The notes under the pieces: generated by a model | Databases searched by the model: none | Told to the model about the DNA's origin: nothing | The model's input: only the letters and a program-made list of their open reading frames with translations | Assembly: GCA_020849175.1 (NCBI GenBank) | Contig: JADLGR010000154.1 | Coordinates: forward strand, 1 to 34,520 | Length of the DNA: 34,520 bases | Source of the DNA: Deltaproteobacteria bacterium | GTDB lineage: Bacteria; Myxococcota_A; UBA9160 | Direction of reading: 5' to 3' | Shown: in pieces, positions 1 to 34,520 of the stretch | How positions within the stretch are numbered: the first letter of the stretch is position 1 | How the letters are laid out: the number at the start of each line of letters is the position of its first letter | Made by a program: the position numbers and the translations under genes

Positions 1-393
1 AAGCCGTCGGATCTGATCCCCGAGCTGCAGGGTCGGTTCCCGATTCGCGTCGAGCTGTCGAGCCTCTCTCAGGAGGACTTCGTCCGGATCCTGCTCGAAC
101 CCCGTAACTCGCTGGTCCGGCAGTACGTCGCCCTGCTCGCGACGGAGTCCGTCGATCTCGTCTTCGAGGAGGACGGCGTCCGGGCCATCGCGGAGATCGC
201 GGCCAGCGTGAACGACCGCACGGAGAACATCGGCGCCCGGCGCCTGCACACCGTGATGGAGAAGCTCCTCGATGACCTGTCGTTCGACGCGCCGGACCGC
301 GGGGCCGGGCGCTTCGTGGTCGATGGCGACTTCGTTCGCGCTCGCCTCGGCGACCTCGTGAAGGACCAGGACCTCTCGCGCTACATCCTGTGA
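1..393 (+). CDS. hslU: HslU, ATPase subunit of the HslUV protease (3' end only)
   Basis: The window opens inside this gene; 130 codons and the stop are visible. HslU is the AAA+ unfoldase that feeds substrates to the HslV peptidase in the cytoplasm. The visible part carries the family's C-terminal signatures: [13 protein letters not shown], the sensor-2 stretch [16 protein letters not shown] with its arginines, and the terminal DLSRYIL tail. In characterised HslU proteins this tail docks into HslV and activates it, so the protein is probably functional. hslV should lie just upstream, outside the window. The next gene starts 43 nt downstream on the same strand, consistent with one transcript. 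The family assignment is close to certain; only the 5' part is unseen. Confidence 0.97.
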
Positions 394-436
394 GATGCTT
401 TCATCGGATTGCGCCGAAGGCAGTGGGAGGAGGTCC

Positions 437-1912
437 ATGACGGCTGCGCCGCATGTCCTGGTGGTGGACGACGAGCGCTTCTTTCGCGAGGGCATCCGCG
501 ATGCCCTCGCGGCGGCCGGAATCTCGTCCGTCACCGCGGCGGGCGGGGTCGAGGCACTCGATCTCGCGTCCGACCCGAACGTCGGGGCCGTCGTCCTCGA
601 CCTCGTGCTGCCCGCAATGGACGGCCTCGAGGTGCTGCGCCGGCTGCGCGACCGACAGCCTTCGCTGCCGGTCATCGTTCTCTCGGCGTACGCGGACCAG
701 GAGCGGGTGCTCGAGGCGCTTCGTCTCGGTGCGTTCGACTACCTCGCGAAGCCCCTCCACGACGAGGAGCTGGCGCTCGCGGTGCGCCGCGCGTTCGACC
801 GCCATGCCGTCGAGCAGGGGCTCTCGCGTCTGTGCGCGAGAATCGCCGCTCTCGATCGCAGCCTGACGGATCTCGCGGAGCTCTCGGCTGCGGACATCGA
901 CGAGGAGGGGCGGCAGGCGGTGCTACCTGCGCGGGCCGCCGCTGCCGCAGCCGAGGTGCTGGAGGCGGGAAAGACCTCGCTGCTGCTGGTCTCGGACGAC
1001 GGCGCGCACCTGCGCGTCGCCGCCGCGACCGGGCGCAAGCAGGCGATCGACGAGTTCGACCTCGTTCCTCTCGGTACCGGAGCGGCTGGCATCGCCGTCG
1101 CGCGCTCCGAGGCGATCGTCGTGAACGACGTCGGAGCCGATCCACGCTTCGCAGACCGCGCGGTTGCGGGCCGCTACGAATCCGGCGCGTTCGCCGTTGC
1201 GCCTGTCGCGAGCGCGGGTCGGACCGTCGGCGCGCTGTGTGCGACGGATCGGCCGGGCGGAAGATCGTTCGACGAGGCCGACGTCGCGCTCCTCAGAACG
1301 CTCGCGCGTGAGCTCGGCCACGCCCTTGCCGTGCGGCCCGAAGGGGGCTCGGAATCACCGGGCCCGACGGACGCGCAGCTCGCCGAGATCGCTCGTCGGA
1401 TCTGCGACGCGACGGCCACGCAGATCGATCCTCCGCGGCTGCTGGGCGCCGCACTGGCTCCGGTCGCCGCAGCGCTCGCGGCCGCTCCCGTATCGCTCTA
1501 CCTCCACGATGCCGCGAGCGGCGAACTGGCGCGCGAAGCCGAGTGTGACGGCGGACGCAGGAGCGACCGAGCGCGCATCGCTCGCGGGCGCGGACTCACG
1601 GGAACGGTGCTCGAGACCGGATGTCCCGTGGCCGCGGCCTCGCCTTCGCTCGACGCGCGTTTCGACCCTGCGGTCGACACGCCCGAGGACGGCGTTTCTG
1701 GCCCGCTGCTCTGTCTCCCGATCGTCCTCCGCGGCAAGACCCTCGGCGTGGCGCGCGCGTTTCCGGCCGATCCCGCGTGCTGCTCGGCCCACGTTGCCGA
1801 GGTGCTCGCCGCGGCGCTCTCGGCCGCGGTCCGTGCGGCGCTGCTCTCGCGCAGCCTCGTCGAAGCGATCGAAGAAGTGGCGAGCGTGCGGCGCGAGTCG
1901 CGAGCCTCGTAG
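437..1912 (+). CDS. Response regulator, REC-GAF-GAF architecture, no DNA-binding output
   Basis: 491 residues from the ATG at 437, chosen because GGGAGGAGG lies just upstream and the receiver domain begins at once. An upstream in-frame ATG at 395 would add 14 unlike residues. Residues about 6-120 are a receiver domain: acidic pair D11/D12, phospho-acceptor D55 in LDLVLP, S83 and K105 (LAKP). Two regions at about 165-310 and 345-475 look like GAF sensor domains, for example GTGAAGIAVARSEAIVVNDV in the first. No helix-turn-helix, GGDEF, EAL, HD or kinase domain is visible, so the output is unknown. It sits between hslU and argB, ending 1 nt before argB. The GAF calls are by pattern only, and their ligands cannot be told. 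Confidence 0.9.
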   Translation: MTAAPHVLVVDDERFFREGIRDALAAAGISSVTAAGGVEALDLASDPNVGAVVLDLVLPAMDGLEVLRRLRDRQPSLPVIVLSAYADQERVLEALRLGAFDYLAKPLHDEELALAVRRAFDRHAVEQGLSRLCARIAALDRSLTDLAELSAADIDEEGRQAVLPARAAAAAAEVLEAGKTSLLLVSDDGAHLRVAAATGRKQAIDEFDLVPLGTGAAGIAVARSEAIVVNDVGADPRFADRAVAGRYESGAFAVAPVASAGRTVGALCATDRPGGRSFDEADVALLRTLARELGHALAVRPEGGSESPGPTDAQLAEIARRICDATATQIDPPRLLGAALAPVAAALAAAPVSLYLHDAASGELAREAECDGGRRSDRARIARGRGLTGTVLETGCPVAAASPSLDARFDPAVDTPEDGVSGPLLCLPIVLRGKTLGVARAFPADPACCSAHVAEVLAAALSAAVRAALLSRSLVEAIEEVASVRRESRAS

Positions 1913-1913
1913 C

Positions 1914-2765
1914 GTGCAGACCCTGATCGACAAGGCGAGAGTGCTCGTCGAAGCGCTTCCCTGGATCCGCCGGCTCTACGACAAGACCATCGTCATCAAG
2001 TACGGCGGCCACGCCATGACCGAGCGAGAGCTTCGCGCCTCGTTCGCCGTCGACGTCGTGCTCCTCAAGTACATCGGCGTTCGGCCGGTGATCGTTCACG
2101 GCGGCGGGCCGCAGATCGGTGCGACACTCGAGCGAATGGGCAAGCAATCGGTCTTCGTCGACGGCCTGCGCGTCACGGACGACGAGACGATGGCGGTCGT
2201 CGAGATGATCCTCGGCGGAACGATCAACCAGGAGATCGTCGGTCTGGTGCAGCAGGGCGGCGGGCGGGCGATCGGTCTGACGGGGCGCGACGGAGGGCTG
2301 CTGCGCGTCGAGAAGAAGCTGCAGGGTGGGCGTGATCTCGGTCGGGTCGGCGAAGTCGTCGGCGTCGATTCGAGCGTCGTGAGCGCCGTCGCGGGCGAAG
2401 GATTCGTTCCGGTCATCGCGCCGATCGGGGTCGACTCCGGGGGCATCACCTACAACGTGAATGCCGACGAGGCGGCCGGAGCCATCGCCGCGGCGCTGCG
2501 GGCCGAGAAGCTCATCTTGCTGACCGACGTCGAGGGCGTGAAGGATCGCAGTGGAGATCTCCTGCGCCGCCTCTCGGTCGCGGAGGTGCGCCGGCACATC
2601 GAGGAGAAGACGATCGTGGGCGGAATGATCCCGAAGGTCGAGTGCTGCATCGACGCGCTCGCGGGCGGAGTCGGCCGCACGCACATCGTCGACGGACGCA
2701 TGCTGCATGCGGTGCTCCTCGAGATCTTCACCGACGTCGGTGTCGGTACGCTGATCGGCCACTGA
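1914..2765 (+). CDS. argB: N-acetylglutamate kinase (arginine biosynthesis)
   Basis: Phosphorylates N-acetyl-L-glutamate, the second step of arginine synthesis, in the cytoplasm. 283 residues, a normal length. Visible family marks are KYGGHAM (residues 29-35), HGGGPQIG (62-69), the GLTGRDGG segment, and YNVNADEAAGAIAAAL near the ATP site. The start is the GTG at 1914: the text after it matches the usual N-terminal helix (LIDKARVLVEALPWIRRLY). That helix is typical of the hexameric, arginine-inhibited form, so feedback inhibition by arginine is a reasonable inference. It begins 1 nt after the response regulator stop and ends in a TGATG overlap with argF, implying translational coupling. Confidence 0.97.
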   Translation: MQTLIDKARVLVEALPWIRRLYDKTIVIKYGGHAMTERELRASFAVDVVLLKYIGVRPVIVHGGGPQIGATLERMGKQSVFVDGLRVTDDETMAVVEMILGGTINQEIVGLVQQGGGRAIGLTGRDGGLLRVEKKLQGGRDLGRVGEVVGVDSSVVSAVAGEGFVPVIAPIGVDSGGITYNVNADEAAGAIAAALRAEKLILLTDVEGVKDRSGDLLRRLSVAEVRRHIEEKTIVGGMIPKVECCIDALAGGVGRTHIVDGRMLHAVLLEIFTDVGVGTLIGH

Positions 2766-3694
2766 TGTCGAAGGACTTCCTCGCGCTGTGCGACTGGTCG
2801 GCGGAAGATCTGCGAGCGATTCTCGCGCGGGCGCGAACGCTGAAGGATCTACAGCGACAGGGCCGTCGGCCTCGTACGCTCGAAGGCCGAACGCTCGCGA
2901 TGTACTTCGAGAAGCCGTCGCTGCGCACGCACGTCACCTTCGAGACGGCGATGACCCAGCTCGGCGGCCACGCGCTCCTGCTGCTCCCCGAGCAGATCGG
3001 CATCGGAACCCGCGAGACGCCGTCCGATGTCGCCCGCAACCTCTCGCGCTGGGTCGACGCGATCCTGGCGCGCACGTTCAGCCACGCGCTCGTCGAGGAG
3101 ATGGCGCAGGTCGCATCGATCCCGGTGATCAACGGCCTGACCGACCTGCTGCACCCGTGCCAGGCGATGGCGGACGTGCAGACGGTGGCGGAGCGGGCGG
3201 ACCTCGAGAAGGCGGTGATCGCGTACGTCGGCGACGGGAACAACGTCGCGAACTCGCTGCTCGAGGCGGCAGCCGTCCTCGGACTCACGCTGCGGCTGGC
3301 GACGCCGGCGAGCCATCGACCGGCGCTGCGCGTGAGGCGTCGCGCCGACGCGTGCGCTGCGGCGAGCGGTGCGCGCCTGTCGTGGAGCGAGGATCCCGTC
3401 GAGGCGGTGCAGGGCGCGGACTTCGTCTACACCGACGTGTGGACGAGCATGGGGCAGGAGGACGAGGCCGCAGAGCGACGGGCGCTGTTCGAGCACTACC
3501 AGGTGAACGCGCGGCTCATGAAGCACGCACCGCAGGCCTTCGTCCTCCACTGCCTGCCCGCGCATCGCGGCGAGGAGATCACCGACGAGGTGCTCGACGG
3601 GCCGCGCAGCGTCGTCCTCGACCAGGCCGAGAATCGCCTGCACGCGCAGAAGGCCGTCCTCGAGCGCGTCATCCTCGGGGCGCTGCCGGGGTAG
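2765..3694 (+). CDS. argF: Ornithine carbamoyltransferase
   Basis: Transfers the carbamoyl group from carbamoyl phosphate to ornithine to give citrulline; cytoplasmic. 309 residues. Seen motifs are KPSLRTH (residues 50-56) in place of the classical STRTR carbamoyl-phosphate loop, HPCQAMAD (130-137), and HCLPAHRGEE (262 onward), which carries the catalytic cysteine and ornithine-binding residues. The ATG overlaps the argB stop by one base. The loop keeps Ser, Arg and Thr but has Leu in second place and His in the last place (usually Thr and Arg); see findings. The HCLP motif favours ornithine over aspartate or acetylornithine as acceptor. argD, often between argB and argF in related clusters, is absent. 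Confidence 0.95.
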   Translation: MSKDFLALCDWSAEDLRAILARARTLKDLQRQGRRPRTLEGRTLAMYFEKPSLRTHVTFETAMTQLGGHALLLLPEQIGIGTRETPSDVARNLSRWVDAILARTFSHALVEEMAQVASIPVINGLTDLLHPCQAMADVQTVAERADLEKAVIAYVGDGNNVANSLLEAAAVLGLTLRLATPASHRPALRVRRRADACAAASGARLSWSEDPVEAVQGADFVYTDVWTSMGQEDEAAERRALFEHYQVNARLMKHAPQAFVLHCLPAHRGEEITDEVLDGPRSVVLDQAENRLHAQKAVLERVILGALPG

Positions 3695-3711
3695 CGGGGG
3701 CGCTCCGATTC

Positions 3712-3735
3712 CGGCTCCGGCGTTCACCGGAGCCG
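3712..3735 (+). terminator. Perfect 9-bp GC hairpin after argF
   Basis: CGGCTCCGG and CCGGAGCCG pair perfectly around a six-base loop (CGTTCA), 17 nt after the argF stop. It is the strongest inverted repeat in the 234-nt gap before the next gene. There is no T-run after it, so it may be a Rho-assisted terminator or an RNA 3'-end stabiliser rather than a classical intrinsic terminator. Nothing else is recognisable in this gap. Confidence 0.5.
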
Positions 3736-3928
3736 CGCGGCGCGTGGCGGGCCGCGCCGCAGGTGCCGCGACCGGCTGGCGCTCGCGTGCTGCGAAGCGC
3801 GGGCGAGTCGCAGATGCCGGAATCCTTCGCGAGAGCTGCGCACGAGCGAGGGGGCGGCCACACGGCTCAGCTTCCCCGCGCCGCCCGCCGATGGTGGAGC
3901 AGACGGGGCTTGCCCGGACGAGGCGTCG

Positions 3929-5131
3929 ATGGAGCTGCGATCAGGAAGCGACGAGGAGGGACGGGTACTGCGTCTCGTCGAGAGCTGCGGCGTGCCCTCG
4001 ATCCCGCTCTCGCCCGCGGAGGGCTACCTGCTCTCGCGGATCGACGGTCGAACGCCGTGGGGCGTCCTGCGGCAGATGGGTGGGCTGCCCGCGGCCGACG
4101 TCGATCTGTGCCTGCGCCGGTGGCTCGCGCAGGGGCTGCTCGAGGCCGCCGATGCCAGCGACGGCGCCAGCGGAGGGCCGCCGAGCGCAGACGACCTCCT
4201 CGATTCCTCGCTCGATCTCCCGGTCGAGGCGCAGCAGCGGATCCTCGCGTTCGAGGCCCGACTCGACCGCCCGTATCACGAGATCCTCGGTGTCTCGCGC
4301 GAGGCGGACGCGAAGATCGTGAAGCGTGCGTACTTCGAGCTCTCCAAGGAGTTCCATCCCGACCGCTACTTCCGGCGCGAGATCGGGCCGTATGCAGCCC
4401 GGCTCTCGCGCGTCTTCGCGCGCATCGCAGAGGCGTACGAGCTGCTGTCGGATCCGGCTGCTCGCGCCGAGATCGAGCGCGGTCTCGACCCGGCGCCGGC
4501 GCAGACGACGGACCGGGCGGAAGCCGCAGCGCCCGTGGCCGGGCTCGCGCAGAGCGCGAGCGCCGCACGCCGTGCACGCGCGGCGCTCCATCCGGGGCAA
4601 CTGCGTCGCCTCGCAGAACGCAAGGGACGATCCAGGCGTTTCTTCGAGGCGGGAATGGTGGCCTTCGAAGGCGGCCGCTGGCTCGAGGCCTCCGCGAGCG
4701 TTCGGCTCGCGATCGCGTTCGATCCGTCGAATCAGGCCTTCAAGGATGCGTTCGGTCCGGTCCAGCGAAAGGCCAGCGACGAGCGGGGCAAGCAGCTCGT
4801 GGAGCAGGCGGAGCGGGCGCTCGACCACAACGACTTCCGCGACGCACTGCGATCGTACGAGGAGTCCCTCGTCCACCGACCTCACGATCCGGGAGCCAAC
4901 TTCGAGGCGGCTCGCCTGCTCCTGCATTTCGGCGAGGACCTGAAGCGCGCGAAGGAATACGCCGCGCGCGCCTGCGAGCTGGTCCCCGACAGCGCCAGCC
5001 ACCGGCGACTGCTCGGCAAGGTCTATCGAGCCGCAGGGCTCGTGGCCAACGCGCGCCGCGAGCTCGAAGCGGCGCTTCGGATCGATCCGATGGACGGCGC
5101 AGCGCGCGCCGAGCTTCGGGCGCTCGCATGA
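3929..5131 (+). CDS. J-domain protein with N-terminal wHTH-like region and C-terminal TPRs
   Basis: 400 residues. Residues about 20-75 form a small helical domain ([20 protein letters not shown]...) of the kind found at the front of many deltaproteobacterial regulators and J proteins. A J domain spans about 112-180 ([20 protein letters not shown]), with the essential HPD triad at 143-145. Residues about 230-400 contain tetratricopeptide-like helical pairs. There is no Gly/Phe region and no zinc finger, so it is a class C J protein, not DnaJ itself. The HPD should stimulate Hsp70 ATPase, and the dnaK-like gene starts 28 nt downstream, so they are probably partners. The TPRs likely choose the client. 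The start has only a weak ribosome site; no better in-frame start was found. Confidence 0.88.
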
Positions 5132-5159
5132 CGAATTCGCGACACGCTGGAGGGGAAGC

Positions 5160-6731
5160 ATGGGCCGCGTGATCGGCATCGACCTCGGTACCACCAACTC
5201 GTGCGTGGCCGTGATGGAAAGCGGCCAGCCGACGGTGCTGCCGAACGCGGGCGGCTACAAGACCACGCCGTCGATGGTCGCGCTCACGGCCGATGGCAAG
5301 CGGCTCGTGGGCCACCTCGCCAAACGCCAGGCGATCACCAACTCGCGCAACACGGTCCATGCCGCGAAACGTCTCATCGGCCGGCGATTCGACTCCGCCG
5401 AGACGCAGCAGATGATCGCGCTCGCTCCCTACGAGGTCGTACGAGGTCCGAACGACGACCCACGCATCAAGCTCGGCGAGAAGGTCTTCACGTGCCCCGA
5501 GATCGGCTCGATCATCCTTCGCGAGATGAAGCGCGTCGCCGAGGAGGCTCTCGGCGAGCCGGTGCGCGACGCCGTCATCACCGTCCCGGCCTACTTCAAC
5601 GACAGCCAGCGGCAGTGTACGAAGGACGCGGGTCGAATCGCCGGCCTCGAAGTCCTGCGGATCATCAACGAGCCGACGGCCGCCGCGCTCGCCTACGGGT
5701 TCGGCAAGCGCAAGGACGAGAAGATCGCGGTCTACGACCTGGGTGGCGGGACGTTCGATATCTCGATCCTCGAGCTGGGAAGCGGCGTCCTCGAGGTGCA
5801 CTCCACCGGAGGAAGTCCGTTCCTCGGTGGCGAGGACTTCGATCGCCGGATCGTCGCGAGCGTGATCGATCGCTATCAACAGGCCGAGGGGATCGATCTG
5901 CGGGGCGATCCGATGGCGCTCCAGCGCCTCAAGGACGCGGCAGAGAAGGCCAAGTGCGACCTCTCGGTCCGCGAGACCACCGAGATCAGTCTCCCCTTCA
6001 TTGCGAGCGACGCCTCGGGCCCGAAGCACCTCAACCTCGAGCTCACGCGCGTGGCCCTCGAGGCAATGGTCGACGACGTCGTTCGGCAGACCGTGAAGCT
6101 CGTCGAGCAATGCCTCGCGGATGCCGAGCTCCAGCCGGGCGACATCGATCAGGTGATCCTCGTCGGCGGCCAGACGCGCATGCCCCTGGTGCAGAACGCG
6201 GTGGCGGAGCTCTTCGGAAAGCGCCCGCACAAGGGCGTCAATCCCGACGAAGTCGTCGCGGTCGGAGCGGCGCTGCAGGGCGAGGCGCTGCTCACCGAGG
6301 ACAAGAGCCTGCTCCTGCTCGACGTGACGCCGCTCTCCCTCGGAATCGGGACGATGGGGGGGCACTTCGCGCGTCTCATCGACCGCAACACGACCGTCCC
6401 GGTTCGCAAGCAGCACGTGTTCACGACGACGCGCGACGGACAGTCGGCCGTCAAGATCCGCGTTCTCCAGGGAGAGAGCGAGACGGCGGCGGAAAACGAT
6501 CTTCTCGGCGAGTTCGTGCTCTCGGGAATTCGACCCGCACCCAAGGGCGAGCCCGCGATCGAGGTCTCGTTCGACATCGACGCCAACGGCATCGTGAGCG
6601 TCTCGGCGCGTGACACCGACACGGGCAAGGAGCAGTCGATCACCGTGAACGCCACCGGGACGCTCTCCGAGGAAGAGATCTCTCGCATCATCGAGGAGCA
6701 GGAGCTCTACGAGGTGCAGATCCGGAGCTGA
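5160..6731 (+). CDS. dnaK: Short DnaK/Hsp70 lacking the C-terminal lid
   Basis: 523 residues from the ATG at 5160, preceded by GGAGGGG. The nucleotide-binding domain is complete: [14 protein letters not shown] (residues 5-18), the conserved lysine/threonine loops, [15 protein letters not shown], and [10 protein letters not shown]. The interdomain linker [12 protein letters not shown] starts near 384, and a full beta substrate-binding domain follows. The protein then stops at [12 protein letters not shown], about where helix B of the lid would begin. E. coli DnaK has 638 residues. The lid and the acidic C-terminal tail are therefore missing, and the bases after the stop do not encode them in any frame I checked. 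No grpE or canonical dnaJ is nearby. It is probably a paralogue serving the neighbouring J-TPR protein, not the housekeeping DnaK. Confidence 0.93.
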
Positions 6732-6778
6732 CTCGGGCTGCACTCGTGCCGCACCGCCGGGCGCTCTCGAGCAGGCTG

Positions 6779-8224
6779 CTAGAAGCGGATGGACGTGCGA
6801 AGCCCGGTGACGACGGCGGTCCCGAGGTCACGCCTCGCGCCGGGATCGATGACGACCTGGAGATCGGGCTGCAGCGCGAGCCAAGGCGTGATCTGCCAGC
6901 GGTACGTGGCCTCGATCACGAGCTCCGCGTCTGCGGGGACGAATCCCTCGGCGGCGATCGCGTCGCGCTCGGAGCCGGAGACGTGGCCCCACACGACGCC
7001 GATGCCCACGACGTCGGCATCGCGACCCGGGAGCAGGCCCGTGTACGCGAGTCCGGTGTCGATGTACGCATGCAGGGCAGAGGCGCCGGACGGTGAGTAG
7101 GCGATGCGCGTGAACCACGAAAGGCCCTGTGCATCGTCGTCGCCGCCGGTAGCCGGTGTCGCGGGCACTCCCGTTTCGCGCACGAGCCGCTGCTCGAGCA
7201 CGAGATAGAAGCCGTGGCAGGCGTCGTAGACGCCCAGGTCTGCTGGCTCGCCGGCCGGATGCTGATCCGTGTGGAGCCAGAAGCCGAACGCTGCACGTCC
7301 GGGGTGTGCGGTGTCGCCCGCGACGCCGCGCCAGTCGAGATGGAGCTCGTTCATCCAGAGCCAGCCGACGTCGTCGACGTCGATGTCGAAGCCGCTGCTG
7401 CCAAAGTCCTGCGCGAACGGATCGCCATAGTACGCGGCGCTCTGGAGCCCGAGCCACTCGGTCGGATGAGCGGCGATGCGCGCGCCGAGTGCGCCCATCG
7501 GATACGCGGGACTCGAGTCCGGAAGGTTCGACGAGAGGTACGAGGGCCAGCCGAAGGTCGAGTTGATGAAGAGGCGGCCCACCTCGGTGACGGCGAACTC
7601 CGAGTCCGCCGTGATCTGTCCGATGCGCACCGAGAGCAGATCGCCGGCGAAGCGCTGCTCGAACCAGACCTCGAGCATGCGGACGGCGGATAGCGCGGCG
7701 AGATTGCTCACCGTGAACAGGTTTCCGACGAGCTCGTCGGAGGCGTTGCGCCCGCTCACCCACAGCCAGGTCGTCTGGGCCGATGCGCCACGCCAGCCGG
7801 CCATCTGCTCGAAGTCGACCGTCACGCCCCAGTCGAGCATCCCGGTGTACACGGCGCCACGCTGAAGTCCGCCCGTCGTGTTGCCCCATGCCTCCGCGGC
7901 GTACCCGCCGAAGACCTCGACGCCGGCGCGTTCGAGCGCGGTGCGCTGGCCGAGCCAGTCGCCGGTGGCCCCGGCGCGCTCCCACCAGGTGCCGCCGTCC
8001 GGGACCGCCGCCCCGTCCTGCTGGCCGGTGATGAGCGGCTCACTCTCGGCCGCCGACGCGCGGGCCGGCGTGGCTGCGACGAGCGCCGCGAGGAGGACGC
8101 CCGCGATCCGTGTCGCCCGGCGGTCAGCCTTGCAGGCGCGAGCCTGCTCCCGTCGCCGTCGCGGCCCTCGCGTTGCAGCAGGCCCCGTCCAGCCCGAGCG
8201 CTCGCACACACTCGGTCCGGGCAA
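6779..8224 (-). CDS. OprB-like carbohydrate-type outer-membrane porin
   Basis: Probable beta-barrel porin of the OprB family. It begins with a signal peptide (TRIAGVLLAALVAATPARASA). The mature part starts with the family's WWERAGATGDWLGQRTALERAGVEVFGGY pattern (region near 7910-7990), has alternating barrel strands, GFWLHTDQHP and YDACHGFYLVLEQ segments, and ends in Phe, the usual BAM signal. The start is uncertain. The TTG at 8224 is preferred because AGGGAGAGGG lies just before it and the best promoter lies at 8278-8305. ATG codons at 8260 and 8308 are in frame but poorly placed, the latter upstream of the -10. The n-region is long with any start. The substrate cannot be read from sequence, and a Fur-like site upstream hints at metal rather than sugar control. 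It converges on dnaK, 47 nt away. Confidence 0.88.
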   Translation of the reverse strand: MPGPSVCERSGWTGPAATRGPRRRREQARACKADRRATRIAGVLLAALVAATPARASAAESEPLITGQQDGAAVPDGGTWWERAGATGDWLGQRTALERAGVEVFGGYAAEAWGNTTGGLQRGAVYTGMLDWGVTVDFEQMAGWRGASAQTTWLWVSGRNASDELVGNLFTVSNLAALSAVRMLEVWFEQRFAGDLLSVRIGQITADSEFAVTEVGRLFINSTFGWPSYLSSNLPDSSPAYPMGALGARIAAHPTEWLGLQSAAYYGDPFAQDFGSSGFDIDVDDVGWLWMNELHLDWRGVAGDTAHPGRAAFGFWLHTDQHPAGEPADLGVYDACHGFYLVLEQRLVRETGVPATPATGGDDDAQGLSWFTRIAYSPSGASALHAYIDTGLAYTGLLPGRDADVVGIGVVWGHVSGSERDAIAAEGFVPADAELVIEATYRWQITPWLALQPDLQVVIDPGARRDLGTAVVTGLRTSIRF

Positions 8225-8277
8225 GATGCCCTCTCCCTGTCGTTCGTTCGGAGACTGCATTGCGCGCTCGGGTGCGC

Positions 8278-8305
8278 AGTGTACGAAAGTGAATATCGTT
8301 TTCAA
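8278..8305 (-). promoter_or_regulatory. Sigma-70-type promoter of the porin gene
   Basis: Reading the minus strand: TTGAAA (8305-8300), a 16-nt spacer, then TACACT (8283-8278), followed by the GC-rich GCGCACC. It lies in the most AT-rich stretch of this part of the window. Transcription would start near 8271, leaving a leader of about 47 nt before the TTG at 8224, which has a good ribosome site. Prediction by eye only. Confidence 0.5.
8285..8303 (-). promoter_or_regulatory. Candidate Fur-type operator inside the porin promoter
   Basis: The minus strand reads GAAAACGATATTCACTTTC, which matches the 19-bp Fur consensus GATAATGATAATCATTATC at 14 positions by my count. It fills the spacer between the proposed -35 and -10, the classical place for repression. 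A related metal regulator (Zur or Mur type) could use it instead. Confidence 0.4.
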
Positions 8306-8306
8306 C

Positions 8307-8322
8307 ATTTCTCACGAGAAAT
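8307..8322. repeat. 16-bp inverted repeat ATTTCTC-AC-GAGAAAT
   Basis: Perfect 7-bp arms around AC, just upstream of the porin -35 and about 14 bp before the proposed argG -35. It is a plausible operator for a dimeric regulator of one or both divergent genes; no known family is clearly matched. Confidence 0.4.
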
Positions 8323-8335
8323 CGCGGCCGAGATC

Positions 8336-8363
8336 TTCGACCCCTGCGGGGCTTCGATAGACT
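8336..8363 (+). promoter_or_regulatory. Candidate argG promoter
   Basis: TTCGAC (8336-8341), a 16-nt spacer, then TAGACT (8358-8363), followed by CGCGGCC. The -10 and discriminator resemble those upstream of other units in this window. The ribosome site GGAGG (8371-8375) would lie almost at the transcript end, so the leader would be very short. Confidence 0.35.
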
Positions 8364-8381
8364 CGCGGCCGGAGGTCTTCC

Positions 8382-9587
8382 ATGTCGACGGTCAAGCGCG
8401 TTTGCCTCGCCTACAGCGGTGGGCTCGATACCTCGGTCATCCTTCGCTGGCTGATCGAGCGCTACCGCTGCGAGGTGGTGGCGTTCTGCCTCGACATCGG
8501 GCAGGAGGAGGAGCTCTCCGGACTCCCCGAGAAGGCCCGGGCGACGGGTGCGGTGGACTGCGTGGTCCGCGACGCGCGCGAGGAGTTCGTCCGAGACTTC
8601 GTCTACCCCGCCATCCGGGGCAATGCCGTCTACGAGGGGAGCTACCTCCTCGGCACGTCGCTCGCCCGCCCGGTGATCGCAAAGCATCAGGTCGAGGTCG
8701 CCCGCGAGACCGGGTGCGACGCCGTTGCGCACGGCGCGACGGGGAAGGGCAACGACCAGGTCCGGTTCGAGCTCGCGTATCGCGCGCTCGCACCCGAGCT
8801 CGCGGTGATCGCACCCTGGCGGGAGTGGGATCTCAAGTCACGAACCGATTGCATGGCCTACGCGCAGAAGTACGGCATCCCGGTGACTGCGACCCTCCGA
8901 AAGCCCTACTCGATGGATCGCAACCTCCTCCACATCTCCTACGAAGGAGGGATCCTCGAGGACCCGTGGCGTTCGCCCGACGAGGACATGTTCCTGCTCA
9001 CCCGGTCCCTCGAGAAGACGCCCGACGCAGCGCAGGAGATGATCCTCGCGTTCGAGAAGGGAACGCCCGTCGCGATCGACGGAGAGGCGCTCTCACCGGC
9101 GCGCCTGCTCGGGCGCCTCAACGAGATCGCAGGACTTCACGGAATCGGACGGGTCGATCTCGTCGAGAACCGATTCGTCGGGATGAAGTCACGCGGCGTC
9201 TACGAGACGCCGGGCGGCACGGTGCTGCACACTGCGCACCGCGCGATCGAGTCGATCACGCTCGACCGCGAGGTGATGCACGAGCGTGACCGACTCTCGC
9301 CACGTCTCGCCGAGCTGATCTACAACGGCTTCTGGTTTTCGCCCGAGATGGACTTCCTCCGCGTCGCGATCGAGAAGTCGCAGGAGAACGTCACCGGCGA
9401 AGTGCGACTTCAGCTCTTCAAGGGCAACGTTCGCGTCACGGGTCGACGCTCTCCAGTGTCGCTCTACTCCGAGGCGACCGTCACGTTCGAAGACGGTGGG
9501 CCGGCCGACACGTATCGGCAGGCCGACGCCACTGGCTTCATCCGCCTGCAAGGTCTGCGGCTGCGTCCGCGCGGGCCGCGAAGCTGA
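8382..9587 (+). CDS. argG: Argininosuccinate synthase
   Basis: Joins citrulline and aspartate with ATP to make argininosuccinate; cytoplasmic. 401 residues, the family's normal length. The N-terminal PP-loop [10 protein letters not shown] is at residues 9-18. Other family stretches are [43 protein letters not shown] and [18 protein letters not shown] lies six bases before the ATG. It is the third arginine gene of the window but stands alone, 4.7 kb from argBF; argH is not present. It is divergent from the porin gene and ends 13 nt before the stop of the convergent kinase gene. Confidence 0.97.
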
Positions 9588-9600
9588 AGGGTCGGCGCGC

Positions 9601-11043
9601 TCAGTCCCGCTGACCGGCGAGGAACCTCATCAAGTAGGGCAGCGAGATCTCGAGCAAGTTCAGCGACGGATCGAGCTGGGCGCCGAGCGCGAAGAGGTAC
9701 GAGAGCGTGCGCGCATAGAGCAGCAGGTCGTTCGGGAGCTGGAGCCCGGCCGTCTCCTGCAGCAGCGCCTTCGCGTGGTCCTTGAGCGAGAGCACGCGGT
9801 CGCCCGAGAGCGCGAGCGCCGAGGCGCTCTCCTGCGCCATGCGCTCGAACATCGAGCGAACCGCGGAGCGCACCGTCTCGTGCGCGCCGGGAGCGATCAT
9901 GCCCATGCGCTCCATCCCGGCGACGAACGCGTCGAGATCGCGCTGCAGCAGCGCGAAGATCCCGCGCCGCAGCTCGTCACGAAGCGCGGGGTCGAGGCGA
10001 CGGCTGAGGCCGAAGTCGATGAACAGCACGCGGGGGCGCGTCGCGGCGCCGGGCTCGTCGAGAACGAAGAGATTGCCGGGGTGGGGGTCGGCGTGGAAGA
10101 GGCCGTCTACGAAGACCTGCTTCGCGTAGGCGCGGGCGAGGATCGCGAGCACGGCGCCGGGCGCGACGCCGATTCGCGCGAGGCCGGCACGGTCGGCGAT
10201 GCCGACGGCCACGTGGAAGCGCATCGTGAGCACGCGGCGCGCCGTCAGCCCGGCGACCACCTCCGGCACCACGATCTGCGGCTCGAAGGCGAGGTTCGCC
10301 GCGATCTCGCGGGCGACGGCCGCCTCGCGTTCGAAGTCGAGCTCCTCGCGGAGCGTCGACGCGAACTCGTCGAACAGGCGCCGGCCCGTCTCGCGGCTGC
10401 GTCCCGTGAGCGCCGTCCAGACCGCGAGCGCGCCACGGAGCAGCGCCAGGTCGGCACCGATCGAGGCCTCGAGCCACGGGTGCTGGACCTTGACCGCCAC
10501 GTCCTCGCCGCTCGGGAGGCGGGCTCGGTACACCTGCGCGATCGAGGCCGCACCGAGGGGCTCAGGATCGAACGCGGCGTAGGCCTCGCCGAGCGGCCGT
10601 CCGAGCTCGGACTCGATGACGCGGAGCGCCGTCTCGAAGGGGAGCGGCGGGACGCGGTCGTGGAGCGATCCGAGCGCCTCGCGGACCGGGGGCGGAAGGA
10701 CGTCGTAACGCAGCGCAGCGAACTGGCCGAGCTTGACGAACGCGCCCTTCAGATCGCCCAGCGTGCGAGCGAGCCGCTCCGCCGCGCGGCGCTGGCGCTC
10801 GTCGCGGCGGGCGGCGAGGTGCGAGCGATCGGCGAGCAGGTCCCCGAGGCGTCCGGCCAGCTCCCGCACACCCGCTCCGGCCGCAAAACCCAGCAGCCGG
10901 AGCGCCGGCTCGATGCCCGTCGCGCGGAGCCTGAATCGGACACCGCCGCTCATCCGTCGAAGCGTGGAGACGGTGGACGTGGCGGGGCCTGCAAGCTGAG
11001 CGGGCGGTCGATCGGGCACGGCGACGGGTGTCGAAGAGTCCAT
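9601..11043 (-). CDS. ABC1/UbiB-family atypical kinase
   Basis: About 480 residues from the ATG at 11043; an upstream in-frame GTG at 11079 has no better ribosome site. Characteristic marks appear in order: KLGQ in the N-terminal extension (FVKLGQFAALR), the Ala-rich nucleotide loop GAASIAQVYRA in place of the glycine-rich loop, VAVKVQHP with the conserved lysine, FHADPHPGNLFV in the catalytic loop, and FIDFGLSRRL in place of DFG. These define the UbiB/ADCK group, which supports ubiquinone or other isoprenoid-lipid metabolism through ATPase activity. No ubi gene neighbours it, so a specific role in quinone synthesis is not shown, and many bacteria have several paralogues. It converges with argG and is divergent from the DUF1329 gene. 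Confidence 0.92.
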   Translation of the reverse strand: MDSSTPVAVPDRPPAQLAGPATSTVSTLRRMSGGVRFRLRATGIEPALRLLGFAAGAGVRELAGRLGDLLADRSHLAARRDERQRRAAERLARTLGDLKGAFVKLGQFAALRYDVLPPPVREALGSLHDRVPPLPFETALRVIESELGRPLGEAYAAFDPEPLGAASIAQVYRARLPSGEDVAVKVQHPWLEASIGADLALLRGALAVWTALTGRSRETGRRLFDEFASTLREELDFEREAAVAREIAANLAFEPQIVVPEVVAGLTARRVLTMRFHVAVGIADRAGLARIGVAPGAVLAILARAYAKQVFVDGLFHADPHPGNLFVLDEPGAATRPRVLFIDFGLSRRLDPALRDELRRGIFALLQRDLDAFVAGMERMGMIAPGAHETVRSAVRSMFERMAQESASALALSGDRVLSLKDHAKALLQETAGLQLPNDLLLYARTLSYLFALGAQLDPSLNLLEISLPYLMRFLAGQRD

Positions 11044-11110
11044 GATCGGCTTCTCGGGAAGCCTCCGGGTCGGTTCCACCGCTGCGGACCCTACCCCGCG
11101 GAGCTTCCGC

Positions 11111-11138
11111 TTGACAATGCGAGGCGCGTTGATTTAGA
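11111..11138 (+). promoter_or_regulatory. Candidate promoter upstream of the DUF1329 gene
   Basis: A perfect TTGACA (11111-11116) with TTTAGA (11133-11138) after a 16-nt spacer. It would give a leader of about 155 nt. The -10 is weak. A second possible -10 lies closer to the gene. Confidence 0.35.
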
Positions 11139-11223
11139 GAGGCAGGGCGATTTTGCCGGGCGGCGCGCCGGGTTGGAGCTTCGGATGCAGCCCCCGGCGC
11201 CTCGCCCGTCGAGAGGCGTCCGC

Positions 11224-11235
11224 TAGGCTCGCGGG
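11224..11235 (+). promoter_or_regulatory. Second -10-like element, TAGGCT + CGCGGG
   Basis: TAGGCT followed directly by CGCGGG, 65 nt before the DUF1329 start codon. It matches the -10/discriminator pattern seen upstream of argG and two other plus-strand genes here. No good -35 is seen at the right distance. Confidence 0.3.
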
Positions 11236-11300
11236 TCCGCACGAAACGTCGCTCGTACCGAACGAAGATCCGAAACGATCCGACACCGAGGAGACTTCCC

Positions 11301-12632
11301 ATGCGTTGGTTCTCGAAGAGCGCCCTGGCCTGCGCGGCCGCCTTCGCCCTCGCGGCGCCCGCGGGCGCCCAGAAGGCGGAGGACTCGGGCGCCGCCGCCC
11401 CGAAGTTCAAGGAAGGCGACGTGATCACGATGGACAAGATCGAGTCCATCAAGCCCTTCCTGCCGCCGGAGTTCTGGAGCAACCGCGACTTCTTCTTCTA
11501 CGACGGGATGAAGATGGAGATCGGGCCGTTCTACCGCGACTACTCGCCGGCGAAGGAGTACGTCGAGGCCACGCAGAGGTTCAAGGGCAAGTCGAAGATC
11601 GGTCCCGACGACAGCCTCGAGGGCTACATCGCGGGCCAGCCGTTCCCGATCGAAGAGATCAACTGCAAGGGCGATCCGCAGGCCGGCACCAAGATCATGT
11701 GGGACTTCGATGCGCAGTGGGAAGGCGACGGCACGCGGACCCGGTACTTCTACTCGTACTGGGACCGCGGCGAGCAGCTCCCGCTCTACTACGAGGGCAC
11801 GTCGAAGACGATCTCGCTCGCACACCGCGTCGAGAAGGACCTGCTCGACACGCAGGACGGCGATCTGTTCCGCGGCGAGAAGCGCAAGAGCGCGTTCGGG
11901 GTCGAGGTGACCGCTCCGTTCGACGCGCGCGGGATCGCGCTCATCACCTACCGCTACAAGTCTTCCGAAGGACCGCGCGACCAGGCCAAGAACGACGACA
12001 CCTGGGTGTACGTCCCGACGCTGCGCCGCGTGCGGCGCATCTCGACGGCTCAGCGAACCGACGCCGTCTCGGGAACGGACTTCACCTTCGACGACCTGCG
12101 GAGCTTCGCTGGCATCGTCCCGCAGTACACCTGGGAGTGTCTCGGTGAGATGGACATCCTCGCGCCGGTGAACAGCAAGGTGAAGGCGTATCCGTACGTG
12201 AAGGACCACAACTTCGGGCCGTACGGCCTCTCGTACGCCGACGATCGCTGGGAGCTGCGCAAGGCGATCAAGGTGCGGATGAAGCCCAAGAATCCCGACC
12301 ATCCGTACCACCACAAGGACATCTACATCGACAAGCAGACGATGTCCGCGCTCTACTCCTTCGCGTACGACCAGAAGGAAGAGCTGTGGAAGATCATCTG
12401 GCACGACAAGCGCTGGAGCGACGACGGCAACAAGGAAGATCCGAGCTACTACCCGGGCTGGGAGGGCGTTCCCGACCCGCGCGACAGCAAGATCGTGAGC
12501 GACACGATCGTGAACGTGCAGACCGGAACGGGAAATCGCATCGAGTTCTGGGACAACGACGGAACGCCGATGGCGAACACCGGAAAGGTGCGTCGCTACA
12601 TCGACGTCGGCCGCCTGACGCAGGGCCGCTAG
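11301..12632 (+). CDS. Exported DUF1329 (LolA/LolB-like fold) protein
   Basis: 443 residues with an N-terminal signal peptide (LACAAAFALAAPAGAQ), so it acts in the periplasm or at the outer membrane. The mature sequence matches DUF1329: GDVITMDKIESIKPFLPPEFW, YWDRGEQLP, DDTWVYVPTLRRVRR, FTFDDL and the C-terminal WHDKRW part. This family is described as outer-membrane lipoprotein-sorting-like, with a fold that can hold a hydrophobic ligand. It is usually encoded with a YCF48 protein, a DUF1302 protein and an MMPL-type RND pump. Here only YCF48 follows (103 nt downstream); the other two are missing. GAGGAG precedes the ATG. The exact ligand is unknown for the family. Confidence 0.9.
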   Translation: MRWFSKSALACAAAFALAAPAGAQKAEDSGAAAPKFKEGDVITMDKIESIKPFLPPEFWSNRDFFFYDGMKMEIGPFYRDYSPAKEYVEATQRFKGKSKIGPDDSLEGYIAGQPFPIEEINCKGDPQAGTKIMWDFDAQWEGDGTRTRYFYSYWDRGEQLPLYYEGTSKTISLAHRVEKDLLDTQDGDLFRGEKRKSAFGVEVTAPFDARGIALITYRYKSSEGPRDQAKNDDTWVYVPTLRRVRRISTAQRTDAVSGTDFTFDDLRSFAGIVPQYTWECLGEMDILAPVNSKVKAYPYVKDHNFGPYGLSYADDRWELRKAIKVRMKPKNPDHPYHHKDIYIDKQTMSALYSFAYDQKEELWKIIWHDKRWSDDGNKEDPSYYPGWEGVPDPRDSKIVSDTIVNVQTGTGNRIEFWDNDGTPMANTGKVRRYIDVGRLTQGR

Positions 12633-12646
12633 CCCGCGACGTCCGA

Positions 12647-12680
12647 GGCGGGGGCCGGGGCCGACGCTCCGACCCCCGCC
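12647..12680 (+). terminator. GC hairpin between the DUF1329 and YCF48 genes
   Basis: GGCGGGGG (12647-12654) pairs perfectly with CCCCCGCC (12673-12680) across an 18-nt loop that can pair further inside. There is no T-run. Between two genes that are probably co-transcribed it may cause partial termination or protect the upstream message. Confidence 0.4.
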
Positions 12681-12735
12681 GTCTCATTCCGGCACCGCGG
12701 CAAGCGGGACCGGCCTCGAACGAAGGAGTGCTTCG

Positions 12736-14211
12736 ATGCTGTTCTCCCGCCGCGTTCTGGCGAGCGCGCTCGGCGCCGCCGCTCTCACGCTCTCCGCCTG
12801 CGGCGGAGGCGGGCACGAGACGACTTCCTTCGAGATCAACGACGACCTGTTCTCGGTCTCGGTCATCGATCCGAAGAACGCGGTCGCCGTCGGCTACTAC
12901 GGTGCGATCCTCCAGACGCAGGACGGAGGCGCCACCTGGCTTCGGCGCGAGAGCGGAACGCGTCGCTCGCTCTACAGCGTCTCGATGCCCGACGCGAAGC
13001 ACGGCTGGGCCGTGGGCCAGCTCGGGACGATCCTGCGAACCGACGACGGCGGCGCGACCTGGAAGGAGCAGGCCAACGACAAGCGCGCACAGGGCGTCCA
13101 CCTCTTCGGCGTGCACGCGCTCGATGCCAACACGGCCTGGGTGGTCGGCGAATGGGGCACGCGCATCTTCACGAGCAACGGCGGACAGACCTGGGAGGAC
13201 GACTCGCTCACGATCGACGAGGCGCATCCGCAGTTCGTGTGGCTCGCTCCGGCCGATCAGGAGCGGGTGCGAAAGGGCCAGAAGGTCTACGAGGACGTCG
13301 GCCTCAACTACGTCTATTGCCGGCCGCTCCCTTCGCAGCACTGCTGGATCGCCGGCGAGTTCGGGTACATCTACTTCAGCGAGGATCGCGGCAAGAACTG
13401 GGTGCGCGGAGAGATCAAGGGCGACATCAAGCCCGAGCCGGTCGCGCTCGGCTACAACGAGATCGACCTGAGCCCCGAGGACATCCAGCAGCTCGAGTCG
13501 TTCGCGGAGAGGATCAAGAACGAGCCGCATCTCAACGTGTTGATCGAGCCGGTCGCAACGGACCGCGAGATCGCCGAGCTCTCGAAGGACGGAAGACCCG
13601 ACAAGCTCTTCGACTTGCTGGACGCACGGATCACTGCGGTGAAGTCGGTGCTCGAGGAGGCCGGCCTGCTCTCGGATCGTATGCGCGTGCGCGGGTCGCC
13701 GCCGTACGACTGGGAGGACTTCCAGAAGGACGACCCGACCTTCCTGAAGCGCTACCTGGACGGGCGGCGCGCCGCGACCCCCGGCATCCAGGTCAACGTC
13801 GCCCAGAACCCGTACCTGTTCACGATCCGCTTCGAGGACGAGGACAATGGGATGATCTCGGGGCTCGGCGGCGTCATGCTGCACAGCGGCGACGCCGGCC
13901 GAACGTGGAGCTACGAGCAGACGGGTCGCAAGCAGGCGCTCTTCGCCGTCGACCGATCGGCGAACAAGCTGATCGCCATCGGCGAGAAGGGCCTCGTTCG
14001 CTACTCGGTCGACGACGGCGAGACCTGGGTGCCGCCGAAGAAGGGCTTCCCGGACATCTTCACCTTCATGCGCGACATCGGCTTTGCGAAGGATCTCAAG
14101 ACCGGATTCATCGTCGGCCAGCGCGGGATGGTGCTGCGTACCGACGATGCCGGAGACACCTGGCACCAGGTGTTCCCGCCCGAGGACGAAGCCGAGGCCG
14201 AGAAGAGCTGA
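12736..14211 (+). CDS. YCF48-type beta-propeller lipoprotein with an OmpA-like insert
   Basis: 491 residues. The N-terminus ends in the lipobox LSAC with Cys22, so it is a lipid-anchored envelope protein. Repeated blades of the YCF48/BNR type follow (YYGAILQTQDGGATW, QLGTILRTDDGGATW, EWGTRIFTSNGGQTW) and resume at the C-terminus (GGVMLHSGDAGRTW, QRGMVLRTDDAGDTW). Between blades, residues about 238-322 do not look like propeller and resemble a degenerate OmpA C-terminal domain; see findings. YCF48 proteins help assemble membrane complexes in plants and cyanobacteria; in this bacterial context they pair with DUF1329 and RND pumps of unclear substrate. AAGGAG lies 7 nt before the ATG. Its stop is one base from that of the convergent czcA. 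Confidence 0.9.
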   Translation: MLFSRRVLASALGAAALTLSACGGGGHETTSFEINDDLFSVSVIDPKNAVAVGYYGAILQTQDGGATWLRRESGTRRSLYSVSMPDAKHGWAVGQLGTILRTDDGGATWKEQANDKRAQGVHLFGVHALDANTAWVVGEWGTRIFTSNGGQTWEDDSLTIDEAHPQFVWLAPADQERVRKGQKVYEDVGLNYVYCRPLPSQHCWIAGEFGYIYFSEDRGKNWVRGEIKGDIKPEPVALGYNEIDLSPEDIQQLESFAERIKNEPHLNVLIEPVATDREIAELSKDGRPDKLFDLLDARITAVKSVLEEAGLLSDRMRVRGSPPYDWEDFQKDDPTFLKRYLDGRRAATPGIQVNVAQNPYLFTIRFEDEDNGMISGLGGVMLHSGDAGRTWSYEQTGRKQALFAVDRSANKLIAIGEKGLVRYSVDDGETWVPPKKGFPDIFTFMRDIGFAKDLKTGFIVGQRGMVLRTDDAGDTWHQVFPPEDEAEAEKS

Positions 14212-14212
14212 G

Positions 14213-17200
14213 CTACGGCTGGCCTTCGTCGCGTGTGAAGAGCCGGTAGAGCGCCGGCAGCACGACGAGCGTCAGGGCCGTGCTCGACAGGAGCCCGCCG
14301 ACGACGACCGTCGCGAGCGGCCGCTGCACCTCGGCGCCGGTACCCGTCGCGAGCGCCATCGGAATGAAGCCGAGCGAGGCCACGAGCGCCGTCGTGAGAA
14401 CCGGGCGCAGCCGGGTCACGGCGCCGCGACGGATCGCCGTCTCCAGAGGCTCGCCCGCCGCTCGGAGCTGATTGATGAAGCTGATCATCACGAGACCGTT
14501 CAGTACGGCCACTCCCGAGAGCGCGATGAACCCCACCGCCGCGGAGATCGAGAAGGGCATGTCGCGGAGCCACAGACTCATGATGCCCCCCGTGAGCGCG
14601 AGCGGAACGCCCGAGAAGACCATCGCCGCATGGCGTACCGACCGTAGCGTCGAGTAGAGGAGCGCGAAGATCACCAAGAAGCAGGCGGGGACGACGACGG
14701 ACAACCGCCGCTTCGCCTCGACCAGATTCTCGAACTGACCGCCCCACTCGATCCAGGATCCCGCCGGGAGCCGCACCTCCGATTCGATCCGACCCTGGGC
14801 CTCCTCGACGAACGTTCCGATGTCGCTCCCTCGCACGTTGGCCTGCACGACCACACGTCGCTTTCCGTTCTCCCGGCTGACCTGATTCGGGCCTTCGGTG
14901 AGCGAAACCCGGGCCACTGATTCGAGAGGCAGGAAGGAGAAGCGTCCGCGGGCGGCATCTCCCGTGGCACTCGCCGGGAACTCCGTCGGATCGTTCGCCA
15001 GAGGCACCGGGAGATTGCGCAGGGCCGCGACGTTGCGCCGAAACTCCTCGGGCAGGCGCACGACGATGTCGAACCGGCGGTCGCCTTCGAAGACCTTGCC
15101 GGCCTCACGGCCTCCGACCGCAATCGACACGACCTCCTGAACGTCCGCCACCGTGAGCCCGTAGCGCGCGATCGTCGCCCGATCGACGTCCACGCTCAGC
15201 ACCGGGAGGCCGGAGATCTGCTCGGTTCGGACGTCGGCGGCTCCCGGGATGTTCCGGAGCACCGCAGCGATCTTCTCGGCCACGGGAATCAGGGCATCGA
15301 AGTCGTCGCCGAACACCTTGACGGCCACGTCCCCCCGGATTCCTGCGATGAGCTCGTTGAATCGCATCTGAATCGGCTGCGTGAACTCGAGGTTGTTCCC
15401 GAGCTGTCTGGAGAGCCTCTCTTCGATCCGTTCTCGAACCTGCTCCTTGGTGTCGCGAGGGTTCGGCCACGTCTCGCGGGGTGCGAGAATCACGAACGTG
15501 TCCGACACGTTCACGGGCATGGGGTCCGCCGCCATCTCGGCGGTTCCCGTCTTTGCATAGACGAATGCCACTTCGGGTACGGATCGGATCTCACGCTCGA
15601 GAGCCATCTGCATCTCGGTCGACTGAGTGAGACTCGTGCTCGGAATGCGCACGGCCTGGACGGTGAGATCGAGCTCGCTGAGCGTGGGCGCAAACTCCTG
15701 GCCGAGGCGCGAGAACGCGAGGATCGAGCCGAGAAAGAGCGCCACGGCGATCACGACGACCGTCCCGCGCCAGCGGAGCGTGACGTCGAGTGACGGCTCG
15801 TACAGTCGGCGCGCGGCTCGCATGACGACGCTCTCCACTTCCTGCACGCGGCCGGTGATGAGGGTCGCCACCATCGCGGGTACGAACGTCAGGGAGAGCG
15901 CAAAGGCGGCGACCAGGGCGAAGATCACCGTGAGCGCCATGGGCCGAAACATCTTGCCTTCGATTCCCGTGAGGAAGAGGATCGGCACGTAGACGACGAT
16001 GATGATGGCGCCGCCGAAGACGGCTGCACCGAGAACCTGACGGCTCCCTTCCAGCGTGATCGACAGACGCTCCTCGAGCGAGAGCGCGCGCCCGAGCGCG
16101 TGCTGCTTCTCGGCGAACAGGCGAAGGCAGTTCTCGACGATGATGACCGCCCCGTCCACGATGAGGCCGAAATCGATCGCCCCGAGACTCATCAGATTGC
16201 CGCTCGTTCGCGTCTGGACCATGGCCGACGCGGTGAGCAGCATCGACAGGGGGATCGCGAGCGCCGTGATGATGGCTGCGCGGATGTTCCGCAGCAGTAC
16301 GAAGAGCACGACGATCACGAGGATCGCGCCCTCGAAGAGGTTGTTTCGGACCGTTCGGATGGTCGCGTCGACGAGGGTCGTGCGGTCGAGGACGAGCTTC
16401 GCACGGACTGCGGAAGGGAGCGTACGATTGATCTCGGCGAGTCGCTGGCTCACCCCGTGGGCGACCGTGCGGCTGTTCGATCCGATCAGCATGAGCGCCG
16501 TCCCGACGACGACCTCGCGGCCATCCTCGGTCGCGCTGCCGGTGCGAAGCTCGCGACCGACGACGACGTCCGCGATGTCTCGTACCAGGACAGGGGTGCC
16601 CCGTCGCTCGCCGACGGCGATCGCAGCGATCTGTGACGGGTTCTCGACTCGTCCCGTCGCCCGAACGAGATACGCCTCTCCGTTGTTCTCCACGTAGCCG
16701 GCGCCCGTGCTCAGGTTGTTCTTCTCGAGCGCGAGCAGAACGTCGTGGAACGTGAGGCCGTACGCGACGAGCTTGCCTGGGTCGGGCTGGACGTGGAACT
16801 GCTTGACGTATCCGCCGATGGCGTCGACGCCCGCGACTCCCGGAAGCCCCTTGATCTGCGGCCGAATCACCCAGTCCTGGACGGTCCGCAGGAAGGCCGC
16901 CCGCTCGACCTCGGTGCGGAGGATCTCGCCCTCGGGCGTGAGATACGAGCCGTCGGGCTGGAATCCGGGCTCACCGGGACGAGTGGTGTCTGCGGCCGCG
17001 GGGGGGACGTACTCCACCGTCCACATGGAGACCTCGCCGAGACCGGTCGAGATGGCGCCCATCCGCGGATCGGCGCCTCCGGGAAGGGCGTCTCGGACCT
17101 CGGTGAGCCGCTCGGCCACCTGTTGGCGCGCGAAGTAGATGCTCACATCGTCCGCAAAGACGGCCGTCACCTGCGAGAAGCCGTTTCGGGACAGCGAGCG

Positions 17201-17446
17201 GGTGTACTCGAGGCCGGGGATTCCGGCGAGCGCGGTTTCGATCTGGAACGTGACCTGTTTCTCGACCTCCACCGGAGACAGCGAGAGAGCAACGGTGTTG
17301 ATCTGAACCTGGTTGTTGGTGATGTCCGGGACGGCGTCGATCGGAAGCCGCTGGAGGGCGTAGATCCCAACGGCGGCGAGGATCGAGACGCCGAGGATCA
17401 CCGCCGCGCGCTGGCGGATGGAGAAGGAGAGAAGTCGCTCGAGCAC
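14213..17446 (-). CDS. czcA: Heavy-metal efflux RND pump, CzcA family
   Basis: 1077 residues, full length for an HME-RND inner-membrane proton/metal antiporter. The order is an N-terminal TM helix, the first periplasmic half, TM helices 2-6, TM7, the second periplasmic half, and TM8-12. TM4 carries DFGLIVDGAVIIVEN with D425, D431 and E438. This is the D-D-E proton-relay pattern of CzcA-like (Zn/Co/Cd) pumps, which argues for divalent ions over the Cu/Ag CusA type; that choice is an inference. The start is the GTG at 17446 with GAGGAGG just upstream, overlapping the czcB stop. It is last in a czcC-czcB-czcA order, and no metal-sensor regulator is in the window. Confidence 0.93.
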   Translation of the reverse strand: MLERLLSFSIRQRAAVILGVSILAAVGIYALQRLPIDAVPDITNNQVQINTVALSLSPVEVEKQVTFQIETALAGIPGLEYTRSLSRNGFSQVTAVFADDVSIYFARQQVAERLTEVRDALPGGADPRMGAISTGLGEVSMWTVEYVPPAAADTTRPGEPGFQPDGSYLTPEGEILRTEVERAAFLRTVQDWVIRPQIKGLPGVAGVDAIGGYVKQFHVQPDPGKLVAYGLTFHDVLLALEKNNLSTGAGYVENNGEAYLVRATGRVENPSQIAAIAVGERRGTPVLVRDIADVVVGRELRTGSATEDGREVVVGTALMLIGSNSRTVAHGVSQRLAEINRTLPSAVRAKLVLDRTTLVDATIRTVRNNLFEGAILVIVVLFVLLRNIRAAIITALAIPLSMLLTASAMVQTRTSGNLMSLGAIDFGLIVDGAVIIVENCLRLFAEKQHALGRALSLEERLSITLEGSRQVLGAAVFGGAIIIVVYVPILFLTGIEGKMFRPMALTVIFALVAAFALSLTFVPAMVATLITGRVQEVESVVMRAARRLYEPSLDVTLRWRGTVVVIAVALFLGSILAFSRLGQEFAPTLSELDLTVQAVRIPSTSLTQSTEMQMALEREIRSVPEVAFVYAKTGTAEMAADPMPVNVSDTFVILAPRETWPNPRDTKEQVRERIEERLSRQLGNNLEFTQPIQMRFNELIAGIRGDVAVKVFGDDFDALIPVAEKIAAVLRNIPGAADVRTEQISGLPVLSVDVDRATIARYGLTVADVQEVVSIAVGGREAGKVFEGDRRFDIVVRLPEEFRRNVAALRNLPVPLANDPTEFPASATGDAARGRFSFLPLESVARVSLTEGPNQVSRENGKRRVVVQANVRGSDIGTFVEEAQGRIESEVRLPAGSWIEWGGQFENLVEAKRRLSVVVPACFLVIFALLYSTLRSVRHAAMVFSGVPLALTGGIMSLWLRDMPFSISAAVGFIALSGVAVLNGLVMISFINQLRAAGEPLETAIRRGAVTRLRPVLTTALVASLGFIPMALATGTGAEVQRPLATVVVGGLLSSTALTLVVLPALYRLFTRDEGQP

Positions 17447-17457
17447 GGGAGCCTCCT

Positions 17458-18438
17458 CTAGTGCTGGTGTTCGGCCTCGGCCCTCGACAGCTCGGCCTTC
17501 AGCAGGAACGTGTTCTTCACGGCGATTCGATCCCCTGCCGAGAGTCCGCTCAGCACCTCCACGAGCGTCTCGCCTTCTCGGCCGACCCGGATCGGCTGCA
17601 ATGCGAAGCCGCCGGGGATCTCTTCGAAGACGGAGGTTCGTCCGGCGACGACCTGAACGGCCTCTCGCGGGACGACCACGGCAGCGTCCGTGGCAGAGAG
17701 CGTGCGACCGGCGACGAACATGCCGGGAAGCCAGCGGCCCCCCGGATTCGCGAGGACGACTCGCGCCGTCGCCGTGCGCGTCTCCGGATCGAGGGCCGGC
17801 GTGACGTAGGAGACGACGCCTTCTGCGGTCGGCCCTTCGTCCAGAGTGTGGATCCGAACCGTCGTTCCGACCGTGACACGGGCGAGATCTTTCTGGTAGA
17901 CGCTCAGATCGACCCAGACGTTCGAGAGATCGGCGATGACGAAGACCGAGCTCTCTCGGTCGACGGCCTCGCCGCGGGTCAGGTGCCTCGCCAGAACGAC
18001 ACCATCGATGAGTGTGCGGAGCTCGTAGGGCGCGAGGCTCTCGTTGCTCTCGATCGTCGCGAGGACGTCTCCGGCACGAACGAAGTCGCCTGCCGCCTTT
18101 CGGATGTCGCGCGCGATCCCGCCGAAGCGCGGCACGATGTGCGCGAGGCGATCGCCGTTCGGCTGCACGGCGCCGAGCAGCTCCGTCTCGGAATCGATCC
18201 TTCCGTGTGCGACGACCGCCACCGCGATGCCGTAGGCAGCCCGCTCCTCGGGAGAGACGTGGACCTCGTTTCTGGCACCGGTGTCGGCCTCGTTCGACTC
18301 GCCTCGCTCGAGATGCGCCTGCTCGTGCTCATGCTCGTGATCCTCGGAGCCACGCGGTGCCTCGCGTTCGCAGGCCACGATCGACAGGCCGAGAATCGAG
18401 ACGACGAGCGAGGCCGTGCGGCGCAGTGTCCACTTCAC
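17458..18438 (-). CDS. czcB: Periplasmic adaptor of the metal RND pump, CzcB type, lipoprotein
   Basis: 326 residues from the GTG at 18438, which has GGGAGG upstream and overlaps the czcC stop (GTGA). The lipobox is SIVAC with Cys23, so it is anchored by lipid. A His/Glu-rich segment (residues about 30-41, EDHEHEHEQAH) and a final EHQH look like metal-binding tails. A barrel-sandwich hybrid domain follows (IESNESLAPYEL...DGVVLARHLTRGE). The two lipoyl halves are joined almost directly, so the long alpha-helical hairpin of MexA-type adaptors is absent, as in many CzcB relatives. Beta-barrel and membrane-proximal domains complete it. It links CzcA to the outer-membrane channel. Confidence 0.9.
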   Translation of the reverse strand: MKWTLRRTASLVVSILGLSIVACEREAPRGSEDHEHEHEQAHLERGESNEADTGARNEVHVSPEERAAYGIAVAVVAHGRIDSETELLGAVQPNGDRLAHIVPRFGGIARDIRKAAGDFVRAGDVLATIESNESLAPYELRTLIDGVVLARHLTRGEAVDRESSVFVIADLSNVWVDLSVYQKDLARVTVGTTVRIHTLDEGPTAEGVVSYVTPALDPETRTATARVVLANPGGRWLPGMFVAGRTLSATDAAVVVPREAVQVVAGRTSVFEEIPGGFALQPIRVGREGETLVEVLSGLSAGDRIAVKNTFLLKAELSRAEAEHQH

Positions 18439-19838
18439 GGCTGGATCCCTCCCGGAACATTGGCCGACGCCGAGAGCGGCGTGGACGTGAGGCGCTCGAT
18501 GTCCGCGACCGCCGTGTGGTAGGCGGCCAGCGCATCGACGAGCTGAGAACGTGCCTCGAAGAGCGTTCGCTGCGCGTCGAGGACTTCGACGTACCGAAAG
18601 AGCCCGCGCCCGTACGCCTCTCGCGAGGCGCGATGAACGCGCTCTGCGTCGGGGATCACGCGATCGCGGAGCGACTCCACCTCGCCGAACGCCGCAGCCA
18701 GGGCCTGGTACGTCGCGGTGAGCTGGCTGCGGACTGTGACCTCTGCAGCGCGCCGATCGAACGCTGCGCGACGCAAGCGATGGCGCGAATCGAGGATGTT
18801 GCCCTGATTCTGGTCGAAGAGGGGAAGCGGGACCGAGACGCTCATCACGAGCGCCACGTCGTGGGCTTCCGTGTAGTAGCGCGGTCCCGAGCCGATCGTC
18901 ACGTCCGGGATTCGTCGCGCTCGTTCGAGTGCGAGGGCCGCCTCCCGCTCTGCGATCTCTGCGTTCCAGCGCGCGACGTCCGGGTTCTCGGGAACGAGGG
19001 CGGCCAGCGCTTCCAGCGGGGGTGGAGCGGTGACCGCGGCCAGGTCTCCGACGGCCCGAGTGAAGGACGCCGTGGAGGCTCCCCACGTCGCGGCGAGCAG
19101 GGTGCGCGCCACCTCGAGCTCGTGCCGCGTGCGAAGCGCCTGGAGCTGTATGCGTTCGAGCTGGACGCGCGCGCGGTCGGTCTCGATGGGAGAGACGGCG
19201 CCGGTGCTGACGGTCGCCTCGACGGATCGAACGGTATCGGTCGCCAGGTCTTCCAGACTCTTCGTGAGCTCGCTTCGCTGTTGGAGTGCGAGTACGCGAA
19301 CGAAGGCTCTGGCCGTGTCGGTGACGACGGCGAGCCGCTTCGCCTCGAAGTCCCACTGTGCGAGCGTCGTCTCCGCTCGTGCCAGACGAACGCGCGCGGA
19401 ACGCTTCCCGCCGAGCTCGACGAGCTGCGCGATGCTGAGCGTGGCTTGATGGGAGTCGATCGTGTCTCGATCCTGTGTGCCGCCGAGCTGTTCGGTCTCG
19501 ATGGAGACTTCCGGGTTCGGGAGGAGGCTCGCCTGTAGAGCGAGCGCTTCGCGCGTCCGGATCTCCCACGAGACGTCGGCGAGCTCGGGGCTTCGCAGGA
19601 GCGCATGTCGCAGCGCCTCGGCGAGCCCGAGATCGCCGGTCGGGTCCTCGGTCTGCGCGATGCGGTCCGTCTCCGGCTCGGCGGGCGCTTCGAACGTGGG
19701 AATGCCGTGACCGAGCGCTCGCGGAGCGACGCCGTCGTCCGCACGCGCTCCGACCATCGCGGTGACGGCGCCGGCGAAGCCGACGATCAGGGATCGAATC
19801 CCGCGGATACCTCGGCCGGACATACCAGGCGTAGCCAT
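18435..19838 (-). CDS. czcC: Outer-membrane efflux channel, TolC/CzcC family
   Basis: 467 residues with a signal peptide ending near ARADDG. It has the two-fold repeat of long helical coiled-coil segments and barrel strands that defines outer-membrane factors: LGLAEALRHALLRSPEL and LLPNPEVSIE in the first half, and MSVSVPLPLFDQNQG and YVEVLDAQRTLFEARSQLVDALAAYHTAVADIERLT in the second half. No lipid-attachment Cys is seen. AGGAGG is 7 nt before the ATG at 19838; a second ATG at 19842 is out of frame. It overlaps czcB by 4 nt. A small exported protein is encoded 102 nt upstream on the same strand. Confidence 0.92.
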   Translation of the reverse strand: MATPGMSGRGIRGIRSLIVGFAGAVTAMVGARADDGVAPRALGHGIPTFEAPAEPETDRIAQTEDPTGDLGLAEALRHALLRSPELADVSWEIRTREALALQASLLPNPEVSIETEQLGGTQDRDTIDSHQATLSIAQLVELGGKRSARVRLARAETTLAQWDFEAKRLAVVTDTARAFVRVLALQQRSELTKSLEDLATDTVRSVEATVSTGAVSPIETDRARVQLERIQLQALRTRHELEVARTLLAATWGASTASFTRAVGDLAAVTAPPPLEALAALVPENPDVARWNAEIAEREAALALERARRIPDVTIGSGPRYYTEAHDVALVMSVSVPLPLFDQNQGNILDSRHRLRRAAFDRRAAEVTVRSQLTATYQALAAAFGEVESLRDRVIPDAERVHRASREAYGRGLFRYVEVLDAQRTLFEARSQLVDALAAYHTAVADIERLTSTPLSASANVPGGIQP

Positions 19839-19940
19839 GCATGGACCTCCTGCACGGATCGCTCTCGAGGCGGCGAGCGAAGGGCCTCGAGCGGTGACCG
19901 CGCCCTCGCACGCGAGATGACTCGGAGGGCAGGAGGCGGC

Positions 19941-20378
19941 TCAGGCGAGGAGGACGATGCTCCGCAGGCGCTCCAGCTCGGGGCTCGTCACGGGCGCCTG
20001 GCCGCCACGGGGCCGGTGCACTGCGAGGCCGAGGCGGGGCAGCGCGACGGCGAGAAGGAAGGGCGCAGACGAAGGCGGTGACTGCTCCACACGCGTCGAC
20101 GGCGGCTCGGAGGTGCCGAGCACGACCGGGACGTCGGTGCAGGGAGGATTCGCGAGGAAGCTCGCGGCGCCCGCGCCGACGGGGCTCGGCTCCTGGGTGG
20201 CGTGACAGCGTGCTCGCTCGACCGGATCCTCGAGCCGCGCCTGCCCGCCGGGCTCGACGCACAGCACCATCGACCGAGGTGCGACGAGGGCGGCGAACAC
20301 GGCCGATGCAGCGACGAGGGCGATCGCCGTTCGCCACCTCGTGGTCCTCTCGGCAGGGCGTGCAGCGTCACAGCTCAC
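19941..20378 (-). CDS. Small exported cysteine-containing protein at the head of the metal-efflux operon
   Basis: 145 residues from the GTG at 20378; an upstream in-frame TTG at 20456 overlaps the likely promoter. One hydrophobic segment (AIALVAASAVFAALVA) suggests a signal peptide or anchor. After it come VLCVEPGG, a Cys-His pair in ERARCH, and PPCTDVPVV. Proteins of this size with a VLC-GPDG-like start and later Cys residues are often encoded beside Czc/Cus operons, but I know no assigned function. A periplasmic metal-binding or sensing accessory is a guess from position and Cys/His content. The C-terminal third is low in recognisable structure. The reading frame is supported by operon spacing rather than by strong homology. 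Confidence 0.6.
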   Translation of the reverse strand: MSCDAARPAERTTRWRTAIALVAASAVFAALVAPRSMVLCVEPGGQARLEDPVERARCHATQEPSPVGAGAASFLANPPCTDVPVVLGTSEPPSTRVEQSPPSSAPFLLAVALPRLGLAVHRPRGGQAPVTSPELERLRSIVLLA

Positions 20379-20426
20379 GAACGAAGCGTCGCCTCTCTGG
20401 TGCGGGGCGTGCCCTCTCGGCGCCTC

Positions 20427-20456
20427 GGGGGTAGCAGCCCGCGACAGGACGGGCAA
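20427..20456 (-). promoter_or_regulatory. Candidate promoter of the metal-efflux operon
   Basis: On the minus strand, TTGCCC (20456-20451), an 18-nt spacer, then TACCCC (20432-20427) with TGC before it and CGAGGC after it. It lies 50-80 nt upstream of the GTG at 20378. It is weak, and no MerR-, ArsR- or CopY-type dyad is evident. Confidence 0.3.
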
Positions 20457-20474
20457 GGCTCCGAAGACGCTGCG

Positions 20475-22091
20475 TCAGCGCCCGCGAAGCTCGACGCGGC
20501 GGATCTTCCCGCTCACGGTCTTGGGGAGCGCGTCGACGAACTCGATCAGCCGCGGGTACTTGTACGGCGCCGTCACGCGCTTGCAGTGATCCTGCAGTGC
20601 CGAGCGCAGGGTGTCGTCGGCAGTGACGTCGCGCCGGAGCACGACGAAGGCCTTCACGACCGAGCCGCGTACGGCATCGGGAGCCGCGACGGCGGCCGCT
20701 TCGAGCACGGCGGGATGCTCGAGCAGCGCGCTCTCCACCTCGAAGGGGCCGATGCGGTAGCCGGCAGAGATGATGACATCGTCGGCTCGTCCCACGAACC
20801 AGAAGTAGCCGTCTTCGTCGCGCGTGGCGCGATCGCCGGTGACGTACCAATCGCCGCGCCGGCAGGCCTGTGTCGCGTCTTCGTCCTTCCAGTAGCCGAC
20901 GAACAGGCTCGGCGGGTGGCCGTGGATGGCGATGTCTCCGACTTCGCCAGGCGGCAGGGCGCGGCCGTCGTCGTCGATCACCTCGACGCGGTGTCCGGGC
21001 ATCGGAAGCCCCATCGAGCCGGGGCGCACGGGGATCCCGGGGAAGTTTCCGATCAGCAGAATCGTCTCCGTCTGCCCGAAGCCGTCGCGGATCGTGAGGC
21101 CCGTCGCGCTCTGCCACGACCGGATCACCTCGGGGTTGAGCGGCTCGCCGGCCGACACGACTTCGCGTAGATGGGGGACACGCAGCGTGCGTAGATCCTC
21201 CTTGACCAGCATGCGGAACTCGGTGGGCGGGGCGCAGAAGACCCGAGGCGCCACGTCGGCGAGGAGCCGTAGCTGCGTCTGCGGCTCGAAGCGTCCGTGA
21301 TACTGGAAGACCTCGGCGCCGACGCTCCACGGGCCGAACAAGACTCCGTACGCCGCCTTCGCCCAGCCCGTGTCGCTCGTCGTCCATAGCCGGTCGTCGC
21401 CGCGCAGTCCGAGCCAGTGCGTGGCCGTCAGCCGCTGCGCGTAGGTATAGGCGTGCGCGTGCAGGACGGCCTTCGGCATCCCCGTCGTTCCCGAGGTGTA
21501 GAAGACGAGGGCCGGATCGCTCGCGCGGGTTGGCCGGTGAGTCGGCGCTTCGCCGACGGTCGCGAGGGCACTGCGCAGATTCGTCCAGCCGCGCGGCGTG
21601 GCCTCGTCCTCGCCGTGCCAGGCGAGGAAGTGCTGGACCGACGTGATCTGCTCGCGGACCGCGTCGACCGCGGGCGCCGATTCGGGTGTGGCGACGATCG
21701 CGAGCGCCCGGCTGTGCGTCGCACGGTACGCGACGTCCTTCGGACGCAGGCTCGTCGAGCTCGGGATCACGAGGGCGGCCGCGTGGAGGGCTCCGAGGAT
21801 GGTCATCTGCCATGCCGGGATACGCGGGAGCATCACGATGACGGGATCGCCCGGCCCGACTCCGAGCTCCTCGAGAAGGCGCGCCATGCGCCGCGCTCCC
21901 GCGTCGATCTCGGCGAAGGTCAGGCGTACCTCGTCGCCCCTCGCGCTGCGCCAGAGCAGGGCCGGGCGGCCGGGCTCGGCCGCGAATCGCCCGACGACGT
22001 CGCGCGCGAAGTTGAACGCGTCAGGGACCTCCCACCGGAAGGTGTCCCGCGCCCGCTGCCAGCGATCGAGCGCCGCCGTCAGGTCCTCCAT
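20475..22091 (-). CDS. AMP-forming acyl-CoA synthetase (medium-chain/ACSM-like)
   Basis: 538 residues. Activates a carboxylic acid to its CoA thioester through an acyl-adenylate, in the cytoplasm. Family motifs in order: YTSGTTGMPKAVLH (P-loop-like), DGFGQTET (adenine and substrate region), TGDRATRDEDGYFWFVGRADD, AGYRIGPFEVES, and PKTVSGKIRRVELR with the C-terminal catalytic lysine. The overall pattern (DTGWAKAAYGVLFGPW, SAGEPLNPEV) fits the acetyl/medium-chain ACSM group better than long-chain FadD. Substrate chain length is not readable. GGAGGG lies four bases before the ATG. It is divergent from the GGDEF gene and 96 nt upstream of the metal-efflux operon, with no evident functional tie. 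Confidence 0.93.
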   Translation of the reverse strand: MEDLTAALDRWQRARDTFRWEVPDAFNFARDVVGRFAAEPGRPALLWRSARGDEVRLTFAEIDAGARRMARLLEELGVGPGDPVIVMLPRIPAWQMTILGALHAAALVIPSSTSLRPKDVAYRATHSRALAIVATPESAPAVDAVREQITSVQHFLAWHGEDEATPRGWTNLRSALATVGEAPTHRPTRASDPALVFYTSGTTGMPKAVLHAHAYTYAQRLTATHWLGLRGDDRLWTTSDTGWAKAAYGVLFGPWSVGAEVFQYHGRFEPQTQLRLLADVAPRVFCAPPTEFRMLVKEDLRTLRVPHLREVVSAGEPLNPEVIRSWQSATGLTIRDGFGQTETILLIGNFPGIPVRPGSMGLPMPGHRVEVIDDDGRALPPGEVGDIAIHGHPPSLFVGYWKDEDATQACRRGDWYVTGDRATRDEDGYFWFVGRADDVIISAGYRIGPFEVESALLEHPAVLEAAAVAAPDAVRGSVVKAFVVLRRDVTADDTLRSALQDHCKRVTAPYKYPRLIEFVDALPKTVSGKIRRVELRGR

Positions 22092-22176
22092 CAGGCCCTC
22101 CGTCTCGTCCTCGGCGGAGCAATAGCAGGCGCGCGCCCCGGCCGTCCCCCTCGTGTGTCATCGCCCGGGCTTGCGC

Positions 22177-22192
22177 TGGTATCCTGCGGGCC
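22177..22192 (+). promoter_or_regulatory. Extended -10-like element before the GGDEF gene
   Basis: TGGTATCCT followed by GCGGGCC, with the hexamer at 22180-22185, 86 nt before the ATG. The TG one base before the hexamer fits an extended -10; no convincing -35 is seen. On the opposite strand TGCTATTGC (hexamer 22124-22119) could serve the acyl-CoA synthetase in the same 180-nt divergent gap. Confidence 0.3.
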
Positions 22193-22271
22193 TGGAGCCT
22201 CAAGGTGCGGGCAGGATGCGCCGATCCGGCCAGCGGTGGCGCTCTGACCCCGAGGCGAAGGACTCGCCAGC

Positions 22272-23690
22272 ATGAACGACCGCGTTCCCGCGCACGTCCT
22301 CGTCGTCGACGACAGCCGTCTCGAGCGCGAGCTCGCGCGCGAGGCGCTCGAGCCGCACTGCCGGGTGAGCTGCGCCGAATCGGCGGAGGAGGCTCTCGAG
22401 ACGCTTCGTCGAGAGAGCATCGATCTGATCCTCTCCGACCTCACGATGCCGGGCCTCAGCGGTCTCGACCTTCTCGCGCGGACGCAGCGCGAGCACCCGG
22501 GGATCGACTTCGTCCTGCTCACCGGGAACGCGTCGATCGAGAGCGCGGTCGACGCGCTGCGGATGGGCGCCGCCGACTACCTGAGAAAGCCGATCCAGGG
22601 CGAGGATCTCGCCTACGTGGTCGATCGCACCCTCGCGCGCCGGCGCCTGCGCGAGGAGAACGTGCGGCTGCGCGACGAGCTGGCCGCGCTCGAGGCCTGC
22701 CGTGCCCTCGCTCCGTGCCTCGAATCGGGCGAGGTCTACGCGGTTGCGCTCGACGTCCTGCTGCGCACGCTCTCGCGCGGGCGGGGCCTGGCGATCTTTC
22801 GGCGCACCTCGGTTTCGATGTCCGACGGTGCGGCGTTCCGCGGCTTCGCGGAGACCGAGGCAGCGAAGCTCCGACAGGTGCTGGCGGTCGACAAGCCCGT
22901 GAACCTCGACGGACTCTCGCGCGTCGAGATCGCGAGCACGGGACCCGTTCACGACGCGCTTCGAGAGGCGGGCGTGACGGCCGGACGGCTGCTCGCGGTT
23001 CCGATCCACGGTCGCGAGGCGGAGGCGGGAGCGATCTGGATTCTCGAGGACGAACGGCGCTTGGAGGAGGGAGAGATTGCGCGCGCACGTCTGGTGGCGG
23101 GCCACGCCGAGCTCGCGCTGCACAATGCCGAGCGCTACAACCGCGCCAAGGAACGCGCCTTCCTCGACGACGTCACGGAGATCTACAACGCACGCTACCT
23201 GCTCGCTGCGACGGACCACGAGATCCGCCGCGCCGAGCGCTACGGAAGCGAGCTCTCGGTTCTGTTCCTCGATCTCGACCGCTTCAAGCTGGTCAACGAC
23301 CGGCACGGGCACCTCGTCGGCTCGCGTACGCTGCGCCAGCTCGCGCAGGTGCTTGCGTCGTGCATTCGACAGGTCGACACCCTCGCCCGCTACGGTGGCG
23401 ACGAGTTCACGATCGTGCTGGTCGACACGCCGTTCGAGGCGGCGCGACAGGTGGCCGAGCGCATTCGACGCACCGTCGAAGAGACGGCGTTCGACGGTGG
23501 CCGTAGCGGCGCGCTGCGCCTCACGGTGAGCATCGGCGTCGCCGGCTATCCCGCCCACGGCAGGACACGCGAGGAGCTCCTCGATCAGGCCGACAAGGCG
23601 ATGTACCGGGCCAAGTCCTTCGGCCGCAACCGGGTCTGCTCGGCCTCCGAGCTCGTCCAGGAGACGCTGCCCGTTTCGCCCCGGACGTGA
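22272..23690 (+). CDS. REC-GAF-GGDEF diguanylate cyclase response regulator
   Basis: 472 residues. The receiver domain (about 7-125) has D13/D14, phospho-acceptor D56 in SDLTMPG, T84 and K106. A middle region (about 140-300) looks like a GAF domain. The C-terminal GGDEF domain (about 305-465) carries the intact catalytic YGGDEF (374-379), the DLDRFKLVND nucleotide motif, and the inhibitory site RQVD (366-369) five residues before GGDEF. It should make cyclic di-GMP when phosphorylated and be subject to product inhibition; this is established for the family and inferred here. No partner histidine kinase is adjacent. AAGGA lies 9 nt before the ATG. aspS follows on the same strand after 130 nt. 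Confidence 0.95.
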   Translation: MNDRVPAHVLVVDDSRLERELAREALEPHCRVSCAESAEEALETLRRESIDLILSDLTMPGLSGLDLLARTQREHPGIDFVLLTGNASIESAVDALRMGAADYLRKPIQGEDLAYVVDRTLARRRLREENVRLRDELAALEACRALAPCLESGEVYAVALDVLLRTLSRGRGLAIFRRTSVSMSDGAAFRGFAETEAAKLRQVLAVDKPVNLDGLSRVEIASTGPVHDALREAGVTAGRLLAVPIHGREAEAGAIWILEDERRLEEGEIARARLVAGHAELALHNAERYNRAKERAFLDDVTEIYNARYLLAATDHEIRRAERYGSELSVLFLDLDRFKLVNDRHGHLVGSRTLRQLAQVLASCIRQVDTLARYGGDEFTIVLVDTPFEAARQVAERIRRTVEETAFDGGRSGALRLTVSIGVAGYPAHGRTREELLDQADKAMYRAKSFGRNRVCSASELVQETLPVSPRT

Positions 23691-23820
23691 TGCCTCGGCC
23701 TTGCGACCCGCCGCCGACCGTCCGAAACTGCCGGTTCCGCAGCCGCCGCAGCCGGCGTCGATCGGGGTCGTCAGCGTGTCTCAGAACATCGAACGCGGGG
23801 CCGCCGTCGCCCTCGACGGA

Positions 23821-26540
<2,720 letters not shown>

Positions 26541-26548
26541 AGGAAGCG

Positions 26549-27718
26549 ATGAACGTCCACGAGTATCAGGCGAAGGCGCTGCTACGCGAGTTCGGAGTCG
26601 CGGTCCCGGAAGGCCGGCTCGCGACGACACCGGAGGAAGCCGAGACTGCCGCGCGCTCGCTCGGTGTGCCGGTGGTCGTCGTGAAGGCGCAGGTGCACGC
26701 GGGAGGGCGTGGAAAGGGCGGCGGCATCAAGGTCGCGAAGTCCCCCGCGGAGGCGCGGAAGGTCGCTGGCGAGATCCTCGGCATGACCCTGCGTACGCAC
26801 CAGACCGGGCCCGAGGGAAAGCTCGTTCGCCGGGTCTACGTCGAGGCGGGCAGCGAGATCGCACGCGAGCTCTACGTCGCCGTGCTGCTCGACCGTGCGG
26901 TCGAGAAGTTCGCCGTCATCGCATCGACCGAGGGCGGAATGGACATCGAAGAGGTGGCGCAGAAGACCCCGGAGAAGATCCAGACCGTCCACGTCGATCC
27001 GAACGTCGGCCTTCGGCCCTTTCAGGCGCGGCAGCTCGGCTTTGGTCTCGGCCTCGGCGCCGCGCAGGTGGCGAAGTTCGAGACGCTGCTCGCCGGGCTC
27101 TACCGGCTCTACGTCGAGAAGGATGCAACGCTCGCCGAGATCAACCCACTCGTCGTCACGAAGTCGGGCGATCTCTTCGCGCTCGACTGCAAGCTCAACT
27201 TCGACGACAACGCACTGTACCGGCACGCCGACGTGCAGAGCCTGCACGATCCGGACGAGGAAGAGGCGCGCGAGCGAGAAGCGAAGGCGCTCGACCTCGC
27301 GTACGTCGGCCTCGATGGCGACATCGGATGCATGGTGAACGGGGCCGGCCTCGCGATGGCGACGCTCGACATGATCCAGGTCTGCGGCGGCAGCCCGGCG
27401 AACTTTCTCGATGCCGGCGGAGGGGCAGACAAGGAGAAGGTGAAGGAAGCGTTCAAGCTGATCCTTCGCGATCCCAAGGTCAAGGCGATCCTGGTCAACA
27501 TCTTCGGCGGCATCGTGCGCTGCGATCTCATCGCGGACGGCGTGGTCGCTGCGGCGGGCGAGCTCGGCGTGAAGGTGCCCCTCGTGGTTCGGCTCCAGGG
27601 AACCAACGCCGCCGAGGGGCGCGCGATCCTCGCGAAGTCGGGTCTCGACATCACGGCGGCCGAGACGCTGCGCGAGGCCGGACAGAAGGCGGTGGCCGCG
27701 GTGAAGGGAAGGATCTGA
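26549..27718 (+). CDS. sucC: Succinyl-CoA synthetase (ADP-forming) beta subunit
   Basis: 389 residues, standard length. With SucD it makes ATP or GTP from succinyl-CoA in the TCA cycle. It starts with the family signature [17 protein letters not shown], then has the ATP-grasp parts [27 protein letters not shown] and [14 protein letters not shown], and the C-terminal ligase domain ([29 protein letters not shown]). Nucleotide preference cannot be fixed by eye. Its stop overlaps the sucD start (TGATG). Confidence 0.97.
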
Positions 27719-28596
27719 TGGCGATTCTCTGCGATTCGAACACGAGGCTCCTGGTGCAGGGCTTCGGCAAGATGGGGCAGTTCCACGCCAAGCTCTCGAT
27801 CGAGTACGGAACCGCGGTCGTGGGCGCCGTAGCGCCGGGGAAGGGCGGAACGAGCGCCGCCGGTGTCCCGCTCTTCGACACCGTTCGCGAGGCGAAGCAG
27901 GCGACGGGAGCGAACGCGTCGGTGATCTTCGTGCCGCCGCCGGGAGCGGCGGACGCGATTCTCGAGGCCGTGGACGCCGAGCTCGACCTCGCGGTCTGCA
28001 TCACCGAGGGTATTCCGGTGGTCGACATGGCGCGCGCAAAGGCCGCCCTGCGCGGATCGAAGACGCGCCTTCTCGGGCCGAACTGCCCGGGCGTCGTGAC
28101 GCCGGGGCAGTGCCGTATCGGCATCATGCCGGCGCAGATCACGCGGCCGGGCTCCGTCGGCGTCGTCTCTCGCTCGGGGACGCTCACCTACGAAGCCGTC
28201 GACCAGCTCTCGCGTCTCGGAATCGGACAGTCGAGCTGCGTCGGAATCGGTGGGGATCCGGTGATCGGCACGACGTTCGTCGACGCGCTCGCACTCTTCG
28301 AAGCCGATCCCCTCACCAGGGCCGTCGTGATGATCGGCGAGATCGGTGGCTCGGCCGAAGAGACGGCGGCCGAGTTCATCCGTTCGAAGATGAGCAAGCC
28401 GGTCGTTGCTTTCATCGCCGGACAGAACGCGCCGGCGGGAAAACGAATGGGGCATGCCGGCGCGATCATCGCGGGCGGCAAGGGGCGCGCGAGCGACAAG
28501 ATCGCGGCACTCGAGAAGGCAGGAGTTGCCGTCTCGATCTCGCCGGCCGAAATGGGTGAGACGCTCGCACGTCGCGTGCCGGGCCTCGCGGCGTAG
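27718..28596 (+). CDS. sucD: Succinyl-CoA synthetase alpha subunit
   Basis: 292 residues. Carries the phosphohistidine: GHAGAI with His246. Other family stretches are [41 protein letters not shown] and [10 protein letters not shown]. The N-terminal CoA-binding loop reads [11 protein letters not shown], one residue shorter than the usual QGFTGxxGTFHS and lacking the Thr. The stop is intact and the rest is normal, so this is natural variation rather than damage. Translational coupling to sucC is expected from the 1-nt overlap. Confidence 0.96.
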
Positions 28597-28630
28597 AGTT
28601 CGGTCGGGCCCGGGTGCTCGACGCGAGGAA

Positions 28631-29098
28631 ATGGTCGTGAAGAACCCCCCGAAGCTCGAGTTGCTGTGTGAGTACTACGCGACGCTGAAGCCTCCCGTCG
28701 TGGTCGGCAGCGGCCCGTACGGCATGCGTCAGATCTACGACGTGACGGGTGGCGAGGTCACGGGAGAGCGACTTCGCGGCCGCGTCCTGCCGAGCGGCGC
28801 CGACTGGATCCTCGTCGGAAGCGACGGCGTGGGCCGGCTCGACGTGCGCGCGGCGATCGAGACGCACGATGGTGCGAACCTCTACGTCTCGTACACGGGC
28901 GTCCTGCACATGACCGAGAAGGTGATGCAGGCGGTCTCCGGCGGAGCGAAGACCGAGTTCGGCGAGACGTACTTCTACGTGAGTCCGCGCTTCGAGACGG
29001 GTGATTCGCGGTACGCGTGGCTGAACGGCCTGTTCCTCGTGAGTCAGGGCCGTCTCGGGCCGCTGCGCGTCGAGTACCGCGTCTTCGAGGTCAGGTAG
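28631..29098 (+). CDS. DUF3237 (UPF0311) family protein
   Basis: 155 residues, normal for the family, with no signal peptide. It matches the DUF3237 pattern: an early GMRQIYDVTGGEVTGERLRG, then VLPSGADWILVGSDGVGRLDVRA, ETHDGANLYVSYTGV, YFYVSPRFET, and a final YAWLNGLFLVSQGRL. The predicted fold is a small all-beta barrel-like domain; the biochemical role of the family is not established. It follows sucD by 34 nt on the same strand. The ATG at 28631 sits directly after GAGGAA; the GTG two codons later would have better spacing. Its last 8 bases overlap the 3' end of the convergent lipoprotein gene. Confidence 0.88.
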   Translation: MVVKNPPKLELLCEYYATLKPPVVVGSGPYGMRQIYDVTGGEVTGERLRGRVLPSGADWILVGSDGVGRLDVRAAIETHDGANLYVSYTGVLHMTEKVMQAVSGGAKTEFGETYFYVSPRFETGDSRYAWLNGLFLVSQGRLGPLRVEYRVFEVR

Positions 29099-29651
29099 GT
29101 CCGTCTTCCCCGGACTCACCGCTCACGACCGTCTCGAGAACGATCACGTCGAAGCGTCCGGGAATCGCGAGTCCGCGCCGCAGCGTGAGCTCCGTGCCAG
29201 CGCGCAGCTCGACGACGAAGGGCACGGCGCGCAGGCCGCCGGCGCAGCGCTCGGGTGCGTCGACCCCGACCCGAACGCCACCCGCGCGCCGATGTTCGAA
29301 GCGCACCGTCTCGATGCGGGGCACCGGTGCGTCGCAGCGAAGGTCGGCGAGGAGCTCGCCACCGGTTGCCGACGGCGAGTTGCCGAAGTAGACCGTCTCG
29401 TGGCCCGCGTCGGTGACGTAGAGATCGAGATCTGCGTCGGCGCCGAACGCGAGCCGAACGACGAGCCCTCCGGTGCTCTCCAGCGCAGGAGCCGCCTCGA
29501 GCGCCCTTTCGAGCGCCAGGTACTGCGCGGCCGCTTCCTCCGCTGAGGGTCCACCGCCCGCGCACCCGAGGGCCCACACCCCGAGAGCGGCGCTGGTGAG
29601 GCAGATGCTTCGTCCGATACTCGACTTCCATGTGGCGGCTGTCCGAGACAA
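29091..29651 (-). CDS. Small predicted lipoprotein with a YfaP/DUF2135-like beta domain
   Basis: 186 residues from a TTG at 29651; no ATG is available before the signal sequence, and AAAGGA lies 10 nt upstream. The hydrophobic segment ends in WALGC, a lipobox with Cys30. The rest resembles the extracytoplasmic beta domain seen in DUF2135-like proteins: VVRLAFGADADLDLYVTD, ETVYFGN and GVRVGVDAPERC. Two cysteines (LRCDAP and ERCAGG) could form a disulfide. Function unknown. It is divergent from the heme/propeller gene; the 239-nt gap between them holds a -10-like element but no gene I can see. Confidence 0.72.
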   Translation of the reverse strand: MSRTAATWKSSIGRSICLTSAALGVWALGCAGGGPSAEEAAAQYLALERALEAAPALESTGGLVVRLAFGADADLDLYVTDAGHETVYFGNSPSATGGELLADLRCDAPVPRIETVRFEHRRAGGVRVGVDAPERCAGGLRAVPFVVELRAGTELTLRRGLAIPGRFDVIVLETVVSGESGEDGPT

Positions 29652-29846
29652 GCGGGGAGGATCCTTTCGCTTCTCGATTTCGATCTACCGCGGCCGGAAG
29701 CGTTCCGCTTGCCGTCCGGTCGGCCTGCGAAGCGCCGCCCGCCGATCGTCGGCAGGCCGCGCGGTGGTGGCCGTCATTCTGGCAGCTCACCCCACGGCTC
29801 GTCATGGGGTCCTCTTGCACCCCGACGTCGATGAGCCCCTCGACGC

Positions 29847-29859
29847 TATCCTCGCGGCT
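29847..29859 (+). promoter_or_regulatory. -10-like element TATCCT + CGCGGCT
   Basis: TATCCT (29847-29852) followed by CGCGGCT, 38 nt before the ATG of the exported heme/propeller gene. It matches the window's recurring -10/discriminator pattern; no clear -35. Confidence 0.3.
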
Positions 29860-29890
29860 CGTCGCACCGCACGTCGCGAGGAGATTGGCC

Positions 29891-31696
29891 ATGCGCCCGC
29901 ACGTCGCTCTCGCTCTGGTCGCGTTCGCGGGCGCCTCGCTGGCGGCAGAAGGGGCGGGCGCGACCCAGATCACCGGCCGCGTTCGCGACGCGTCCGGTAG
30001 GCCGGTCGCCGGCACGATGGTGAGCTTCTCGCACGGGAGCCCGCGCCACGTCGTGACGGTTCTGACCGACGAGGCAGGCCGCTACCGCACACCGCCGCTC
30101 GACGGGCCCTCGCCGTGGTCCCTGCGCGTTCGCAAGCCGCTGTTTCGCGACGTCCAGCGCGAGGGCGTCATGCCCGCGGCGCAGGAACAGAGCGCTCTCG
30201 ACGTTACGCTCGAACGCGAGACCGACCCGGCCGAGATCGCGGCGCAGCTCCCGGCGAACCGCTGGTTCTCGCTCGTCCTCGAACGCATCCACGACGAAGC
30301 AGAGCGCGAGGAGCTCGTTCGGCAGTGTGCCTACTGCCATCAGCAGGGAAGCCGCTACACACGTCTTCCCCGCACGGAAGAGAACTGGCAGAAGGTTCTG
30401 GCGCTGATGGCGCGCATGGGCGGCATGATCGGCCCCGAGCTTCGCGCTGCGCTGCCCTCCCTGTTCAACGAGACCTACGATCCGAAGACGGCGGTGCCCG
30501 CTCTCGTGGCGCGTCTCGACGAGCCCGGCTTCGTTCCCGAGCCCGCGCCCGAAGCGCGACGCGCCGTGATCGAGGAGTGGGAGATGGGCATCGCGGCATC
30601 GATGCAGCACGACGTCGCCGTCCATCCCGATGGCTCGCTCTGGAGCGTCGACCAGCTCCAGGACCGCCTCACCCGTCTCGATCCGTCCGTCGCGGGAGGA
30701 GCCCGTGAGGTCTACGAGGTGCCGCGCGGCGATCTTCCCCTGGGTGGCTTCACAGGAGGGCGCGCGGTCCTTCCGCCGAATGCCAACGCGCACGTTGGGC
30801 CACACTCGCTGCAGATGGCGCCGGACGGAACGATCTGGCTGACGCTGTCCTTCGGCAATCAGATCGCCGGATTCGATCCGAAGACGAAGCAGTGGGAGAT
30901 ACACCCCCTCGACGAAGGGCTGTATCCGCACACGCTGCGCTTCGACAGCAGGGGACGCATCTGGTTCAGCGTCGCTGTATCGAATCATCTCGGCATGCTC
31001 GATCGCAAGACCGGTGAGGTGAAGACGATTCGCCTGCCCGCGGCATCGTGGAGTCAGGAGCTCGCTCTGCGAGCGCTCCCGGCGTTCTTCTGGCTCGCAC
31101 GGCACGTCGAGCTCGGCGAGCTGCCGGCCGGGGAGGGCATGAGCCTCCCGGTCCCCTACGGGGTCGACGTTGCGCCCGACGGCGGGGTCTGGTTCAGCCA
31201 GCTCAACCAGCACCGGATCGGACGCATCGACCCCGAGACGCTCGAGATCGACATGATCGACACGCCCTTCACCGGACCGCGGCGCCTGCGGTTCGATTCG
31301 AAGGGTCAGCTCTGGATTCCCGGATTCTCGTCGGACCTGATCGCGCGCTTCGACCCGAAGACGCGAGCATTCGAGAGCTGGCGGCTTCCGACCGTACCCG
31401 CAGGCAGCGAGACGCCGTACGCGCTCAACGTCGACCGTCGCACCGACATCGTCTGGATCTGCGGAACGGGAAGCGATTCCCTTCTGCGCTTCGATCCAGC
31501 GACGCAGACCTTCCTCACCCTTCCACTTCCGACGCGCGTCACCTTCACGCGCGAGATCGACTTCGACGACGAGGGCCGCGTCTGGACCTCGAACTCGAAC
31601 CTTCCGACGTGGCAGGTGGAGGGCGCCTATCCGCGGGTGATCCGGGTCGATTGGAAGCCGGACGCTGCGTCACCGGCGCGGGCCGCCGCGCAGTAG
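29891..31696 (+). CDS. Exported carboxypeptidase-regulatory / heme-c / Vgb-like propeller fusion
   Basis: 601 residues from the ATG at 29891, with GAGGAG 8 nt upstream and an immediate signal peptide (LALVAFAGASLAAEGAGA). Three parts are seen. Residues about 25-95 are a carboxypeptidase-regulatory-like beta domain (ITGRVRDASGRPVAGTMVSF, TDEAGRYRTPPL). Residues about 120-200 form a helical linker with CAYCH at 146-150, a single c-type heme motif. Residues about 225-590 are repeats of the virginiamycin-B-lyase/SMP-30 propeller kind (HDVAVHPDGSLWSVD, MAPDGTIWLTLSFGNQIAGFDP, LRFDSRGRIWFS, VDVAPDGGVWFSQLNQHRIGRIDP). It is periplasmic or secreted. Activity is unknown; electron transfer or oxidation of a substrate bound by the propeller is conceivable. 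True virginiamycin resistance is unlikely. Confidence 0.85.
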   Translation: MRPHVALALVAFAGASLAAEGAGATQITGRVRDASGRPVAGTMVSFSHGSPRHVVTVLTDEAGRYRTPPLDGPSPWSLRVRKPLFRDVQREGVMPAAQEQSALDVTLERETDPAEIAAQLPANRWFSLVLERIHDEAEREELVRQCAYCHQQGSRYTRLPRTEENWQKVLALMARMGGMIGPELRAALPSLFNETYDPKTAVPALVARLDEPGFVPEPAPEARRAVIEEWEMGIAASMQHDVAVHPDGSLWSVDQLQDRLTRLDPSVAGGAREVYEVPRGDLPLGGFTGGRAVLPPNANAHVGPHSLQMAPDGTIWLTLSFGNQIAGFDPKTKQWEIHPLDEGLYPHTLRFDSRGRIWFSVAVSNHLGMLDRKTGEVKTIRLPAASWSQELALRALPAFFWLARHVELGELPAGEGMSLPVPYGVDVAPDGGVWFSQLNQHRIGRIDPETLEIDMIDTPFTGPRRLRFDSKGQLWIPGFSSDLIARFDPKTRAFESWRLPTVPAGSETPYALNVDRRTDIVWICGTGSDSLLRFDPATQTFLTLPLPTRVTFTREIDFDDEGRVWTSNSNLPTWQVEGAYPRVIRVDWKPDAASPARAAAQ

Positions 31697-31707
31697 CCGG
31701 GGGGGGC

Positions 31708-31723
31708 TCGCGTGGACACGCGA
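31708..31723. repeat. Inverted repeat TCGCGTG-GA-CACGCGA
   Basis: Perfect 7-bp arms around GA, 12 nt after the stop of the propeller gene and over the start of the oxidoreductase remnant. It could be a short terminator-like hairpin, but the 2-nt loop is too tight for all seven pairs to form and no T-run follows. Confidence 0.3.
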
Positions 31724-31840
31724 ACGGGCTTCGCCGTCTGCATGCTCTGCGAGGCGATCTGCGGCCTCGCAGTCGAGCACGACGACGGTAGGGCCCCGAT
31801 CCGACGACTCGGCTGGACGGCGGGCGAGGCTGCGAGGTAG
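31712..31840 (+). pseudogene. Truncated molybdopterin oxidoreductase N-terminus (4Fe-4S motif remnant)
   Basis: A 42-residue frame from the GTG at 31712 to TAG at 31838-31840. Its first 27 residues read like the start of a molybdopterin oxidoreductase: CMLCEAICGLAVEHDDGR has C10-x2-C13-x3-C17 of the N-terminal 4Fe-4S domain, the LCEA-CGL context and the following DGR. The expected continuation with a fourth Cys (SRG-CPK type) is absent, and the frame ends after unrelated residues. The rest of the enzyme is not in the 12 bases before the next convergent gene or elsewhere in the window. I interpret it as a decayed or deletion-truncated gene. A chance match is possible but unlikely given the run of matching positions. 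Confidence 0.55.
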
Positions 31841-31852
31841 CGGGTACCGGGT

Positions 31853-33109
31853 CTAGATGCCGCCCCGCAGCACGGTCGCGACGTCCATCCGACGTACGCG
31901 GAGCGCGGGCAGGATCGAAGCCGCCGCGGCGACTGCCAGCAGCGCGCTCACGGTGATGCCGATGACGACCGGGGAGACGATGGGTGCCGGGAACATCCCC
32001 GGCGGCGGCAGGGTCGCGAGGGCGAGGCAGCCGCCGAGGCCGAGAACGACGCCGCCGAGCGCGGCGCCGCCCGCCACCACCAGTGCTTCGAGCGCCGTCT
32101 GGACGACGACCGTCCGCGTTCGTGCGCCGATCGCTCGCGAAACCGCGATCTCCATGCTGCGTTCGGCGAGCGTCGCGAGCTGATAGTTCGCGACGCCGAT
32201 CCCGCCGATCGCCAGCGTGAGTGATCCAGCGATCCCGATGAAGATCATGAACCCCGCATAGAACAGGTCGACCAGCCCCAGCATCTTCGACAGATCGAAG
32301 TGCTTCACGGCGTCGGGGTCCTCCGGATGGAAGCCGCAGAGCGGCGCGAGCGTTCGCACCGCGGCGCGGAACGCCTCCTCGCCGCCGATTCCTGCTCGCG
32401 GGAAGACGAGCAGGCGTGAGACCGACTCCTTCCGGAAGCCGAGGTGCGCCTCGGCCGTCGTGATCGGGACCAAGACGAGCCGGTTGTCCGGCCGGTTCGT
32501 GTTCGAATACTGGCGGCCCTTCTTGTCGGCCACGCCGATCACCTCGAACGGGCGTCCAGCGATGCGGATTCGCGCGCCGATCGCCGCCTCCGCGCTCCCG
32601 AAGAGATCGAGCGCGGCATCGAAGCCGAGCACCGCGAAGGAGCGTGCGTGCGCGACGTCGCTCTCGTCGAAGAATCGTCCGTGTCCGAGGCGGAACCTGC
32701 GCAGCTCGCCATAGCGTGCCTCGACACCCGCGAGGTCGTAGCGCCGGGCGCGTCCCTCTGGCGTGTCGACGAGGAATCGCTCCTCGCTGGTGTGCTCGGC
32801 GAGGACCGCGTCGAGCACCTCGTGGTTCTCGTGCTCGACGATGCGCGCCTGTTCGCGCTCGAAGCGGACGGGGACGCCTTTGCGAACGCCGTCGAAGCCC
32901 GACGACGTGAGGGCTGGGAACACGAAGAGCATGGGGCGCCCGAAGCTTCCGAGCTCGAGTTTCATGTAGTCCCGAAATCCGGTTCCCCACGCGAGCATGA
33001 GCACGATCGCCGCCGCACCCCACAGAACGCCAGCGGCGGAGGCCGCAACCCGTATCGGATGATCGGCCAGCGACTCCGCGATCTGCCGCAGGTGCTCGCG
33101 CCAGTCCAC
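31853..33109 (-). CDS. ABC transporter permease, MacB/FtsX type (second of two)
   Basis: 418 residues from a GTG at 33109, with GAGGAG upstream overlapping the end of the first permease gene. Topology by eye: a TM helix near 20-42 (AASAAGVLWGAAAIVLMLAWG), a large periplasmic core of about 230 residues (MacB-PCD-like, with GRPFEVIGVADKKG), then three TM helices in the FtsX domain (GFMIFIGIAGSLTLAIGGIGVANYQL, ALVVAGGAALGGVVLGLG, VIGITVSALLAVAAAASILPAL). The cytoplasmic loop ERSMEIAVSRAIGAR is the usual ATPase-contact motif. With the adjacent permease and ATPase it should form a lipoprotein-release or peptide/macrolide-type exporter; the substrate is unknown. No MacA-like adaptor is visible. Confidence 0.92.
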   Translation of the reverse strand: MDWREHLRQIAESLADHPIRVAASAAGVLWGAAAIVLMLAWGTGFRDYMKLELGSFGRPMLFVFPALTSSGFDGVRKGVPVRFEREQARIVEHENHEVLDAVLAEHTSEERFLVDTPEGRARRYDLAGVEARYGELRRFRLGHGRFFDESDVAHARSFAVLGFDAALDLFGSAEAAIGARIRIAGRPFEVIGVADKKGRQYSNTNRPDNRLVLVPITTAEAHLGFRKESVSRLLVFPRAGIGGEEAFRAAVRTLAPLCGFHPEDPDAVKHFDLSKMLGLVDLFYAGFMIFIGIAGSLTLAIGGIGVANYQLATLAERSMEIAVSRAIGARTRTVVVQTALEALVVAGGAALGGVVLGLGGCLALATLPPPGMFPAPIVSPVVIGITVSALLAVAAAASILPALRVRRMDVATVLRGGI

Positions 33110-33118
33110 GGCGGCTCC

Positions 33119-34381
33119 TCAGGTGACTCGCATCGCCGCTGCAGGATCGACCTGCGATGCGAGGCGAGCTGGAACGATCCCCGCCGCGAGCCCGATCGAG
33201 GTGAGGACGAAGAACGTCGTCACGAGAACGCTCGGCGAGACGGACGGAGACGGAAGCTCGGCGGGTAGAGGCAAGAGGCCCAGCAATCCGACGCCGGCGA
33301 GTCCGAGAGCAATTCCGAACATGCCTCCCGCGAGCACGACGACGACGGTCTCGACGAGCAGTTGCAGGACGAGGTCGCCACGCCGCGCGCCGCAGGCGCG
33401 GCGCATCGCAAGCTCCATCCGGCGCTCCTGGACCAGCGCGATCATGAGGTTTGCGACGCCGACCGCCGACATCATGAGCGTCACGGTGCCGATGAAGCCG
33501 AGCATGACCTGAAGACCGAACCCGATTCGCCGGGTGGGCTCCATCACCTCCGGAACGCTCATGCTCCGGATCGCCTCCGCGTCGGCCGCATCGACGTGAT
33601 GCGCGGGGCGCAGCGCGGCCATCACCTCCGCGCGGACGGCCGGCTCGTCCTCGAGACGGCGCGGGTCGAGGTACAGGCGCTCCAGATGGCGTCCGACGCC
33701 GAACAGGGCCCGCCCGGCCGACAGCGGGACGAAGACCATGTTGTCGTGGACGTCGTAGTTCGTCATGAGCTGGAAGCCCTTCTCCGCGAGGACACCCACC
33801 ACTTCGAACGGGACGCCGTCGAGCTGGACCACCCTTCCGAGGGGATCTTCGTCGCCGAAGAAGAGCGGCGCGAGGCTCGCTCCGATCACCGCGACGTGGC
33901 GCGCGAGGCGTTCGTCGTCGGCGTCGATGAAGCGGCCACGTTCGACGACGTGCGCCTGGATCGTGCCGATCTCCGGCGTGACTGCTGCGACGACACCCGA
34001 GCGCGTCTTGCGCGGGGTCTCGACCGCGATGCCATAGCGCTGGATCTCCGCGCCAACACGAGCTGCCGATGGCGTGCCGGCCTTCGCACGTGCGAGGTCG
34101 TCGACGTCGAGTCGGATCGGCCGCCCGGGCCGCGTGCCACCACTCTCGGTCGTCGTGTACTCGCCCCAGATCATGACGTACCGGTCGCCGGTCTTCGCGA
34201 CGCCCATGTCGAGGAACTGGTTGAAGCCCGCGCCGATCGAGAGCAGCAGCACCACCGCCGCCGCTCCCCAGACGAGCCCGATCAGGGTGAGCGCATGCCC
34301 ACGCCACTGCGCACGGAGCTGCGCGACGCCGTCTCCGACGAGCGGTCCCAGCAGGCGCAGCGTCCGAGTGACGTCAGGCAC
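33119..34381 (-). CDS. ABC transporter permease, MacB/FtsX type (first of two)
   Basis: 420 residues from the GTG at 34381, which overlaps the ATPase stop and has GAGGA 8 nt upstream. A GTG or ATG further up would extend into the ATPase. TM1 is near 30-52 (LTLIGLVWGAAAVVLLLSIGAGF), the periplasmic MacB-PCD core follows (VAVIGASLAPLFFGDEDPLGR, VPFEVVGVLAEKGF), then three TM helices (VMLGFIGTVTLMMSAVGVANLMI and two more). The loop QERRMELAMRRACGAR is the ATPase coupling motif. It differs clearly from the second permease, suggesting a heterodimer as in LolCE rather than a recent duplication. The second permease starts 9 nt downstream. Confidence 0.92.
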   Translation of the reverse strand: MPDVTRTLRLLGPLVGDGVAQLRAQWRGHALTLIGLVWGAAAVVLLLSIGAGFNQFLDMGVAKTGDRYVMIWGEYTTTESGGTRPGRPIRLDVDDLARAKAGTPSAARVGAEIQRYGIAVETPRKTRSGVVAAVTPEIGTIQAHVVERGRFIDADDERLARHVAVIGASLAPLFFGDEDPLGRVVQLDGVPFEVVGVLAEKGFQLMTNYDVHDNMVFVPLSAGRALFGVGRHLERLYLDPRRLEDEPAVRAEVMAALRPAHHVDAADAEAIRSMSVPEVMEPTRRIGFGLQVMLGFIGTVTLMMSAVGVANLMIALVQERRMELAMRRACGARRGDLVLQLLVETVVVVLAGGMFGIALGLAGVGLLGLLPLPAELPSPSVSPSVLVTTFFVLTSIGLAAGIVPARLASQVDPAAAMRVT

Positions 34382-34520
34382 GCCGTACGTCCTCGGCCAC
34401 ACGGCCGTCGCGGATGCGAACGACACGCTGCGCCTGCCCCGCGACCTCCTCGCTGTGCGTCACGACGACGAGCGTCCTTCCTTCGGCGTGCAGGTCGTGG
34501 AACATCGCCAGCACCTCGCG
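34374..34520 (-). CDS. ABC transporter ATPase, LolD/MacB type (3' end only)
   Basis: The last 48 residues and the stop of a gene that enters from beyond the window. The visible part includes the strand and H-loop histidine typical of LolD-like ATPases (GRTLVVVTHSEEVA) and the tail VVRIRDGRVAED. It overlaps the first permease by 8 nt, giving the order ATPase-permease-permease. Walker A and B are outside the window. Confidence 0.9.
   Translation of the reverse strand, partial: REVLAMFHDLHAEGRTLVVVTHSEEVAGQAQRVVRIRDGRVAEDVRRA

Follow-up and report, generated by a model that had tools for sequence, protein, structure and literature searches.

Gene neighbourhood and protein architecture

The window, by which we mean the whole stretch of DNA analysed (34,520 nucleotides of contig JADLGR010000154.1 from a Deltaproteobacteria bacterium), carries a gene for a YCF48-type propeller lipoprotein into which an OmpA-like domain is embedded. 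Its upstream neighbour encodes a DUF1329 protein. The features of the two genes are as follows, in nucleotide positions of the window and, where given, amino acid residues of the propeller protein.

11301..12632, plus strand: gene for a DUF1329 (LolA-like) periplasmic protein of 443 residues (PF07044, 153.3 bits), 103 bp upstream of the propeller gene
12736..14211, plus strand: gene for the 491-residue propeller lipoprotein that contains the OmpA-like domain (open reading frame, PF14870, AlphaFold model, seven-bladed best structural matches)
12736..12801, plus strand: lipoprotein signal peptide, residues 1-22, with lipobox LSA-C22 and Gly at +2, read from the translation
12832..13428, plus strand: propeller blades 1-4, residues 33-231, from the strand order in the model
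13429..13809, plus strand: OmpA_C-like domain between blades 4 and 5, residues 232-358, limits approximate (model of the insert alone, Foldseek, VIA, hhalign, nested ortholog lacking the insert)
13567..13569, plus strand: Glu278, in place of the conserved Gly of GHTDxxG (56 of 56 homologues; register from profile matches)
13627..13629, plus strand: Arg298, corresponding to the diaminopimelate-binding Arg of OmpA (56 of 56 homologues; same column invariant in control OmpA domains)
13693..13767, plus strand: conserved helical hairpin PPW/YDxEDF..DDPxFLxRYL (alignment; model helices 326-332 and 336-344; column entropy)
13810..14175, plus strand: propeller blades 5-7, residues 359-480, from the strand order in the model

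The lipobox-like sequence LSA-C22 was assigned by eye from the translation, and a Gly/Ala-Cys motif occupies the same position in most homologues of the alignment. The protein probably faces the periplasm and would be held at the outer membrane. PF14870 (YCF48) matches it with 109.6 bits against a cut-off of 27. An AlphaFold model of the whole protein, built with 56 homologues, has a pLDDT of 91.0 and a pTM of 0.86; its top structural matches are seven-bladed propellers (Z about 31), and the strand order gives seven blades, four of them before the insert and three after it. Blades 3 and 4 are themselves separated by a second, short and conserved insertion (window 13213-13302, residues about 160-189), with the motif HPxFVWLxxxxQExVRxGExVYEDVGLND and a helix at residues 172-179.

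Besides the window, 26 of the related loci examined have a DUF1329 gene adjacent to the propeller gene and in the same orientation; in several loci of one family none was found within 1.5 kb. In five relatives from the same class, an MMPL transporter gene and then a gene for a large DUF1302-like barrel protein follow directly downstream of the propeller gene. In the genome to which the window belongs, contig C171 encodes an MMPL homologue (43% identity over 1099 columns); DUF1302-like genes are found on contigs C71, C127 and C237, and one of these genes stands beside a second DUF1329 gene. Because the MMPL homologue is encoded on a separate contig, membership of a single transport system rests on the relatives.

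Further genes were seen nearby and elsewhere in the genome. An RND gene (14213-17446, minus strand), which we take from its translation to be of the CusA type, is arranged tail to tail with the propeller gene and ends one base from its stop codon. At 29630-31693 of the window, a virginiamycin-B-lyase-type propeller match occurs together with carboxypeptidase-regulatory and Big_1 domain matches. The region L102:3104-11360 holds the second DUF1329 gene, which shares 27% identity with the first and lies near stretches that match large DUF1302-like proteins; similar genes are also present in loci L101 and L103.

The embedded domain adopts an OmpA_C fold in the models

An earlier note, made from the letters alone, had proposed that residues 238-322 break the propeller and form a degenerate OmpA-like domain. 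The AlphaFold model agrees with the first point: the segment interrupts the propeller between blades 4 and 5 and does not constitute an extra blade. The predicted order of elements is strand-helix-strand-helix-strand-helices-strand, located between the strands of the two blades. Since VIA returned only propellers for the whole model, the insert was modelled and searched by itself. The isolated model (pLDDT 88.9) retrieved PorE as the top Foldseek match (6top, E 1.1e-5), followed by Pal, OmpA, YfiB and MotB; among the matches listed, all are of OmpA, Pal, MotB, PorE or YfiB type, with E values from 1.1e-5 to about 1e-3. VIA gave Z scores of 8.4-11.4, the best for an OmpA-c-like domain (104 residues, rmsd 2.6 Å) and values of 10-11 for Pal. 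Residues ~232-358 are thus, as modelled, a complete OmpA_C-fold domain nested in a seven-bladed propeller and lying outside it, in line with the earlier proposal. Extra blades or disorder for residues 238-322 are rejected on the strength of the models of the whole protein and of the insert alone.

The limits first given, 13447-13704, fall inside the insert and are too narrow: the span is ~13429-13809, and the hairpin (residues 326-344) and the final strand (residues 350-356 in the model) had been missed. The hairpin, PPWDYEDFLxDDPxFLxRYL, lies outside the OmpA profile match. Across the 56 homologues the mean column entropy is 1.54 bits at residues 320-347 as against 1.92 for the full insert; the two sets of blades have values of 1.56 and 1.76.

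Homologues establish the kinship with OmpA

Taken singly, the window protein matches PF00691 with 12.8-13.0 bits (E 0.13-0.16), well below the Pfam gathering cut-off of 27.2, and Pal or YiaD models with E values of 0.07-0.13. The segment is clearly OmpA-like (e.g. LYFEPFDEKIARSDWDMLFEAAEVLQQRPYLKVRIDAFLTPEEFRKTGETFLADERASSVQEFLEDEGITQDRLKV) in the class relatives, by which we mean the six aligned sequences from a sister group within the class. Five of these were scanned singly against Pfam; the proteins of identical architecture at L047, L049, L050, L051 and L052 score 27.6-32.4 bits with PF00691, above the same cut-off. A profile of 48 inserts retrieved 24 PDB chains at E<=1, of which 23 are of OmpA type (Pal, OmpA, MotY, YiaD and others), and the profile of the six class relatives retrieved 23, all of OmpA types, with a best E value of 7.3e-5. 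Profiles were also compared by hhalign with 32 genuine OmpA domains from the same class. The whole-family profile matched these at 97.0% (E 8.7e-11), the class relatives at 97.5% (E 8.9e-12) and the window's own order alone at 90%. The OmpA identity of the insert is therefore settled as first suggested, because homologues match where the single sequence is weak, and a chance resemblance is ruled out by the class relatives above the cut-off and by the profile comparison.

Two further matches were noted. The first half of the insert, at L049:3757-4152 and in other class relatives, also matches DUF748 (PF05359; best E 2.4e-4, below the cut-off), which may carry an OmpA-like unit of its own. A Kangiella locus (L036) was rejected as a relative: the match to SPEDIQQLESF is due to chance, and the protein resembles a MutY-type glycosylase.

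The diaminopimelate site is rebuilt

In OmpA and Pal, diaminopimelate is bound by one Asp and one Arg (PMC6572160; PMC7391070), to which PorE adds an Asn (PMC7192894). The genuine OmpA domains of the class have both residues, Asp38 and Arg53, in all 32 sequences. At position 275 of the insert, which corresponds to the Asp of GHTD, 52 of the 56 homologues have Ser (35), Thr (11) or Asn (6), and the remaining four Leu, Ala or Gly, while Arg298 is present in every one; the loss of the GHTD aspartate context and the retention of the helix arginine had both been read correctly from the single sequence. The conserved Gly three residues past the Asp is replaced by Glu278 throughout, and the only other invariant residue of the insert besides Glu278 and Arg298 is Pro323. 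The position of the PorE Asn, seven before the Arg in a register that depends on the alignment, is Leu or Phe in members of the order and Asp or Glu in the class relatives. One of the three diaminopimelate contacts, the Arg, thus remains; Asp and Asn are replaced, and a new invariant Glu is close by in sequence. Since the Arg alone is retained, a standard peptidoglycan anchor is improbable, and judged from these sequences the embedded domain is probably not one. The term degenerate, used in the earlier note, is apt for the ligand site; for the domain, which is well conserved and has invariant residues of its own, repurposed fits better.

Distribution and natural loss of the domain

An ortholog spanning the insert was detected by tblastn in about 70 of the 91 genomes of the class. 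As the earlier note had wondered, homologues share the insert: all 56 that were aligned contain it, at nearly constant length. Among the matches listed from phylum genomes (379 searched in all) none from outside the class spans the insert, and neither does any of those listed from 274 gammaproteobacterial genomes; the collections are samples, and absence elsewhere is not proven by them. The plasmid-borne YCF48 proteins examined have 326 and 361 residues.

One member of the same order (genome G036, L136:4892-6151) has an ortholog without the OmpA-like domain. All parts of the propeller are present in a single open frame, and about a dozen residues replace the region from about residue 228 to 349. 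In a tree of the propeller columns, some inner nodes of which are weak, this ortholog is nested in the insert-bearing group beside L007 (support 0.80; 0.92 for the larger group). Its nested position therefore implies secondary loss: the OmpA-like domain is a discrete, separable module that was lost in the L136 lineage. This natural ortholog offers a ready comparison for the role of the domain.

A divergent clade within one genus (L054-L060) has the same architecture with a domain that has drifted further. Several of these loci adjoin genes for HSP70, DnaJ-TPR, PAS and GGDEF response-regulator proteins, and not DUF1329.

Proposed role and alternative explanations

The gene partners suggest a function. 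In Castellaniella, AmeABCD comprises a DUF1302-DUF1329-COG4447-RND set, free of the insert, that is linked to monoterpene efflux; disruption of the DUF1329 gene by a transposon reduced growth on monoterpenes, and AmeC was proposed by the authors to help assemble the transporter (PMC6394551). A cluster of DUF1329, YCF48 and MMPL genes, likewise free of the insert, shows high expression in a culture that degrades benzene and is thought to move benzene (PMC13101534). From the DUF1329, MMPL and DUF1302-like neighbours we infer that the propeller protein is an AmeC-type accessory of hydrophobic-compound transport.

OmpA-fold domains are almost automatically taken for peptidoglycan anchors. Sequences and predicted models together locate and identify the domain and reveal its conservation, the loss of its site residues and its gene neighbours, and on this basis we consider it fairly likely that the protein is an AmeC-type transport accessory with an OmpA-fold module repurposed for docking or positioning, and not a standard wall anchor. 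According to this proposal, an OmpA_C-fold domain derived from the peptidoglycan-binding OmpA/Pal family sits where blade 4 connects to blade 5. Of its diaminopimelate-holding residues the Arg would have been retained and the Asp and Asn lost, while the invariant Glu and the helical hairpin were acquired. The propeller would act as the accessory of a system of DUF1329, DUF1302-like barrel and MMPL-RND proteins by which hydrophobic compounds cross the envelope; the embedded domain may serve for docking or positioning, with respect either to a partner protein or to an altered contact with the cell wall. A narrower version, with the same domain assignment, is quite possible: the domain would dock in cis, as Pal does on TolB, packing on the propeller or on a partner (the DUF1329 protein or loops of the MMPL transporter) and controlling assembly of the transport complex. 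Pal, which has the OmpA fold, is bound by the TolB propeller and thereby kept from binding the wall (PMC7391070); moreover, Pal chains from TolB-Pal complexes are among the top structural matches of the insert, and the PPWDYEDF hairpin is an addition to OmpA. Against this version, TolB belongs to an unrelated, six-bladed propeller family. A more elaborate and rather doubtful scenario would have the ancestor of the class capture an OmpA wall-binding domain inside its propeller; the Arg/Glu site and the new hairpin would have turned this domain to a different binding role, and it would act as the cis docking arm of a hydrophobic-compound transporter, as a single-chain analogue of TolB-Pal.

The remaining alternatives fare less well. 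It is unlikely, in our judgement, that the domain is still a peptidoglycan anchor in which Arg298 holds the diaminopimelate carboxylate and Glu278 stands in for the Asp, tying the outer membrane or the transporter to the wall like PorE or Pal. The invariance of both residues, the agreement of the fold and of the Arg position with wall-peptide-binding domains, and the precedent of PorE, a propeller and OmpA_C outer-membrane lipoprotein that binds wall peptide (PMC7192894), speak for such an altered anchor, but the Asp has given way to Ser, Thr or Asn in nearly all inserts while both Asp and Arg are retained in the class's genuine OmpA domains, and the Asn position of the PorE triad has diverged as well. 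A relic in decay, now without a role, is a very improbable reading of the insert: complete loss in one lineage left the propeller unbroken, and insert columns are somewhat more variable than those of the blades, yet most genomes of the class still have the domain, in which three columns are invariant and the length is nearly constant. Hardly any weight can be given to the suggestion that the segment is unrelated to OmpA and consists of extra propeller strands or disorder; it finds some encouragement in the weak single-sequence score, against which the models, the fold search, the profile comparison and the relatives above the cut-off all point to OmpA.

The favoured reading, a transport accessory with a repurposed OmpA-fold module, would make the embedded domain a testable case of an old, conserved wall-binding fold turned to another use. 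The insert also offers a way to study the YCF48 partners, so far poorly understood, of the DUF1329/DUF1302/MMPL systems linked to monoterpene and hydrocarbon transport.

Comparison with known systems

A literature search for YCF48 proteins that combine a propeller with an OmpA-like domain found no description of this architecture among the papers covered, so the propeller with a nested OmpA-like domain, although well supported, appears to be undescribed. Both domains are already known; what stands out is the nesting and the rebuilt ligand site.

The photosystem II assembly factors Ycf48 and HCF136 share the YCF48 fold and the sequence family PF14870 with the window protein, which matches 5oj3, 5ojr and 2xbg in the PDB with E values of about 1e-15; unlike the window protein, the matched Ycf48 chains have no OmpA insert. 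Assignment to the Ycf48 equivalog (NF010237) was rejected at 100.6 bits, far below the NCBIfam cut-off of 326. The YCF48 proteins of the AmeC/COG4447 type from Castellaniella and Azoarcus belong to the same propeller family and have the same gene partners, but at 316 residues (AmeC) and 326 residues (Azoarcus) both lack the insert.

The closest parallels to the combination of domains are found in other systems. TolB and Pal likewise bring together a propeller and an OmpA-fold lipoprotein that act jointly in the periplasm; they are, however, two separate proteins, TolB being six-bladed with an additional N-terminal domain and Pal retaining the wall-binding residues (PMC7391070). PorE (PG1058) of the type IX secretion system of Porphyromonas gingivalis, whose OmpA domain is the best Foldseek match of the insert, is an outer-membrane lipoprotein that, like the window protein, joins a propeller to an OmpA_C-like domain. 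Its domains are arranged in series (TPR, five-bladed WD40, CRD and OmpA_C), whereas in the window protein the OmpA domain is nested in the YCF48 propeller; PorE also keeps the Asp/Asn/Arg triad and binds wall peptide (PMC7192894), whereas two of these three residues are replaced in the window protein.

Follow-up and report, generated by a model that had tools for sequence, protein, structure and literature searches.

The described systems closest to the locus analysed here are the prokaryotic molybdopterin oxidoreductases (MoORs; DMSO reductase superfamily, PF04879 + PF00384 + PF01568) and the truncated pseudogenes of bacteria. The window, which is the whole of contig C154 (34,520 bases) of the draft genome G000 (3.95 Mb in 371 contigs), contains a 42-codon frame, hereafter the stub, that shares with MoORs the CxxCxxxCGL stretch, the start position and the DNA of the first ~28 codons, but lacks the fourth Cys, the Mo-cofactor domains and the remaining ~680 residues. 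Like truncated bacterial pseudogenes, it is a short 5' piece of a gene that is intact in relatives, with an abrupt loss of similarity and unrelated sequence behind it. It differs from them in nothing essential, although an intact allele at the same site was not found in the relatives inspected. We regard the finding as genuine, but as no more than an ordinary trace of gene decay and loss. A sequence-only reading had proposed a decapitated MoOR at a deletion or rearrangement junction. Our comparisons bear this out: the stub is very probably a non-functional gene remnant at such a junction, because its homology is clear, similarity stops abruptly and the gene body has no close counterpart in G000. 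No report on this locus was found in the literature searched.

The frame occupies positions 31712-31840 on the forward strand (GTG start at 31712, TAG ending at 31840) and carries CMLCEAICGLAVEHDDGR, exactly where that reading had placed it. It starts 15 bp past the stop of a beta-propeller gene. At its other end 12 bp separate it from the stop codon of a convergent ABC permease at 31853, the spacing given in that reading. The stub had also been called an excellent match to the MoOR 4Fe-4S motif, which overstates the profile result: PF04879 of Pfam scores 13.3 bits on the 42-mer (E 0.082, positions 6-26 of 55), under the cut-off of 22.7. A search of NCBIfam with the 42-mer gave no match, and a search of the PDB gave only a chance ankyrin match. 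Since these searches were negative or sub-threshold, pairwise homology was needed, and at that level the claim stands. We compared the stub with 79 genomes of the order (G000 among them), the named relatives being mostly uncultured Myxococcota/'Deltaproteobacteria' MAGs. The best match was in G014, from another genus and family of the order (75% over residues 1-28, E 4.3e-10), and codons 3-29 align to MoORs of G032 (59%), G007 (54%) and the same-genus G001 (59%). At E <= 1, 71 of the 79 genomes match, mostly weakly; at E <= 1e-3, ten genomes besides G000 do. Homologues in G014, G032, G007, G001, G070 and G078 scored 34-49 bits in a local test, whereas the best of 500 shuffled peptides reached 30.4 bits.

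The alignment to G014, whose MoOR is cut by its contig end, is gapless from the start codon through 28 codons. Open frames of the homologous MoORs are 656-894 aa long, and both homologues scanned (G014 and G001) have PF04879 and PF00384 above cut-off. The DNA is conserved as well, with 87% identity to G014 over 31719-31787 (69 bp) and 89% to G001 over 31739-31784. By direct homology, the first ~28 codons are clearly assignable to the 5' end of a MoOR gene, and they keep the first three Cys of the Fe4S4 motif (codons 10, 13 and 17). Codons 10-27 differ from G014 by three synonymous and three non-synonymous codon changes; such good preservation fits a recent loss and would also fit selection.

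Similarity is lost before the fourth Cys, in agreement with the sequence-only reading, and the frame has three Cys only, short of the four-Cys motif CxxCxxxC...C. The DNA match to G014 stops at 31787, and a profile built from the N-terminal DNA of 12 MoOR genes aligns over 31718-31800 with 42.7 bits. MoOR similarity in the DNA thus ends at 31787-31800, which places the break within codons 26-30, followed by 52-65 bp of unassigned DNA. The same profile had no match in 31788-31852 alone, and a search of 31788-31862 against the 79 genomes gave, apart from itself, nothing better than E 8e-4 (30 bases). Behind the stub there is neither PF00384 nor PF01568, nor any further MoOR frame before the permease stop, and a terminator and promoter scan of 31600-32000 found nothing. 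DNA homology of the permease (to G017) starts exactly at its stop codon, 31853, and both neighbours of the stub, the propeller gene and permease 1, are intact (Table 1).

Table 1. Features of the window and of three comparable MoOR remnants from elsewhere in the order (positions of the latter refer to their own loci)
Feature	Position	Strand	Description and basis
Small gene divergent from the propeller gene	29091-29579	-	Kept with the propeller in many relatives (neighbourhood comparison); without Pfam family
Propeller gene	29891-31696	+	CarboxypepD_reg, CxxCH, Vgb_lyase-type beta-propeller; start probably at 29891, not at 29630
5' remnant of MoOR gene	31712-31795	+	GTG + ~28 codons; 75% aa to G014, 87% nt, DNA profile
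Junction zone	31801-31852	.	Without detectable MoOR homology; holds the frame stop (31838-31840) and the 12 bp to the permease stop
MacB/FtsX permease 1	31853-33109	-	Convergent, complete at C-terminus; PF12704 + PF02687; orthologues in G017, G005, G057, G027 (54-57%)
MacB/FtsX permease 2	33119-34426	-	PF12704 + PF02687
ABC ATPase, C-terminal end	34374-34520	-	Open frame cut by the contig end; presumed family, from its motif
L168 (G074)	5824-6107		First 75 codons, 80% to G078, joined to last ~20 codons
L169 (G075)	3436-4370		Three separated pieces: 8-43, 151-276, 580-704
L173 (G056)	3373-3495		~30 codons, then another gene

A second MoOR piece in the tail of the frame was considered and rejected, based on tests of residues 28-42 and of DNA 31788-31852 against four MoOR homologues. 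The tail residues resemble a downstream stretch of MoORs (RxPLRRVG) with p 0.50 for whole proteins and 0.04 for the N-terminal region only. Comparison of 31796-31852 with whole MoOR genes stayed mostly at shuffle level; the exceptions, L108 in forward orientation (reached by 2 of 100 shuffles) and L106 against the reverse complement (0 of 100), were taken as chance among eight tests. Colinear comparison of the tail DNA with MoORs gave p 0.11-0.48, against p 0.002 or below for a piece that is truly homologous. The tail may also have come from a MoOR C-terminus, for which C-termini were compared by eye. Given the p values for the tail residues, several small deletions may have acted in place of a single one, but these values do not demonstrate it.

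We infer that a full MoOR once stood at this very place, that a deletion removed it and that its function was lost. The ancestor would have carried a full-length, formate-dehydrogenase-like/BisC-like MoOR (CxxCxxxCG...CPKG N-terminus) starting 15 bp past the propeller stop. A deletion or rearrangement would have taken all but the first ~28 codons, and the same event would have set the 3' end of the convergent MacB-type ABC operon directly behind the stub. The frame would now read 12-14 foreign codons to a chance stop.

With the body of the G001 MoOR as query, G000 yielded one match (E 2.2e-34), and the same query reached E 0 in G001, 6e-292 in G032, 1e-290 in G014 and 4e-271 in G007. The four PF04879 places in G000 that were compared are distant, the relatives inspected being ~27-38% identical to the G001 MoOR over long matches. 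The gene body thus appears to be gone from G000, with the reserve that ~5% of the genome may be missing; it could be unassembled because G000 is a draft (94.8% complete, 4.2% contaminated). A chimeric contig, in which the assembly falsely fused the beginning of an intact MoOR gene with an unrelated ABC operon at its 3' end, is improbable. The many contigs of the draft, the position of the ABC operon at a contig end and the finding that propeller, MoOR and permease are never neighbours in the relatives inspected would all suit such a chimera. However, there is no long repeat at the junction: among the matches listed, 31700-31880 shares at most 18 bp exactly with any other place in G000, which is short for an assembler join, and the severed MoOR body lies on no other G000 contig.

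The propeller was matched in 40 of 60 genomes, in some weakly, and 40 neighbourhoods were compared; gene borders in these relatives are approximate because they were called by our own codon-usage script. The closest propellers are those of G034 (genus g14; 80%) and G001 (76%), the common block consists of the propeller and the small divergent gene only, and the downstream side differs in these closest relatives. This divergent pair stays together across genera while its other surroundings change. A downstream gene was called in 37 neighbourhoods (three had none), giving 40 proteins, one each and two for L035, L036 and L052. The genes 3' of the propeller vary, with nine aldo/keto reductases, six PQQ propellers, five cytochromes c and two MoORs among these proteins. 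Redox genes (aldo/keto reductases, PQQ dehydrogenases and cytochromes c) often adjoin the propeller at loci L035-L071.

Neither of the two MoORs beside propellers, L036 and L052 (the latter judged from other comparisons), is of the stub's type, and the one at L052 is distant (36% to the G001 MoOR). The suggestion that the CxxCH propeller was once part of the same redox locus draws only circumstantial support from redox neighbours in relatives, two MoORs included, but this MoOR is never among them. We rejected the propeller and MoOR of G001 (L036:10497-13265) as the ancestral layout, as that MoOR is another enzyme, ethylbenzene-dehydrogenase-like (type II). Its closest solved structure is 2ivf_A (E 1.9e-203), and its counterpart in G000 (92%) lies on contig C95 without an adjoining propeller.

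Close orthologues of the permease operon (53-57%) occur in five genomes, with neither a MoOR nor a propeller near them in the five neighbourhoods compared. The orthologous MoOR of G001 is flanked by an acyltransferase gene on one side and, on the other, by a convergent HlyD-FtsX-ABC operon, an arrangement that resembles the window's. Synteny with the window was nevertheless rejected: the G000 version of that operon (78%) lies on a different contig, where no MoOR accompanies it and another gene follows, and the permease it encodes is distinct from that of the window. The sequence-only reading had looked to relatives for an intact MoOR flanked by this propeller and this ABC operon; inspection of propeller, permease and MoOR neighbourhoods revealed none. 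The ancestral layout is therefore unproven. Because all three kinds of neighbourhood differ in relatives, the surroundings of the stub are private to G000, and both of its sides may be breakpoints.

Both the propeller (closest to G034, L006/L035) and the stub (closest to G014, L105) are closer to genus g14, which belongs to another family, than to the same-genus G001. This may point to transfer or to mixing of bins, and some transfer would be possible since both are closest to that genus. It also enters into a distinctly improbable account in which only the 5' end of the MoOR ever arrived, through partial duplication or transfer, and no full gene stood at the site. The closeness of stub and propeller to g14 would suit this account, as would the finding that this MoOR adjoins this propeller in no relative; the start codon and G-rich stretch 15 bp past the propeller stop, however, resemble a native downstream gene, and G000 contains no donor copy.

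Similar remnants were sought in six genomes (G074, G075, G056, G026, G072 and G046) chosen from the listed matches with open frames of <120 aa, so that the survey gives a lower bound. Real MoOR stubs occur in at least three other genomes of the order among the matches listed (L168, L169 and L173; Table 1). The short match in G026 was rejected as chance and the short frame of G072 as cut by its contig end, and the status of the G046 match as a stub is unclear. As in the window, L168, L169 and L173 have lost the greater part of the gene but still contain an N-terminal Fe4S4 piece; C-terminal pieces survive as well at L168 and L169, whereas the window's stub keeps the 5' end only. Each of the three has its own deletion pattern.

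Because these remnants are similar, loss of MoOR paralogues that leaves the 5' end is not unique to the window, and the comparison suggests recurrent MoOR loss in the order. There is only a very slight chance that translation of the window's stub continues and that it persists as a small peptide of 42 aa with three cysteines, as one among several MoOR N-termini that were truncated independently and kept in the order. The open frame with its conserved start and Cys and the well-preserved codons 10-27 would be expected of such a peptide, and nothing else speaks for it. Against it stand the loss of the fourth Cys and of the cofactor domain, the lack of a convincing match to the tail in the 79 genomes, and the differing lengths and break points of the other short versions, as decay would give.

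By itself the finding matters little. With the non-functional remnant as the preferred reading, a 42-codon gene call can be a real fossil missed by profile libraries. MoOR paralogues are lost repeatedly by internal or 3' deletion in this lineage, where the 79 genomes contain four stubs or more, counting that of the window; this helps annotation and the assessment of redox capacity on the basis of draft genomes.

Alpha subunits of the ethylbenzene-dehydrogenase-like type (type II DMSO reductases) are found at 19 places in G000 and 12 in G001 (E <= 1e-60), some of which are pieces of one gene. The places in G000 are on contigs C95, C114, C228, C263 and others, with several clustered on C95 and C263. 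This expansion in G000 and G001 is worth a study of its own.
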